Shown one piece after another: positions 1 to 64,000 of a stretch of 64,000 bases of DNA. The DNA is from Microcystis wesenbergii NRERC-220 (GTDB lineage Bacteria; Cyanobacteriota; Cyanobacteriia; Cyanobacteriales; Microcystaceae): NCBI RefSeq assembly GCF_032027425.1, contig NZ_JAVSJA010000001.1, positions 3,546,001 to 3,610,000 of the forward strand. The letters are read 5' to 3'. The position numbers and the translations under genes were made by a program. Under the pieces are notes generated by a model that did no database searches, was not told the origin of the DNA, and saw only the letters and a program-made list of their open reading frames with translations. Numbering within the stretch: position 1 is the first letter of the stretch; the number at the start of each line of letters is the position of its first letter.

Positions 1-40
1 TGAAAACGACCCAGAAGCGCAGGATTTAGACCGAGAATGA
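1..40 (+). CDS. C-terminal end of upstream gene, probably nusA (partial)
   Basis: The frame ending in TGA at 38-40 reads ENDPEAQDLDRE-stop and runs off the left edge. Its stop overlaps the ATG of the next gene (ATGA), which indicates translational coupling. The order nusA-ylxR-infB is conserved in many bacteria, so the missing gene is probably nusA. The visible 12 residues are only a polar acidic tail and do not prove it. Confidence 0.4.
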   Translation, partial: ENDPEAQDLDRE

Positions 41-318
41 ACCCCTTCGTCAATTATCGACGCTGTATTAGCTGCCGTCTCTTCGCCCCGAAAGAATCCT
101 TTTGGCGAATTGTCCGACTACACCCGTCCGGACAGATACAATTAGATCAAGGCATGGGAAGGGCTGCCTATATCTGTCCGCAACCTAATTGCCTGCAACT
201 GGCCCGGCAAAAAAATCGTCTCGGACGGGCCCTAAAAGCCAATATTCCCGAAACGCTCTATGAATCCTTGCAAGAGCGCCTCGGTACTGCCAAGCAAGGT
301 CGTCCAAATCAGGATTAA
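37..318 (+). CDS. ylxR: YlxR/DUF448 family RNA-binding protein
   Basis: A 93-residue basic protein of the YlxR (DUF448) family. It has the N-terminal RRCISCR motif at residues 8-14 and the family signature GRAAYIC in the middle, followed by a basic stretch (ARQKNRLGRALK). Family members are small nucleic-acid-binding proteins encoded between nusA and infB; in some bacteria the protein binds RNase P RNA or acts as a regulator. The start overlaps the upstream stop as ATGA. infB follows after about 110 bp. The length is normal for the family, so it is probably functional. The exact role in cyanobacteria cannot be read from sequence. Confidence 0.88.
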   Translation: MNPFVNYRRCISCRLFAPKESFWRIVRLHPSGQIQLDQGMGRAAYICPQPNCLQLARQKNRLGRALKANIPETLYESLQERLGTAKQGRPNQD

Positions 319-429
319 AATTGACGATCATAGCCACAAAATCGTTAGCATGGAAAGGGGGCAGTCTTGACAGGATAAAAAAATCAGCCAACTTATAGGA
401 TCACTAACACTTTAGCCGGGGGATAATGG

Positions 430-3400
430 ATGAGTAACGCGAAAGTCAGAATTTACGATTTATCAAAAGAATTGAATCTAGACAACAAAGACATTTTGGA
501 CATCTGTGACCAGTTGAACATCGAGTACAAGAGCCACAGTAGCACGATCAGCGAAGAGGATGCCCAACGCATCAAAGCAATCGCTGCGAAGGGAGTTGTT
601 TCGAGTACCAGTAAAAATAGCACGGGTCAGCGAGAATCGGTTAGTCCTGCCGAAGAAAAAAAACAAAAGATTTTGGCCCTGCATAAACACAACCGCCCCG
701 AAACCGGCGAAGAGGGTCAAAGCTATCCCGGTCAGGCCGGTTCCTCGGCCAAACCGACTTTAATCAGTCCCCCTCGTCCCCCGGTTAAACCCCTTGTCGC
801 TCCCCCGGGGCGCGACGGTGCGGCCGAAAAAACTCCCCCCACCGCTGCGGAGATGCTATCTCAGGCCGCCAGTGTTAAAGAAACCCCGACCGAAACCCCG
901 CTAGTGCCAGAAGCAGCCCCCACCTTAATCGCCCCACCTAATCGACCCTCCCTCACCCCGAAACCACGCCCGGGCAGCGCCTCGGGCCGGCCAGAACCCC
1001 GACCTAAAAATGCCCCTGGCAGTAACGACAAGCCCCCTTGCCCTGAGCCAAGTCGAAGGGGGGGAGAAAAACGCGAGCGCGGCGAGAGCGAAAACGCCCC
1101 TAGTCCTGAGCGCAGGGTTAGCTTGGCTAAACCAGAAAAACCGACCCTCAACCGCAAACCCGACGGAAAAAGCCCGAAACTGGCGGAACCAGCTAGAGAA
1201 GTGCGGGAGACGGTGGAATTGAAGCGCCCGGTTCGCCCCGGTATGCCCGCTAAAATCTCGGCTACTGGCGAGGAAGAAACCGACACCACCAAGAAAACTG
1301 GCGTTGATGGCACAGAAATCGATACAGATACCGGATTGCTCGGAGCAGACGGGCTGAAAAAACTCAAACGACCGACCATGCCCCCTCGCATGGCCAAAAA
1401 ATCTACCTGGGAAGAAGAAGAAGAAGAAGAGAAAAAAGCGGCCAAAACCGCCAAAACTGCCGGCAAAAACAAACGCCGCACCCAAGCCCTCTTTGAAGAT
1501 GATGATGATCTAGAATCGGAACTATCCGGGTTAATCAATAGCCCCAGTTTTACCCTCTCCACCGCTCGTCCCCCCAAACCGCCCACCGCTAAAGCTGCCA
1601 CCCCTAGCACTCCAACAGCAGTCAAAGTTAAGCGGCCTAGTAAACCAACCGCCCACACCGGCGGCCCGAAAAGCGAGCGCCAAGAACCCCAAGAGGAAAA
1701 ACGCCCGGAAAGCATCGTCATCACCGGCAGTCTCACCGTGCGCGACCTCTCGGAATTGATGAAAGTCCCCGAAACCGAGATCATCAGAACCCTATTTTTT
1801 AAAGGGATGGCGGTTAATATCACCCAAACTCTCGACGTGGACACGATCGAAATGATCGCCAGGGACTTCGAGATGACCGTGGAAACCCCCAGCACCCAGT
1901 CGGCGGCGATCAAAACCACGGAAATGATCGATGTCTCCGACTTGGAAAGTCTCCAGCGTCGTCCCCCCGTCGTCACCATTATGGGTCACGTTGACCACGG
2001 CAAAACCACCCTCCTCGACTCGATCCGCAAAACCAAAGTCGCCCAAGGGGAAGCCGGCGGCATCACCCAGCACATCGGTGCTTACCACGTCGATGTGGAA
2101 CATAACGGCAAACCGGAACAGATTGTCTTTTTGGATACCCCCGGCCACGAAGCTTTTACCGCCATGCGCGCCCGCGGGGCGAGAGTCACCGATATAGCGG
2201 TGCTGGTGGTAGCCGCCGATGATGGCGTACAACCCCAAACGAAAGAGGCAATCAGTCACGCCAGGGCCGCCGAAGTCCCCATCGTTGTGGCGATTAACAA
2301 AGTCGATAAACCTTCAGCTAACCCCGACCGGATTAAACAGGAATTGACCGAACAGGGACTGGTGGCCGAAGATTGGGGCGGTGAGACGATCATGGTTCCC
2401 GTGAGCGCCCTGCGGGGTGAAAATCTCGATAATCTGCTGGAAATGATTCTCTTGGTGGCAGAAGTAGAGGAATTGGTCGCTAACCCCGATCGCTTGGCTA
2501 AGGGAACCGTCATCGAAGCTAACCTCGATCGCACCAAAGGTCCCGTGGCTACCCTGCTCGTCCAGAATGGTACTCTCCGGGTGGGCGATAGCATCGTCGC
2601 CGGTTCCGTTTTCGGCAAAATTCGGGCGATGATCGATGATCGCGGTCAAAAAGTCGAAGCGGCTACCCCCTCCTTCGCCGTGGAAATCCTCGGTCTTAGT
2701 GATGTGCCAGCCGCCGGCGATGAATTCGATGTCTATGAAAGTGAGAAAGAAGCCCGATCGATCGCTGATCAACGGGCGATCGAACGACGCAACACCCGTT
2801 TACAACAGGCCCTCTCTTCTCGTCGCGTTAGCCTTAGCACCCTCTCTATCCAAGCTCAAGAAGGACAACTCAAGGAACTTAATCTCATCCTCAAGGCAGA
2901 TGTGCAAGGTTCCGTCGAGGCCATCCTCGGTGCGCTCAAACAGTTACCCCAAAACGAAGTGCAGATTCGCGTTCTCCTCGCCTCTCCGGGGGAAATCACC
3001 GAAACCGATGTGGATCTGGCCGCCGCTAGTGGTGCGGTGGTGGTGGGCTTTAATACCACCCTGGCCAGTGGTGCGCGCGCATCCGCCGATCGGGAAGGGG
3101 TCGATATCCGCGATTACAATATCATCTACAAGCTTCTGGATGATATTCAAGGGGCGATGGAAGGTCTTCTTGACCCCGAAGAAGTGGAAGAACACCTCGG
3201 TTTTGCCGAAGTGCGTGCCGTCTTCACCGTCGGCCGTGGGGCCGTGGCGGGCTGTTATGTCCAATCAGGTAAACTGGTGCGGAATCGCTTCCTGCGCGTG
3301 CGTCGCGGCAAGGAAATTGTTTATCAGGGAGTTCTCGATTCCCTCAAACGGATGAAGGAAGATGCCCGGGAAGTGGCCACCGGTTTCGAGTGCGGTGTCG

Positions 3401-3486
3401 GTGTTTCTAAATTCAATGACTGGAAAGAAGGCGACATTATCGAAGCCTACGAAATGGTCATGAAACGTCGCACTTTATCCAGTTAA
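430..3486 (+). CDS. infB: Translation initiation factor IF-2
   Basis: A 1018-residue GTPase that delivers fMet-tRNA to the 30S subunit. An IF2_N domain lies near residues 5-50 and a second near 430-485. They are separated by a long proline-, lysine- and glutamate-rich linker (about 70-420) containing a run of seven glutamates. The G domain follows: G1 GHVDHGKT at about 519, DTPGH near 570, NKVD near 623, then domain II, domain III and the C-terminal fMet-tRNA binding domain. The length and long variable linker are typical of cyanobacterial IF-2. The start is preceded by GGGGGA. A short palindromic repeat lies in frame in the linker (listed separately). Minus-strand open frames inside this gene are shadows of the GC-rich linker. 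Confidence 0.97.
1041..1060 (+). repeat. REP-like interspersed repeat inside the infB linker
   Basis: The sequence CCCTGAGCCAAGTCGAAGGG matches the general form CCTGAG-N-AAGTCGAAGG of a small interspersed repeat common in cyanobacteria. It reads in frame through the unstructured IF-2 linker (PEPSRRGG), where an insertion would be tolerated. A partial second copy (CCTGAGCGCAGGG) lies about 45 bp downstream. Assignment to that repeat family is from memory. Confidence 0.45.
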
Positions 3487-3639
3487 TTACACTTGAACCG
3501 TCGGGAGTCGGGAGTCAGCCTTAAATCAGTTATCAGTTATCAGTTATCAGTCATAATTCCCCCACTCCCCCACTCCCCCATCTCCCCACTTCATAATTCA
3601 TAATTCATAATTCATAATTTATAATTATCATTTGCCTCT
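3487..3639. repeat. Simple-repeat spacer after infB
   Basis: The gap holds three short tandem arrays in a row: TCAGTTA units, CCCCCACT units, and CATAATT units running up to the next gene. No hairpin followed by a T-run is obvious after infB. Confidence 0.7.
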
Positions 3640-4209
3640 ATGAAATCAGAACCTTTTTTGTGGATTCATCTGGCAGGGTTAGCGGCTTTGCCAATCTTTT
3701 TACAAATCGCTTGGATTGGTTTAGCTGTGGGCGATCCCTTGCCTTTTCTTTGGCTAGAATGGCTATTTCTGGGAGCGATCGCCATCGTCCCCGTTTTTTG
3801 GATGCAGTGGACAAAACCTTTTGATATCTTTAGTCTTTTGTTGGTTGCTCTGAAACCGAGTCAACTCACCCCCGAACAGTTAAAAATTCTCTCTCTTTTT
3901 CAACGTCCTCGCCATCGTCTTCTTACTCTTTTGGGAGTCGTCCTCTTAATTCTCATCGCTTGGCCAATCTACAATTTTGCCCCTCTAGCGGCTGCCGTGG
4001 CCGCCTATCTCCCCCAATGGCGGCTTTTAGGTTTAGCAATCGCTGGGATCGCTCTCCTCTTAAGTCACCTATTTCTACAGGTTCCCCTGAGTGTTCTCGG
4101 GGTTTTAGCCACGAAGGAAAGTGACTGGACAGCCGCAGAAGCTTTAGTTATTGAGCGCATTCCTGAGTTATTTACCATTGTTGGTCTAAAAGTTAATAAA
4201 ATTATCTAA
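3640..4209 (+). CDS. Multi-pass membrane protein of cyanobacterial type, function unknown
   Basis: A 189-residue protein with about four strongly hydrophobic segments (roughly residues 8-28, 38-57, 95-115 and 125-150) and short polar loops. The loop SQLTPEQLKILSLFQRPRHR lies between segments 2 and 3. It resembles the cyanobacterial family annotated as 'low-complexity tail membrane protein', but no low-complexity tail is present here. No catalytic motif is visible. It stands alone after infB, separated by simple repeats. Function is unknown. Confidence 0.6.
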   Translation: MKSEPFLWIHLAGLAALPIFLQIAWIGLAVGDPLPFLWLEWLFLGAIAIVPVFWMQWTKPFDIFSLLLVALKPSQLTPEQLKILSLFQRPRHRLLTLLGVVLLILIAWPIYNFAPLAAAVAAYLPQWRLLGLAIAGIALLLSHLFLQVPLSVLGVLATKESDWTAAEALVIERIPELFTIVGLKVNKII

Positions 4210-4236
4210 ATTAGCTGAAATGCAGACAATTTCTGC

Positions 4237-4253
4237 GGTTCGACAGGCTCACC
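4237..4253. repeat. Short palindromic repeat GGTTCGACAGGCTCACC
   Basis: It lies between the membrane protein and the carbonic anhydrase stop. It is related in form to the TTCGACA-GGCTCA interspersed repeat class and to the core of the 52-bp hairpin at 13584 and 15408. It could act as a weak terminator between the convergent genes. Confidence 0.35.
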
Positions 4254-4258
4254 GTCCA

Positions 4259-5008
4259 CTAGGAATGCAGGATCGAGCGCCCGTTTAAGGGTTGAATATT
4301 CCTCGCATTACGGGGAAAAATTGCGGCCAATTGTTGCAGTTGTTGGGGAGAAATTTTGATCGCATTTTGCCAGACTAACCAGAGAACATCCTCGCTACAG
4401 GGGGGAGTGGACAAAGACCCCCGATATTCATAAAAATCGCTATTTTCTGGCAGTAAAAGCCCGGCATTGACCCAAGTATCGGGGATAATCATTTCAGGAG
4501 AAGGTTCTCGGGGCAAATAATCCCAAATGGTTTGTAAATAGGGATTAAAAGCACCAATTTCGGCTAAGATGCCCACAACTGCTAAATTTCCCCTCCCATT
4601 TCGATGCACTAAATGAATTTCCAGAGGGAAAGACTGACCTTTAATCCGATGTTCGCTGGGGTGATGAAAATGGAACTGCAATAAATCCCAGTTTTCGCCG
4701 TGAAAACTCATGGTTCCACCTTTTTCGGTCTGAACTAAGATTGTACGACCGTTATGGCGAATTTTTAGGGGTACAGGACGATAATTAAAGGTGGGGTGGT
4801 ATAGCTCTTTTTCAGTCACTATACTCAGATCGATCGGTGTTTGTTGCTTTCCCGTGGTGCAGAGGCGATAATTCCTTGATAATTCGCCCCAATGGTCAAT
4901 ATTTTGGTAATTCCAAGCAAATTCTGGATTAATAGCCCCAAAAAGAGCCTGAGAGCCTATAAATTGCAGTAATTCTCGTCTATACATGGGATTAAATCCA
5001 GCAATCAT
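4259..5008 (-). CDS. Alpha-type carbonic anhydrase
   Basis: A zinc enzyme interconverting CO2 and bicarbonate. The alpha-class signature is complete: QTPIDL near residue 57, zinc ligands H113 and H115 in QFHFH, H132 in EIHLVH, and the active-site segment GSLSTPPCSE near the C terminus. At 249 residues it is full length. The N terminus MYRRELLQFIGSQALFG resembles a twin-arginine or other export signal. If so, translation may start at Met8 (position 4987) and the enzyme may act in the periplasm. A MITE ends only about 10 bp upstream of the first ATG, so the original promoter and leader have been displaced. The gene points the same way as the Uma2 gene beyond the MITE. Confidence 0.88.
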   Translation of the reverse strand: MIAGFNPMYRRELLQFIGSQALFGAINPEFAWNYQNIDHWGELSRNYRLCTTGKQQTPIDLSIVTEKELYHPTFNYRPVPLKIRHNGRTILVQTEKGGTMSFHGENWDLLQFHFHHPSEHRIKGQSFPLEIHLVHRNGRGNLAVVGILAEIGAFNPYLQTIWDYLPREPSPEMIIPDTWVNAGLLLPENSDFYEYRGSLSTPPCSEDVLWLVWQNAIKISPQQLQQLAAIFPRNARNIQPLNGRSILHS

Positions 5009-5017
5009 CGGATAATT

Positions 5018-5257
5018 AGGGTTTGCTGAAAAAGTTTTTCGTGGGGGTAGGGTGTGGCCCCCCCAACCCCCCCGACATCGGGGGGGTTGGGTGTGGGGTG
5101 TGGGGTTTTACCCATTTTCAGGTGGTCAATTACCTAAGTTTCAGGGAAAAAGTGCCTAATTCTCCCCCCCGATCCCTCCCATATCTGGCACTTTTTGATT
5201 TCAAAAAAGCCTAAAGATATTATCCAACAAGGTTTTTAGATTTATTAAGCAAACCCT
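5018..5257 (+). mobile_element. MITE-A copy 1 (240 bp)
   Basis: A non-autonomous element with terminal inverted repeats (AGGGTTTGCTGAA at the left; the right end is the complement of AGGGTTTGCTTAA). It is flanked by a direct AATT at 5014-5017 and 5258-5261. The interior has a G-rich / C-rich hairpin around CCCCCCGACATCGGGGGG. Two further copies are at 15328 and 53388. Short open frames inside are not coding. The right end abuts the stop codon of the Uma2 gene. Confidence 0.85.
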
Positions 5258-5259
5258 AA

Positions 5260-5991
5260 TTAGAAATTTTCTTGGGGATTTATGCCCAATTCCCGCAGTT
5301 TAGCCGCTAATTTTGCGGATTTCTGCTTTTCCTGTTGGACTTGATTTTCTGCTTCTACAGCCCGATTTTCTGCCTGTTGTGCCGCTTCTGCGGGAGTGGG
5401 TACTAATTCACCTTCGGGGGTAAAATAGCGCAATTTATTGGCAGATAAACCCAAATATAAGCCTAATTGTTGACTCCAGAGCCGTCCCTGAGCATTGGGG
5501 GTAATCGGTTGATATTGACCGCTAATTAGGGTAAATCCTTCAAATTCTAGGCTTTCTGGGTCAAACCAAAAATAATCGGGAGTGCGAAATATATCTTGAT
5601 AAATTTGTTTTTTCTCCTCTCGGTCAACTTTGGCGGTACTATCGGAGAGAATTTCCACAATTAAATTGGGATATTTGCCCTCTTCTCGCCAAATTACCCA
5701 ACTTCTGCGGTTAGGATTGGGATTTGTCCCCAAAACCACGAAAAAATCGGGACCACGGCAGAATTCTGACTTTTTCTGGTTAGGACTGTAATAAATGGTT
5801 AAATTGCCGGCGGTAAAATAATCTTCTCGCTCGCGCCACCACCATTCTAAACACTGAATTAATAAAATAATTTGTTGTAGATGTAGGTTGCTTTCCAAGG
5901 GTGGTTCATCACTCCAAAATTCGCCTTCTGGGAAGATTATCTCAGGGTTTACATGAGACTCGACTAGGGGTAAGCTTTGAGCGATAGTCAT
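5260..5991 (-). CDS. Uma2 family putative endonuclease
   Basis: A 243-residue protein of the Uma2 family (PD-(D/E)XK-like fold), greatly expanded in cyanobacteria and of unknown role. It has the conserved core GPDFFVVLG (the D of the nuclease fold), then PNLIVEILSDST, YQDIFRTPDYFWFDP and a C-terminal glutamine/alanine-rich coiled-coil tail (about 190-240). The TAA stop overlaps the target duplication of MITE-A copy 1; the insertion left the reading frame end unchanged. The start is ATG, and the next ATG of any kind is much further in. Confidence 0.85.
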   Translation of the reverse strand: MTIAQSLPLVESHVNPEIIFPEGEFWSDEPPLESNLHLQQIILLIQCLEWWWREREDYFTAGNLTIYYSPNQKKSEFCRGPDFFVVLGTNPNPNRRSWVIWREEGKYPNLIVEILSDSTAKVDREEKKQIYQDIFRTPDYFWFDPESLEFEGFTLISGQYQPITPNAQGRLWSQQLGLYLGLSANKLRYFTPEGELVPTPAEAAQQAENRAVEAENQVQQEKQKSAKLAAKLRELGINPQENF

Positions 5992-6172
5992 GGTTTATCC
6001 AACAGAGATAGGTTGATAATTAATTATAAACTAAATTTGTTACAGCAGTTAGCAATCAGTCCTCAGCCCTTAGCTATTTCACTGTAGATTTATCGATGTT
6101 TTAACCTTGCGGATTAGTGCTATCTTTGGGAAGTTGTTGATATTTTTTGTATTCGATTTGATTAAACTAGAC

Positions 6173-7441
6173 CTACCTTTTCTCTAAGATTAGTAAATAT
6201 TCGGATTTCATGCCATCAGGATTTTTATTCTTGCGAGATTTGAATAACTGTCTGGTTTTAATTCTATCCTCAAAGACGGTATCAAAAACAAAGCCATTTT
6301 CCTGAAAATATTCCTTTAATATTCGCCAAGTTTCTACTTCCACTCCATCCACTTTTGGATTACCGACAAAAATGCAAGCTTTCCCAGCTTGTTTTAATTT
6401 TCTGGTGGCATTTTCTAAAGCGTTGATGGTGTGACAAAAGTAGGAATCGAGTATTTTATGTAAATTCTCTTTCTCTAAACTCGCTCTCACCTGATTTAAG
6501 GTTTCAGTTTCGATTAATCTGGTAGCCTGTCGGTAGGGAATTTCTAGCTTAGAGATTTTTTGCACTTCTTTTTCTGTATATCCTAACCAATATAAATCTA
6601 GTTTTGCTGTTCTGATATATTCTTGTGCTTGCAGATAGGGGGGGGAACTAATTAAACAATCTAACTCTAGATTTTGATCGATCTCAAAAGTGGCACTATC
6701 TACTCCTCCATAAAAAAGCACCTGATTATAATTATGCCAAGTGACGGCAATATATTGATTAACGCTGGTTAAAGTTTCCAAACTCATCTCTTTAATCGTT
6801 CGTTTTAATTCCTCTTGCCAATCTCTTTGTAATAGTTCTTGTATATCTGATTTTTTGTATTTCGATTGAAATAATTTAGGTTTGGTATGTTCTGCATAGG
6901 AAAACTGTTTACTAACTTTCACTAAAACCGCTTGAATGATCTGGGAATACAAATCAGGTTCTAGACTTTTTTGACCTGCCCAAAGTTTCTGTAAAACTGC
7001 TAAAATATCCTCTGGATACCAATAGTTTAAATTTGACCACTGAGGGATAAATTTATCCTTGCTGGCAAAAACTTCTAAGATTTTTTTATCTAACTCTGAG
7101 TAACTCAATGGTTCTTGGTGTTCTGTAATCTTAATCGGTATAATATGGTTTAAAAGATAATTCAGGTCAGTTAAAACCGCATTTCTTTGACAAAGTTTAG
7201 CCTCTAAACCCACCGTACCCGAACCAGCAAAAGGATCGATAATCCAATCATCCTTTTTACTGTAGTTATCAAGACAAAATCTCACCACTTGGGGAATAAA
7301 TTTGGCAGGATAATAATAGATGCCGTGGGTTAGATAACTGGTGCTGTTGATTTCTGGTACTAAATCTCGAAAAGAAACTAATCGTGGGGTTCCCCGATTA
7401 AATCCTTCTAAATTATTAAAATCGAAAAGTTCTAACTGCAT
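6173..7441 (-). CDS. Site-specific DNA methyltransferase, probably N4-cytosine/N6-adenine class
   Basis: A 422-residue SAM-dependent DNA methyltransferase. The SAM motif DPFAGSGT lies at residues 69-76. The catalytic motif SPPY lies near residue 265 in CLISSPPYLQAQEY; SPPY is most common in N4-cytosine enzymes. The N-terminal THGIYYYPAKFIPQ segment is typical of this class. The C terminus (IFVGNPKVDGVEVETW) completes the Rossmann domain. No restriction endonuclease gene lies next to it, so it appears to be an orphan or solitary methyltransferase. Its composition is AT-richer than infB or hoxH, consistent with transfer. The recognition sequence cannot be read from sequence. Confidence 0.85.
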   Translation of the reverse strand: MQLELFDFNNLEGFNRGTPRLVSFRDLVPEINSTSYLTHGIYYYPAKFIPQVVRFCLDNYSKKDDWIIDPFAGSGTVGLEAKLCQRNAVLTDLNYLLNHIIPIKITEHQEPLSYSELDKKILEVFASKDKFIPQWSNLNYWYPEDILAVLQKLWAGQKSLEPDLYSQIIQAVLVKVSKQFSYAEHTKPKLFQSKYKKSDIQELLQRDWQEELKRTIKEMSLETLTSVNQYIAVTWHNYNQVLFYGGVDSATFEIDQNLELDCLISSPPYLQAQEYIRTAKLDLYWLGYTEKEVQKISKLEIPYRQATRLIETETLNQVRASLEKENLHKILDSYFCHTINALENATRKLKQAGKACIFVGNPKVDGVEVETWRILKEYFQENGFVFDTVFEDRIKTRQLFKSRKNKNPDGMKSEYLLILEKR

Positions 7442-7554
7442 GATTCGGCTATCAATTCTCCCTAGGGTAGGCCAGCCAATTAAAATAAAGATTAAAACCG
7501 TAGTCGATCAATATTCTAACTTATCGTCCCTTAACCTAACCGAGAACTCAACTT

Positions 7555-7583
7555 TTTTACTTTTTACTTTTTACTTTTTACTT
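7555..7583. repeat. TTTTTAC microsatellite
   Basis: About four units of TTTTTAC in the gap between the divergent methyltransferase and dihydroorotase-like genes. It sits where the promoter of the latter is expected, so copy-number change could affect its expression (inference). Confidence 0.6.
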
Positions 7584-7630
7584 AACGTGATATACTGCCA
7601 GAGGAAAAAATGACGTTTTAAATAGTCTGC

Positions 7631-8902
7631 GTGAATAGCCAATCCTCGACAATTATAGAACAGGTTAGAGTCCTTGACCCCCTGACACAAACCGATCGCA
7701 TTGCCGATGTCTGGATTGAGGAGGGGGTAATTAAAGCGATCGAATCTCAGCTTCCCCCAAGAGAAAATAGTAACTATATTTCCGGTCAAAACTGTATTTT
7801 TGCTCCAGGATTAGTCGATCTCTACAGTCATTCCGGGGAACCCGGCCACGAGGACCGAGAAACCCTCGCATCTTTGCTCAAAGCGGCCACGGCCGGAGGC
7901 TGCACCCGGTTGGCAATTCTCCCCAATACTCTCCCCCCCCTCGATCACCCCGCACTTATTAGCACATTACAGCAAAAAAGTCAAGGGTTTTTTGACTCAA
8001 AATCGACTCGTCTGCATTTTTGGGCAAGTCTCACCCTAGGAAGACAAGGGCAAAAAATGACGGAATTAGCCGATTTAATGCCTGTAGCGGTGGGTTTTAC
8101 CGATAATCGCAGCCTGGAAGATTTGGGACTGTTGCGGCGCTTATTGGAATACCTAAAACCCTTCGGTAAAAATATCGCCCTTTCCCCGGTAAATCAGCAA
8201 TTAAAGGGTAATGGAGTCATGCGTGAGGGAGAAACCTCGATTCGCTTAGGTTTACCCGGAGATCCTGCTATTTCCGAAACCACTGCTTTAGCCACAATTT
8301 TAGAAATCGTCGGCGAAATTAATACACCTGTTCACCTAATGCGAATTTCTACCCGTCGAGGAGTGGAATTAATTCGCGAGGCAAAAATGCGGGGATTGCC
8401 GATAACCGCTAGTGTGACGTGGTTGCATCTCCTCTTAAATACAGGATCGATCGCCAGCTATCATCCCAGTTTACACCTCGCTCCCCCCTTGGGCAACGAA
8501 AGCGATCGCAAGGCGTTAATTGCGGCAATTAAGGAGGGAATTATCGATGCAATCGCGATCGATCATCGTCCCTATACCTACGAAGAAAAAACCGTCTCTT
8601 TTGCAGAAGCACCCCCCGGCGCGATCGGGTTAGAATTAGCTTTACCGCTACTCTGGGAAAAATTAGTAATAACCGGGCAATTATCAGCTTTACAATTATG
8701 GCAAGCGCTTAGTCTCAATCCCTGTCATTGTTTACAACAAAAACCGGCATCTCTCAACCCCGGCAATCCTGCGGAAGCAATTCTTTTCCATCCCCAAGCA
8801 AGCTGGAAAGTAACGGCAAATAATCTTCACTCTCTCAGTCATAATACTTTCTGGTTAAATCAAACAATTACGGGAAAAGTGTTAGAAATGTGGAATTTTT
8901 AA
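7631..8902 (+). CDS. Dihydroorotase-like protein lacking metal ligands
   Basis: A 423-residue amidohydrolase-fold protein of the dihydroorotase family (start codon GTG). The family landmarks align, but the zinc ligands are lost. The HxH of PGLxDxHxH is Y65-S66-H67 (PGLVDLYSHSGEPG). The following Arg is Gly. The HxxH-type site reads HLMRIST with Arg in place of His. The DHAPH-type site reads DHRPY, keeping Asp and the first His. The rest of the fold, including PGAIGLELALPLL, is intact, so this is not a decaying pseudogene. Known parallels are the non-catalytic dihydroorotase-like partners of aspartate transcarbamoylase. Role here is unproven; annotation as active PyrC would be unsafe. Confidence 0.75.
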   Translation: MNSQSSTIIEQVRVLDPLTQTDRIADVWIEEGVIKAIESQLPPRENSNYISGQNCIFAPGLVDLYSHSGEPGHEDRETLASLLKAATAGGCTRLAILPNTLPPLDHPALISTLQQKSQGFFDSKSTRLHFWASLTLGRQGQKMTELADLMPVAVGFTDNRSLEDLGLLRRLLEYLKPFGKNIALSPVNQQLKGNGVMREGETSIRLGLPGDPAISETTALATILEIVGEINTPVHLMRISTRRGVELIREAKMRGLPITASVTWLHLLLNTGSIASYHPSLHLAPPLGNESDRKALIAAIKEGIIDAIAIDHRPYTYEEKTVSFAEAPPGAIGLELALPLLWEKLVITGQLSALQLWQALSLNPCHCLQQKPASLNPGNPAEAILFHPQASWKVTANNLHSLSHNTFWLNQTITGKVLEMWNF

Positions 8903-8966
8903 AGGTTTAGGAAAGGGGGCAGTGGGTTTTTAAAGTTGGTATAATTTCTTTTTATTCGATCAATCA

Positions 8967-9557
8967 ATGATCGAGGTAAACACCATGACAGCCGGTAAAA
9001 GTCACGCTTATTTTACCCCAAAAGACTATCTAGAAATAGAGAAAATTAGTCCCATTAAACATGAATATATACAAGGGCAAATCTTGGCGATGGCGGGGGC
9101 CAGTAAAGCCCATGTTATCATCACAGGTAATCTTTCAGCCCAATTAATTAATCATTTACGGGGTAGTGGTTGTCTTGCCTACGCTACCGATATGAAAGTG
9201 CGTCTCCCTAGCTTAAATATCTTCTATTATCCCGATTTTGCCATTACTTGTGACCAACGGGATCGAGTTTCCGAGGAAGATTTTATTCTGCATCCGCGAG
9301 TGATTATCGAAGTTTTATCCGACTCCACGGCAGCCTTTGATAGAGGCGATAAATTTGCCGATTATTAAACTATCCCCGAATTACAGGAATATCTATTGAT
9401 CGAGCAAAAACAAGTCCTAATCGAACAATATCAACGTCAATCTAATAACCTCTGGATTCCCCATATTTATCAAGCGGGAGATTTAATCACTATTAACTGT
9501 ATTAACTTTTCTTGTCCGATAGAAATTCTTTATCAAAACCTAGAAATTCTTAGCTAG
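8967..9557 (+). pseudogene. Uma2 family gene broken by an in-frame stop
   Basis: The first 133 codons encode a normal Uma2 N-terminal part (HEYIQGQILAMAGAS, YYPDFAITC, RVIIEVLSDSTAAFDRGDKFADY). A TAA at 9366-9368 then ends the frame. The same frame continues without another stop to TAG at 9555-9557 and encodes the expected rest (TIPELQEYLLIEQ, VLIEQYQR, PIEILYQNLEILS). This is a single nonsense mutation, for example AAA to TAA. The truncated product would lack the C-terminal strand. Translation probably starts at the ATG at 8985. Confidence 0.85.
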
Positions 9558-9641
9558 AATCTTGGCCGTAAAAATAGTAAAATGGGGTCGGGTATTAGGA
9601 GAAATTTGCCCTATTTCCTAACCCCCCAACAACTTAGATAA

Positions 9642-11066
9642 TTAACCCCGTTGTCGAGTATTGATCACCTCACCGGCTGCATTAACTAACTCTAGCTGTA
9701 GCGGCATTTGTCCCATAGCGTGAGTGGAACAACTTAAACAGGGATCATAGCAACGAATACCCGCTTCCACTCGGTTTAACATCGCTTCAGGAATTTCGTT
9801 ACCATGAATATAATGTTGGGCGATTTGTTTCACCGTTTGATTCATGGCCAAATTATTATTACCCGTGGCAATAATTAAATTCACCGTTTCAATCAAACCA
9901 TTTTCATCCACTTTATAATCATGGAATAAAGTACCCCGGGGCGCTTCACTAACTCCCACCCCTTGCAGATTATTAATTCCTGCTTCGGCGCGACAGCGTT
10001 GAGAAACTATATCGGGATCGTCGATTAAAAGTTCGATACGCTCTAAACAGCCTAAAATCTCCACTAAACGGGCATAATGATAGTAAAAAGAAGAGGTTGC
10101 TACACCACCGACTCGATGGCGATATTCGCGTAACTCGATATCCGCTCCCTCCGTGCCAAAATGGGAACAAACATTTAAGCGCGCCAACGGACCTACTCGA
10201 TAGATACCGTTGGGATAACCGAGGGGTTTATAGTAGGGAAACTTCAAATAAGACCATTTTTCCACTGATTCACCGATATAATCGCGATAATTGTCTTCGC
10301 TGAGGTTATCGGCCACGATATTGCCTTGACTATCGGTAAAACGAATATGACCGCCGTAGTGTTCCCACTCGTCCCGTTTACCGACCAATCCCATAAACAG
10401 GGAAGGGAAATTACCAAAAGCGGCGATTTCTGTGGTTAAATTGTCTAGAAGTCCTTTAAACAGGTTTAAGGCCGTGTAAAGAGTCGCTTTAGACTCCGGC
10501 AGTCGTTCTTTAATCCATTGTCGCCCTTCTTCGCCTAAGGGAGAACGCACACCTCCCGGGACAGACCAAGCGGGGTGAATTTTTTTCGCCCCCAAAAGTT
10601 CAATAACTTTCTGTCCAAATTGACGTAAACGGATGCCTGCTCGCGCTAGGTCGGGATCGGCGGCGATTAAACCGAAAATATTCCGTTTGGCGGGGTCACT
10701 TTCCCAACCAAGCAGAAAATCGGGACTGCTAAGATGGAAAAAGCTTAAAGCATGGGATTGGGTTAATTGTCCCAAATTCATCAAGCGCCGCAGTTTTTCA
10801 CCCGCGGGGGGGATTTGCACCGCTAGAATTTTATCGCCGGTTTTGGCGGCACAAAGTAGGTGACTAACGGGACAAATCCCGCAAATTCGGGCAGTAATTC
10901 CCGCCATCTCCCACATCGGCCGTCCCTCGCAGAATTTCTCGAAACCGCGATACTCGACCACATGAAAACGCACGTCATCCACTTCCCCCCCATCGTCAAG
11001 GAAAATCGAGATCTTGGCATGGCCCTCGATCCGGGTGACGGGATCGATAACGACGGTTTTAGTCAT
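9642..11066 (-). CDS. hoxH: Bidirectional [NiFe]-hydrogenase large subunit HoxH
   Basis: A 474-residue catalytic subunit of the NAD(P)-linked bidirectional hydrogenase. The [NiFe] ligands are present: [10 protein letters not shown] (CxxC) at about residues 60-69 and [12 protein letters not shown] (CxxCxxH) near residue 450. About 25 residues follow the last motif and would be removed by the HoxW protease during maturation. The N terminus DPVTRIEGH is canonical. The gene is complete, but none of hoxE, F, U, Y or W lies nearby. The gene upstream is a divergent sigma factor. HoxH must pair with HoxY encoded elsewhere. Confidence 0.96.
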
Positions 11067-11752
11067 AGTAAGTCCTCATTGTTCAGGAGTTCCACAGAAC
11101 GGCATTGTGGAGACTGCGATCGAGCTTGGTTTCAACGATAATTTATCCCGATCTCCGCCCTGCTGTTTCTATGATAGTTATTACCCTCCTAGCAATCCTA
11201 ATTTTTATAACAATTTTTCCCGATTCTCAATCGGAAAAAATTTAAAATTTTGTAGCAAATACTACAGAAAATAGTTCGGAAATCCGCCATGATTACATCT
11301 CTCTTTGCTGGTGTTGATCGGTCATTATATATATAGAAGTCGGTTCTCGGCTGTTAGTCTTCCTCTCAAGGCTGAGGGCGAAAGGGTCGGAAGTCAGCTA
11401 GATTGTTGACGGCTAATCGGGAAAATCACCTTTTTGTCTTGTAATCTTACCTAACAGTATCAGCGGCACTGCCGAGGATTCAGGAAAAGGCGACCCAAAA
11501 ACAAGCGATTGTAGTTGATAGCCCTTGGGTATAGTAGTTTTGTTCTAGATGTTGAAAAAAGAGGATAAACTTAACATCATACCAAAGAATGAATTAGCTT
11601 TGAACCTTTAGGGGATTGCCCGCGTCTAAAAGCGCAGGATACAATCAAAGAAATTCCGAATCAAACTCATACCGACTTCAGATAAGCCAGACTCACCCGC
11701 GAGTCGGAATAGTAACAGACTTTTTCTGTGTCAAGGAGTCACCACCAAACCA
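11067..11752. other. Divergent hoxH / sigma-factor intergenic region
   Basis: 686 bp without a credible gene. It must hold the promoters of hoxH and the sigma factor. The half nearest the sigma factor gives it a long 5' leader. Inverted-repeat fragments such as CAAGGCTGAGGG are present, but I could not define a clear operator, riboswitch or tRNA. Confidence 0.5.
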
Positions 11753-12739
11753 ATGCCCACTGCAAAAACCAACCAAACTCAACCACAGCCCACCCTCAAT
11801 GCCGATATGGTGCGTACCTATCTGCACGAAATTGGGCGAGTTCCCCTCCTAACTCACGAACAAGAAATTATTTACGGCAAACAAGTCCAACGGATGATGA
11901 GCCTGTTAGAAGCGAAAGAAGCACTATCGAAGCAATTAGGACGGGAACCAGATCGCTTGGAGTGGGCGGATTCGGTGAATTTAAGCGAAAATGAACTGGA
12001 TCGCGCCTTGAAGACTGGCGATCGAGCTAAACGGAAAATGATTGAAGCTAACCTCCGCTTGGTAGTTGCGATCGCAAAAAAATATCAAAAGCGGAACATG
12101 GAATTCCTAGATCTAATTCAAGAGGGTAGTCTGGGATTAGAAAGAGGTGTAGAGAAATTTGATCCCACCAAAGGTTATAAATTTTCTACCTATGCCTACT
12201 GGTGGATTCGACAAGCGATTACCCGTGCGATCGCTCAACAGGCCCGCACCATTCGTTTACCCATCCATATCACCGAAAAACTGAATAAAATTAAAAGAAC
12301 CCAGCGCGAACTCGCCCAAAAACTGGGGAGAAGTGCCACTCCTGCCGAGATTGCCCTGGAATTAGAGCTTGAACCCGCTCAAATCCGCGAATATCTCAGT
12401 ATGGCTCGTCAACCCATCTCCCTTGATGTGCGCGTCGGCGATAACCAAGATACGGAATTGTCGGAATTATTAGAAGATAGCGGAGTTTCTCCCGATACCT
12501 TCATCACCCAAGAGTTATTACGGCAAGACTTAGCCAATCTCCTGGCCGAATTAACCCCCCAACAACGGGAAGTGATTTCCCTCCGTTTCGGTTTAACCGA
12601 TGGCAAGGAGTTATCCCTAGCCAAAATCGGTCAGAGAATGAACATCAGTCGGGAACGAGTGCGACAATTAGAACACCAGGCCCTGGCCCATTTACGCCGT
12701 CGCCGGGCTAACGTCAAGGAATATATTGTCGCTAGTTAG
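11753..12739 (+). CDS. Group 2 sigma-70 family RNA polymerase sigma factor
   Basis: A 328-residue non-essential-type sigma factor (SigB/SigD-like group of cyanobacteria). Region 1.2 is [20 protein letters not shown]. Region 2 includes [36 protein letters not shown] and the -10 recognition and melting segment [15 protein letters not shown]. Region 3 is RTIRLPIHI. Region 4 carries the helix-turn-helix [19 protein letters not shown]. It lacks the long acidic N-terminal region 1.1 of group 1 SigA. One unusual substitution is [11 protein letters not shown], where GLIRAVEKFD is more common. A strong terminator follows the gene. The exact Sig letter cannot be assigned without a tree. Confidence 0.93.
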
Positions 12740-12763
12740 TAAAATTAGCAAATAACCAAGAAG

Positions 12764-12788
12764 GAGAGCTTGCGCTCTCTTTTTTTTT
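12764..12788 (+). terminator. Rho-independent terminator of the sigma factor gene
   Basis: Perfect stem GAGAGC / GCTCTC with loop TTGC, followed at once by nine T residues. It lies about 25 bp after the stop codon. Confidence 0.85.
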
Positions 12789-12981
12789 GGGTTTATTACT
12801 AGACCTCTTGCAAAAATCAAAAATCTTCCTTTAGGTGAGGAGTCTCCGAGGCAGTAGCCGGTCGTCAGGAGAATTAAGAATGAGCATTAATCAATTAAAT
12901 GCTCTATTTAGGGATTTTATGCAATTTTATGTCTATTTTTCTCATTTTTGCCCTCTCAAAAATTAATTATGCAAGAACTCT

Positions 12982-13412
12982 ACTGAACTTCCCCCGTATG
13001 AATATACTAGCTATGGCTAAAAGTCTTACAAAGCCTGAGTTAAAGCCATGTAATGCTAATGAACTACTGAGTACAAACTCCTGAAATCTTTACGCAGATA
13101 GGGTTTGAAGCCAAATTTTTCCAATTTAACCCTTTGACCATTATAGCTTGTTTCGGGGCAGAAAACCATCAAAAACATGGCTACAGAGGGAATCGCTTAC
13201 TCTAGAGATTAATGACATCATCTGTGATCATCAGGTTAGCGATCACTATACAGCCAACTCTACGGAATCGCTCTACTCTAGATACAGTCAACGGTACAGC
13301 CATTTTCAAGGGGAAAATGTCCCCAGTGGCGGCTTGTCAATTTTTTCTGAGAAGCTCCAGGCAGTAAGGATTTTGTCAATTTTTTAGTATTTCTGTGTGG
13401 GGGAAGTTCAGT
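12982..13412. mobile_element. Possible degenerate element bounded by 14-bp inverted repeats
   Basis: ACTGAACTTCCCCC at 12982-12995 has its exact complement GGGGGAAGTTCAGT at 13399-13412, with partial similarity continuing inward. The 400-bp interior has only short frames with no recognisable transposase. No convincing target duplication was found. It could be a worn-out IS remnant or a MITE. It lies directly beside MITE-B copy 1. Confidence 0.4.
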
Positions 13413-13420
13413 TATTGCTA

Positions 13421-13679
13421 AGTACCTAAGCAAAATTAATTACACATCTAAGCCACTACTCCGTCAGACTTCTGGTGTGAGGAAACAGTGAACTGAAAAC
13501 TCAAATCCGATCCCTAATAGCTGTCTCCCGTCTCCCGTCTCCCGTCTCCCGTCTCCCGTCTCCTGACGACCGTCTCCTGTCTCCGTTCGGACCTCGGCGT
13601 GAGCTTTTGTCGAACGCAAAAGCTCACGGCCGAAGCCTGTCTCCTGTCTCGACTAGGAAATTAATTTTGCACGACTACT
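13421..13679 (+). mobile_element. MITE-B copy 1, carrying a nested 52-bp hairpin
   Basis: The ends are AGTACCTAAGCAAAATTAATT and the complement of AGTAGTCGTGCAAAATTAATT. It is flanked by TA at 13419-13420 and 13680-13681. Inside is a minisatellite of GTCTCC(C/T) units, interrupted by the 52-bp hairpin at 13584-13635. A TA target duplication is characteristic of IS630/Tc1-mariner type transposition, so it is probably mobilised by such a transposase. The second copy is at 30611-30797 in the opposite orientation. Confidence 0.8.
13584..13635 (+). repeat. 52-bp hairpin element, copy 1
   Basis: A compact hairpin with the perfect 11-bp stem GTGAGCTTTTG / CAAAAGCTCAC and loop TCGAACG. The stem is extended outward by CCTCGGC / GGCCGAAG with one bulge and one mismatch. 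The 5' tail CGTTCGG is complementary to the loop apart from one base. It interrupts the GTCTCC minisatellite of MITE-B. An identical copy in reverse orientation interrupts MITE-A copy 2 at 15408-15459. Confidence 0.8.
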
Positions 13680-13681
13680 TA

Positions 13682-14192
13682 AAGTTTTGTAACCCACTTT
13701 CCGCACTTCTTAACATTCAATTGATAATTTTTACTAATATATTGCTGACAACCCATTGCCAGTAAGGACTATAGCGACAATGATGGATTTTTATCAAGGT
13801 GAAGAATTGTAAACTTTTTTTTAGAAAAAATCAATTATTGAAAATGTTCTTAATAGTAGTTTATACAATGAAAGTTTTCGTCAAAACATCTTGGGGAATG
13901 TAAAAATATATAAAAGTATATGAAGATGTGCGAAATGTTGTTTGGAACTAATCTTAACAAAAAAGGGGTGATTTTCTGCGTTTCCTTGACGACAAGATTG
14001 AGAAGATATTCTGTTGACTATCTAAATTATTTCTTAAGATTGTCTATGAGTGCCAAATCAGGGAGAGGCAGTTTGAGTACTTGTGCTAAAATTCTCAATT
14101 TTCAGCGATTTTCAGCGATTTTCAGCGATTTTTTTTGATCAAATCTCCCCAAAAAAAGATTTAACCTTCAACAAAAAAACACATAAAACGGC
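13682..14192. other. AT-rich non-coding stretch with short repeats
   Basis: No credible gene. The 72-codon frame at 13920-14138 has no recognisable motif and runs through a tandem repeat (TTCAGCGATT three times at 14101-14130). A roughly 90-bp segment beginning CTGTTGACTATCTAAATTA at 14011 reappears, diverged, at 15706; its first part is also at 15281. Confidence 0.55.
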
Positions 14193-14221
14193 TTGACTTT
14201 TAAAATTGCAGTGTCTAGACT
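14193..14221 (+). promoter_or_regulatory. Sigma-70 type promoter for the PEP-CTERM gene
   Basis: A -35 TTGACT (14193-14198) and -10 TAGACT (14216-14221) are separated by exactly 17 bp. They lie about 95 bp upstream of the ATG at 14317. This is prediction only. Confidence 0.5.
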
Positions 14222-14316
14222 TAGGGTTAGGTCAAGAATTATTTTGTAGGGCAGAACAAGTCCTCAAATATTTTTCTTTAACCGTTGAAATAAATTGAAT
14301 TTGAACTTGGTAAGTT

Positions 14317-15012
14317 ATGAAGAATTCAAGCCCAATAAAGAAATTGTCACTAATCGCTTCTGGAGTGGCTCTTTCCACCTGTGTTTTAGCCGTTGATAGA
14401 GCTAATGCCCAGACAATCCTTCTTGATTTTGAGGGGCTGAAAGATACAGAGCAAATTCTTAACTTTTACAACGGTGGTACGGGTAGCCAGGGTTCTTCCG
14501 GTATTAACTACGGTGTCAGCTTCAGTCCTAATTCTTTAGCAATTGTTCAAGGCGCTCCTGGTAGTAATATTGGAGGTTTACCTACCCCAGTGACGGGTGC
14601 CTTTTTCCTGAGTGGCTCCGCAAGTACCATGAATGTTGCGAATGGGTTTAGTACCGGGTTCTCTTTTTTCTACTCTGCCCCCTTCCAACCCGGTGTTGTG
14701 AGAATATATGATGGACTGAATGCTACAGGAAACCTGCTGGGTTCAATTAATCTACCCTTGACTCCTAATGGTGCGTCGGTGCCCGGCTGTAACAGTAGTA
14801 ATTTTTGTCCTTTTGTCCCTATAGGGTTGGCATTTAATGGAATTGCTAAATCCGTTGACTTTGGTGGTGCTGTCAATCAAATTGTCTTCGATGACATTAA
14901 AATTACCCTAGCTCCCACAACTACGGTTCCCGAACCCACGTCTGTAATGGGTTTGATCGCCATTAGTGCTTTGGGTGCAGGTTCAGTTTTGCAACGCAAA
15001 TTATTAAAGTAG
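14317..15012 (+). CDS. PEP-CTERM domain surface/secreted protein
   Basis: A 231-residue exported protein. The N-terminal signal peptide (KKLSLIASGVALSTCVLAV...ANA) would be cut near residue 31. The mature part is rich in Gly, Ser and Asn and resembles the beta-sandwich bodies of PEP-CTERM proteins. The C terminus has the full sorting tripartite signal: VPEPTSVMGL, a hydrophobic helix, and the basic end QRKLLK. Family knowledge: such proteins are processed by an exosortase and linked to exopolysaccharide or the cell surface, which fits the nearby glycan cluster. No exosortase is in the window. A promoter with 17-bp spacing lies upstream. Function of the body domain is unknown. Confidence 0.88.
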   Translation: MKNSSPIKKLSLIASGVALSTCVLAVDRANAQTILLDFEGLKDTEQILNFYNGGTGSQGSSGINYGVSFSPNSLAIVQGAPGSNIGGLPTPVTGAFFLSGSASTMNVANGFSTGFSFFYSAPFQPGVVRIYDGLNATGNLLGSINLPLTPNGASVPGCNSSNFCPFVPIGLAFNGIAKSVDFGGAVNQIVFDDIKITLAPTTTVPEPTSVMGLIAISALGAGSVLQRKLLK

Positions 15013-15327
15013 CAATCTGACTCAGAAATTCGCTACTTAAAAATCGATAATTAAAAGCGGTCGTACTGTAATTAAGTGCGATCTTTTTGAACGTCAGTCC
15101 TCAGTCTTTTCGGTTATCAGTGACCACTTCCTTGCCTTCGCCCTCTTTGAATAACTTCTGCTGCTCACCATAAGTGAAATAGTCCTAAAAGTCTTGCCCC
15201 ATAAGCACTTCAGGATTCCATAAGCAAAAATTCTCACACAAAGTCGAGAAGATCCTGGCTGCCGATCGAGTGGTAATAAACTGTTGACTGTCTAAATCAT
15301 ACTAAATCCGTTGAGTATGGGCTATTT
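15013..15327. other. Non-coding spacer downstream of the PEP-CTERM gene
   Basis: No gene seen. It contains a second, partial copy of the CTGTTGACT-TCTAAAT repeat at 15281-15299, directly before MITE-A copy 2. Confidence 0.5.
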
Positions 15328-15620
15328 AGGGCTTGCTGAAAAAGTTTTTCGTGGGGGTAGGGTGTGGCCCCCCCAACCCCCCCGACATCGGGGGGGTTGG
15401 GTGTGGGCTTCGGCCGTGAGCTTTTGCGTTCGACAAAAGCTCACGCCGAGGTCCGAACGGGTGTGGGGTTTTACCGATTTTCATCTGGTCAATTACCTAA
15501 TTTTCAGGGAAAAAGTCCCTGAATTTTCCCCCCGGTCACTCCCATATTTGGTACTTTTTGATTGACAAAAAGTCTAAAAGTCTTACCCAACAAGGTTTTT
15601 AGATTTATTCAGCAAGCTCT
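15328..15620 (+). mobile_element. MITE-A copy 2 (293 bp) with nested hairpin
   Basis: The ends are AGGGCTTGCTGAA and the complement of AGAGCTTGCTGAA. The direct repeat ATTT lies at 15324-15327 and 15621-15624. It is the same element as copies 1 and 3, plus a 52-bp insertion at 15408-15459. Subtracting the insertion gives 241 bp, close to the other copies (240 bp). Confidence 0.85.
15408..15459 (-). repeat. 52-bp hairpin element, copy 2
   Basis: The exact reverse complement of 13584-13635 over all 52 bases. It is inserted between GTGTGGG and GGTGTGGGG of MITE-A. The other two MITE-A copies lack it at the same point, so the insertion boundaries are well defined. Confidence 0.85.
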
Positions 15621-15938
15621 ATTTATGAGGACAGGCACTCATGCACTCATGCAAGAGGCAAAAGGGGCAATAGATAATCAGTCTTTAATAACTGGATTTA
15701 GTAAGCTGTTGACTATCTAAATTACTCGTTGAGACTGCACCGGAGTTGGGAGCAGCGAGCAGGGAGGGGAAGTTTGAGCATTTGTACTAAAATTTCCAAT
15801 ATGCAGTTTAAATTCAGTACAGCTTATCACTCCTGAAGACTGCACTGGAGTTGGGAGAAAGGAGCCTCTTGCCGTGATCGCATCAGTGATCAGTTATCAC
15901 TGATAACTGATCACTGATAACTGATCACTGATCTGGGC
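15621..15938. repeat. Non-coding spacer with diverged repeats and a TGATCACTGATAAC array
   Basis: From 15706 about 100 bp resemble 14011-14105. From about 15889 to 15932 the sequence is a tandem, self-complementary array of GATCAGTTATCAC / TGATAACTGATCA units ending just before the stop of the TPR gene. The array may act as a transcription terminator for it. No gene is seen. Confidence 0.55.
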
Positions 15939-17030
15939 TCACTCAAGCAATTTCTTCAGCAGGGCATCCACTTCCTCCAGGCCGGATTGATTATTTTTCA
16001 GGACATAAACCGCTCGCGCTTGCTTAAAAGCTTCCTCCGCCTCTCTTTTTCGTCCCCGACCCGCGTAGGCCCGACCGAGATTAAGATAGACATCGGCGTT
16101 ATTGGGGGCAATTTTGGCCAAATCTTGATAGGCGATAATTGCTGCAAGATAATCTTTTCTGGCCAGATGGATGCGACCGATTCCCGCTTGTGCTTCCAAA
16201 GATTGGGGCTGCAGGAAAACAGCCCGACGATAAAAGGGGAGAGCCTCGTCAAAACGCTCTTGTTTTTCGAGTAAAATCCCTATTTTTAGCTGAATTAAAA
16301 AATTTCCTGCACTTTGTCGCTCTATTTCTTTTAAAATTTGGGTTCCACCATTTAAATCGCCCTGTTTAAGCAAAAGGCTGGCTAGTTGCAATCTTAATTC
16401 ACTATTGTTAGGGAATCTTTGCAGGGATTTTTGGAGAAAATCGAGGGCTTCGCTGCTTTTATTCTGTTCGATCAAGGCTTTACCCATGATTTCGTGGGCT
16501 TGCTGATTATTGGGGTCGAGAGCTAAAACCCATTGGTAAACTTCGCCCGCTTTTGCATAGTTTTTTTGCCGCAATAATACCACCCCTAAACCGAGGTAGT
16601 GTTGGACGTTTTTCGGTTCTATTTGGATAGCGTAGTAGTAAGCGGTGGCTGCATTGTCATAATCGCCGATATTAGCCAAACTATAACCGAGGGCATGGAA
16701 AAAGTCGGGATTACTCGGATCGAGACTTAAAGCTTTTTGGTATGCTTGGGCGGCGGCGCTATAATCCCCTTGCCGCGTTTGTAAAAAGCCAATCCCAGAG
16801 AAAATTTTGGCATTATTGCCATCAAGGGCGGCAGCCCGCTCGTAAACGGCTATAGCTTCCCCATAATTGCCATTTTTGACCAATTGCCGCGCTTGACGCA
16901 GTAGTTCGTTAACCTGTGAATCCTTGCTCACGATTGCCCCCGCTGGATTATCAGCGATCGCAATTGAGGGGGAGAAACAGCCCCCCGCGAGAAGACCGAC
17001 GAGCAAGATTAAACGGGTAAATTGTTTCAT
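15939..17030 (-). CDS. Exported tetratricopeptide-repeat protein
   Basis: A 363-residue protein with an N-terminal signal peptide (RLILLVGLLAGGC, a possible but imperfect lipobox), then about eight 34-residue TPR units over residues 35-350. Examples are YGEAIAVYERAAALDGNN, YSAAAQAYQKALSLDPSN and YDNAATAYYYAIQIEPKN. TPR domains bind other proteins; the partner is unknown. It is predicted to act in the periplasm or at a membrane. It is followed downstream by self-complementary repeats. A HEAT-repeat gene in the same direction lies about 65 bp upstream and may be co-transcribed. Confidence 0.85.
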   Translation of the reverse strand: MKQFTRLILLVGLLAGGCFSPSIAIADNPAGAIVSKDSQVNELLRQARQLVKNGNYGEAIAVYERAAALDGNNAKIFSGIGFLQTRQGDYSAAAQAYQKALSLDPSNPDFFHALGYSLANIGDYDNAATAYYYAIQIEPKNVQHYLGLGVVLLRQKNYAKAGEVYQWVLALDPNNQQAHEIMGKALIEQNKSSEALDFLQKSLQRFPNNSELRLQLASLLLKQGDLNGGTQILKEIERQSAGNFLIQLKIGILLEKQERFDEALPFYRRAVFLQPQSLEAQAGIGRIHLARKDYLAAIIAYQDLAKIAPNNADVYLNLGRAYAGRGRKREAEEAFKQARAVYVLKNNQSGLEEVDALLKKLLE

Positions 17031-17095
17031 CTTTGTTAACGATTCTTAATTAAAATTTATTGTAAATGGTATTGACAAAAATCAACTATTCTGCA

Positions 17096-17761
17096 TCACC
17101 CTTGTACGAGATTATTGCGGGCCTCTTGGGCGACTTGGGCGCTTTTGTCGCCGGTTAACTGGGTCAAAACAGCGATCGCATCTTGCCCCCCTAAGCGACC
17201 TAAAGCTTGAGCGAGACGATAGCGCAGTTGCCAGTCATCATCATTAGCCAAGGGAACGAGTAAAGAGACGGCGCGAGGGTCGCCTAGTTCCCCAAAAGCA
17301 CTAACGGCGGCCGTTTTTATCAATTCATTATCGGAGTTAAGGGCGATTTCGAGCAGTTCAAAGCCCCGGGGTTCCCCCAATTCGCCCAAAGCGGCCACAA
17401 TGCTAAATTGAATTAACCAGTCGGAGGATTGTTGATAGACGGCCACCAGATCATCGTAGGCTGCCGTTAATTTTAACCCCCCGATCGCATCGGCCGCGGC
17501 TGCTTTCACGTCTGCTTCGGGATCGTGCAACAAGCGATCGCGTAGAATAGTTAAGGTCAGATCAGGATTCTGACGACCGAGGATATCTAACTGACTTACC
17601 GCCGAATAACGCACCCTAGCGTTACTATCGTTAATTAAAGGCTGTAACATCTCGAAGGCGATTTCTGGGGCCAAATAACGCAGTTGATTAACTCCCGATA
17701 AGCGATCGCCATAATCATCGGAATCGAGCAGCCGTTGCACGGATTCAGGGGAATAATTCAT
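17096..17761 (-). CDS. HEAT-repeat protein, NblB-like
   Basis: A 221-residue protein made of about six HEAT-like repeats (for example VRYSAVSQLDILG, VKAAAADAIGGL, IKTAAVSAFGELGDPRAVSLL, LRYRLAQALGRLGGQDAI). Its size and start (YSPESVQRLLDSDDYGDRLSGVNQLR) resemble cyanobacterial NblB/phycobilin-lyase-type HEAT proteins involved in phycobilisome turnover or pigment attachment. Many cyanobacteria carry several paralogs, so a more general scaffold role is possible. It points the same way as the TPR gene and is divergent from the next TPR protein. Confidence 0.7.
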   Translation of the reverse strand: MNYSPESVQRLLDSDDYGDRLSGVNQLRYLAPEIAFEMLQPLINDSNARVRYSAVSQLDILGRQNPDLTLTILRDRLLHDPEADVKAAAADAIGGLKLTAAYDDLVAVYQQSSDWLIQFSIVAALGELGEPRGFELLEIALNSDNELIKTAAVSAFGELGDPRAVSLLVPLANDDDWQLRYRLAQALGRLGGQDAIAVLTQLTGDKSAQVAQEARNNLVQG

Positions 17762-17805
17762 AATTTGATGACACCCTTAACAATTGGACTGATATTAATT
17801 GTCCC

Positions 17806-18555
17806 ATGAATAGTTATCGACTCCTGACTATCTCGATCATCTTTAGTTCCCCGGTTTTTTGGGGCTGTAGTCCTCCCTCTCCTATTAAAAAAGAACCTAC
17901 GGCCGAGATGATCGCTTCTCCTTCTCCCAGTCCGATTATTTCCGCATCAGACATTAAGGCCGCTAATCGTTATCGTCAATTGGGATTACAGTATCGTCAA
18001 CAGGGAGATTTTATCAAAAGTATTGAAGCTTTAAAAAAATCGGTACAGTTAAACCCCAATCATCTGGACGGGAGAGTAATTTTAGGATGGACACAACACC
18101 TAGCTAAACAACCTTTAGCGGCACAAACAACCCTAGAGGAAACGATTAAAATTGCCCCCGATCATGTGGATGCTTATAATGCTTTGGGAATCGTTTATCT
18201 TGTCGGTGGTCATCTTGAAAAAGCCGTATTCACTCATACTAAAGCCGCTAATTTAAAACCAGATAATGAAATCGCCTACTATAATTTATCCCTCGCCTAT
18301 CATCGCTTAAAAGATTTTAATTCAGCTATTAATAACGCTGAAAAAGCAGTTAAATTAGAGCCAAATAATCCCCATCCTCTTGTGGCTTTGGCAATGATTT
18401 ATTTAGATCAAGGTGATAGTAAAAAAGCGCGGGATACCTATAGAAAGGCTAGGGATTTAGACGGTCGTTATCGAGAAAAATGGTTTCTGGCACACCTGAA
18501 GGAAGCGGGTTTTAGTCAGGAGCAAATTAAATTAGTCGAAAAGTTACTATCCTAG
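17806..18555 (+). CDS. Exported TPR protein, probable lipoprotein
   Basis: A 249-residue protein with a signal sequence ending FWGCS (possible lipobox), a proline/serine-rich linker (SPSPSPI), then about five TPR units. These include GDFIKSIEALKKSVQLNPNH, YNALGIVYLVGGHLEKAV, DFNSAINNAEKAVKLEPNN and GDSKKARDTYRKARDLDG. No catalytic motif is visible. It is divergent from the NblB-like gene with a gap of only about 45 bp, so the two promoters overlap. It is convergent with the ABC ATPase gene (gap 22 bp). Confidence 0.8.
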   Translation: MNSYRLLTISIIFSSPVFWGCSPPSPIKKEPTAEMIASPSPSPIISASDIKAANRYRQLGLQYRQQGDFIKSIEALKKSVQLNPNHLDGRVILGWTQHLAKQPLAAQTTLEETIKIAPDHVDAYNALGIVYLVGGHLEKAVFTHTKAANLKPDNEIAYYNLSLAYHRLKDFNSAINNAEKAVKLEPNNPHPLVALAMIYLDQGDSKKARDTYRKARDLDGRYREKWFLAHLKEAGFSQEQIKLVEKLLS

Positions 18556-18577
18556 ATTTGAAAGTTAATATTTCCCC

Positions 18578-19531
18578 TTAGGATGCCTGTCGATGTCCCA
18601 GTTTTAGGAAAATAGTTTCTAAATCTTCGCGGCAAGTATAAAACTCGCTTAAGGTCAGACCAGAAACCACTAAAAATTTCAACAATTCGGCACTATCTTC
18701 TAGGGTTCCCGTAAATTTAACCCGGAGAGTATTAGTATTAATAATTCTTTGCCAACTTTCCACAAAAACACATTGTTTAAGAGCGGTTTCTAAGGCTTCT
18801 AAATTGCCTAGAGTCGTAATCTGCAAGTATTGGCCGGCTAGACGTTGATTTAATTCCTCTAAAGAGGTACTTTCCACTAGATAACCTAATTCCATGATGC
18901 CCACAGAACTACAAAGTTCGGCTAAATCACTAAGGACATGGGAGGAAATTAAAATAGTCATACCTGCCGATTGTAATACTTTAATAATCTCACGAAATTG
19001 TAGGCGAGCGATCGGGTCTAATCCGGAAACCGGTTCATCGAGAAGTAAAATTAAAGGTTCATGGATAATCGTGCGGGCTAAACTTAAACGTTGTTTCATA
19101 CCCCGGGACAAAGTAGCGATCGAATTATGGCTTTTACTGGTTAATTGTACCAGTTCTAGAACCTCATAAATGCGGCGATGACGTTGGGAGCGAGGGATAT
19201 GATAAAGACGGGCAAAATAATCCAGATAATTCCAGACATTTAGGTCATCGTAGAGGGGAAAATTATCAGGTAGATAACCTAAATTTCTTTTCAGACGGGG
19301 ATTACTCTCATCTCTTAAAAGACGTTCTCCGTGCAGATATATTTCTCCGGTTGTCGGTTCTTCCGCTGCCGCTAACATCCTAATTAAAGTGGTTTTTCCC
19401 GCTCCATTTGGACCGATTAACCCGTAAACTTCCCCCGCTGCAATCTGTAAATCCACTTGATTAACGGCCCCATGGCGGTCAAATTGTTTGGTTAAACCAA
19501 CGGTAGCAATGGCTAATTCTGGTGTGTTCAT
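18578..19531 (-). CDS. ABC transporter ATP-binding protein
   Basis: A 317-residue ATPase of the drug/sodium/gliding-type ABC exporters. Walker A GPNGAGKTT is near residue 39, the Q-loop is LGYLPDNFPLYDDL, the signature is LSRGMKQRLSLART, and Walker B with catalytic Glu is LILLLDEPVSGLDP. The extra C-terminal domain (about 225-317) is typical of ATPases paired with separate ABC-2 type permeases. No permease gene is adjacent, so the membrane partner must be elsewhere. It is preceded by the decayed DUF433/DUF5615 pair in the same direction. Confidence 0.85.
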   Translation of the reverse strand: MNTPELAIATVGLTKQFDRHGAVNQVDLQIAAGEVYGLIGPNGAGKTTLIRMLAAAEEPTTGEIYLHGERLLRDESNPRLKRNLGYLPDNFPLYDDLNVWNYLDYFARLYHIPRSQRHRRIYEVLELVQLTSKSHNSIATLSRGMKQRLSLARTIIHEPLILLLDEPVSGLDPIARLQFREIIKVLQSAGMTILISSHVLSDLAELCSSVGIMELGYLVESTSLEELNQRLAGQYLQITTLGNLEALETALKQCVFVESWQRIINTNTLRVKFTGTLEDSAELLKFLVVSGLTLSEFYTCREDLETIFLKLGHRQAS

Positions 19532-19551
19532 AAAGTTTTTTAGTTAGGTTC

Positions 19552-19725
19552 TCACGGTGACTCGCTAGTAAAAACAATATAATCGTTGATTTTTGCCCAT
19601 TCCATTATGTCATGATCTGGAGCGCAAGGATCGCCTACCATTGACCAATGAACTGCTTGAATATCGTATTTTGCCAACACCGTTACCCACTCAGGGGTGA
19701 GATTCATATCAATGATAATTTTCAT
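19552..19725 (-). pseudogene. Truncated DUF5615 PIN-like toxin
   Basis: Starting at the ATG at 19725, the 57-residue product (MKIIIDMNLTPEW..., AVHWSMVGDPCAPDHDIMEWA, DYIVFT) matches the N-terminal half of DUF5615 PIN-like proteins, with the first acidic residue in IIIDMNL. The expected continuation after YIVFT (normally an acidic HDLDF-type motif and more helices) is missing; the frame ends SESP-stop. Family members are about 110 residues, so this one is cut in half and probably inactive. Its start overlaps the DUF433 stop (ATGA), the usual coupling of the pair. Confidence 0.65.
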
Positions 19726-19952
19726 GGCAAAGATAGGGGAATTTCCACTTCTTCTACTCGCCAAGCAGCATAGGTAAGCGCTTCATCAATATCAGCTAAT
19801 TCTAGATAGGGATAAGCGTTAATAATCTCCTCTTTGGAGTAACCAGCAGCGATTAATCCCACTAGGGTTCCCACAGTGACTCGCAAACCACGAATACAGG
19901 GTTTACCTCCCATGACTTCCGGATTAAAAGTGATACGCGTCAGAGTTTCCAT
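19722..19952 (-). CDS. DUF433 antitoxin-like protein
   Basis: A 76-residue DUF433 protein (ITFNPEVMGGKPCIRGLRVTV, IAAGYSKEEIINAYPYL, DIDEALTYAAWR). It has the helix-turn-helix-like fold of VapB-type antitoxins that pair with DUF5615 toxins. The start at 19952 (METLTRI) is chosen because the family begins there; an upstream in-frame extension has no similarity. The toxin partner is truncated, so the antitoxin may be a leftover. Confidence 0.8.
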   Translation of the reverse strand: METLTRITFNPEVMGGKPCIRGLRVTVGTLVGLIAAGYSKEEIINAYPYLELADIDEALTYAAWRVEEVEIPLSLP

Positions 19953-20124
19953 GATTGTTGTTAAATTGTTTGAGCCTTCATATCTTCTCAGTATATTCTC
20001 ATCTAATAATTTTCGGTGAAAACACTTAAAAATAAATCTTTTCTGCCAGAGGTGATAGTTTTGCCGAGCGCTTGGGTATCTTAGGGGTGTAGAGTAATAA
20101 CATGGTAGTATTTTCCCTGCGATC

Positions 20125-21417
20125 ATGACGGACACAATCATCGAGGTGGAAAATTTAGGTAAGCGCTATGTTCTCGACCATCAACGGCAACGAGAGAAGT
20201 ACACTGCTTTGCGCGATGTGATTGCCCAGGGGGTAAAATCGGCGTTAAAGGGTTTCGGAGGCAAAAAAACCGAGACTAAGGAGGAATTTTGGGCGCTGAA
20301 GGATGTCTCTTTTCAAGTCAAGCGCGGCGAAGTGGTGGGAATTATTGGCCGCAATGGTGCGGGAAAATCGACTCTTTTAAAGATTCTCAGCCGGATTACG
20401 GAACCAACCACCGGACGAGTCCGCTTAAAGGGACGGGTAGCGAGTTTATTGGAGGTGGGGACGGGTTTTCACCCGGAGTTGACGGGAAGGGAAAATATCT
20501 ATCTCAATGGTGCGGTGTTGGGGATGATGCGGCAAGAAATCGATCGCAAGTTCGATGAGATAGTGGCGTTTGCCGAGGTGGAAAAGTTCCTCGATACTCC
20601 GGTTAAGCGCTATTCTTCGGGGATGTATGTCCGTTTGGCTTTTGCGGTGGCGGCACACCTAGAACCGGAGATTTTAGTAGTAGATGAAGTCTTAGCGGTG
20701 GGTGATGCGGCTTTTCAAAAAAAGTGTTTAGGCAAGATGGGTGATGTGGCCAGCAAGGAGGGGAGAACGGTTTTATTTGTTAGTCATCAAATGGCAACAA
20801 TTGAAAATTTATGCCAAAAAGTTATTCTCCTAAATTCTGGTCAAATTATTGATCAAGGAAAAGCTGAAAATGTAATTAGTTTTTATTTAAAAAGTATTCT
20901 TCCTAACGTAATTTTAAAAAAAACATTAAAAGATAGAAAAGATCGTTCAGGAAATGGAAAAATTAGATTGATTAATTTCTATATAGAAGATAATCAAGGC
21001 AATACCTTAAATTCTATAATGAGTGGAATGAATGTAGTTTTTGTATTTGAGTATCAATTATTTAGTGATAGTGCATTAAACCATGTTGATGTGGGCTTTT
21101 CTCTTCACTCAGATAACGATCAAACTCTTTTTGTTTTATATAGCTCTTATTTAGGTAAAACGTTTGAAAAACTACCATTGCAAGGTTTGTTCAAATGTGT
21201 TGTCAATGACTTTCCTCTTTCTGAGGGACGATACAAGGTAGGAGCAAGAGTTACAGTAGCAGGTGAAGAAGCTGATTGGCCTAATGATGGAATTGGCTAT
21301 TTGGACGTTGAAAGAGGTGATTTTTATGGTTCTGGTAGTATAGGATTTGAAGGCAAAACACCTTTTTTAGTAAAAGGAAAATGGGATTTACATACAGTTG
21401 AAGGTGATTATGAATAA
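20125..21417 (+). CDS. Wzt-type polysaccharide ABC transporter ATPase with C-terminal sugar-binding domain
   Basis: A 430-residue ATPase for export of O-antigen-like polysaccharide. Walker A GRNGAGKST lies near residues 74-82, signature YSSGMYVRLAFAVA near 165, Walker B ILVVDEVLAVGD near 190. The C-terminal domain (about 265-430, beta-rich) resembles Wzt carbohydrate-binding modules that read the finished glycan end. The partner permease (Wzm) is not adjacent, which is unusual because wzm normally precedes wzt. Base composition changes within the gene: the ATPase part is GC-balanced, while sequence after about 20770 is strongly AT-rich like the glycan genes downstream. This suggests domain swapping with the cluster. 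Confidence 0.88.
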   Translation: MTDTIIEVENLGKRYVLDHQRQREKYTALRDVIAQGVKSALKGFGGKKTETKEEFWALKDVSFQVKRGEVVGIIGRNGAGKSTLLKILSRITEPTTGRVRLKGRVASLLEVGTGFHPELTGRENIYLNGAVLGMMRQEIDRKFDEIVAFAEVEKFLDTPVKRYSSGMYVRLAFAVAAHLEPEILVVDEVLAVGDAAFQKKCLGKMGDVASKEGRTVLFVSHQMATIENLCQKVILLNSGQIIDQGKAENVISFYLKSILPNVILKKTLKDRKDRSGNGKIRLINFYIEDNQGNTLNSIMSGMNVVFVFEYQLFSDSALNHVDVGFSLHSDNDQTLFVLYSSYLGKTFEKLPLQGLFKCVVNDFPLSEGRYKVGARVTVAGEEADWPNDGIGYLDVERGDFYGSGSIGFEGKTPFLVKGKWDLHTVEGDYE

Positions 21418-22141
21418 TTTACTGACTAAACTAAAAAAATATTTCGATTTTGTTATAAAACCATACAAGTTCTTTATCTATCCTAAAAAGGATTTTAATT
21501 ATCATAAACTCTGCTTCTCCCAAGAAGGAGAGGATATCTTATTAGAGCGAATTTTTGAGAACAAAACCAAAGGATTTTATGTTGATATAGGTTCCCATCA
21601 TCCTCAGAGATTTTCTAACACATATAATTTATATCTTAAGGGTTGGTCTGGCATAAATATTGACCCGATGCCAAATAGTATGCAAAAATTTAATCAACTA
21701 AGAAAAAGAGATACTAATTTAGAATTAGGTATATCGTCTACAAAAAAAACTCTTAACTATTATATCTTTAATGAGACAGCATTAAATGGATTTAATAAGC
21801 CCCTATCTTTGGAAAGAGATAAGTTAGAAAATTATGAGATTATAGATATTAAAGAAATTGATACTTTTCCATTATCGGAAATACTAAATAAATACCTTCC
21901 TGAGAATAAACATATTGATGTTATGAGTATCGATGTAGAAGGACTAGATTATCAAATTCTCGAATCAAACGATTGGGATAAATATCGTCCTAGCATAATT
22001 TTAGTTGAAGAAATTGAAAAAGTAGATTTACTGTCAATAAATTCCTCAAGAATAGCTTCTTTTTTAATTGACAGAGAGTACATACCTTATTCTAAGTTAT
22101 TTCATACGTTAATTTTTATAGAGAAAGCATTTAAAATATGA
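21410..22141 (+). CDS. FkbM family methyltransferase
   Basis: A SAM-dependent methyltransferase of the FkbM family, often acting on sugar hydroxyls. It shows SQEGEDILLERIF, the SAM site FYVDIGSHHPQRFSNT, and the catalytic-region motif IDVMSIDVEGLDYQIL. The ATG at 21410 is chosen because AAGGTGA sits just upstream and the start overlaps the wzt stop by 8 bp; an upstream TTG start is possible. The 244-residue length is normal. Translational coupling to wzt suggests it modifies, and perhaps caps, the exported glycan (inference). Confidence 0.85.
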   Translation: MNNLLTKLKKYFDFVIKPYKFFIYPKKDFNYHKLCFSQEGEDILLERIFENKTKGFYVDIGSHHPQRFSNTYNLYLKGWSGINIDPMPNSMQKFNQLRKRDTNLELGISSTKKTLNYYIFNETALNGFNKPLSLERDKLENYEIIDIKEIDTFPLSEILNKYLPENKHIDVMSIDVEGLDYQILESNDWDKYRPSIILVEEIEKVDLLSINSSRIASFLIDREYIPYSKLFHTLIFIEKAFKI

Positions 22142-22529
22142 TTAATAACTGGCTCAAATTATGATTTTTCAGTAAGCAATTAAAGAAAAAATCTTGTTAA
22201 GAAGAGGGTAAGCAAAATATGGTTAAATAATCATAAATTACTGATAAATTTTGAGACAACGATGTTTATATTAACAGTAATTATATAATTATCATAATCT
22301 TTGAGTTCGTCTCTGTCATCGTATTTTCTGACTTAAAAAGACATAAATTTTTATTTGTGCTAAAAAAGACAGGGGCATTTTTAATCTTTAGTCGCCCCTA
22401 TTTAACACATATTGTCTTCGATATTGTTCCTAAAATATAGATATTAATAACGTCAATAAAGATATATTATTTGATATAGAACTATTGGTTTTTTTGACTA
22501 AACTCACGAAAAAAGCGAATTAAGATATT
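22142..22529. other. AT-rich intergenic region
   Basis: 388 bp of very AT-rich sequence without a credible frame, repeat or clear terminator. It separates wzt/fkbM from the following glycosyltransferase and may hold its promoter. Confidence 0.5.
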
Positions 22530-23756
22530 ATGCGACTGATTCGGATAACAACCAACTACCCAACTTATCTAAAACAATTTTACAGCCGACACCCTCAGCT
22601 TAAAAATCAAGATTATAAAACTCAATATCAAAACCTTGTATATGACTGTTTTGGTTGGGCTGACTTTTGGACTCAGGCACTTAGACCTTTCAATTACGAC
22701 GTTTGGGAATTGGTCGCTAATGCTGAAATATTACAGAAAAAATGGGCAGAAGAAAATGGACTTAAATATAAGTCGCAAAACTGGTTAATAGAGATTATAA
22801 CTGCTCAAGTCAAACAATTTCAGCCAGATATTCTATTTGTTGATGATCATGTAACGTTTACTCGTGATACGATCCTACATATTCGCCATGAATGCCCTTC
22901 TATTAAATTAGTATTAGGTTGGTGTGGCGCACCCTACAACGATAAATCAGTTTTCGATAGTTACGACGTAGTATTATCTAATATTCCTGAATTAATTCAA
23001 GAGTTTACCCGTCAAGGACATCACTCAAAATATATTAAACACGCTTTTGATCCGCGTATTTTAGAAAGAATCAATCTCACCCAAGATAAAGCTATAGAAT
23101 TTTCCTTTTTTGGTTCTATTTATAAAGGTGCTTCTGGACATAATGAAAGAGAAAGCTTGATTAAGAAACTTATCGAGCAGCTCCCTCTAGAAATTTGGTC
23201 TGATGTTGCCTCCCAAAGCTTAGAAATCAATAGGCTAAAAGTTAAACAATTGATTTATGATGCTGTTCAACTAAGTGCTAAATTTGATTGGTCTAACAAA
23301 ATCCTTTCTTCAACTCCAAAAATTCGTCACTACGTCAAAATGGAAAAACGTCCCGAACTGACAGATTATGTCGATCAATCTATTATATTAAAAGCTCATC
23401 ATCCTTTGTATGGTTTGGCAATGTTTCAAAAACTATACGAATCACAAATAACTTTTAATAATCATATCAATATATCTGGAAAATCTGCTTCAAATATGCG
23501 TCTTTTTGAGTCCACTGGGGTCGGCACTTGTTTAATCACTGATTGGAAAGAAAATCTTCAAGACATTTTTGAACTAGATAGAGAAGTAGTAACTTATAAC
23601 TCAGTCGAGGAGTGTATAGAAAAGGTAAAATACTTATTAGAGAATCCACAAGAAATACAAGCGATCGCTTTTGCTGGTCAAAAAAGAACCCTTAAAGAGC
23701 ACACATTTACTCAAAGAGCCATGCAACTAGATGAGATAATTAGAGCGTATATGTAA
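22530..23756 (+). CDS. CgeB-like glycosyltransferase
   Basis: A 408-residue protein resembling the CgeB/DUF3880 type of GT-B glycosyltransferase. The N-terminal Rossmann-like half includes FQPDILFVDDHVTF and LVLGWCGAPYND. The C-terminal half has the donor-binding region NMRLFESTGVGTCLITDW, with ELDREVVTYNSVEECIEKVKYLLENP near the end. No signal peptide is visible, so it is cytoplasmic. It probably adds a sugar in the surface-glycan pathway; donor and acceptor are unknown. It is followed closely by a toxin-antitoxin remnant. Confidence 0.75.
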   Translation: MRLIRITTNYPTYLKQFYSRHPQLKNQDYKTQYQNLVYDCFGWADFWTQALRPFNYDVWELVANAEILQKKWAEENGLKYKSQNWLIEIITAQVKQFQPDILFVDDHVTFTRDTILHIRHECPSIKLVLGWCGAPYNDKSVFDSYDVVLSNIPELIQEFTRQGHHSKYIKHAFDPRILERINLTQDKAIEFSFFGSIYKGASGHNERESLIKKLIEQLPLEIWSDVASQSLEINRLKVKQLIYDAVQLSAKFDWSNKILSSTPKIRHYVKMEKRPELTDYVDQSIILKAHHPLYGLAMFQKLYESQITFNNHINISGKSASNMRLFESTGVGTCLITDWKENLQDIFELDREVVTYNSVEECIEKVKYLLENPQEIQAIAFAGQKRTLKEHTFTQRAMQLDEIIRAYM

Positions 23757-23796
23757 GGTGTATAGACGACAGAAAACAACCCTAACTCAAAAACCT

Positions 23797-24072
23797 ATGT
23801 TAACTACTGTTAACATTGAAATCGACCCTTCCCTACTGCAAAAAGCAGAAGCATGGGCAAAAAATCATCAGCTTTCTTTATCTGCCGCTATCTCCCATCT
23901 ATTGCAACAATTACCAGAACTAGATTCTGAAAATCAAAATCTAGTTAGTACCATCTCGCAGGAATCTGGACGACGCAGTATTTTGGAGTTAGATGGATTA
24001 GGGCAAGAAATTTGGCAAGGAATTGACGCTCAAATGTATATCAATGAGGAGCGAGATTCATGGAATGGTTAA
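23797..24072 (+). CDS. VapB-like antitoxin, probably orphaned
   Basis: A 91-residue protein starting at 23797 (MLTTVNIEIDPSLLQ). The N-terminal half looks like a ribbon-helix-helix module (TTVNIEIDPSLLQKAEAWAKN...SLSAAISHLL). The C-terminal tail IDAQMYINEERDSW is typical of antitoxins that wrap a PIN toxin. An in-frame GTG upstream at 23758 gives a longer but less family-like N terminus. It overlaps the remnant of a PIN gene, so it no longer has a functional partner next to it. Confidence 0.65.
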   Translation: MLTTVNIEIDPSLLQKAEAWAKNHQLSLSAAISHLLQQLPELDSENQNLVSTISQESGRRSILELDGLGQEIWQGIDAQMYINEERDSWNG

Positions 24073-24180
24073 ACTTGCTCAAAAATCAGGTAGTAAGGTC
24101 AGATACTGTAATCAGAAAACCTAGAAATTTTAACGCTGAATTCTTTAAAATAAAATTACTTACCCCATTAACTACTGATC
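24060..24180 (+). pseudogene. Remnant of a PIN toxin gene
   Basis: The overlapping ATG at 24060 opens a frame MEWLNLLKNQVVRSDT, which resembles the first residues of PIN toxins of this class (LLKNQVVGLDT). After about 16 residues the similarity stops and the frame runs into the next gene. The rest of the PIN domain, including the other acidic residues, is missing. Assignment rests on a short match and on position after the antitoxin. Confidence 0.45.
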
Positions 24181-24186
24181 AACCCT

Positions 24187-24990
24187 ATGAACATAAAATC
24201 CTTCATCAAAGAATTCATTCCCCCTATCTTCTGGAAAGTTTACAAAAATAATCGATCAGAATACGGATTTTTTGGCAACTATCCTAACTGGGAAGCCGCC
24301 ATGAAAGACGCAGAGGGGTATGATAAGGATATTATCCTCGAAACCGTGAAAAATTCACTCCTAGAGGTGAAAGAAGGCAAAGCAGTTTATGAACGGGACT
24401 CGGTACTATTCGACAAAATAGAGTATTCTTTCCCCGTTTTAACTATGCTGTTGAAAGTTGCCCTAGAGAATCAGGGTAAACTCAGTGTTCTTGATTTCGG
24501 TGGTTCTTTGGGGAGTCATTATTTTCAATATCGAAATTTTTTAGCAGATGTGACAGAACTTCAGTGGAGTATTGTCGAACAAGCAAAGTTCGTTGAATGC
24601 GGTCAAGAATTTTTTGCCAACAATGAATTAAAATTTTACTATGATATTGACAGTTGTTTATGGGAGAGAAAGCCTCAGTTAATTCTTTTATCGGGAGTAA
24701 TTCAATGTTTAGAAAAACCCTATGAGATGTTGGAGCAGATTTTAGAGAAAGACTTTAAATATATTGTTTTTGATAGAACTGCATTTGTGAAAGACAATCA
24801 AGAGGAAATTTTAACCCTACAAAAAGTTCCCCCCAGTATTTACCCTGCTAGTTATCCTGCTTGGTTTTTAAATAGGAAGAAATTCTTGGGTTACTTTCAA
24901 GAAAAATATCATCTCATCAGTGAGGGTGATGGTGTGGACAAAGTTAATCTAGAATCTGATTATAAAGTATTTATTTTTCAAAGTAAATAA
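24187..24990 (+). CDS. Putative methyltransferase, TIGR04325-like
   Basis: A 267-residue protein similar to the TIGR04325 (LIC12133-type) putative methyltransferases found in O-antigen clusters. It has FFGNYPNWEAAMKDAEGYD near residue 28, the SAM-site-like LSVLDFGGSLGSHYFQYRNF near 98, and LILLSGVIQCLEKPYEMLEQIL near 160. The length is normal. It is the first of a tightly packed run (24187-28766) with gaps of 1-5 bp or overlaps, so probably one operon. Confidence 0.78.
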   Translation: MNIKSFIKEFIPPIFWKVYKNNRSEYGFFGNYPNWEAAMKDAEGYDKDIILETVKNSLLEVKEGKAVYERDSVLFDKIEYSFPVLTMLLKVALENQGKLSVLDFGGSLGSHYFQYRNFLADVTELQWSIVEQAKFVECGQEFFANNELKFYYDIDSCLWERKPQLILLSGVIQCLEKPYEMLEQILEKDFKYIVFDRTAFVKDNQEEILTLQKVPPSIYPASYPAWFLNRKKFLGYFQEKYHLISEGDGVDKVNLESDYKVFIFQSK

Positions 24991-24991
24991 G

Positions 24992-25726
24992 ATGCTAAAC
25001 AGAAGCGAAGTAATATCTATTATTGAACAGCAGCAATTTTATCCTACTTGGCTAGGATTATTTGTTAACCCTTTCTATTTTGCCAGAAAAGGACTCCTAG
25101 AAAATATCCGAGATCTCAGCTACAATATCAGGGGAAAAACTCTCGATATAGGTTGTGGTAGTAAACCCTATGAAAGATTGTTTCAAGTATCTGAGTATAT
25201 TGGTTTAGAGATTGATACTCCAGAAAATAGGGCAGGAAAAAAAGCCGATTACTTTTATCAGGGGGATTTGTTCCCTTTTTCTGATAATTCTTTTGATTCT
25301 GTCATCACTAACGAAGTTTTTGAGCATATATTTAATCCCGAAGTTTTTCTATCTGAAATTCATCGAGTTTTAAAACAAGATGGAATATTTATCATGACTG
25401 TTCCTTTTGTTTGGGATGAACACGAACAGCCCTATGATTACGCTCGTTATTCATCTTTCGGTATAAAGTTTTTATTAGAAAAACACGGTTTTAAAATTAG
25501 AGAACACCGAAAGAGTATGAATGACATTAGAGCTATATTTCAGTTAATTAATGTCTATTTATACAAAATCATCTCTCCTAAAAGCAGGTTATCAAATTTG
25601 CTCGTTAGCTTGTTTTTAATCTCCCCCTTTAATATCTTGGGAGAAATTCTTTCAAAAATATCACCTAAAAATGATGACCTTTACCTAGACAATATTATTC
25701 TTGCCAGCAAAACTAAACCATCATGA
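24992..25726 (+). CDS. Class I SAM-dependent methyltransferase
   Basis: A 244-residue methyltransferase of the UbiE/type-11 fold. Motif I is LDIGCGSKPYERLF near residue 47; the later strand is DSVITNEVFEHIFNPEVFL; then HRVLKQDGIFIMTVPFVWDEHEQPYDYARYSSFG. The C-terminal third is hydrophobic (SNLLVSLFLISPFNILGEIL), suggesting membrane association. It starts one base after the previous gene and overlaps the next by 4 bp (ATGA). The substrate is probably a sugar or a lipid-linked glycan (inference). Confidence 0.82.
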   Translation: MLNRSEVISIIEQQQFYPTWLGLFVNPFYFARKGLLENIRDLSYNIRGKTLDIGCGSKPYERLFQVSEYIGLEIDTPENRAGKKADYFYQGDLFPFSDNSFDSVITNEVFEHIFNPEVFLSEIHRVLKQDGIFIMTVPFVWDEHEQPYDYARYSSFGIKFLLEKHGFKIREHRKSMNDIRAIFQLINVYLYKIISPKSRLSNLLVSLFLISPFNILGEILSKISPKNDDLYLDNIILASKTKPS

Positions 25727-26721
25727 ATAACTTTAAACAATTTACTAACAAAAATATTTTGATTACTGGGGGAGTGGGATTCATCGGTTCCAACCTTGCT
25801 AGAAAGCTAGTAAACTTGGGAGCAAATGTCACCCTTGTTGATAGCTTAATTCCCGAGTACGGAGGTAATTTATTCAATATTTACGATATTAAAAATCAAG
25901 TTACCTTAAATATTACCGATGTGCGCGATCCATTTGCCATGGCTTACCTTATACAGGGTCAAGATTTTCTGTTTAATCTAGCAGGTCAAACCAGTCATCT
26001 TGACTCGATGAATGACCCACAAACTGACCTAGATATTAACGCATCTGCTCAATTATCTATTCTAGAAGCTTGTCGTAAACATAACCAAAATATTACCATA
26101 ATTTTTGCTAGTACCCGTCAATTATACGGCAAACCGGAATATCTTCCCGTGGACGAAAATCATCCAATTCGACCCGTTGACGTTAATGGCATTAATAAAC
26201 TAGCAGGAGAATGGTATCATCTTCTTTATAATAATGTTCATAAGATTCGTGCTTGTGCTTTGCGGTTAACTAATACCTACGGGCCTGGAATGAGAGTTAA
26301 GGATGCGCGGCAAACTTTTTTAGGAATTTGGATTCGGAAATTAATTGAGGGAAAACCGATACAAGTTTTCGGAGAAGGAACTCAATTAAGAGACTTTAAT
26401 TATGTGGATGATGTGGTAGATGCTTTGTTAATGGTCGCCGGTAATGACAAAGCTAATGGAGAGGTATTTAATTTGGGTAGTTCCGAATATATAAACCTAA
26501 AAGATTTAGCCGCTCTCTTGGTAGAACTTTATCAAGATGGAACCTATGAACTAATTCCTTTTCCCCCAGAAAGAAAGATAATTGATATTGGTGATTACTA
26601 TAGTGATTACACCAAAATTAATCAGGTTATCCACTGGAGTCCACAAGTTTCTCTAAAAGAAGGATTAAGCAAAACCTTGAACTATTATCGTCAAAACTCT
26701 CGCCATTATTGGCAACCATAA
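25723..26721 (+). CDS. NAD-dependent sugar epimerase/dehydratase (extended SDR)
   Basis: A 332-residue extended short-chain dehydrogenase acting on nucleotide sugars. The NAD site is GGVGFIG at residues 16-22. The Ser/Thr site is FASTRQLYGKPEYLPVDE. The catalytic YxxxK position reads NGINK in DVNGINKLAGEWYH, so Asn replaces Tyr while Lys is kept. Later motifs RLTNTYGPGMR, RDFNYVDDVVDALL and NLGSSEY are normal. The DVNGINK variant looks like a real subfamily rather than decay. The product sugar is unknown; the adjacent DegT aminotransferase suggests an amino-sugar route. Confidence 0.85.
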   Translation: MNNFKQFTNKNILITGGVGFIGSNLARKLVNLGANVTLVDSLIPEYGGNLFNIYDIKNQVTLNITDVRDPFAMAYLIQGQDFLFNLAGQTSHLDSMNDPQTDLDINASAQLSILEACRKHNQNITIIFASTRQLYGKPEYLPVDENHPIRPVDVNGINKLAGEWYHLLYNNVHKIRACALRLTNTYGPGMRVKDARQTFLGIWIRKLIEGKPIQVFGEGTQLRDFNYVDDVVDALLMVAGNDKANGEVFNLGSSEYINLKDLAALLVELYQDGTYELIPFPPERKIIDIGDYYSDYTKINQVIHWSPQVSLKEGLSKTLNYYRQNSRHYWQP

Positions 26722-26725
26722 AGCT

Positions 26726-27823
26726 ATGATTTTAATGAATGATTTTGCAGCAGAACCCGAAGAACTGATACAAGCACAGATAAACGCTGTGGAAAAAGTT
26801 ATTAGGTCAGGATGGTATATTTTAGGAAAAGAAGTTAGTAACTTTGAGAAGATTTGGGCTCAACGATGTCAGGTTTCCCACGCTGTTGGAGTTGCCAACG
26901 GTATGGATGCCATAGAAATCGGTTTGCGTTGTTTAAACTTACAATCAGGGGATGAAGTTATCACTACTCCTCTGACCGCTTTTGCTACAGTATTAGCAAT
27001 TATAAGAGCAGGTTTAGTACCAGTTTTAGCTGATATCGACCCCCAGACTGGATTATTGGATACTGATAGTGTAGAACGCTGTTTATCTAATCGGACTAAA
27101 GCAATTTTATTAGTTCATTTATATGGACAAATTGCTCAAATTGATCGCTGGCTAGAATTAAGCGATAATCGTAATATTATTTTATTAGAAGACTGCGCCC
27201 AAGCTCATCTTGCCCGTTGGCAGGGAAAGACAGCAGGCAGTTTTGGCATCTGGGGGGCCTATAGTTTTTATCCTACCAAAAATTTAGGAGCGATCGGTGA
27301 TGCAGGTGCTTTAGTAACCAATTCAGAAACAATTGCTAATCGAGCTAAAATATTACGAAACTATGGTCAAAGTCAGCGTTATCATCATCCTGAATTAGGT
27401 TTAAATAGTCGCCTCGATGAACTACAAGCAGCCTTACTTTCCGTGCGCTTACAATGGTTGGAATCTTTTACTCAAAGACGACAGCAAATAGCTCAAGCTT
27501 ATTTTCAAGGTATTGATAATGCCAAGATTAAACTATTAGCCCCACCAAAAGCCCTAGAATCCCATGTTTATCACTTATTTGTTATCCTCACCCAGGAGCG
27601 AGAAACTTTAATGCGATATCTTCAAGAATATGACATTAATACTCTTATTCATTATCCTATTCCTGTCCATTATCAACCACCTTGTCGAGAGTTGAAAACC
27701 GATCCGCAGGGCTTAAAAAATACTGAATATTATGCCGAACACTGTCTATCTATTCCTTGCCATCACCAAATGAATGATCGAGATATTAATTATATTATCG
27801 AGGTGATTAATGACTATAAATAA
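26726..27823 (+). CDS. DegT/DnrJ/EryC1/StrS family sugar aminotransferase
   Basis: A 365-residue PLP enzyme that converts keto-sugar nucleotides to amino sugars. It has VGVANGMDAIEIGLR near residue 50, GDEVITTPLTAFATVLAI, the LLEDCAQAHLA strand near 155, and the PLP-lysine motif SFYPTKNLGAIGDAGAL near 182. The C-terminal region HYPIPVHYQPPC and the ending CLSIPCHHQM fit the family. It starts 4 bp after the epimerase stop; Met4 at 26735 is an alternative start. With the epimerase it probably supplies one activated amino sugar to the cluster. Confidence 0.92.
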   Translation: MILMNDFAAEPEELIQAQINAVEKVIRSGWYILGKEVSNFEKIWAQRCQVSHAVGVANGMDAIEIGLRCLNLQSGDEVITTPLTAFATVLAIIRAGLVPVLADIDPQTGLLDTDSVERCLSNRTKAILLVHLYGQIAQIDRWLELSDNRNIILLEDCAQAHLARWQGKTAGSFGIWGAYSFYPTKNLGAIGDAGALVTNSETIANRAKILRNYGQSQRYHHPELGLNSRLDELQAALLSVRLQWLESFTQRRQQIAQAYFQGIDNAKIKLLAPPKALESHVYHLFVILTQERETLMRYLQEYDINTLIHYPIPVHYQPPCRELKTDPQGLKNTEYYAEHCLSIPCHHQMNDRDINYIIEVINDYK

Positions 27824-28766
27824 TACCAAAATAGAACATTTTTGTACTTTGTTTGATAGTAGTTTTCTGCCTATAGGAATGACTTTGCACTCCTCCCTGA
27901 TGCTGCAGGCTCAACCTTTCCACCTCTGGATTATTTGTATGGATAAAAAGGTAGAAGACCAGCTAAAACTTATTAATTTATCCTCCGTAACTCTCATCCC
28001 ACTGCAAGAGGTAGAAACACCCGAATTATTGGCAATTAAAGATTCAAGAAGTAAAGGGGAATACTGCTGGACAATTACCCCATTTACTTTTACAGCCGTT
28101 TTTACTCGTCAACCAGGCATAGAACAAGTTACTTATCTGGATGCCGATTTATTCTTCTTTGATAATCCTCGATGCCTGCTGCAAGAATTAGACGAAAATA
28201 AACGATCTATTTTGATTACCGAACACGCCTATGATCCGCAATATGATCAAACTTTAAGCAGCGGTAGGTTTTGTGTACAGTTTCTCACAGCTAAAAATAA
28301 TTGTCGGGGATTAAATGTGATACAATGGTGGCAACATAAGTGTTTAGATTGGTGTTTTAATCGCTTAGAAAATGGTAAATTTGGTGATCAAAAGTATTTA
28401 GATGTTTGGCCGATACTTTTCCCTGAAGATCTTTGGATAGTTCAACAAAAAGAAAGAACTTTAGCACCTTGGAATATCAGGTTTTTTGAAAATATTTTAG
28501 GTAAAGATATTAAGCCTGTTTTTTACCATTTTCATAGCTTAAGAATTTTGAAGCCCAAGAAATTATTATTATGTGTTAACTACTTGATCGGACAGCAAGG
28601 ATTAGAGTTATACAAAATTTATACTCAATATCTCAACGAGAACCTGAATGTTTTAAAATCCAATAATTTATCTATTCCTTGTATTGACTACCTAAAGGGT
28701 TGGTCTTGGAAAAGAATTATTAAATTTCGTTTCCAAAAGAAAATATACTTTCAGTCAATTGACTAA
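27810..28766 (+). CDS. Nucleotide-diphospho-sugar transferase-like protein
   Basis: A 318-residue GT-A fold glycosyltransferase. The N terminus HFCTLFDSSFLPIGMTLHSSL resembles GT8/DUF-type transferases. The metal-binding DxD motif lies in VTYLDADLFFF near residue 112. Further motifs are ILITEHAYDPQYDQ and GKFGDQKYLDVWP. It overlaps the aminotransferase by 14 bp and has AGGTGA just before the ATG, so translation is coupled. It is the last gene of the 24187-28766 operon. Acceptor and donor are unknown. Confidence 0.75.
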   Translation: MTINNTKIEHFCTLFDSSFLPIGMTLHSSLMLQAQPFHLWIICMDKKVEDQLKLINLSSVTLIPLQEVETPELLAIKDSRSKGEYCWTITPFTFTAVFTRQPGIEQVTYLDADLFFFDNPRCLLQELDENKRSILITEHAYDPQYDQTLSSGRFCVQFLTAKNNCRGLNVIQWWQHKCLDWCFNRLENGKFGDQKYLDVWPILFPEDLWIVQQKERTLAPWNIRFFENILGKDIKPVFYHFHSLRILKPKKLLLCVNYLIGQQGLELYKIYTQYLNENLNVLKSNNLSIPCIDYLKGWSWKRIIKFRFQKKIYFQSID

Positions 28767-28867
28767 TAATAATCAGAGCAATAAATCATAAATTAACCAG
28801 AATATCTAGGCCATTCTAGAAAGCGATCGAGTAGAATATAATAACACATATTCCCTTGCTTAAAACT

Positions 28868-29134
28868 ATGGTTGCTACCACCTCCCCCCAAACCCAAGCA
28901 GAAAATCCTCTCGGCGATATTCTCATCGAAAAAATCGGCCAACTTTCCCCCTCCCAGCAGCAGGAAGTCCTCAACTTTGTCGAATTTCTCCAGTACAAAA
29001 AACAACCTAAAAAGACTATTTGGGACAAAATTGCCGAACGAGTCGCTCAACTACCCCCCGAAGTTATCGAGCAACTCCCCACTGATTCCTCAGAAAACCT
29101 CGATCATTATCTATACGGAGCGCCCAAAAAGTGA
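28868..29134 (+). CDS. DUF2281-type antitoxin
   Basis: An 88-residue antitoxin of the DUF2281 kind: LIEKIGQLSPSQQQEVLNFVEFLQYKK, a family hallmark, then TIWDKIAERVAQLPPEVIEQLP and the tail NLDHYLYG. The start at 28868 (MVATTSPQ) is chosen over an upstream TTG. Its stop overlaps the toxin start as GTGA, giving a classic coupled pair. It is expected to bind the PIN toxin and autorepress the operon. Confidence 0.85.
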   Translation: MVATTSPQTQAENPLGDILIEKIGQLSPSQQQEVLNFVEFLQYKKQPKKTIWDKIAERVAQLPPEVIEQLPTDSSENLDHYLYGAPKK

Positions 29135-29538
29135 AATTAATTTTTGTCGATACTTTGTACTGGGTAGCCTTAGCTAACTCAAGGGATCAATGGCACGAAA
29201 GAGCAATTGAGTTACAAAAAACTGTATCCAATCGCCGCTTAATCACCACAGAAGCAGTTTTAATTGAATTTCTCAACTATTTTTCTTCCTTTGGTTCTTT
29301 CATGCGTCAAACTGTAGCAGGAATTACCCATGATATTCTTGATGATCCCGATCTAGAGGTGCTGCAAATAAATTCATCGCTGTTTTTATCGGGATTAAAC
29401 CTAGACGAACAAAGACTAGATAAAGGTTATAGCATGGTCGATTGTATCTCAATGATGGCCATGAAAAATCGAGATATAAGCGAAGTTCTTACCCACGATA
29501 AACCCTTTAGTCAAGAGGGTTTTAATATCCTTCTTTGA
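29131..29538 (+). CDS. PIN domain toxin (VapC-like)
   Basis: A 135-residue PIN RNase starting at GTG 29131. The acidic residues are in IFVDTLYWVALAN (first Asp), TEAVLIEFLNYF (Glu), SMVDCISMMAM (Asp) and VLTHDKPFSQEGF (last Asp/His region). All expected catalytic positions are present, so the module appears intact. It sits between a glycosyltransferase operon and an Rpn-like gene, as a stable accessory module in the glycan region. Confidence 0.88.
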   Translation: MKLIFVDTLYWVALANSRDQWHERAIELQKTVSNRRLITTEAVLIEFLNYFSSFGSFMRQTVAGITHDILDDPDLEVLQINSSLFLSGLNLDEQRLDKGYSMVDCISMMAMKNRDISEVLTHDKPFSQEGFNILL

Positions 29539-29595
29539 AATCTAGTTTATTGTCATTGACTTTTTATGACAAATACCCAAAAATAACCGTAATCT

Positions 29596-30537
29596 ATGAC
29601 CAAAAAAGCCGATATAGGTAGTAAAAGACTAATCAGTTTAGCCCCTGATAATTGGGCAAGATGGTTAACCCAACAGCCCGACGTACAAGTGCAGGAATTT
29701 CTTAGCTCAGAATTTCAATGGGTGAGTCGTGCCAACGATGTTCTCCTGAAAATTTATAGCCCCCAAGAGGGAGAATTTCTGCTCCTTAACGAAATCCAGT
29801 TGCGTTACACAAAGCAAATGCCCCAAAGAATCCGAGCTTACGCAGGATTAGCCACAGAACGCTACAATTTGCCCGTTTATCCCGTCTTAGTTAACATTTT
29901 ACCCCGTCAAACTAACTCAAGGATTCCCAGCCGTTATAGCTCAGAATTTATGGGAATCCGTGCCTATCAAGAATATCGAGTAATTAACCTTTGGGAAGTA
30001 TCGGCAGAAATAGTATTTCGAGAAAAAATATCGACACTTTTGCCTTTCGTTCCTATACTAAAAGGAGGGGGAGAAGAAACCGTAGTTCGCACAGCCCTGC
30101 GAGAATTAAGGGCAAATGAAAGCCTACAGGACTTAGAACCCTTACTTTCCTTTTTTGCATCATTTGTCTTAGAAATACCAATAGTTCAAGAAATTATGAG
30201 GTGGGATATGACCGTATTAAGAGAATCGCCCTGGTATCAAGAAATCCTCAGAGAAGGATTGCAGCTAGGAGAACAGAGAGGTATTCAATTAGGACGACAA
30301 GAGGGACGACAAGAGGGACGACAAGAGGGACGACAAGAGGGACGACAAGAGGGACGACAAGAGGGAGAAGCAGAACTGATTATCCGACTTTTAACCCGAC
30401 GTTTTGGCAGTTTAGATTTAGCTATGACTGAAAAAATTAAATCTCTATCTATCCCGCAATTAGAAACCTTAGGAGATAGAATTTTAGACTTGGCCAGCAG
30501 TGAGGAATTGCTAAGTTGGTTAAATGAACAAAGATAA
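29596..30537 (+). CDS. Rpn-like protein with DUF4351 C terminus and GRQE repeats
   Basis: A 313-residue protein of the Rpn/PD-(D/E)XK nuclease superfamily as found in cyanobacteria. The nuclease core includes EGEFLLLNEIQLRYTKQMPQRI and YNLPVYPVLVNILP. A hinge near residues 225-260 contains six exact GRQE repeats. The C-terminal DUF4351 domain follows (ELIIRLLTRRFGSLD...LETLGDRILDLASSEELLSWL). Family knowledge links Rpn proteins to DNA cleavage, recombination and phage defence. It starts about 60 bp after the PIN toxin. The repeat array can change length without a frameshift. Confidence 0.78.
   Translation: MTKKADIGSKRLISLAPDNWARWLTQQPDVQVQEFLSSEFQWVSRANDVLLKIYSPQEGEFLLLNEIQLRYTKQMPQRIRAYAGLATERYNLPVYPVLVNILPRQTNSRIPSRYSSEFMGIRAYQEYRVINLWEVSAEIVFREKISTLLPFVPILKGGGEETVVRTALRELRANESLQDLEPLLSFFASFVLEIPIVQEIMRWDMTVLRESPWYQEILREGLQLGEQRGIQLGRQEGRQEGRQEGRQEGRQEGRQEGEAELIIRLLTRRFGSLDLAMTEKIKSLSIPQLETLGDRILDLASSEELLSWLNEQR
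30292..30363 (+). repeat. 12-bp in-frame minisatellite, six units
   Basis: Six perfect units of GGACGACAAGAG encode GRQE repeats in the hinge of the Rpn-like protein. A different 12-bp array sits at the equivalent place of the second Rpn-like gene family at 44.4-45.0 kb. It has no spacers, so it is not CRISPR. Confidence 0.9.
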
Positions 30538-30554
30538 AAATATTCCCTAAAACT

Positions 30555-30983
<429 letters not shown>

Positions 30984-31066
30984 TTAAAAAGATTTTCCCT
31001 CAAAGGTGATATTTCCCTGGCTCTCTGGGTATATTTAATCTAGATACTATCGGCAACCGCAAGCTT

Positions 31067-32002
31067 ATGACGAAAGAACCAGTCTATATCATCATACCCG
31101 TTCACAACCGCAAAGCCATCACCCTAAAATGTCTAGAAACCCTAGAGAATAACGGTGATTTGGATCAATACCATGTAATTGTCGTGGATGACGGTTCCTC
31201 CGATGGCACATCCTCCGCAATTCAATCCCAGTACCCCGATGTCATCATCCTACAAGGTGACGGGAATTTATGGTGGACTGGGGCAATTAAAATGGGTATG
31301 GAGTACGCTTATCAGCAAGGTGCAGAATATTTTATTTGGTTAAATGATGATTGTCTGGTAAGTCGTAACACTATTCAAAATTTAACTTCTTTTTGTCAAA
31401 TTAATTCTCAGGCGATTATTGGTTGTCAAGGAAGAGAGAAGTATGATTTAAATAAAATTAGCTTTGGTGGTAAAAGTAAAAAATGGTTAAGTGATTACGA
31501 ATTAATTAGCTGTCCTCAAGGACAAGTAAGAGAATGTGAATTATTAAGTGGTAATTTGGTTTGTTTTTCTCAAGAATTGGTTTCTATCATAGGCTATCCT
31601 AACACTTCGCTTGTACCTCATTATGGGGGTGATTCACTATATCTTATCAAAGCGAGAAAATCGGGATTTAGAATTTTTGTTGATAATAGAAATCAAATTT
31701 ATAATATATTAGGAGAATCAAAAACAGCCCCGCACCGTTGGTTAATCCAAGAGGGGAAAACAGAAGACATAATCAGGCTTTTATTTTGTCGGCAATCGTT
31801 GTTAAGTTGGCGAGTTTGGCTGGCTCTCAATTTAGAAGAATACGGTAGATTTTTAGGATCGCTAAGTTTTTTAGTATACTACACCATTCGCTTCCTAATT
31901 CCAGTTAGTTTAATCACTTTGTTAAGACTATTTCCTCTTAAATTTAGATACAAATTATCAGAAATAAAAAGAAAGATAGTGATTTCACAAACCAATTATT
32001 AA
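31067..32002 (+). CDS. Family 2 glycosyltransferase
   Basis: A 311-residue GT2 enzyme of rhamnosyltransferase-like type. The N terminus is VYIIIPVHNRKAITLKCLETL with VIVVDDGSSDGT near residue 41. The DxD-type site is YFIWLNDDCLV near 97. LLSGNLVCFSQELVSIIGYP lies near 165. Hydrophobic residues near the C terminus (LSFLVYYTIRFLIPVSLITLL) suggest membrane attachment. It is the first of three consecutive GT2 genes in one direction (31067-33828), probably an operon assembling part of a repeating unit. Confidence 0.88.
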   Translation: MTKEPVYIIIPVHNRKAITLKCLETLENNGDLDQYHVIVVDDGSSDGTSSAIQSQYPDVIILQGDGNLWWTGAIKMGMEYAYQQGAEYFIWLNDDCLVSRNTIQNLTSFCQINSQAIIGCQGREKYDLNKISFGGKSKKWLSDYELISCPQGQVRECELLSGNLVCFSQELVSIIGYPNTSLVPHYGGDSLYLIKARKSGFRIFVDNRNQIYNILGESKTAPHRWLIQEGKTEDIIRLLFCRQSLLSWRVWLALNLEEYGRFLGSLSFLVYYTIRFLIPVSLITLLRLFPLKFRYKLSEIKRKIVISQTNY

Positions 32003-32023
32003 ATACTTATAGGACTGTAAATA

Positions 32024-32956
32024 ATGACATTTAATAATCGGACTGCTTCCATTATAATTAGAACAACTCAAGAAAAACGAATTCCCTTATTGAAAAATGC
32101 TATAGCAAGTGTTATAGCTAATGATTATCGTCCTCTAGAAATTATAGTAGTTGCTCAGTCAGAGCAAAACATTTTTATAGAGAAAATCAATTCAATCTGT
32201 GAGAATTTTAGAGAAAATCAAGTAGATATTTATGTGGTTGTTAATCCAACTTCTCAGGATGAAAGAACTAAAAACTTAAACTTAGGTATCAAGAAATCTA
32301 CTGGAAGATACTTAGGATTTTTAGATGATGATGATATTATTTATCCTAATCATTTATCTTTGCTTACTAATGCTTTACATAACCACGATAATTCTTGGTC
32401 TTATAGTGATACAGCCTTGCTCATTTGTCAACTCATTAATTCAGAAAAAATTGAAGTGATTTCGAGGGGTATGCCCTTTAAAAAAGAACACTTTTCTTTA
32501 CAATCTCTCTTTAAAGATAATTTCATACCAATTCATAGCTATTTATTAGATCGCAAAAAAATTGACCAAAAATTATTGGAATTCGATGAATCTTTCTCGG
32601 TAATGGAAGATTACGCCTTTTTATTAAAAATTGCTTCCCAATATCATCCTCAATATATCCCGATTGTTAGCTGTGAATATCGATTTTTTACCGATGCTAG
32701 TAATTCCAACTATTATGTGAACCAACTACTAGGAATTAACTACAGCCATAAAGCGAGAATATGGCAAGAAACATCCCTGAAAATAGAAAAATTAAAACAT
32801 CAGTTAATTCCAGAATATTTACCACAGGATCAATCAGCTAATCTTCGTAAATTTTTTCTTTCTAGATTTGCCATTATTTACAAAATAAAATACAAATTTC
32901 CTCAAGTTTGGCAATTTCTATTAAAAATAGCTTCAAAACTACGAATCATTTCCTAG
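32024..32956 (+). CDS. Family 2 glycosyltransferase
   Basis: A 310-residue GT2 enzyme. Motifs: TASIIIRTTQEKRIPLLKNAI at the N terminus, YRPLEIIVVAQS near 45, and the metal-site GRYLGFLDDDDIIYPNHL near 97. The C-terminal part has a long basic helix-rich tail. It lies 21 bp after the previous GT2 and 8 bp before the proposed start of the next one. Sugar specificity is not readable. Confidence 0.86.
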   Translation: MTFNNRTASIIIRTTQEKRIPLLKNAIASVIANDYRPLEIIVVAQSEQNIFIEKINSICENFRENQVDIYVVVNPTSQDERTKNLNLGIKKSTGRYLGFLDDDDIIYPNHLSLLTNALHNHDNSWSYSDTALLICQLINSEKIEVISRGMPFKKEHFSLQSLFKDNFIPIHSYLLDRKKIDQKLLEFDESFSVMEDYAFLLKIASQYHPQYIPIVSCEYRFFTDASNSNYYVNQLLGINYSHKARIWQETSLKIEKLKHQLIPEYLPQDQSANLRKFFLSRFAIIYKIKYKFPQVWQFLLKIASKLRIIS

Positions 32957-32964
32957 AAATCTCT

Positions 32965-33828
32965 ATGATCCACTTTTTAACAGTCAATTATTATTCTAAA
33001 GAACTTATTAAAAAATTAGTGCTATCCATTAATAATAGCCTAAAATCGGCATATCAAATAACAATCGTAAACAACTCTCCTCAAGAAGAATTATCTAACG
33101 ATGATTTCTTCCCATCAGAGATGATTTACATCATTCAATCTCCTCAAAATTTGGGATTTGGTGCTGGTTGTAATTTGGGAATTAAATATATTTATTCTGT
33201 CAATAATAAAGCATTAATTTGGTTAATTAATCCCGATACAACTATAGACAAAGAAGCAGACATTTATCTAAAAAAATGTTTCGACACAGAACCAAATCTT
33301 GCTATCTTAGGGACAAAAATTAGAGACATAAAAGGAAATCTCTGGTTTGGTCAAGGTTTATTTGATCCTTTTTGGGGAACAATTAAACATGAAGCAAAAC
33401 TATCAAATACTATTAATTCACAAAATGGCATCACTTCAAGCCGTTGGGTATCAGGATGTAGTATGATTATTAACTTGGCCAAGTTTGATCATTGCCCTAG
33501 TTTTAACACCAGATATTTTTTATACCATGAGGATGTAGATTTTTGTGAAAAATACTACAAAGAAAATTATCAGATAGCTGTTACAAACCATATTCTAGTC
33601 ACTCATGTTGTATCGGCTATTATTGGCAAAGATAAAAAAAATATGTTTAAAAACTTTACTTTTAGTCGTCTTGTTTTTCTGGAGTTGTATGGTAGTAAAT
33701 TAAGCTTTTTGATTTATATGTTTTATGTAGTATTGTTTAAAATTACTATTCTGATGATTTTTGATACTTCAAATGCAATAGGGAGATGGCAAGGAATAAA
33801 AAAATATTTCACCAATAGTCATCCATAA
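32965..33828 (+). CDS. Family 2 glycosyltransferase
   Basis: A 287-residue GT2 enzyme, start chosen at the ATG at 32965 (MIHFLTVNYYSKELI) because the family begins there; an upstream in-frame ATG would overlap the previous gene by 49 bp. Motifs: SAYQITIVNNSPQEE, NLGFGAGCNLGI, ALIWLINPDTTID (DxD-type), SRWVSGCSMIINLAKF and FLYHEDVDFCEKYY, the last typical of rhamnosyltransferase-like GT2. It has a hydrophobic C terminus. Confidence 0.86.
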   Translation: MIHFLTVNYYSKELIKKLVLSINNSLKSAYQITIVNNSPQEELSNDDFFPSEMIYIIQSPQNLGFGAGCNLGIKYIYSVNNKALIWLINPDTTIDKEADIYLKKCFDTEPNLAILGTKIRDIKGNLWFGQGLFDPFWGTIKHEAKLSNTINSQNGITSSRWVSGCSMIINLAKFDHCPSFNTRYFLYHEDVDFCEKYYKENYQIAVTNHILVTHVVSAIIGKDKKNMFKNFTFSRLVFLELYGSKLSFLIYMFYVVLFKITILMIFDTSNAIGRWQGIKKYFTNSHP

Positions 33829-33944
33829 CATAAAAAACTGCCGTACTTTGCCCATCAGCTTTTATAAGAAACCGTGAAAGTTTATCAAATTGCCGCTAAT
33901 TGCCGTTAGAATGTTCCTGTATAAACTAAATGGTAAAATAGCCC

Positions 33945-34110
33945 ATCAGCGCTTTTCCTACCCCGAAACTCGATAAAATCCTCAAAGAAAGAGATATTCA
34001 ACGAGAACCAGAAAGACAAACCCTGCTGGCAAAAACCCAACAGTGACTTGATGAAAATGGGGTAAAATACGGAATTAATCGAGCTTATATCTTTGGGGGG
34101 AAGAGGGAAT
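33945..34110 (+). pseudogene. Nucleotidyltransferase (MNT-type) gene fragment
   Basis: One frame reads REPERQTLLAKTQQ-stop-LDENGVKYGINRAYIFGG. This matches the N-terminal lead-in of minimal nucleotidyltransferases (ending in a YIFGS-type motif), with a TGA at 34044-34046 where Trp is expected. The catalytic GSxxR/DxD part is absent. The fragment lies in a 520-bp stretch (33829-34351) with no intact gene. Confidence 0.45.
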
Positions 34111-34351
34111 TTTATGGACAACCAAAAACTAATTCTGTTGCCAACCCTTTAGCCACTTTTTGCGGGTAATTGGCAGTAATGCCCAGAAAATAGCCTTATT
34201 TGGCTGAGAGAAAATCTTCAGGTCAGTATCTCTAGCATCAGTTACCACATTTATCTTCCCCCGACTCGGTTTTCTCAGCTATTGACAAGGGTTCCCCTAA
34301 AAGCCTACAAGTATTTTGGATAGGTATGGCCATTGAGGAACCGACCAAAAT

Positions 34352-35470
34352 ATGAAAATAACGACAAGATTACGGGAATGGGGCAAATTTTTCTTAAAAA
34401 GCGGTGCTAGTATCGCCCTAGCACTATTTTTAATCTTAAGTCTGTTCACGGTTAAGGGGACTGCCCCTGCTTTAGCTGTGCTTGCTCAGGGTGATGCGGT
34501 AACGGATCCCACTGCTATTCTACGCAATGCCTTACCCATAGATAATAAACCAATTCGTCAAGTGCAACAATCGATCGAAGATATTGCCAAACATCTGCGG
34601 GCCAAACGTTGGAGTCCGATTAAAAAAGATGTCAAGGATGCCAATTATGCCCTTTCTACCAAAAGCAACGCCATCTTAGATAGTGTTCCCGAAGCAAGTA
34701 AAAGCCAAGGGGAGGAATTAATCGAAAAACTCAAAACGGGAGTGACAGCCCTGGATACGGCCGTAGAAGCGAAGGATAAAGAGGCAGTTTGGTCAACCAG
34801 ACGGGAATTGCTCAATAATATCACCGCTTTAGAAGAATTAATGGTGGTGGGTTTTCCCTTTAACGTTCCCCCAGAATACGCTAACTTGCCGCAATTGCGA
34901 GGACGCGCCACCGTAGAGATGCAGACCACCAAAGGAGATTTAACTATCGTTGTCGATGGTTACAGCGCCCCGATTAATGGGGGTAACTTTGTGGATTTAG
35001 TCCAACGGGGTTTTTATGACGGTTTACCCTTCATTCGCAGCGAAGATAATTTCGTTGTGCAAACTGGGGATCCCGTCGGTGCAGAAGAGGGCTTTCTTGA
35101 CCCGAAAACTAAGCAATATCGCTCTATTCCCTTAGAAATTTTGATTAAAGGGGAAGAAGAACCAGTTTATGGCAATACTCTCGAAGAATTAGGGATTTAC
35201 TTACCCAGTCTCGCCTTGCCTTTTAACGCTTTTGGTGCAGTGGCCCTGGCGCGTCCGGATACTAATCCTAATGGGGGTTCCTCGCAATTCTTTTTCTTTA
35301 AATTCGATAATGAATTAACTCCTCCGGGGTTTAATCTCATGGATGGTCGTTATTCGGTTTTTGGCTATTTAGTCCAGGGAAAAGAGGTGTTAGAAGAACT
35401 TACCGATAAGGATAAGATTATCACCGTTAAAGTGGTTTATGGCTTAAATAATCTCGTCCAACCTAGCTAG
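34352..35470 (+). CDS. Thylakoid-lumen/periplasmic cyclophilin-type peptidyl-prolyl isomerase (TLP40/CYP38-like)
   Basis: A 372-residue exported cyclophilin. A basic N region and hydrophobic segment (SIALALFLILSLF) end in an AXA-type site (APALAVLA). The helical domain (about 50-180) matches the TLP40/CYP38 type. The C-terminal cyclophilin domain has MQTTKGDLTIVVDGYSAPINGGNFVDLV, GGSSQFFFF and DGRYSVFGYLVQGKEVL. In plants and cyanobacteria this class supports photosystem II assembly. The cyclophilin active site is partly altered, as is usual for this subfamily. It stands alone among accessory genes and is a core gene. Confidence 0.9.
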   Translation: MKITTRLREWGKFFLKSGASIALALFLILSLFTVKGTAPALAVLAQGDAVTDPTAILRNALPIDNKPIRQVQQSIEDIAKHLRAKRWSPIKKDVKDANYALSTKSNAILDSVPEASKSQGEELIEKLKTGVTALDTAVEAKDKEAVWSTRRELLNNITALEELMVVGFPFNVPPEYANLPQLRGRATVEMQTTKGDLTIVVDGYSAPINGGNFVDLVQRGFYDGLPFIRSEDNFVVQTGDPVGAEEGFLDPKTKQYRSIPLEILIKGEEEPVYGNTLEELGIYLPSLALPFNAFGAVALARPDTNPNGGSSQFFFFKFDNELTPPGFNLMDGRYSVFGYLVQGKEVLEELTDKDKIITVKVVYGLNNLVQPS

Positions 35471-35499
35471 GGTGGGGGTTTTTAACTGGGTTTTGTCAA

Positions 35500-35722
35500 G
35501 GCCAAAAGATTAGTCAAGATAGGGGAAGCAGCTCAGATTCTGGGTACTTCCCCCGATACCCCAGAAAGTGGCAATTATCGGGGCAAATATTCCCCGCTAG
35601 TGAAGGAAAGGCAGCTAGTAAATGTTACTGTGTTAATGACCTTTTCAGTCCAGAGGAAGGTAAATCATCCACTATCGGTTATGCCAGAGTTAGCAGTCAC
35701 GATCAAAAATTAGTTTATTCCC
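35500..35722 (+). pseudogene. IS607-type serine recombinase (TnpA) remnant
   Basis: The sequence encodes, in more than one frame, RLVKIGEAAQILGTSPDT (MerR-like DNA-binding start), then KWQLSGQIFPASEGK...CYCVNDLFS and STIGYARVSSHDQK. The last is the catalytic-serine motif of IS607 resolvases. A frameshift near 35560 separates the parts and the rest of the catalytic domain is missing. No tnpB follows. It is a dead relic between the cyclophilin and a glycosyltransferase. Confidence 0.7.
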
Positions 35723-35938
35723 ACCCCATGGGGCTGCCTGAAAGTCTAAATTTGCAGAAAAAGGTTTTTAACTTCCTAAAAATAGCCAGGTAAATTCTAT
35801 TGTAAAACCTAGCGTATTCGTTAATAAAATCAAAGTTCTCGCCCCTGTTTTTGCTGATAATTCAGCCGAGCTTATTCGGGGATACTAGAGGATTTATTAA
35901 TACAAATTTTCTATCAAAAGGGAGAATTATAAATTACT

Positions 35939-37564
35939 GTGATCGATAGTGCTTCTTCAGAAAAAGAGCAAGAAATTGTTCAAGAGTTTCAACAAAAATA
36001 TCTCTATATTATTGATAAAAGAACTGATAAATTAGAACAGCAAAAGAATAATCAATCTTTACGAGAACAAAATCAAGTGTGTAAAAACTATCAAGTACAG
36101 CGTGGGGAAATTAGTGATTTAGAAGTTAATCATGATCTAGGTGTACCCTTAACTGAAGATGAGCGAGAAAACTTACAAGTAATTCAATCTATGTCCGAGC
36201 AGAGAAAACCTATTGTTGTGATTGATGGCGTTATTTTTCAAATTAACCAAGGAGGAATAGCGAGAGTTTGGTATTCAATTCTACAAGAATGGAGTAACTC
36301 AGAATTTGGTCAACATATTATTATTTTAGATAGAAATAAAACCGCACCGAGACTAAAAAACTTAAAATATTGGTTATTAGAAGCCTACGATTATAATCAT
36401 AGCGGAGAGGATACTAGAAAAATTCAAGCAATCTGCGATCGGCTTCAGGCAGCTCTCTTTATTTCTACTTACTATACCACTCCCCTAAGCACTCCTTCGG
36501 CTCTAATGGTTCATGATATGATACCTGAAGTCCTAGAAGCGGATTTAAATCAACCAGAATGGCAGGAAAAGCGCTATGCAATTTTGTACGCTTCTAGGTA
36601 TATTACTATATCAGCTAATACTGCTCGAGATTTAGTTGAGTTTTATCCCCACATTACCCAGGATAAAATTGATGTTGTTTATAATGGAGTCAGCCAAGAA
36701 TTTTCTCGAAGTATAGCTCAAGAAATTGATGGTTTTAAGCAAAAATACCAGATTTTAAAACCCTATTTTCTCATCGTTGGTTCCCGGATTAGTCTCAAGG
36801 GTTATAAAAATGTCAAATTATTCTTTGAAGCTTGGAATAATTTGCCTAAAAATAATAATTTAGCTGTGGTTTGTGTCGGTGGTGATTTAGAGTTAGAGCC
36901 AGAATTATCGAAATTAGCCACAAATATTACCACCTATGTCTTAAAATTAGATGATCAGGATTTAAAAACCGCTTATTCGGGTGCAATTGCCTTAGTTTAT
37001 CCTTCTCTTTATGAAGGATTTGGACTGCCAATTATTGAAGCAATGGCCTGTGGTTGTCCCGTGATTACTTGCTTTAACTCGGCGATTCCAGAGGTAGGAG
37101 GTGATGCAGTTTTATACATTGACAGCACCAGTATTGATGAGATGATACAAGCTATCAAAAAAATACAAATTCCTGAAATTCGTCAGCAACTAATAGACAA
37201 AGGATTAGAGAGATATCAACAATTTTCCTGGCGGCAAAATTCCGAAAAAATTTCTCAAATTATCCTCAGAACTATTACCGAAGTTAAAGAAAATCCTTCG
37301 GGTCAGGTTTGGGTAGAATTAAGAAAATTACAAGAAGAAAAACAAAATCAATCTCTCCAGCAGCTAATTACATCTAGGAGTCTTAAAGAAATGGAATATT
37401 CTCTGGAAAAGTTCAAGAATCAGAATACGCAATTATTAGAAAATATTGAAAGCCAGCAAGAGAAAATTAAAAGTTTATCTACAGCTAAGTCAGCTATTAA
37501 AAGACTGCTTAAGATTGTCATCAAAAAATCTAAACTTGCTTACTTTATAAAAAATAACTATTAG
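35939..37564 (+). CDS. GT4-family glycosyltransferase with coiled-coil tail
   Basis: A 541-residue GT-B glycosyltransferase, start GTG at 35939. The N-terminal about 90 residues are polar and helical. The GT part begins IVVIDGVIFQINQGGIARVW near 95, includes PYFLIVGSRISLKGYKNV near 275, and has the donor-binding motif LYEGFGLPIIEAMACGCPV near 358. The C-terminal about 75 residues form a glutamine-rich coiled coil (LEKFKNQNTQLLENIESQQEKI). A MITE starts 5 bp after its stop. It probably takes part in surface-glycan synthesis. Confidence 0.86.
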   Translation: MIDSASSEKEQEIVQEFQQKYLYIIDKRTDKLEQQKNNQSLREQNQVCKNYQVQRGEISDLEVNHDLGVPLTEDERENLQVIQSMSEQRKPIVVIDGVIFQINQGGIARVWYSILQEWSNSEFGQHIIILDRNKTAPRLKNLKYWLLEAYDYNHSGEDTRKIQAICDRLQAALFISTYYTTPLSTPSALMVHDMIPEVLEADLNQPEWQEKRYAILYASRYITISANTARDLVEFYPHITQDKIDVVYNGVSQEFSRSIAQEIDGFKQKYQILKPYFLIVGSRISLKGYKNVKLFFEAWNNLPKNNNLAVVCVGGDLELEPELSKLATNITTYVLKLDDQDLKTAYSGAIALVYPSLYEGFGLPIIEAMACGCPVITCFNSAIPEVGGDAVLYIDSTSIDEMIQAIKKIQIPEIRQQLIDKGLERYQQFSWRQNSEKISQIILRTITEVKENPSGQVWVELRKLQEEKQNQSLQQLITSRSLKEMEYSLEKFKNQNTQLLENIESQQEKIKSLSTAKSAIKRLLKIVIKKSKLAYFIKNNY

Positions 37565-37568
37565 TTTA

Positions 37569-37681
37569 TAGCGTTTTTCAGTCTGCTGAGGTACAAAAGT
37601 GATGGGTTTTAGGCAAAAGGCAAGAGGCAGAAGGCAAAAGGGAAGAAAAATAGGTGTACCTCACTAGCTTAGGAAACGCTA
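37569..37681 (+). mobile_element. MITE-C (113 bp), TA-flanked
   Basis: The ends are TAGCGTTT...GAGGTACA and its inverted counterpart, flanked by TA at 37567-37568 and 37682-37683. The inside carries a short array of GGCAAAA/GGCAAGA/GGCAGAA units. The TA duplication suggests an IS630/Tc1-mariner type transposase. It lies between two convergent genes and its stems could also act as a terminator. Confidence 0.65.
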
Positions 37682-37689
37682 TAGTAAGC

Positions 37690-38874
37690 TTAATTGGGAA
37701 TAACTAAAATATCAATATATTCCCCAGTGTTTAAATTATCTTGATAAAATGTATCGAGAAAATCTAAACTTGTTTCAACAAATTTTCCCCCTCGCAATCT
37801 CCCTACTCTAGAGGCAAAAGTTTCGATAAAGCTTAAATAACTTTTCTTTCCAGCTAGTCGATTAATTCCGTAGGGCCAAAATTCCACATATAAAGGAACA
37901 GATATTTCTCGAAAAAATTCTTGTCCTCCTTGAAATATTAGTCCTTCACTACCCTGACAATCTATCCAAACAAAACCAATTTTTCGAGGATTTAAGATTC
38001 CTCGATTCTTTAACTCATCTAGAGTAATAAACTCGGCTAATTCTCGCCTATAGTTGTCTTCATTAAATAAATTATCTGTGACATTGACTGGTTGAATACG
38101 GAAGTCGCCACAATTATCAGGGTTACAAACTAATTCTCCTGTACCGGTAAAATTAGCTAATCCGTAGTTCAGTGCTTGTAATCGCTCAGTTAACTGGTTA
38201 ATCTGAGTATTAAAAGTTAGAAATTGATAATTTAAACCCGAAGCTTCGATAGAGATAGCGGATTGGAAGTAATTACCTTTTAAAGCATAAATGGATGTGG
38301 AGCCAATATTAGCACCCAAATCAAGAAAACAAGACTTATCGGGGTGGAATAGACTATGATTTTCCAGAAATGTCATACAGGCTAAAAAATCATTTAGCTG
38401 AAATGGTTTTCCCTCTAAAGCTTCCTGAAGTTGGACTTTATCAAAAGTGGGATAGAGTAAATAACCGTCAATTTCATCACTTTTGATCATAATTCCATAC
38501 AGGGATTTGGGCGGCTTTTTGAGACTAAAATTATTGACCTGTTTATACTCTGCTGATTCTCCGAAAATATGTAATATTTCTGGTAAAGTATGGGAGGTAT
38601 TCAGCCAATATTCTAATTCTGAGTTATCGGGATTTCTTTTTAGTAAATACTTGTATAAGTTAGTAATAAATTTTCGTTGCTGCTCATTATTATTTTGGCT
38701 ATTTTGTTGATTCTGCTGAAATTCAGAAGACTGTAAAAAAGACTGGATAACTTCCTGAAAAGACCGTCCTAATTTGATCTGTTCCAGATAATATCTTTTC
38801 CCTTCTATATCCGCAGCTCTCTGCAAAAAAGTTTCATAACAAAATTCGATAAAAGTTTCTGGTTGAATAAACAT
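37690..38874 (-). CDS. FkbM methyltransferase with N-terminal DUF4214 domain
   Basis: A 394-residue two-domain protein. Residues about 5-115 hold two DUF4214-like repeats (FCYETFLQRAADIEGKRYYLEQI and NLYKYLLKRNPDNSELEYWL). DUF4214 also occurs in the S-layer-like protein at 45401 and in many glycan-associated cyanobacterial proteins. The FkbM methyltransferase part follows: SCFLDLGANIGSTSIYAL near 180, SIEASGLNYQFL, and IGFVWIDCQGSEGLIFQGG near 318. It probably methylates a surface-glycan or protein-linked sugar; DUF4214 may localise it (inference). Confidence 0.84.
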   Translation of the reverse strand: MFIQPETFIEFCYETFLQRAADIEGKRYYLEQIKLGRSFQEVIQSFLQSSEFQQNQQNSQNNNEQQRKFITNLYKYLLKRNPDNSELEYWLNTSHTLPEILHIFGESAEYKQVNNFSLKKPPKSLYGIMIKSDEIDGYLLYPTFDKVQLQEALEGKPFQLNDFLACMTFLENHSLFHPDKSCFLDLGANIGSTSIYALKGNYFQSAISIEASGLNYQFLTFNTQINQLTERLQALNYGLANFTGTGELVCNPDNCGDFRIQPVNVTDNLFNEDNYRRELAEFITLDELKNRGILNPRKIGFVWIDCQGSEGLIFQGGQEFFREISVPLYVEFWPYGINRLAGKKSYLSFIETFASRVGRLRGGKFVETSLDFLDTFYQDNLNTGEYIDILVIPN

Positions 38875-38919
38875 AATTAGTCATCAATTTTTATGAGTGA
38901 AAGACTTTTGGTGATTAAG

Positions 38920-39621
38920 TTAATAATCACTAGAAAGAAAATTTATCTGAGAAATAGCCAAGCTTAAGTTTCTATCATCATCGCTTAGTCCTAAATTTTT
39001 AGGTGATGTGGAACCCTCTATTTTTAGTTCAATAGTTATTAGAGATGAGTTTTCATTGAGTATATTTTTAGAGCAGTAAATAAACTTACGAAGATTATTT
39101 TGGAAACGATTATATTCAAAGTTCCAAATATCCACTAATTTTTCATTTACCCATACCTCCACCTTAAGTGTAGGGTTTTCTGACGAGAGAAAAACTGTCA
39201 CTATTTGCCATTCTATAAGTAGGGGAACAGGACAGTCAAGCTGGATAGTAAAAAAAGCATAATCACCTTTTAACCAAGTAAAATTTTCTTCGGGTAAGTA
39301 AAACCCTTGTCGGAATAATTGAGGATGAAGGAAATTAGCTAAATAACCGGCAAAACTTACCCGCTCATTCAACTGGGCAACTATTTGATAACTTCCCTCT
39401 ATTATATCGGCAAATTTGCCTGTTAGTAAAATTTCTTGCGAACTTAAATATTCTCTTTGCAAAGGATCGGGAGGATGACCTTTTCCCAAATTTCTATAGG
39501 GTAAGCAGCCATAATAATTAGGAGGCACATAAATTAACTCTGGGATATTTGTGTTTAAGAAATTGAGATTTTTTTCGCTTAAAACATCATTTCTAACCAT
39601 AAATAAATTAATCCCTTGACT
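38920..39621 (-). pseudogene. 3' half of an FkbM-like gene split by an IS4 element
   Basis: On its own it looks like a 226-residue hypothetical protein starting at 39600. Reading upstream in the same frame through 39612 gives SQGINLF before MVRNDVL. This joins perfectly to YADSQG at the end of the 40797-41336 fragment once the IS and one 9-bp duplication are removed. The fragment includes ELIYVPPNYYGCLPYRNLGKG and a C-terminal beta-rich region ending LGLSDDDRNLSLAISQINF, of a kind seen in glycan-cluster proteins. It may still be translated from the internal ATG. Confidence 0.85.
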
Positions 39622-40796
39622 CAGAAGTGTTGAACGTTGAGAAAAGTCAGAAAAAAAATGCTATTATAGATAGAATCTAGACAACTTATTCCCCTCACAA
39701 TAGGGAGTTTGCCCTGATGACGAATTTTTCAAAACTCATAAAAGAGCTTCTCAAACCACTGCCTAAAAATGACTACCCCGCTTTAGATACTTTTACATTT
39801 TTGTCCTGTTGGATTGGTTTTGCTTTAGATAAAAGCATCGTCAGTATGAGGGACTTATGCAGTAGAATGGTACTTCAAGGAATTAATGTAAATTTATCCA
39901 CATTTTCTAAGGCAAGCAAAATTAGAGAAACAAGTCCATTTGAGAAAGTCATTGTCGAATTAAATAAGCGTTTAGTTGCCAAAAAAGGAATAGAGAATGC
40001 GCGAGCTTTATTTCCTATTGACTCAACAATAATTAGCTTAACCAGTAAATTACTATGGTCCCAGGGATGGCATCAAGTAAAACTATTCTCTGGTCTTAAT
40101 AGTATCACAACAGAGGTGGTCGGAATACTCATCCATTTTGGTCAAGGTCATGACTCAAAAGAAGGAGGAAAAACGATAGAAGCAATTCCTGTAAATGGAG
40201 TTGGAGCAATGGATAGAGGATTTGCGTCTAATCAAAGAATCACCGAATTATTAGAGAGTAGTGACAAGCATTTTGTCTTGAGAGTGAAAAATAATATTAG
40301 CCTAGAGATGCTCGAAAATGGCAAGTGTAAACTCGGAAAAGATAAAAGACAAATAGAAGTAAGAGTAGTCGCTTTTTGCGACCTAGAAAGTCAAACAGAA
40401 TTTCGGCTGGCGACAGATTTACCTCTAGAAGGAGAAGGAGCAGTTAGTAATGAAGAAGTTGCCGAAATTTACATCCAAAGATGGCAAATAGAACTGCTGT
40501 GGAAATTTTTAAAAATGCATCTAAAGTTGGATAATCTAATCACTAAAAACGAGAACGGAATCCGCCTACAGATCTATAGTTGCATTATCGCTTATCTGAT
40601 TCTACAGCTAATAGATATTGAAGAAGGATTTGGGAAAAGCTTATTAGACAAACTGCGCTATTTACAGAGTTTCATGTGTCAACATATTAGCTATGTACAC
40701 TGGTTCCGGAGGATTGTCTATTCAATTTAAAATTTGATGTTATAGGGGTATTATGCTTGTCAATGTAAAGTTTTATTACAGGATTCAACGTTTCTG
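39622..40796 (+). mobile_element. IS4-family insertion sequence (1175 bp)
   Basis: Complete element with imperfect terminal repeats (CAGAAGTGTTGAA left, CAGAAACGTTGAA right as complement). It is flanked by the 9-bp direct repeat CCCTTGACT at 39613-39621 and 40797-40805. It carries one intact transposase gene. Removing the element and one repeat restores a 410-codon gene on the minus strand, so the boundaries are certain and the insertion is recent. Confidence 0.92.
39717..40730 (+). CDS. IS4 family transposase
   Basis: A 337-residue DDE transposase. The first Asp is in FPIDSTII (D102), the second in GAMDRGF, and the Glu is in the exact IS4 signature YIQRWQIELLWKFLK (YREK spacing Y-2-R-3-E-6-K). 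No frameshift or internal stop is seen, so it is probably active. It is the only gene of the element. The length is somewhat short but within the range of the family. Confidence 0.92.
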   Translation: MTNFSKLIKELLKPLPKNDYPALDTFTFLSCWIGFALDKSIVSMRDLCSRMVLQGINVNLSTFSKASKIRETSPFEKVIVELNKRLVAKKGIENARALFPIDSTIISLTSKLLWSQGWHQVKLFSGLNSITTEVVGILIHFGQGHDSKEGGKTIEAIPVNGVGAMDRGFASNQRITELLESSDKHFVLRVKNNISLEMLENGKCKLGKDKRQIEVRVVAFCDLESQTEFRLATDLPLEGEGAVSNEEVAEIYIQRWQIELLWKFLKMHLKLDNLITKNENGIRLQIYSCIIAYLILQLIDIEEGFGKSLLDKLRYLQSFMCQHISYVHWFRRIVYSI

Positions 40797-41336
40797 CCCT
40801 TGACTATCGGCATAAATAAGGGAATAACCTTTCTTATCTGCTAAATTTTTCCAAGCTAAAATACTAGCTCCAAAATAATTTGTTCCATCCCAACAACGCT
40901 GAGTAGAGTAGGGGACAACCTTATCTTCTTTGGGTGAGTGGGAAGAATTGTATTCCACTACTACCACTCGCGGTTGATAGATTTTTTCTAAACTAAACCA
41001 GAGATAAAAATCATTACCGTCCACATCAATAGAAAGCAAATCGAACTCGTGGGGAACCTGATACTTGATAAAAATTTGATTGATATTTTCGGCAGTAATT
41101 AACTCTTGATAGAGATGAAGTTCTGGGTTACTATAATCCCTATCTAACTGGATACCATGACAGTCATAAATTTCTCGCAGATAACGCGTATTACATTCTC
41201 TGCCATCTTCTACCCCAATTTCTACATAAAAGCAATTCGTAAAACCAATGAGAGCGAAAATCTGCTCAATCACACCATCTTCTCCATTTTGGGAGAAAAC
41301 TTTTTTCTCGAAAAATTGTAAGTTAATGACTGTCAT
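40797..41336 (-). pseudogene. 5' half of an FkbM-like gene split by an IS4 element
   Basis: 180 codons remain: KVFSQNGEDGVIEQIFALIGF, YVEIGVEDGRECNTRYL (SAM site), FDLLSIDVDGNDFYLWFSLEKI, then WDGTNYFGASILAW and YADSQG. Translation now continues three codons into the IS (QKR) and stops at 40785-40787. The methyltransferase core is nearly complete, so the truncated product might keep some activity, but the C-terminal half is at 38920-39621. The start is ATG at 41336. Confidence 0.87.
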
Positions 41337-41349
41337 GGCTAAAAATATC

Positions 41350-41510
41350 CAGTTTCTAGTAAAACGTAGGGTGCGTTAGACGGCAAAAATTACTGCTTTG
41401 ACTTGAAAGTAACAATCCGTCGTAACGCACCACTAAGTAGTAAAACGTAACAGCCAAAATTACTGCTTTGACTTGAAAGTAAAAATCCGTCGTAACGCAC
41501 CACCTATCAT
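41350..41510. repeat. Direct and inverted repeats around GTGCGTTA
   Basis: Two direct copies of a unit containing AATTACTGCTTTGACTTGAA and ending CCGTCGTAACGCACCAC are present (about 41387-41432 and 41458-41503). The first begins with GGGTGCGTTAGACGG, the complement of its own end, so it can fold as a long hairpin. Hairpins of the GGTGCGTTA type are a known cyanobacterial repeat class. The stretch lies between the split FkbM gene and the next methyltransferase. Confidence 0.6.
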
Positions 41511-41551
41511 CAACTAAGTAGCTGGTTGCAATGAGATTACTTACTTAGTAT

Positions 41552-43072
41552 TTACTCAATACCTAGTTTTTGCAATGTTAGTAAACGTTCTTGACTAAAC
41601 TCCTCGTACACTGTTTTCAGATGAGTGATATTCTCCTCCTCTGTTTCCAAAGTTTTCCCATCTTTAACCACTTTTTTGCCTTGACTTGCCAAAATTTGCC
41701 AAACAAATTGTACTGCATTTTGGTTAGAGGATTTAGCCAAGAGGAATAATTGTTCTAAACGATTGACCACTACTCCAGTCCCAATCAAAGGAGAAGCTAA
41801 AAAGCTTAATTCCTCATTATAGATTGCTTTGGTTTTCACTGCATTATTAAAAGCATTAGTAGATGGTTTCCGTTCTTGGCAAGTTTGCTCATCCACAGCA
41901 GGATGAATATAGCCAATACCAGTTAAAATCATGAGAGCTTGGTAAAGACCATTTAAGTTAATATTTGAGGTTTTGGGGTGATTTTGTAGTTGAAGTAAAG
42001 TTTGGGGAGATTCCGCCAAAACCTGACAAATTGGCTGATAAACTGCCTCCTGTAACTTGACTTCTCCCAGGGGAAACTGCTGCTCGAACTTGATATTTGC
42101 GGGATTAACAATCAGGGCAAACCGGGTTTCTTGTAGTTGTTTAAGCTGTTCTTGGGGAGTTAAACCTAAAGAGCCTCGAATAAAAATATCACGACGGAAT
42201 TGGCTATTAACAAAGAAATCTCGCACCACTTCCCGATAGATTGGGTCGCTGATTTTGGCTAATTTCTCTTGAGCTGCTGGGGAGAGATTGACCGCATCAA
42301 TATGGTCATTAATATGGGCAGAACCCACATATTTAAGTTTCGCATCCTCTAATTCTTTCGCTACTTCATCGAAGTAAAAAGAATTCCATTCCTGATTGAA
42401 ATACTCGTGAGCTAAATAATAACGATTTTGTTCCTTCAGGCGCTCGTAACGATTTTTTAAAATTGGGTTTTGGACAAAATAACTAGCATTAGCTTCTAAT
42501 AATTCTCCTGTAAAATTAAGTGCCTGTTCAATGCGGGTTAAAATTGACTCGGAACTGTGTTGACCATGACGCAACATCAAAGCTTGCATCGGCATCGCCG
42601 CCGACCACCCCGGAAGGGCATTATAGGAGATATAAACTAATCCCCCCACCTTGAGATTGCGGCGCATAAAATTAACTATTGCTTGGCGATTTTTGGCACT
42701 AATCCAGCTATAAATTCCGTGCAAGCTGATGAAGTCAAATTGAGGTAAATCTCTCTCTAAAAATTCCTCAAAACTATCATCAAAGAAAAGAATATTCTTC
42801 ATTCCCGCCTTGGCCGCTAAATCTCTAGCTGTGGCGATATGGCTAGGATTAAAATCATTGGCATAAAATTGGGCGTGGGGATAGGTAGCCGCTAAAATAT
42901 TCGTGGTAAAACCCTGACCACAGGCCAATTCACAATAGGTAAATTCTTGGCTAGAATCGGGGGGTTGAATCGATTTAATCAGAGTCGCTAAACCTAATTT
43001 TAGGGGACTTAACTCGCCGTAAAAGCCGCTAGTGTAGTTAACTTCCAATACATATCCTTCTGTCCAACTCAT
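41552..43072 (-). CDS. SAM methyltransferase with methyltransferase-regulatory domain
   Basis: A 506-residue protein. The N-terminal class I methyltransferase domain has YCELACGQGFTTNILAATYP near residue 47, FYANDFNPSHIATAR, and FDFISLHGIYSWIS near 117. The middle (about 210-310) matches the methyltransferase regulatory domain, including DPIYREVVRDFFVNSQFRRDIFIRG. The rest resembles the C-terminal part of protein-lysine-methyltransferase-like enzymes. The target may be a surface protein or glycan precursor. It is not in an obvious operon. Confidence 0.85.
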   Translation of the reverse strand: MSWTEGYVLEVNYTSGFYGELSPLKLGLATLIKSIQPPDSSQEFTYCELACGQGFTTNILAATYPHAQFYANDFNPSHIATARDLAAKAGMKNILFFDDSFEEFLERDLPQFDFISLHGIYSWISAKNRQAIVNFMRRNLKVGGLVYISYNALPGWSAAMPMQALMLRHGQHSSESILTRIEQALNFTGELLEANASYFVQNPILKNRYERLKEQNRYYLAHEYFNQEWNSFYFDEVAKELEDAKLKYVGSAHINDHIDAVNLSPAAQEKLAKISDPIYREVVRDFFVNSQFRRDIFIRGSLGLTPQEQLKQLQETRFALIVNPANIKFEQQFPLGEVKLQEAVYQPICQVLAESPQTLLQLQNHPKTSNINLNGLYQALMILTGIGYIHPAVDEQTCQERKPSTNAFNNAVKTKAIYNEELSFLASPLIGTGVVVNRLEQLFLLAKSSNQNAVQFVWQILASQGKKVVKDGKTLETEEENITHLKTVYEEFSQERLLTLQKLGIE

Positions 43073-43173
43073 AGATTTTCCTCAAATATAATGACAAGTC
43101 ATAAAATTAAGACTTGATTATACAGGAAAAGAGCCAGATAAGCTGCCCGCGCCTTTAAATTGCTTGTTGAGGT

Positions 43174-43211
43174 GAGGCAAAAGGCAAGAGGCAAGAGGCA
43201 AGAGGCAAGAG
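43174..43211. repeat. GGCAAGA minisatellite
   Basis: About five tandem units of GGCAAGA / GGCAAAA upstream of the Rpn-like gene, similar to the array inside MITE-C and to a GCCTCTTGC stretch near 48170. The segment TTTAAATTGCTTGTTGAG just before it recurs inverted at about 48188-48206, so both may be copies of one worn interspersed repeat. Confidence 0.55.
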
Positions 43212-43332
43212 GTAGTTAGATATGTATAATCAATTGTGTCTAGCTGCTTACGACGCCTATTAATACTAGAGTATTAACCGTTTAGCCAAATGATTCGGCA
43301 ATTGCCAATAAACCCTAGAAGCGAGATTTCTC

Positions 43333-44196
43333 GTGAAAACTGACAGTCTCTTTTACCAAATCTTCCTGCGTTTTCCGGACAGTTTCTTTGACTTAATCGG
43401 ACAACCGCAACCGGGAGCAGCAAACTATCAATTCACCTCCCAAGAGGTGAAACAACTCTCTTTCCGTCTCGATGGCTTATTTATACCACTCAGAGAAGAT
43501 ATTCAGCAACCCCTCTACCTAGTGGAAGTGCAGTTCCAAGCGGACGACACCCTCTACTATCGACTTTTTGCGGAATTGTTCCTATTTCTAAAACAATATC
43601 AACCACCTCACCCCTGGCAAATTGTTGTCATTTATCCCCATCGTGGGGTGGAACGGGAACAATCGCTACATTTTGGCGAAATCCTCAATTTATCGAGTGT
43701 TAGACGCATTTATCTCGATGAATTGCCCCAGGTGTCCCATCCCTCCTTAGGAATCGGTGTGATTAAATTAGTAGTAGAGTCGGAAACGGCAGCGGTGAGG
43801 ACTGCTCAAACCCTAATCGAGCGCACCAGAGAAGAAATCACCGACCAGTCCAGTCAACGGCAGTTAATTGACCTAATCGAAAGTATCATCATTTACAAAT
43901 TCCCCCAGAAAAGTCGCGAGGAAATTGAAGCTATGTTTGGACTAAGTGATTTAAAACAGACGAGAGTCTATCAAGAGGCGCTGGCCGAAGGAGAAGAACG
44001 GGGTCTGCAAGAGGGGGAACGTCTGGTGGTGGAAAACCTGCTCCGAGTCCGTTTTGGTGAGTTAGACCCACCACTGCAAGCTATTATCAGCCGGATTTTA
44101 CAACTGTCTCCGGAAGAATTTACTCCTTTACTTCTCCATTGTTCTAAGCAGGAACTCTTAAAGCGATTTCCCCCAGAAAAGTCGCGAGGAAATTGA
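43333..44196 (+). CDS. Rpn-like (DUF2887) putative nuclease
   Basis: A 287-residue protein, start GTG. The PD-(D/E)XK-like core shows FRLDGLFIPL (Asp), LYLVEVQFQ (ExQ-type active site) and YYRLFAELFLFLKQYQP. FGEILNLSSVRRIYLDEL precedes the hinge (about 195-235). The C-terminal helical domain starts at an internal ATG (43933: MFGLSDLKQTRVY) that has GAGGAA nine bases before it. The last residues PPEKSRGN come from a re-use, in another frame, of DNA also found at the hinge, so the natural C terminus was altered by duplication. Rpn proteins are associated with DNA cleavage and phage defence; in E. coli the C-terminal part is also made separately as an inhibitor. Confidence 0.82.
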   Translation: MKTDSLFYQIFLRFPDSFFDLIGQPQPGAANYQFTSQEVKQLSFRLDGLFIPLREDIQQPLYLVEVQFQADDTLYYRLFAELFLFLKQYQPPHPWQIVVIYPHRGVEREQSLHFGEILNLSSVRRIYLDELPQVSHPSLGIGVIKLVVESETAAVRTAQTLIERTREEITDQSSQRQLIDLIESIIIYKFPQKSREEIEAMFGLSDLKQTRVYQEALAEGEERGLQEGERLVVENLLRVRFGELDPPLQAIISRILQLSPEEFTPLLLHCSKQELLKRFPPEKSRGN

Positions 44197-44254
44197 AGCT
44201 ATCACCCCCCTTATCAAGGGGGGAAGGGGGGATCGGCACCCCCCTTATCAAGGG

Positions 44255-44280
44255 TAGGGTTAATTCATGAATTAACCCTA
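44255..44280. repeat. 26-bp perfect palindrome (copy in each 493-bp unit)
   Basis: TAGGGTTAATTCA followed by its exact complement. Copies lie at 44748-44773 and 45241-45266. A fourth palindrome at 55570-55595 differs by a paired change (TAGGGTTGATTCA and complement), which keeps the stem perfect. Confidence 0.8.
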
Positions 44281-44377
44281 CTATGAGAGTTGATTGATGA
44301 ATTAGCCCTACTATGAGAGTTGATTGATGAATTAACCCTACTACTTCCCCCAGAAAAGTCGCGAGGAAATTGAAGCT

Positions 44378-44689
44378 ATGTTTGGACTAAGTGATTTAAA
44401 ACAGACGAGAGTCTATCAAGAAGCACTGGCCGAAGGAGAAGAACGGGGTCTAGAACGGGGTCTAGAACGGGGTCTAGAACGGGGTCTAGAACGGGGTCTG
44501 CAAGAGGGGGAACGTCTGGTGGTGGAAAACCTGCTCCGAGTCCGTTTTGGTGAGTTAGACCCACCACTGCAAGCTATTATCAGCCGGATTTTACAACTGT
44601 CTCCGGAAGAATTTACTCCTTTACTTCTCCATTGTTCTAAGCAGGAACTCTTAAAGCGATTTCCCCCAGAAAAGTCGCGAGGAAATTGA
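44378..44689 (+). CDS. Stand-alone C-terminal domain of the Rpn-like protein, copy 1
   Basis: A 103-residue protein identical to the C-terminal domain of the gene at 43333 except for four extra ERGL repeats in the hinge (LERGLERGLERGLERGLQEG). The ATG is preceded by GAGGAA at 9-bp spacing. It lacks the nuclease core entirely. By analogy with intragenic RpnS proteins it could bind and inhibit the full-length nuclease. It is more than chance because two copies keep the frame, ribosome-binding site and stop. It might alternatively be an unexpressed fragment. Confidence 0.55.
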   Translation: MFGLSDLKQTRVYQEALAEGEERGLERGLERGLERGLERGLQEGERLVVENLLRVRFGELDPPLQAIISRILQLSPEEFTPLLLHCSKQELLKRFPPEKSRGN

Positions 44690-44870
44690 AGCTATCACCC
44701 CCCTTATCAAGGGGGGAAGGGGGGATCGGCACCCCCCTTATCAAGGGTAGGGTTAATTCATGAATTAACCCTACTATGAGAGTTGATTGATGAATTAGCC
44801 CTACTATGAGAGTTGATTGATGAATTAACCCTACTACTTCCCCCAGAAAAGTCGCGAGGAAATTGAAGCT

Positions 44871-45182
44871 ATGTTTGGACTAAGTGATTTAAAACAGACG
44901 AGAGTCTATCAAGAAGCACTGGCCGAAGGAGAAGAACGGGGTCTAGAACGGGGTCTAGAACGGGGTCTAGAACGGGGTCTAGAACGGGGTCTGCAAGAGG
45001 GGGAACGTCTGGTGGTGGAAAACCTGCTCCGAGTCCGTTTTGGTGAGTTAGACCCACCACTGCAAGCTATTATCAGCCGGATTTTACAACTGTCTCCGGA
45101 AGAATTTACTCCTTTACTTCTCCATTGTTCTAAGCAGGAACTCTTAAAGCGATTTCCCCCAGAAAAGTCGCGAGGAAATTGA
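44871..45182 (+). CDS. Stand-alone C-terminal domain of the Rpn-like protein, copy 2
   Basis: The second tandem copy, with the same 103-residue product as 44378-44689 and the same GAGGAA site. The near absence of differences between the copies points to a very recent duplication or ongoing gene conversion. It is followed by hairpins and the bidirectional terminator shared with the S-layer-like gene. Confidence 0.55.
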   Translation: MFGLSDLKQTRVYQEALAEGEERGLERGLERGLERGLERGLQEGERLVVENLLRVRFGELDPPLQAIISRILQLSPEEFTPLLLHCSKQELLKRFPPEKSRGN

Positions 45183-45282
45183 AGCTATCACCCCCCTTAT
45201 CAAGGGGGGAAGGGGGGATCGGCACCCCCCTTATCAAGGGTAGGGTTAATTCATGAATTAACCCTACTATAACCCACTAGGG

Positions 45283-45331
45283 AAGGGAGGGAGACCCTCC
45301 CTTTATCGTTCCAGGGTTCTACCCTGGAACG
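45283..45331 (+). terminator. Two strong hairpins downstream of the Rpn array
   Basis: AAGGGAGGG / CCCTCCCTT (loop AGA) at 45283-45303 is followed by TATC. CGTTCCAGGGT / ACCCTGGAACG (loop TCT) is at 45307-45331. They probably end transcription from the Rpn array, although the T-runs are weak. Confidence 0.55.
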
Positions 45332-45334
45332 AAA

Positions 45335-45366
45335 AAAGACCATCCTGAAAAAGGATGGCCTTTTAT
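45335..45366. terminator. Bidirectional rho-independent terminator
   Basis: Stem CCATCCT / AGGATGG (45340-45346 / 45352-45358). It is followed on the plus strand by CCTTTTAT and on the minus strand by GTCTTTTTTC. It serves the minus-strand S-layer-like gene, whose stop is at 45401, and the plus-strand array. Confidence 0.75.
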
Positions 45367-45400
45367 AATAGTCAACTCGGATTCGTCTGCTTACTGGAAA

Positions 45401-47428
45401 TTAAGCGACGATAGTAAAGTTGCCGCCACTTAAACCCCCCGCCAAAGTGAGCGCATTCGTACTTTCCGCAATAAGAATAGAACCAGCCCCGAAGTTACCA
45501 TCAGCATCGTAGAACAACTTGTTGATAGTTGTGTCGTAACCAAAGCGCACATTGCTCAAGTTAGCACCAGCAAGGTTTCCTGTGTTATCCACGAGGATTG
45601 TATTAGCACTGTTAGTTGCACCCGCTACAGCACTAACCGTCAAGGTGGCTCCCACTGCCGGAGCGCCGGCAAAGGCGGCATTACTTAGGGCGAATATATC
45701 GTTATTATTTGCTTCTGTCTTGAAGTCCTTGACCGTCACGGCACTGGTGGCGATGGCTTTATTCAAGACGAACTGGTCATTACCACCGTTACCAGTTAGT
45801 TGATCAGTACCACCGCCACCAGTAAGGGTGTCGTTCTTTTCACCGCCTTTCAGGACATCGGCTAATGCACCACCAGTAATCTTGAAGGAACCATTGGTTT
45901 CAAGGGTACCATTAAAGGTTAAGGTTTTGGTGGTGAAGGAAGAAGCATCAACAGTTAAAGTTGCACCACTTGCCACAAGCGTGTCCTTAGTGTCGATTGT
46001 GGTGTTAGCGGCGGTGTCTTCTTTAAAGATAATCGTCTCAACGTTGGTAACACCATTAAGAGCAGCAGCAGTGGCTCCAACTTTAACAGTTAAGGTGTCA
46101 CTGCCCTCGTTTCCATTGAGGTTAACACCATTAATCTGATCTACTTCTGCCGTCAAGGTGAAGGTGTCATCGCTTTTGCCGCCGACAATCTGTTTTATAT
46201 CACTGTTTTTGCCCAGATTCAGGGTCAGTTTCCCAGTAAAGTCAGTGGCATCCAGTCGATTAGTCCCGTCAAATACATCGATCTTGCCGTCAATGGTTAG
46301 GTTCTTGTCCCCAGTAATGACGAAGTTGCTCTGGGTTTGATTGAGTTGAAGGGTATTCAGGGTTGTATCAGCGTTAGACAGGACACTGTCAGCTTTAACG
46401 ACTAGGTTGACCTTGCTTTTATCATTTAAGTTGGCCGCGATCGAGGCACCGGCAGTTGTCCCGTTCAGGTTAACGGTGAGATCCTTGCCAAGTACACCGA
46501 CACCCTCTTGTAGGGTGAGATTGCTGGCGTAACCAGCCACAAGATCAATGGCGTAGTTGTTAGCATCCTTGATTATTAAATCACCTTTGACCACCTGTAC
46601 TTGTTTGGCTTTGCTAATGCCTGCCAGTGCGACGGAAGCATTAGCAGCACCAGAGAATTGGATGGTCTCGATGTTTTCGATGGCTGGCTTGACATCCAGA
46701 ACAATCTGGGCGGTCAGCACGTCGTTGTCACTGGTGCTAGGGTCTTGAATGAAACTACCTTCCAAGAATGTCAAAGCACTAACCTTATCATTGGCTGTAC
46801 TGAGAAACTTACCTTCGGGAGCGACTTTGCTGTTAGCGGCAGCTGTCAGTACGGCTCCATTATCTAGCAAGGTGAAGGTAGTGCCTGTGCCACCACCGAT
46901 AATGTCAATGATCGCCTGATTGATGGCTGCTTCAGCATCGGCAACGCTCTCGTCGGTGAAAGTCACCGTGTCGATGATTTGCGATGAGGTGGCAAATAGG
47001 GAAGGGGTGAAAGGAATGCTCGCATTAACAGCTTCTTGGGTAAATTGCAGAGCTATGTCAGCACGATTCTGAAGGGTGGTGAAGTCGGTTCCTTGCGCTC
47101 CTTGGGCCACTGCGAGGACAAATTCCGCCACTGCTTCGGGAGAGCTATCCTGTTCAAGAACTCCTAACCAGAACTCTAGTCCTGCCTCATCGGCATCACG
47201 ACCAAAGGCGTTCTGATAAATTTCATTAATAAATGCTGCTGGGTCGCCTAGGGTGGGGGCCGCCAAGAAGGGGTAAAGGGCTTTAGCCTCTGGGGAGGCA
47301 CCGAACTGGGCTGCTATCTCCTCTATGGTTACATCTTGGCTCTGCCAAAAGGTAAGACCTGCGGGATCAGGGGAACGGTTGAAGTAGATGACGTACAAGC
47401 CGACGATGGAATTTTGATCTACAGTCAT
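45401..47428 (-). CDS. DUF4214 and RTX-repeat S-layer-like secreted protein
   Basis: A 675-residue acidic protein without a classical signal peptide. The N-terminal about 150 residues carry DUF4214 repeats (LYVIYFNRSPDPAGLTFWQ, IYQNAFGRDADEAGLEFWLG). The middle is a long threonine/asparagine-rich beta-repeat region. Calcium-binding RTX nonapeptides lie near residue 525 (GGEKNDTLTGGGGTDQLTGN). The C terminus NALTLAGGLSGGNFTIVA fits type I secretion. This architecture is typical of cyanobacterial S-layer or surface RTX proteins. A good promoter, a GAGGAG ribosome-binding site and a strong terminator suggest high expression. Confidence 0.85.
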   Translation of the reverse strand: MTVDQNSIVGLYVIYFNRSPDPAGLTFWQSQDVTIEEIAAQFGASPEAKALYPFLAAPTLGDPAAFINEIYQNAFGRDADEAGLEFWLGVLEQDSSPEAVAEFVLAVAQGAQGTDFTTLQNRADIALQFTQEAVNASIPFTPSLFATSSQIIDTVTFTDESVADAEAAINQAIIDIIGGGTGTTFTLLDNGAVLTAAANSKVAPEGKFLSTANDKVSALTFLEGSFIQDPSTSDNDVLTAQIVLDVKPAIENIETIQFSGAANASVALAGISKAKQVQVVKGDLIIKDANNYAIDLVAGYASNLTLQEGVGVLGKDLTVNLNGTTAGASIAANLNDKSKVNLVVKADSVLSNADTTLNTLQLNQTQSNFVITGDKNLTIDGKIDVFDGTNRLDATDFTGKLTLNLGKNSDIKQIVGGKSDDTFTLTAEVDQINGVNLNGNEGSDTLTVKVGATAAALNGVTNVETIIFKEDTAANTTIDTKDTLVASGATLTVDASSFTTKTLTFNGTLETNGSFKITGGALADVLKGGEKNDTLTGGGGTDQLTGNGGNDQFVLNKAIATSAVTVKDFKTEANNNDIFALSNAAFAGAPAVGATLTVSAVAGATNSANTILVDNTGNLAGANLSNVRFGYDTTINKLFYDADGNFGAGSILIAESTNALTLAGGLSGGNFTIVA

Positions 47429-47481
47429 AATTTATTTTTCACTCCTCGAACAAAGTAAAAAGCTGTTCACACATGGCACAT

Positions 47482-47510
47482 ATACTAGCATAGATGACCT
47501 CAATTATCAA
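47482..47510 (-). promoter_or_regulatory. Sigma-70 type promoter of the S-layer-like gene
   Basis: On the minus strand, -35 TTGATA (47505-47510) and -10 TAGTAT (47482-47487) have exact 17-bp spacing. They lie about 55 bp upstream of the ATG, with GAGGAG at 47442-47447 as ribosome-binding site. Confidence 0.55.
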
Positions 47511-47519
47511 GCTATGGCA

Positions 47520-47924
47520 AAATTTTTTTTTGTGGGAGTAGTTTCAGTCAAGGTCTTCTACCGTCGGTAATCATCCCTGAAAACTGACCCCCGACCAGAT
47601 TGAGTGGATTCTTTAAGACTTAACTTTAATATCCCCAACCCTCAGAGTACACCCTAATTCACCTTGATTTGGCCATTCGGTTACAATATTTAAACTGTCT
47701 TAGTTTATCCACATATACCCATAGGTTAGGCCGACTTCCTCGGTCAATTTTGCTGGGGCAATTTGTCCAACCCTAGCAATCTTATCGTCACTGCTGCTGG
47801 AATTTGGCCGAGATTTTTCCGTGCTGCTAATCTATCTGTGTTAGGGGGAGCGGAAACAAATCTAAAAATGTCTAGTCTGGAGTCTATCGAACTCTTTTCT
47901 GATTCTGAAGGTTTAATTTTTTGG
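47520..47924. other. Non-coding, probably degenerate stretch
   Basis: About 400 bp between the S-layer-like promoter and the IS200/IS605 end fragment. No intact frame or recognisable gene remnant was found. Confidence 0.4.
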
Positions 47925-48150
47925 TTCTAAAACCTGACGGGCTATTGTCGAGAGAGGAGAAAACTTGCCGCTCTGTCACCACAGGGCAGCAAACGTCCTG
48001 TTCGGGGAAACTTTATCAGAAAAAAACGGTCTTAACAGCGATGCCATCCCAGCCTGATGGTACAGGAACCTGTAAGATGGGATTGGTAGCCACTAAGCTA
48101 AGACGCATTTAAAGCGCTTATTCTTAAGATTAGCCGAATCTCCCCCAATC
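47925..48150 (+). mobile_element. Right-end fragment of an IS200/IS605-type element (omega-RNA region)
   Basis: The stretch with CCGCTCTGTCACCACAGGGC, GTAAGATGG-G, AGCCACTAAGCTAAGACGC and the short hairpin region CTTATTCTTAAGATTAGCCG resembles the conserved 3' end of cyanobacterial tnpB genes. There it overlaps the omega RNA and the right-end hairpin. No tnpB coding region is left upstream. The match is from memory of such ends, so it is tentative. The 63-codon frame through it is not a gene. Confidence 0.42.
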
Positions 48151-48221
48151 CCTTTACTGTTGCCTCTTGCAAGAGTGCCTCTTGCCTCGTCTCAACAAGC
48201 AATTTAAATGCTTAACAGCTT

Positions 48222-49886
48222 ATGACTATCGAAACTTACTATCCCCATCTAAATGTCAAGCATTTGCTTGATAAAATTCGCCAAGAAGCCCTGCGTCAAA
48301 ATCTGCACCTTGGGGTTCCCTCAGCACCATTACCACCACCACCGGCAGCGACAAGGGAATTAGTCCTGAAGGGGGATTTTGATCGGGAAGCAATTAATAA
48401 TCAAATCGATTATATAGAGGGATTTATCAAAACAGCCGAGTCAAGAGCGGCAGTGCGTAACCAACTGCCAGAGAAATTTGGACGTTTCCCCTGGTTATTA
48501 TTTAAACCCTTGCAAGCTCTGGCTTTAAAGATTCTCAATACCATATTTCGCGATCAAAGGGAAGTGAACTTCAATCTGGCCAGTGCCTTGCGAGAATGCC
48601 TACAATTAAATCGACAGTTATTATCAGAGGTGGAAAGTTTGCGATCGCAATCCCAGCGAGATTTAGAGAATTTAATGGCGGTTAGTCAGAGTTTATCTGG
48701 TTACAGCCAAGCGGTGGAGAAAAATCTGGTCAATAATACCCAAAATCTACAGGAAAAACTGCATAATCTTGACCAAAAATGGCAGGAGCGGCAGCAGCAA
48801 AATCAAGATGAACTCCAAGGAGAAATCCAGGAACTTGAGCGAGAGATGCAAAGCCAAATCGAGCAACTGGCTCAAAAGGGGGATAGGATCGCTAATCAAA
48901 TTCAAGAGGAGCTGCAAAGCCAAATCGAGCAACTAGATCAAAAGCGCGATCGGATCGCTAATCAAATTCAAGAGGGACTGCAAAGCCAAATCCACCACCT
49001 CGATCGAGAATTGGATCAGAAGACCGAGCAATTGCAGGAGTATCTAGAAAGCCAAATTAAAGATAGTAATGAGAAGAATTTTCAAAATAGCCATTATTTA
49101 AAGATAGATTTACTCCAACAAAAGCGATTAATTAATAAGTTTTTAGAAGCGACAGCAGGATCGGAAGGTGGCTCTTCGAGTGAACCAGCGCAAATTTTTG
49201 CTGGAGAGTTAGATCATTCTCTAGATGCTTTTTACTTCGCTTTTGAGGAGCATTTTCGCGGCAGTCGCGAGGAAATTAATAGGAGATTAGAAGTATATCT
49301 TCCCCGACTCAGAGAAGCACAAATTGCTCCGGGAGACTCGCTGATTTTAGATTTAGGTTGTGGTCGGGGAGAGTGGTTAGAGCTTTTGCGAGATAATGGT
49401 TACAGAGCCAGAGGTATCGATCTAAACCGAGTCGTCATTGAACAATGTCAAAGTCGAGGATTAGAGGTTTTAGAAGGGGATGTTATCGCTTATTTGCAAT
49501 CAATGCCAGATGACAGCGTGGCGGTAATCACGGGATTTCATATTATTGAACATCTACCCTTTGAAATATTAGTTAAGCTATTAAATGAAGCATTTCGAGT
49601 GCTGCGTCATCGAGGTTTGGTTATCTTTGAGACTCCCAATCCTGCTAATGTTTTAGTGGGCAGTTGTAATTTTTACTTCGATCCAACCCACCGCAATCCT
49701 CTACCCAGTTTAATGACTCAATTCCTAGTGCAATACTGCGGTTTTGCTGAGGTAGAAATTCTGAATTTAAACCCTTCTGATGGATTCAAAGCTGATGAAG
49801 GAAATGAATTAGATGAGTTATCTAAACAGTTTAATCAGTATTTTTATGGTCCAATGGATTATGCTGTTATTGGTTATAAACTATAA
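48222..49886 (+). CDS. Methyltransferase with long coiled coil, possible glycan chain-length terminator
   Basis: A 554-residue protein. The N-terminal about 130 residues are helical. Residues about 160-310 form a long coiled coil with roughly 22-residue repeats (LQSQIEQLDQKRDRIANQIQ). A class I methyltransferase follows: LILDLGCGRGEWLELL near 375, VITGFHIIEHLPFE near 440, RHRGLVIFETPNPAN near 463. Methyltransferase plus coiled coil in a glycan cluster resembles WbdD-type chain terminators, where the coiled coil sets polymer length, although domain order differs. It lies 20 bp before two glycosyltransferases in the same direction. Confidence 0.8.
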   Translation: MTIETYYPHLNVKHLLDKIRQEALRQNLHLGVPSAPLPPPPAATRELVLKGDFDREAINNQIDYIEGFIKTAESRAAVRNQLPEKFGRFPWLLFKPLQALALKILNTIFRDQREVNFNLASALRECLQLNRQLLSEVESLRSQSQRDLENLMAVSQSLSGYSQAVEKNLVNNTQNLQEKLHNLDQKWQERQQQNQDELQGEIQELEREMQSQIEQLAQKGDRIANQIQEELQSQIEQLDQKRDRIANQIQEGLQSQIHHLDRELDQKTEQLQEYLESQIKDSNEKNFQNSHYLKIDLLQQKRLINKFLEATAGSEGGSSSEPAQIFAGELDHSLDAFYFAFEEHFRGSREEINRRLEVYLPRLREAQIAPGDSLILDLGCGRGEWLELLRDNGYRARGIDLNRVVIEQCQSRGLEVLEGDVIAYLQSMPDDSVAVITGFHIIEHLPFEILVKLLNEAFRVLRHRGLVIFETPNPANVLVGSCNFYFDPTHRNPLPSLMTQFLVQYCGFAEVEILNLNPSDGFKADEGNELDELSKQFNQYFYGPMDYAVIGYKL

Positions 49887-49906
49887 TTAATCACGAGTAA
49901 GTATTC

Positions 49907-50950
49907 ATGAGAGTTATTATTACAACAACACAGGTTCCTTTTGTCTATGGCGGTGCGGAAATTCACGCTCAGGAATTATGTAAGGCTTTAGAATTGGCAG
50001 GCCATGAAGCGGAAATAGTCGCTATTCCCTTTCAAACCTATCCCCTAGAAAGAATTTTAGACACAATGTTAGTCTGTCGCTTATTAGATTTGACTAGCGC
50101 CAATGGCAGAAATATTGATCGATTAATTGGCTTAAAATTCCCAGCTTATTTAATTCCTCATCCCCGAAAAGTTCTCTGGATTCTGCATCAACACCGACAA
50201 GCGTATGAACTATGGGGTAATCCCTATGGCGGTTTAGATTTAAGTGCCAATGGCTTACAAATTCGTGAAAATATTATCCGGGCAGATAATAATGTTTTTG
50301 CTGAAACTCATAACATATTTAGCAATTCTAAAAATGTGGCAAGAAGGCTAAAAACCTATAATAATGTTGATTCGATACCCCTTTATCATCCTCCCCAGAA
50401 TGCTGATTTTTTTCAATGTCAACCAGAAGAAGGTTATCTATTCTTCCCTAGTCGGATCAATCCCTTGAAACGTCAAGAGTTAATCCTTGAGGCTTTAGCC
50501 TTGACTAAAAACCCTGTCAAAGTGATTTTTGCTGGTCAACCAGAAGGAGATTTTGGTGACATTCTAGAGGAAAAAGTTAAGCAGTTGGATATTGCTGAAA
50601 AAGTGGTATTTTTAGGGAGAATTAGTAACGAGGAAAAACTCGATTATTATGCCAGATCCCTAGCAGTGCTTTATCCTCCCTTTGAGGAAGATTACGGTTA
50701 CGTTACCCTAGAAGGAATGTTAGCTTCTAAACCAGTGATTACCTGCCAAGATTCGGGAGGACCCCTAGAATTTATTCGTCATCGCGAAACCGGTTTAATT
50801 GTGGAACCTAAGGCAATGGCCATAGCAGAGGCCATGGACGAAATGTGGGAAAATCGGGATTGGGCGGCAAAATTAGGTAAATCTGCCAGTGAATACTACA
50901 AAAGTCTTGATATTACTTGGTCAAACGTTATCAAAAAACTACTCGCATGA
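49907..50950 (+). CDS. GT4-family glycosyltransferase
   Basis: A 347-residue GT-B enzyme. The N terminus is TQVPFVYGGAEIHAQELCKALELAGHEAEIV, a donor/acceptor binding loop typical of GT4. FFPSRINPLKRQELILEAL lies near 180. The donor-site motif is YPPFEEDYGYVTLEGMLASKPVI near 265. It starts 20 bp after the coiled-coil methyltransferase and overlaps the next gene as ATGA. The three genes 48222-52242 form one operon. Confidence 0.9.
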   Translation: MRVIITTTQVPFVYGGAEIHAQELCKALELAGHEAEIVAIPFQTYPLERILDTMLVCRLLDLTSANGRNIDRLIGLKFPAYLIPHPRKVLWILHQHRQAYELWGNPYGGLDLSANGLQIRENIIRADNNVFAETHNIFSNSKNVARRLKTYNNVDSIPLYHPPQNADFFQCQPEEGYLFFPSRINPLKRQELILEALALTKNPVKVIFAGQPEGDFGDILEEKVKQLDIAEKVVFLGRISNEEKLDYYARSLAVLYPPFEEDYGYVTLEGMLASKPVITCQDSGGPLEFIRHRETGLIVEPKAMAIAEAMDEMWENRDWAAKLGKSASEYYKSLDITWSNVIKKLLA

Positions 50951-52242
50951 AAATTAATTGGTTTTCTCCTTTACCTCCCGCTAAAACTGGTATCGCTGAT
51001 TACATGACTTGTATCTTGCCAGCTTTGATTAAAAATTGTCAGTTAGAACTATGGACTAATCAAAAAATTTACGATCGAGAACTAAAGAACTATGTCAAAG
51101 TTAATTCTTACCATAGAGATAACATAATCTGGTCAAAAATTAACCAAGCAGACATAAATGTTTATCATATTGGTAATAACCCAGATTTTCATGAGGATAT
51201 CTGGAGAATTAGTTGTCAATGCCCCGGTATAGTTGTCCTTCATGATTTAAAGCTACAGGATTTTTTTAGTGAAATTGCTAGAATCAATAATGATCGAGAT
51301 ATCTATCTTAATCAAATGCTCTATTACTATGGAATGGAAGGAAAAATAGCCGCAGAAATGTGGTGGAATCGAGAAGTATCTATGCAATTTATGGCCGATA
51401 ATTATCCCCTGACACCTTTAGCTTTAAAAAATGCTATTGGGGTGATTACTCACAGTCAGGAAGGTTATCGTAAGTTTCAGCAAGAAAATGCGCTTCTTAC
51501 TGCTTATTTTCCCCTACCCTATCCTAGATGCGATTTGTCATCAAATTACGAATTGCAGAAAAATCGGGATTTTTATCAATTAATTGTTTTTGGCCATATT
51601 GGAAAAAATAGATGTGTTGATATGATCCTGGATGCTTTAGCTAGTTTTTCCCAAAAACAAGCTTTTCGGTTAGACATTTATGGAGAAGTATGGGATAGTA
51701 ATTATCTCGTTCAAAAAATTAATAGCTTAAATTTAAATAATTTAGTAACCTTGCATGGTTTTGTCACGGAAGCCAAATTAGAAACCGCCTTAGCTGATGC
51801 AGATTTAGCAATCAATTTACGTTATCCTACTATGGGAGAAGCATCCGTCAGTCAGCTGCAGATTTGGAGCCATGGTTTGCCAAGTTTAGTGACTAAAATA
51901 GGTTGGTATAGTGAGTTGCCGGAAAATACCGTAGGTTATGTGACTGTTGGCAACGAAATCGCCGATTTACACCAACATTTCTCTCAATTTCTTCATGATA
52001 CGCAATTATATCAGACCATTGGTAAAAATGGTCAAACTTGGCTAGAAAATAATCACTCTCCCGAATCCTACGCTAAAGCCTTGGTGGATTTCGCTCGGGA
52101 AGCCTGTCAACAAAGATATCGTTATGCGGCCAATTATTTTATCGAAAAAGTAGGCAAAGAAATTAGTTATTGGAATGATGACAAAATCTCGGATTTAGAG
52201 CTAAAATCCCTAGCGGAAACCATTCATTTTCTAACCAGCTAA
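50947..52242 (+). CDS. GT-B glycosyltransferase
   Basis: A 431-residue glycosyltransferase starting at the ATG at 50947 (MKINWFSPLPPAKTGIADYM), whose ATGA overlaps the previous stop. An upstream in-frame start is less likely. Motifs are NVYHIGNNPDFH, PGIVVLHDLKLQDFF, IVFGHIGKNRCVDMILDAL near 210, and TMGEASVSQLQIWSHGLPSLV (donor region). Its stop overlaps the stop of the convergent PhzF-like gene by 4 bp. Confidence 0.87.
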   Translation: MKINWFSPLPPAKTGIADYMTCILPALIKNCQLELWTNQKIYDRELKNYVKVNSYHRDNIIWSKINQADINVYHIGNNPDFHEDIWRISCQCPGIVVLHDLKLQDFFSEIARINNDRDIYLNQMLYYYGMEGKIAAEMWWNREVSMQFMADNYPLTPLALKNAIGVITHSQEGYRKFQQENALLTAYFPLPYPRCDLSSNYELQKNRDFYQLIVFGHIGKNRCVDMILDALASFSQKQAFRLDIYGEVWDSNYLVQKINSLNLNNLVTLHGFVTEAKLETALADADLAINLRYPTMGEASVSQLQIWSHGLPSLVTKIGWYSELPENTVGYVTVGNEIADLHQHFSQFLHDTQLYQTIGKNGQTWLENNHSPESYAKALVDFAREACQQRYRYAANYFIEKVGKEISYWNDDKISDLELKSLAETIHFLTS

Positions 52243-53201
52243 AGTGTTTCCCCATCGGGAATTATCATCTTGCCTTGGCAGACTAGAACTGATGCACCAC
52301 CCACAGAAACTTCCGTAATTTCACGGTTGTTTTTCTGAAACTTTAATTGTATAATGCTGGGTCTGTCCATTTCCACCCCTTGGATTATCGTCCATTGATT
52401 CATCCCTTCCCTAGAAGATTCTAAGGCCCCTAGGTAGCCCGCTAAAGCGGCCACAGCCGAACCGGTGGCGGGATCTTCCATAACTCCCAAACCGGGGGCA
52501 AACATTCGGCCATAAATACGAGATTGGGGTGATTCTGGGTCAAAACAGCAGACAAAAAGGGAATTAGCGGGGGATTGTCCCAATAATGATGACCAGAGAC
52601 TTAGATTTAGTTTTATTTTCCCTAAAATATCGCGGTTTCTAACGGGGATGAATAAAAAAGGAAGACCACAGGAAAAGGCGCGAGGGGGATAACCGGGTAA
52701 GAAATCGGCAACGCTTAGGGAAAGAATCGCCGCTAAATCATCGAGAGCATAATTATCCGCCACTAATTCTGGCAATTGTGCCACTTTTAACTCACTATAG
52801 ACGGGTTTTTCCCCCTCCATGAGAATTTTTACCGGTACTAAACCGACTCCTTCCTCCAGATAAATCGTGGTTTCTTGGTGGGGGGGAATAGCACCGATTA
52901 GGGCTAAAATATAGGCTGTGCCGACGGTAGGATGGCCCGCAAAGGGTAATTCGGTACTGGGGGTGAAAATCCGGACTTTTTTAGTGCCTTGGGGCGTTTC
53001 TGGCGGAAAAACAAAGACTGTCTCTGAGAAGTTAAATTCGGCGGCGATTTTTTGCATCTGGGTGCGGGTTAATCCGGATGCTTCCGGAAAAACCGCCAGG
53101 GGATTACCGCCAAAAATGCGATCGCTAAAAACATCGGCGGTATAGTAGGAATAGGTAGGCACGCGGGGGATAGGGCAACAGTTATCGGAGAATTTTTTCA
53201 T
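52239..53201 (-). CDS. PhzF family isomerase-like protein
   Basis: A 320-residue protein of the PhzF/diaminopimelate-epimerase fold. It has the N-terminal [21 protein letters not shown], the catalytic Glu in [25 protein letters not shown] near 100, and [17 protein letters not shown] near 240. Family enzymes catalyse isomerisation; the substrate of non-phenazine members is mostly unknown. The length is normal. It is convergent with the glycosyltransferase and marks the right edge of the glycan region. Confidence 0.9.
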
Positions 53202-53387
53202 CTTACACCTATTTTCACCCGTGACCGCCCCCGGTTGTCTGTCTAGGGATAGATACTCCTTGTCAGTCCTGTTAGTCTCTGTTTATTAAGAAATAATTAA
53301 AATACAGAGTTTTTCCTAAAGATAAGGTATGTCTTGATAGGGCATCGTCTCGGAGTCTCCTCATAACTGCTATAGGCTCTACTACTT

Positions 53388-53627
53388 AGGGTTTGCTGAA
53401 AAAGCTTTTCCTGGGGGCAGGGTGTGGCCCCCCCAACCCCCCCGACATCGGGGGGGTGGGGTGTGGGGTGTGGGGTTTTATCGATTTTCAGGTGGTCAAC
53501 TACCTAATTTTCAGGGAAAAAGTCCTGGAATTTTCCCCCCGATCCCCGCAATGGCTGGCACTTTTTGAGGGGAAAAAAGTCCAAAAGTCTTATCCAACAA
53601 GGTTTTTAGATTTATTCAGCAGACCCT
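53388..53627 (+). mobile_element. MITE-A copy 3 (240 bp)
   Basis: The ends are AGGGTTTGCTGAA and the complement of AGGGTCTGCTGAA, with the direct repeat ACTT at 53384-53387 and 53628-53631. The length is identical to copy 1 and it lacks the nested hairpin. Its right end forms part of the stop codon of the next minus-strand gene; the pre-insertion sequence would have given the same stop. Confidence 0.87.
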
Positions 53628-54099
53628 ACTTATTCGGTTCTAATCTGGCTAATAAACTGACTAACTTATCTCTGACGGAATTGTGAGTGTATTCGTCTTC
53701 AGGGTGAGGTTTTTGATTGGGTTGTTGAAAATAGGGACGTTCTCCGTATAATTGTCCCCATTTCACATCGACTCGGTGTACTAATTCATAGAGTAATTCT
53801 TGATTGTCTAAAATTTCTTCTAGGATTAACTGTAAAGCTTGAACGGGATTATCTAAATTTTGACTGACTTTTGTTAATTCTTCATCGACGATAAGCTGTA
53901 AAATTATCTGCAAAGCTCCCGAAGAATCCCCTAAATTAGCGGCAATAAATTGTTTAATCTCTGTGGTAACTTGCACCAATTTAGGTACGGGAGATTCCCC
54001 TTTGAGGAAATCCGCCCCCTCTTGAGCGATAAAATCTGCTAGGGTAAACTCGCGCCTTTCGATGATATCTTGGGAAAAATCCGGTTCTTCAGGGGTCAT
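53626..54099 (-). CDS. Conserved cyanobacterial protein of unknown function
   Basis: A 157-residue acidic, helical, cytoplasmic protein (DIIERREFTLADFIAQEGADFLKG, VTTEIKQFIAANLGDSSGALQIILQ, QELLYELVHRVDVKWGQLYGERP). No domain was recognised. It is divergent from pepP with a gap of about 60 bp. The TAG stop straddles the end of MITE-A copy 3, but the encoded end (LEPNK) is unchanged by the insertion. Confidence 0.7.
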   Translation of the reverse strand: MTPEEPDFSQDIIERREFTLADFIAQEGADFLKGESPVPKLVQVTTEIKQFIAANLGDSSGALQIILQLIVDEELTKVSQNLDNPVQALQLILEEILDNQELLYELVHRVDVKWGQLYGERPYFQQPNQKPHPEDEYTHNSVRDKLVSLLARLEPNK

Positions 54100-54160
54100 A
54101 AATTAAAAAGATTAGCGATAATAGACTCTAAGACTTATTGTGACATTTTTAGGAATATCT

Positions 54161-55483
54161 ATGGGCATCGATCGCAGAGAGTTTCAACACCGTCGTCAGC
54201 AGGTAATGGAAAAAATCGGCAATGGAACCGCAATTTTTCGCAGTGCGCCCATGGTGGTCATGCACAATGACGTAGAATACACCTATCGTCAGGATAGTGA
54301 CTTTTTTTACCTGACAGGATTTAATGAACCGGAGGCGGTGGCGGTTTTAGCACCCCATCACCCCGAACATCAGTTTATCCTGTTCGTGCAGCCAAAAGAC
54401 CCAGAAAAAGAAACCTGGACCGGCTATCTCCACGGTGTGGAAGGAGCAAAGGAGATTTTTGCTGCTGATGAGGCCTATTCTATCGAAGAATTGGACGAAA
54501 AATTACCCCAATATCTCGAAAAAGCCGACCGAATTTATTATCATCTCGGACGGGACAAAACTTTTAATACAAATGTTCTAAAGCACTGGCAAAAATTAAT
54601 CGCCACTTTTCCCCGTCGCGGCACCGGACCGACTGCTTTAGAGGATACTAATTTTATTCTCCATCCTTTGCGCTTGCTGAAAACTGCGGCCGAATTGGAC
54701 AATATTCGCCAAGCAACCGCTATTTCAGCACAGGCACATAATCGGGCCAGAGAATTTACCAAAGTTGGTCACTACGAGTATCAAATTCAAGCGGAAATCG
54801 AGCATACTTTTCGCCTAGAAGGGGGTATGGGTCCGGCTTATCCTTCTATTGTTGCTAGTGGTGCTAATGCCTGTATTCTGCACTATATCAACAATAATCG
54901 TCAAGTACAAGAAAATGAGCTTGTGTTAATTGATGCCGGTTGTGCCTACAATTACTATAACGGTGATATTACCCGCACTTTTCCCGTTAATGGTAAATTT
55001 ACCCCCGAACAAAAAATTATCTATGAAATTGTTCTGGAAGCTCAATTAAAGGCGATTGAGGTGGTAAAAACCGGTAATCCTTATAATCTTTTTCATGACA
55101 CAGCCGTGAGGACAATTGTGGAGGGATTAGTGGATTTAGGGCTATTGGTCGGCGACGTTGATGAGATAATTAAAGAGGAAAAATATAAGCCTTTTTATAT
55201 GCACAGAACCGGTCATTGGTTAGGATTAGATGTCCATGATGCGGGAGGTTATAAAGTTAACGAAGAAACTTGGCAAACTTTGCAGCCCGGTCATGTTTTA
55301 ACCGTGGAACCAGGTATTTATATCGCCCCCGATATTAAACCGGCTGAAGGACAGCCGGAAGTGCCGGAAAAATGGCGGGGTATCGGTATCCGTATCGAAG
55401 ATGATGTGTTAGTTACTGCCACAGGAAATGAGGTTTTAACTGCAACAGTTCCCAAAAAAGTTGAGGATATCGAATCTAAGTAA
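54161..55483 (+). CDS. pepP: Xaa-Pro aminopeptidase
   Basis: A 440-residue M24 metallopeptidase removing N-terminal residues before proline. The N-terminal domain has DVEYTYRQDSDFFYLTGFNEPEAV. Metal ligands are the Asp in VLIDAGCAYNYYNGDITRTF, His in HRTGHWLGLDVHD, Glu in LTVEPGIYI and Glu in GIRIEDDVLVT. The start is the ATG at 54161 (MGIDRREF); a GTG seven codons upstream is less likely. All catalytic residues are present. Cytoplasmic. Confidence 0.93.
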   Translation: MGIDRREFQHRRQQVMEKIGNGTAIFRSAPMVVMHNDVEYTYRQDSDFFYLTGFNEPEAVAVLAPHHPEHQFILFVQPKDPEKETWTGYLHGVEGAKEIFAADEAYSIEELDEKLPQYLEKADRIYYHLGRDKTFNTNVLKHWQKLIATFPRRGTGPTALEDTNFILHPLRLLKTAAELDNIRQATAISAQAHNRAREFTKVGHYEYQIQAEIEHTFRLEGGMGPAYPSIVASGANACILHYINNNRQVQENELVLIDAGCAYNYYNGDITRTFPVNGKFTPEQKIIYEIVLEAQLKAIEVVKTGNPYNLFHDTAVRTIVEGLVDLGLLVGDVDEIIKEEKYKPFYMHRTGHWLGLDVHDAGGYKVNEETWQTLQPGHVLTVEPGIYIAPDIKPAEGQPEVPEKWRGIGIRIEDDVLVTATGNEVLTATVPKKVEDIESK

Positions 55484-55514
55484 AAGGTAGGTGTTAAAAA
55501 TTGTCAGTTCCCCC

Positions 55515-55595
55515 CTAACCCTAGGGTTGATTAATGGTAGGGTTGATTCATGGTAGGGTTGATTAATAGTAGGGTTGATTCATGAATCAACCCTA
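55515..55595. repeat. AGGGTTGATT tandem array ending in a perfect palindrome
   Basis: Four units of about 15 bp (GGTTGATTAATGGTA, GGTTGATTCATGGTA and variants). The last is joined to its complement to give a 26-bp perfect palindrome at 55570-55595. It lies between pepP and the Uma2 pair and may act as a terminator for pepP. Confidence 0.7.
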
Positions 55596-55638
55596 CCCCC
55601 CTTAAGGAGATTCAATTAAGTTTTTTCTAGAGATTATT

Positions 55639-56202
55639 ATGGTTGCTACCCAACAAAAAATATATACTTTTACAGAATATTTAAATTATCGGGACTGCAC
55701 GGATAATAAATACGAATTATTTAACGGAGAATTAATTTCCATGCCTCCCGCTAGTGGCTTTCATGCTTTGATACTTAGATATATATTTAAGGTGTTAGAA
55801 AGGGAAATAGAGAGGCTACAATTAGACTGGCAAGTTATGCCCGCTACGGTGGGAATTCGCACTGATAAAGCTAAATCGAGAATCCCAGACTTAATGATTT
55901 TAACTGCCCAACAATGTCAAGAGATTAGAAATATGACCACAGCAGTGATTGAATTTCCTCCCCTCTTAGTTGTAGAAATAGTTAGCCCCGGTAATGCCGA
56001 TGATGACTACCGTTATAAACGTTCAGAATATGCGGTAAGAGGCATTCCTGAATACTGGATTATCGATCCTATTGCCCTAAAAATATCGGTTTTAACCCTG
56101 ATTTCTGGATTTTATGAACTGGCAGAATTTAATCAGGAAGATAGGATAATATCGGTGACATTTCCCGATTTACAATTAACTCCTCAAATGGTTTTTGAAT
56201 AG
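55639..56202 (+). CDS. Uma2 family protein (tandem copy 1)
   Basis: A 187-residue full-length Uma2 protein: TFTEYLNYRDCTDNKYELFNGELI, IPDLMIL (Asp), PPLLVVEIVSPGNADDDYRYKR (Glu and Lys of the nuclease-like site) and YWIIDP. It starts MVATQQKIYTF. It is 23 bp from its sister gene and very similar to it, except for residues about 47-62, which are diverged. Confidence 0.87.
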   Translation: MVATQQKIYTFTEYLNYRDCTDNKYELFNGELISMPPASGFHALILRYIFKVLEREIERLQLDWQVMPATVGIRTDKAKSRIPDLMILTAQQCQEIRNMTTAVIEFPPLLVVEIVSPGNADDDYRYKRSEYAVRGIPEYWIIDPIALKISVLTLISGFYELAEFNQEDRIISVTFPDLQLTPQMVFE

Positions 56203-56225
56203 TAAAATCCCGGCTGGAGACTTTT

Positions 56226-58816
<2,591 letters not shown>

Positions 58817-58882
58817 ATATAATTATTTGACGTTAAAAAGACTTGTTCTGAGAAAATATTACAGAAGCAAAGTTAAATAATT

Positions 58883-59962
58883 TTACATACCATTTAGAGG
58901 CAAATGTAATTGTTTATATTCTATAGAGGAGTTAATCTTATGAGAGCTTTTATCTCGTGGTATAGTTAATGTATTATATCTTCCCTTTTCTAGCAATCGA
59001 GTAAAAGTAAGCCAAGAAATCACCCTAGAACGATAATCTCTAAGGGTTTTATCTTTGGGTCGTTTACCAGAAGTAGAAGTACAGATACTAGCAATAATTT
59101 CTTCTACTCGCCAGGGGGTTATTGACTTATGAATTTCTAATTCTTTATAGATTTCTTGTATAAGAATATGTTTTTTGAGGGCGAATGATAAATATTGAGA
59201 AATATCATCTTCTCCTTTACCTATAAGCTCTCTTGCCGCTAAGATTTTTTTCTCATGATTGATGAATATCATGTCAAAATTTTCCAAATCCCAAATAAGA
59301 CTATTAATTGTTGTGTCTCTTCGTTCTAATTTTTGCTTAAGTTCTTTTTTGGTTATACCTTTGTAGCCACTTGTTTGAATTATTTTTAATGCTTCGATTA
59401 CTGTAGTAATTGAATTTCGTACCATATAAGTTGATAAGGAAGGTTTATCTACTAGAAATTCTAAACTTAGAGATAAAGTTAGCTGTTCGTATTTGGGTTT
59501 GTAATTATTATGCTCTTGTTTTAGTAAAAGGTTCCATTCATAACGAGTAATAAAGTTTTTTACCGACCAAAGAGATAAATTTTGTTTAGTAAAGACATAT
59601 TTTTGGGGAGATTGAGTAATAATTGCATCAACTGGTATGGCCAAACCACACTCTACTTCGATGGCTGATTCAATATCTGAATCGTATTGACGCGCATTCT
59701 GAAAAATAGTAGGTGAACCTTCACAGATATGAAATCTAGACTCCAGAAGATTAATCAATTTATCAGCATCTTTTGATGAACTCATACTGCTCAGGGTATA
59801 AACCCTTTGAACGCACGGCCTAGTTATATAAAAAATTATTTCTTGAGATTGATGGGGACTTTTAATAACCTCCCAAAGCTTCCTACCCGACTCACATGAT
59901 TTATTACCTGTACGATTAAGCAATATTTCTGTGATTAAATCTTGGTCAATTAAAACTTTCAT
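58883..59962 (-). CDS. PIN-domain protein with winged-helix-like C-terminal region
   Basis: A 359-residue protein. The N-terminal part resembles a PIN domain: MKVLIDQDLITEILLN (first Asp), DADKLINLLESRFHI, SDIESAIEVECGLAIPVDAIIT (Glu and Asp). The middle resembles a winged helix (ALKIIQTSGYKGITKKELKQ). The C terminus (LRDYRSRVISWLTFTRLLEKGRYNTLTIP) looks like a second DNA-binding module. Such a fusion is much longer than a VapC toxin (about 130 residues). Its ATG overlaps the stop of the regulator gene (TAATG). It is third gene of a three-gene operon; function unknown, possibly a toxin or defence effector. Confidence 0.65.
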   Translation of the reverse strand: MKVLIDQDLITEILLNRTGNKSCESGRKLWEVIKSPHQSQEIIFYITRPCVQRVYTLSSMSSSKDADKLINLLESRFHICEGSPTIFQNARQYDSDIESAIEVECGLAIPVDAIITQSPQKYVFTKQNLSLWSVKNFITRYEWNLLLKQEHNNYKPKYEQLTLSLSLEFLVDKPSLSTYMVRNSITTVIEALKIIQTSGYKGITKKELKQKLERRDTTINSLIWDLENFDMIFINHEKKILAARELIGKGEDDISQYLSFALKKHILIQEIYKELEIHKSITPWRVEEIIASICTSTSGKRPKDKTLRDYRSRVISWLTFTRLLEKGRYNTLTIPRDKSSHKINSSIEYKQLHLPLNGM

Positions 59963-60924
59963 TAGTTACACTCCTCTCTACTGATATATTCGGAGTTAAC
60001 TTTTTTTTCTATTACTTCAACAGGATTTTCAGTACCCATAAGTTTAAATAAATCATCTATTTCTGGGATATTTGGATGAGTAAAACTATCCAAATCTACT
60101 GAAGTATTATCGATTAACCCAGCAACAGCATCAAGATAATCATTAAGTTCCATTTTGTGAGCTTGGGCAAATAAATTAAGGGTTTCTACCTTTGTTCCTT
60201 CTCCCTGTTCAATGCGTCTCACTTGACGCTCGGATACTCCTATAATATCTGATTGTCGCAGTTGATGCTGTTTGCGTAAAGAGGCAATCGCTCGACCAAA
60301 AATCTGATCATGTTTTAATTTAATCGCTGCAAACTTTTGTTTTGCTACTGGTTCAATCACACTCAAAAAAGCCTCTATATCAAGATGAATGTCCACGACT
60401 GGCCAATGAATATAACTACCATCTTCTGCTATAATAAACTTCTCTCTTTCTTCTAGAGGAATACGCTGTAAAGCTGGCATAGATGCAAAGGGAATTTCTA
60501 GCTCATTGAGATCACAGCGACTGATTAATAAACTTTCCCCAATAACTAAAGCTGTGGCGATTAAATGCTCTTGCGCTCCCCAACTCCAAGCATTAATCAC
60601 CCTTGTCGGTAAAATAAAATCTCGATAAACGAGGGTATTTCGCAGGGTGCGTAAATTGGCCCGTTTAAATAGTTGCGGCAACCAGATAGAATCAATGTCT
60701 GCTCGGATAAAAAGACCTCGCAGATGATGTTTATCATTAGCATTTCTGGCAATATCTGTCACTGCTTTTAAACTGGTCAAAGAAGTACAAATAAAGATGT
60801 TTTTTAAGGAATCAATATTCTTTAAATCTGGTAAAGAAAGAATCTGCACAGATTGAAACTCTGGCAAGAAATTATAAATTTCTTTATCTTCAATTATAAC
60901 AGTAATTTCTGGCTTGTTTAACAT
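59962..60924 (-). CDS. XRE-family regulator with DUF2442-like segment
   Basis: A 320-residue protein starting at 60924 (MLNKPEITV); GGGGA eight bases upstream supports this start over an ATG 36 bp earlier. The N-terminal half (INAWSWGAQEHLIATALVIGE) has no clear family. A DUF2442-like segment follows (FIIAEDGSYIHWPVVDIHLDIEAFL, about 180-205). Then comes an XRE helix-turn-helix (IASLRKQHQLRQSDIIGVSERQVRRIEQGE, about 215-250). It lies 12 bp after the DUF4160 gene and overlaps the PIN gene. It probably regulates the operon and may be the antitoxin-like partner. Confidence 0.75.
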   Translation of the reverse strand: MLNKPEITVIIEDKEIYNFLPEFQSVQILSLPDLKNIDSLKNIFICTSLTSLKAVTDIARNANDKHHLRGLFIRADIDSIWLPQLFKRANLRTLRNTLVYRDFILPTRVINAWSWGAQEHLIATALVIGESLLISRCDLNELEIPFASMPALQRIPLEEREKFIIAEDGSYIHWPVVDIHLDIEAFLSVIEPVAKQKFAAIKLKHDQIFGRAIASLRKQHQLRQSDIIGVSERQVRRIEQGEGTKVETLNLFAQAHKMELNDYLDAVAGLIDNTSVDLDSFTHPNIPEIDDLFKLMGTENPVEVIEKKVNSEYISREECN

Positions 60925-60935
60925 GATTAATTCCC

Positions 60936-61208
60936 CTAGGTACAGACTTTTACCTCCCATTCAATCAGGAGCGCAGAACGATTGGCTAAAACGTGGTCGA
61001 GTATTTGCTTTTTTTCCTTACTAGATATTTTGGCATTGGCGGGCCATTTCACCTGAAAATTTAGACCATTTTCTTGATTACAAAGTAAGAAAAAAACTCT
61101 AATTTCCCATTGGCCCGGTTTACGAACATGAAAATGAGGTGGCCAATGATCGTGAGAATTGAAAAACAGATCTAAGCCATCTAAATTAAAGGATTCCACC
61201 TTGCCCAA
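60936..61208 (-). CDS. DUF4160 family protein
   Basis: A 90-residue DUF4160 protein with the hallmark HWPPHFHVRKPGQWEIRV near residue 20 and a C-terminal ILDHVLANRSALLIEWEVKV. DUF4160 genes are usually next to DUF2442 genes and are suspected to form toxin-antitoxin-like pairs; here the pair is extended by a PIN gene. It is the first gene of the operon. Confidence 0.85.
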   Translation of the reverse strand: MGKVESFNLDGLDLFFNSHDHWPPHFHVRKPGQWEIRVFFLLCNQENGLNFQVKWPANAKISSKEKKQILDHVLANRSALLIEWEVKVCT

Positions 61209-61365
61209 ATGTTCACCTCGCCTACCTCAACTCTGGTCACTTAATGCTATTATACACTTAACCAGACATTTTGTCCTTAAATTCTGAAATATAATGTCTG
61301 CTTAACCTAGAACGATCAAAGCGTTAGATTAGAAAGAGTCCTTTTTTGAGAGATATTTAAACCTG

Positions 61366-62187
61366 ATGGTCTGGCCTTTTAAACCGAAAACCCGCAAACA
61401 AATCGCTCGAATAGAAATTACAGGTGCAATTGCCTCCGATACCCGCAAAAGAGTCTTAAAAGCCCTAGAAATCGTCAAAGAAAGGCAATATCCCGCCCTA
61501 CTTCTCCGCATTGACTCCCCCGGGGGAACCGTGGGGGATTCCCAAGAAATTTACGAAGCATTGAAGCGGTTACAAAAAACCACGAAAATAATCGCTAGTT
61601 TTGGCAATATTTCCGCCTCTGGCGGCGTTTATATCGGTATGGGGGCTAATTATATTATGGCTAACCCCGGCACGATTACCGGCTCGATCGGTGTTATCCT
61701 GAGAGGGAACAATCTGGAAAGATTGTTGGATAAGGTGGGAGTTTCGTTTAAAGTGATTAAATCGGGCCCTTATAAAGATATTCTCTCCTTCGATCGAGAA
61801 TTAACTGATGAAGAAGAAAGAATTCTCCAGGATATGATCGATACCAGTTATCAGCAATTTCTGCAAACCGTCGCCAGAGGGAGAAATTTAGATGTCAATC
61901 AGGTGAAAAGTTTTGCCGATGGGCGCATTTTTACCGGTCAACAGGCGTTAGAATTAGGAGTGGTTGATCGCTTGGGAACCGAGGAAGATGCCCGACTTTG
62001 GGCGCTAGAATTGGCAGGATTACCCCCAGATAAAACTAAATGTCAGACTATCGAAGAACCGAAACCCCTCCTCAGTCGTCTGACGGGCAATCGTTCCCAA
62101 ATACCCCCAGGATTACAAAAAACCCTACAGCGTCTAGAATTTGAATTAGAAGTTAACGGACAACTATTGTGGTTATACCGACCCTGA
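61366..62187 (+). CDS. sppA: Signal peptide peptidase SppA-type serine protease
   Basis: A 273-residue S49 protease of the short SppA class. Core motifs: ALLLRIDSPGGTVGDSQEIYEAL near 45, nucleophile Ser85 in ISASGGVYI, GTITGSIGVI near 101, and general-base Lys136 in SGPYKDILS. No N-terminal membrane anchor is visible, so it is probably soluble or peripheral and cleaves remnant signal peptides or thylakoid proteins. A complete gene with its own upstream region. Confidence 0.9.
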   Translation: MVWPFKPKTRKQIARIEITGAIASDTRKRVLKALEIVKERQYPALLLRIDSPGGTVGDSQEIYEALKRLQKTTKIIASFGNISASGGVYIGMGANYIMANPGTITGSIGVILRGNNLERLLDKVGVSFKVIKSGPYKDILSFDRELTDEEERILQDMIDTSYQQFLQTVARGRNLDVNQVKSFADGRIFTGQQALELGVVDRLGTEEDARLWALELAGLPPDKTKCQTIEEPKPLLSRLTGNRSQIPPGLQKTLQRLEFELEVNGQLLWLYRP

Positions 62188-62255
62188 TGACCAGATTAAA
62201 GTCGAGAAAAAGGGCGCGTTAACCCCTAAAATTGACTCATCAGGATTAGCGGAGG

Positions 62256-62657
62256 ATGACAATCGTGCAGTGGAAGGTTCGAGCCATTCGGGGAGCAACG
62301 ACAGTAACGGCTAATACTATTGAAGCTATACGAGAAGCAGTAACAGAACTCCTCGAAGCGATCGAAATCCACAATAGTCTCGATCCCGATGATATTGTTA
62401 GTGTTATCTTTACGGCAACTCAGGATTTAGACGTGATTTTCCCCGCCGCTATCGCTCGCGAACGTCCCCATTGGCAAAATGTCCCCCTCCTCGATGTGCA
62501 ACAGATGCAGGTCGCTGGTAGTCTCGACAAGTGTATTCGCGTAATTCTCCACGTTAATACTCCCAAACTACAAGGGGAAATGCAGCACGTCTATCTCCGG
62601 GGGGCGAAAAATCTTCGCCCCGATTGGCAGATTTCTCCAGTAACTATTAATCGCTAA
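62256..62657 (+). CDS. aroH: Chorismate mutase, AroH type
   Basis: A 133-residue trimeric AroH-class chorismate mutase converting chorismate to prephenate for Phe/Tyr synthesis. Active-site features: VRAIRGATTV (Arg), VSVIFTATQDLDVIFPA (Glu-like region replaced by the usual Asp/Thr context), VAGSLDKCIRVILHV (Arg) and the C-terminal HVYLRGAKNLRPD (Tyr). The length is exactly that of the family. It lies 68 bp after sppA. Confidence 0.92.
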   Translation: MTIVQWKVRAIRGATTVTANTIEAIREAVTELLEAIEIHNSLDPDDIVSVIFTATQDLDVIFPAAIARERPHWQNVPLLDVQQMQVAGSLDKCIRVILHVNTPKLQGEMQHVYLRGAKNLRPDWQISPVTINR

Positions 62658-62673
62658 AATCTTCGATAACTGA

Positions 62674-63567
62674 CTAAATCCCCATTTCCGACAGCCAACT
62701 CAAAATTAATTGATTAACTTTTTCGGGATGTTCATCGTGGGGACAGTGACCAGCTTTGGCAATCGGATAAAATTGGGTATTATTTCCCATTTTGGCTCTT
62801 TCTTGGTAAATTACCGAACCAGCGATCGGTGTCCAAGGGTCATCCTCTCCCCAGAGTACCAATAAAGGGCGATCGATTGGCGGTAATAATTCCTGGGGAG
62901 ATGGTCCGGGGGGTGCTGTCAACACCGATGCAAACACTCCCCACGCACCCGCATCACAGGAGGGTTGATAGAGAATTTCGACTAATTCCTCGGTAATCGC
63001 GGTATGGTCGCGATAAACTTGTTTTAAGGTGTTACGGATGCGATTTTTTTGCCTTACCTGTTCAAAAATAAACTTTCCTGTCACGGGAGAACTAACTAAA
63101 CCGGTAAAGGCAGCCATGATTAAACGCAGCGGAAAATTTAATTCTTCGGGACGATGGTTTAATCCTCCAGCACAGTTGATAATTACTCCTCCGGCAGTGA
63201 TTTCGGGAGATTCTGCCATCAGCATTAAGGTAATCAGTCCCCCGATAGAATTACCGATAAATACCGTCGGTTTTGCGATTTTTTCCCGCCAAAAGTCTTG
63301 TATTTGCCGCTGCCAAAGGTCGAGACTATAATCTAAAGCGGGCTTATCCGCACCCCCAAATCCCAAAAGATCTAGGGCATAGACTTGATAGCCATTTTCC
63401 GCTAAAACGGGGATATTTTTGCGCCAATGACCGATAGATGCCCCAAAACCGTGAATTAAGACTAGGGGTTGTCCTTCTCCCCGCACAGTGTAGGGGATGG
63501 TGTGACCTTGCCATGTCCAAGACAATTGCTCTAAGCTAGTGGCAGTGAGCGGCGATTGTAGTGCCAT
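62674..63567 (-). CDS. Alpha/beta hydrolase
   Basis: A 297-residue alpha/beta hydrolase. Oxyanion region LIHGFGASIGHWRKN, nucleophile FIGNSIGGLI (Ser), acid LWGEDDPWTP, and catalytic His in AGHCPHDEHPEKV. No signal peptide is visible. Substrate unknown; similar proteins occur in all cyanobacteria. It is divergent from a second hydrolase gene, gap 58 bp, and convergent with aroH. Confidence 0.9.
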   Translation of the reverse strand: MALQSPLTATSLEQLSWTWQGHTIPYTVRGEGQPLVLIHGFGASIGHWRKNIPVLAENGYQVYALDLLGFGGADKPALDYSLDLWQRQIQDFWREKIAKPTVFIGNSIGGLITLMLMAESPEITAGGVIINCAGGLNHRPEELNFPLRLIMAAFTGLVSSPVTGKFIFEQVRQKNRIRNTLKQVYRDHTAITEELVEILYQPSCDAGAWGVFASVLTAPPGPSPQELLPPIDRPLLVLWGEDDPWTPIAGSVIYQERAKMGNNTQFYPIAKAGHCPHDEHPEKVNQLILSWLSEMGI

Positions 63568-63625
63568 TGTATGAAGTTTTATTAAGTGATATTTAAATTA
63601 TAGAGTAAAAATCAGCCGAGAATTT

Positions 63626-64000
63626 ATGCCACAACGCCAGACTTTTACCAATAACTCGATGGCAATTTCCTATTTACAATGGAGCGATCGAGGTATGCCT
63701 CTATTATTATTGCACGGCATGGCGGATCATGCTTTGGTTTGGTCAAGTTTGGGCGATTATTTAAGCTCAAATTATCAAGTTATTGCCCCAGATTTGCGGG
63801 GACATGGGGAAAGCGATAAACCGGCAACTGGTTATCACTTTCAGGATTATATCGGCGATTTAAGGGCTTTAATTAATCATTTAGGTTGGAGGCAAGCACA
63901 TATTTTAGGTCATTCTTGGAGTGCTAAAATAGCGGCAATTTGGGCAACTCAACAGCCGGAAGTATTTAAGAGTTTAATTTTAGTCGATCCCTTTTTTATC
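63626..64000 (+). CDS. Alpha/beta hydrolase (partial, runs off the window)
   Basis: The first 125 codons of a second alpha/beta hydrolase: LLLLHGMADHALVWSSLG, VIAPDLRGHGESDKP and the nucleophile elbow LGHSWSAKIAA (GHSWS, where the last Gly is Ser). The right end is cut by the window, so the acid and His residues are not visible. Not closely similar to the neighbouring hydrolase. Confidence 0.85.
   Translation, partial: MPQRQTFTNNSMAISYLQWSDRGMPLLLLHGMADHALVWSSLGDYLSSNYQVIAPDLRGHGESDKPATGYHFQDYIGDLRALINHLGWRQAHILGHSWSAKIAAIWATQQPEVFKSLILVDPFFI

Follow-up and report, generated by a model that had tools for sequence, protein, structure and literature searches.

The number of 4-aa repeats in stand-alone antitoxin-like genes (S) is decoupled from that in the adjoining Rpn-family nuclease genes (L) across the loci that we counted in cyanobacteria and E. 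coli. The reading that we tentatively favour is that the Microcystis locus described here is an RpnL/RpnS-type locus whose stand-alone S genes serve as orphan antitoxins to different alleles of L. The locus lies in a window of 64,000 nucleotides of Microcystis wesenbergii NRERC-220, taken from an assembly of 4.68 Mb in two contigs. The features of the window are as follows.

43333..44196, + strand: L, Rpn-family nuclease gene of 287 aa with a GTG start and one repeat, identified by profile matches
43918..43923, + strand: GAGGAA, ribosome-binding site of the internal start, with a 9-nt spacer and then the ATG at 43933
43933..44196, + strand: internal reading frame of L from an in-frame ATG, a predicted RpnS-like antitoxin of 87 aa with one repeat
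44378..44689, + strand: S1, stand-alone copy of the L C-terminal domain, 103 aa, five repeats
44871..45182, + strand: S2, stand-alone copy of 103 aa, identical in DNA to S1
44345..44379, + strand: 35-bp start cassette of S1, located by exact matches
44203..44344, + strand: filler between the domains, consisting of a C-rich repeat and a palindromic interspersed repeat (GTAGGGTTAATTCATGAATTAACCCTAC)
44440..44499 and 44933-44992, + strand: 12-bp repeats encoding RGLE units in S1 and S2, respectively
43294..43311, + strand: 18-bp relic of an S copy upstream, comprising its 3' end (FGNCQ stop) and matching the tail of the M. viridis upstream S

L scored 80.8 bits against TIGR01784 (cut-off 52.1) and 264.9 bits against DUF2887, in agreement with a preliminary description of this DNA, made from the sequence, that had called it an Rpn-like DUF2887 gene. 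Residues D46, E64 and Q66 (counted from the second codon) were invariant across 49 aligned sequences, chosen out of 76 collected, and we take D46 and E64-x-Q66 to be the catalytic residues. Both profiles and the invariant residues thus place an Rpn nuclease domain of the PD-(D/E)XK kind at the N terminus of L. In RpnL/RpnS systems, the C-terminal domain is a dimerising bundle of three helices. Pfam DUF4351 matches at the locus reached 18.8 and 20.6 bits, under the Pfam cut-off of 25, and a solved-structure search with E. coli RpnC as the query gave no useful match. PADLOC returned no match for L and matched S to one 'putative invertase' model (E=0.0011). An identity of S as FliH was rejected, the NCBIfam matches being far under their cut-offs.

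E. coli RpnS is made from an internal start and blocks RpnL (Zhong et al., PMC10327210). The window L likewise has an in-frame internal start with a ribosome-binding site ahead of its C-terminal domain, and the ATG at 43933 with GAGGAA 9 nt ahead was found just as the preliminary description had it. AGGAR (AGGAA or AGGAG) preceded the internal methionine in 101/101 distinct L ORFs with an [RQ][EKQ]E motif, a set consisting only of L ORFs that have this motif ahead of the methionine. Where the internal site encodes Glu-Glu, the first codon was GAG in 80 of 80 cases, compared to 48 of 169 other Glu-Glu pairs in the same genes. When one gene was taken per 70%-identity cluster, AGGAR was present in 24/24 and GAG came first in 17/17 pairs, compared to 23/50 elsewhere; a smaller count of 85 L ORFs gave the same start-site picture. 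The codons adjoining the internal ribosome-binding site vary, and the internal methionine is invariant among the 49 aligned sequences. A looser signature that did not demand the motif, and by which 12 further ORFs got no methionine, detected AGGAR in 85 of 87 ORFs and CGGAG in the remaining two. Frames without AGGAR were the L gene of locus L186 (AAGTGAG) and two short frames of locus L291 (GAAGAGG). Judged from sequence, the internal ribosome-binding site is conserved beyond the needs of the protein, which looks like selection for a site inside the gene. This conservation would extend internally started Rpn antitoxins to the cyanobacterial DUF2887 nucleases.

Two complete 103-residue genes, at 44378 and 44871 in 493-bp units, had been reported previously, and both were found, with an S1-to-S2 spacing of 493 bp. 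Outside the repeats, the internal frame of L and S1 are separated by two synonymous changes and the protein identity is 100%. The sole protein difference between the window S and the L domain is four extra 12-bp units, equal to 16 aa (five repeats versus one). The 35-bp cassette with the ribosome-binding site has six exact copies in the window: those at 43900, 44345 and 44838 precede an ATG, and those at 44168, 44661 and 45154 lie 3' of each domain, whose final codons and stop they encode in a different frame. In 23 of 24 S-L pairs, selected from 34 collected S-L rows plus one copy of genome G010, S-to-L homology ended at a point 14-135 nt ahead of the ATG, the window S stopping at 39 nt. The exceptional pair (599 nt, locus L305) resembles a decayed L. 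AGGAR was retained in all 24 S copies walked, and in several cyanobacterial genera, as well as in E. coli rpnE, the copies have a comparable boundary shortly before the ribosome-binding site. Because homology ends at this distance, the copies begin a little ahead of the translation signal in several genera. S is therefore a copy of the internal frame, cut upstream of its ribosome-binding site, and the earlier proposal that the intragenic frame had been copied out as extra genes is borne out. A fragment that begins shortly before the internal ribosome-binding site and runs to the gene end would have been copied out, probably via recombination between 35-bp cassettes, with tandem duplication afterwards.

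The stand-alone S genes, with start signals of their own, are probably translated. The pN/pS of 0.30 from pairwise comparison of nine stand-alone copies was considered as a sign of constraint and then discounted as purifying selection on S, because much of the variation is common to the L copies and the singleton changes in S (two nonsynonymous, one synonymous) show no constraint. A promoter or terminator between the S copies was considered and rejected: the five promoter-like sites detected, compared to 2.4 expected by shuffling, are all on the - strand. A single terminator-like site on the + strand lies 3' of the array, at 45340, and the total of terminator-like sites is at expectation. A perfect 28-nt palindrome, GTAGGGTTAATTCATGAATTAACCCTAC, occurs at 44254-44281, 44747-44774 and 45240-45267 of the window. 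The palindrome and neighbouring filler repeats have dozens of related matches elsewhere in the genome.

The array is flanked in sister genomes by the same ORF of about 506 aa, which is presumably methyltransferase-like. M. viridis FACHB-1342 (G007) has the order S-L-S, with eight repeats in L and six and five in S. Genome G010 has L-S-L-S-S and in addition a truncated S, with five and six repeats in the L genes and eight, eight and one in the S genes. G002 has S-S and no L of the window subfamily, and G001 has one 11-repeat S next to an ORF related to the one downstream in the window, the stretch before this S being masked. In G003, a presumably TnpB-like ORF of 402 aa interrupts an L remnant at a related locus, with pieces on either side (loci L247 and L189). 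For G003 and G008, the contig terminates within the locus or close to it. The complete S frames at this locus number 10 (two in the window, two in G007, three in G010, two in G002 and one in G001), compared to one truncated S, in G010. Homology of the window to locus L105 begins at 43293, just before the upstream S-tail relic, and we infer from this relic that an S copy formerly lay upstream of the window L and has since been lost. The preliminary description proposed a comparison of copy number across strains; among Microcystis species, the L/S arrays at this locus do differ. Arrays with more than one S are real and recurrent here, and the fact that other species have arrays at this locus that are related yet distinct argues against an assembly artefact.

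Other Rpn loci were also seen. In the source genome, locus L110 (G000:C1:1386000-1395000) has three tandem L genes, two of them with identical C-terminal domains, and then an S-like ORF whose C-terminal domain differs. At cyanobacterial loci L131-L193, the L proteins have a similar nuclease and linker and unlike C-terminal domains, the switch lying just past the internal start region. These domains are DUF4351-like or, in one form, carry LLALGLTVEQIAQALDL, which resembles a helix-turn-helix.

At the window locus, each copy has 1 to 11 of the 4-aa repeat units, which start at about residue 21-22 of the domain. Variable 4-aa repeat number is a property of RpnL/RpnS, and the start seen here is just beyond the published range of 8-20 residues after the internal methionine (PMC10327210). 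Only RpnS of equal repeat number blocks RpnC, and one extra repeat abolishes inhibition (Zhong et al., PMC10327210), a pairing rule drawn from a single published pair, E. coli RpnC plus one repeat. We compared the repeat number of each S with that of the neighbouring L. In a second Microcystis subfamily, the combinations were L 6/S 4, L 4/S 3, L 5/S 3, L 2 and 6/S 3, and L 2/S 5, and the S and L repeat numbers of Nostocales and others in the shuffle test were all unequal. E. coli rpnE and ypaA were unequal at each of the 17 S-bearing loci (12 of them distinct in repeat sequence), as were rpnC and the separate S at all 10 (8 distinct), in a non-random sample made up of 17 of 60 evenly spaced rpnE rows (L317 being without S) plus K-12, and 10 of 60 rpnC rows. 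In K-12, the rpnE domain has no repeats compared to one in YpaA (locus L222, 5634-5999). RefSeq lists K-12 ypaA as a pseudogene and rpnE as inactive, and flags most of the fetched rpnE-downstream frames as incomplete. K-12 ypaA and the other rpnE-downstream frames are open from the ATG, and tagged K-12 YpaA protein has been detected (Zhong et al., PMC10327210).

The null for these comparisons was obtained by shuffling S between loci within each subfamily. Of 40 S copies from cyanobacteria and E. coli, among them K-12 ypaA, none equalled the neighbouring L (4.6 expected, P=0.003), with the S of locus L233 scored as five rather than six letters owing to its anchor, which slightly lowers the expectation. 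With repeated pairs counted once, one locus added and L233 scored as six, 0 of 35 matched (4.0 expected, P=0.008). Cyanobacteria alone gave 0/20 (3.6 expected, P=0.006), or 0/18 in a thinned count (2.9 expected, P=0.026). Single families gave P=0.39 for rpnE, P=0.87 for rpnC and 0.03, or 0.10 when thinned, for the window family. The shuffle test omits L174/L284, L289 and L305, which are mismatched and have no sister locus for shuffling, and L110 and L186, where S is only 52-64% identical to the adjoining L genes. A spurious 40-aa match in locus L121 and a 29-aa truncated copy in locus L106 were dropped from the counts. Active avoidance of a matched repeat number is suggested and goes no further than that, because hardly any family is significant alone (the window family, in the first count only). 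Since single-family avoidance is mostly non-significant, independent drift of the fast 12-bp repeats explains much of the mismatch. G010 and G002 each have an S whose repeat segment is the same as that of the window L, and the segment of the window S is the same as that of an L in G010. Likewise, in E. coli, the L segment of locus L227 is that of the S in L228, L229 and L234.

We favour reading S as an orphan antitoxin because the S repeat classes of one strain occur in the L of another. The persistence of S in G002 without an L of its subfamily was counted for the same reading. From homology and start-site conservation, the L nuclease would be silenced by the S made from its own internal start. 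Repeat number differs between S and L, in what would be the helix that sets pairing specificity, and because of this difference the stand-alone S is predicted not to dose-inhibit the adjoining L, provided that such specificity operates in this family. Instead, S would neutralise L of other repeat numbers, such as sister-strain alleles arriving by recombination or transfer, and the array would act as a small bank of orphan antitoxins. S2 of the window, an exact recent duplicate of S1, may be neutral. The broader proposition, that selection keeps the stand-alone rpnS genes of cyanobacteria and E. coli out of register with the adjoining L and that they form an immunity repertoire in repeat number, seems to us rather doubtful.

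The main rival to the orphan-antitoxin reading is that copying and loss are driven by short direct repeats and by interspersed palindromes, and that S genes are role-less remnants, translated or silent, whose 12-bp repeats drift fast. The exact recent duplicate in the window, an array that differs from species to species, the copies in G010 and G003 that are cut short or interrupted and the S-tail relic upstream of the window L are all consistent with such turnover, as are the unconstrained singleton changes in S and the mismatch that, within single families, is mostly not beyond chance. Mismatched copies may also recombine less with L and so survive longer. Against it stand the similar boundary near the ribosome-binding site in several cyanobacterial genera and E. 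coli rpnE, and the 10 complete S frames for one truncated S at this locus; we consider this explanation somewhat unlikely.

The preliminary description had taken the S copies as a raised inhibitor dose, that is, as extra cognate antitoxin for the adjoining L. The complete identity of the S protein to the L domain outside the repeats, the start signals retained in S copies and the finding that E. coli produces YpaA (Zhong et al., PMC10327210) would fit this role. However, a dose role predicts matched copies and therefore fails on the counts: the window S has four more repeats than the L domain (1 versus 5 and 5), and none of the S copies counted has the repeat number of its neighbouring L (0/40 overall). 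In addition, one added repeat abolishes inhibition in E. coli RpnC (PMC10327210), and K-12 YpaA exceeds the domain of RpnE itself by one repeat. We regard a dose role as improbable. There is similarly little to recommend S as a store of repeat cassettes, in which recombination donors change the L repeat number and switch the L/S register, since a silent donor needs no translation signals and these are kept in the 24 pairs walked, even though the L repeat classes of one strain are S classes of another and G010 has mixed L and S arrays.

Origins outside the chromosome were also examined. A phage-borne anti-Rpn decoy was rejected: tblastn with the S protein against 50,697 phage records gave 0 matches at E 1e-3. 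The 87-aa domain of L had no match in viral_contigs, in a scan that finds close relatives only. A plasmid-borne S was rejected as well, because none of the 32 matching plasmid records covers 80% of the 87-aa query; among the 20 of 32 matches listed, coverage was 55-57%.

Separate downstream rpnS genes have been published in E. coli, namely ypaA/rpnES beside rpnE and a second rpnCS, and are described as one copy per locus in the available text of Zhong et al. (PMC10327210). The basic layout of L with a separate S is therefore not new. The preliminary description's claim of an undescribed tandem antitoxin array stands in part: separate downstream rpnS genes are on record, and the published loci, as far as the available text of PMC10327210 goes, are single-copy. 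Among the papers listed for RpnS, DUF4351 and Microcystis Rpn, mostly from outside subscription journals, we found no other relevant one, and neither systematic S-L mismatch nor a tandem S array is mentioned in the available text of PMC10327210. If stand-alone RpnS mismatch the adjoining nuclease, a new role has to be sought for what has been published as a second antitoxin copy, one testable in E. coli K-12, where RpnE and YpaA are one repeat apart. If true, the 4-aa repeat number would be a countable code for toxin-antitoxin specificity and inter-strain conflict.

The Microcystis locus resembles E. coli RpnL/RpnS, as presented in the available text of PMC10327210, in its internally started C-terminal domain, its 4-aa repeat variation and its separate S downstream. 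The repeat mismatch of the separate S with the adjoining L is found in E. coli too and is absent from that text. In contrast to the E. coli loci as described there, Microcystis has at least two tandem S with interspersed-repeat filler. The rpn arrays of Zhong et al. (PMC10327210) arose by tandem direct duplication of rpn regions; the window array is also a tandem direct duplication, but of the antitoxin part only. Two further differences from E. coli are that the nuclease part is of the DUF2887 type and that S also occurs upstream of an L, in two species. Type II orphan or anti-addiction antitoxins have no matching toxin and could protect against an incoming one. Unlike these, the window S adjoins a near-identical toxin, from which it differs only in repeat number.
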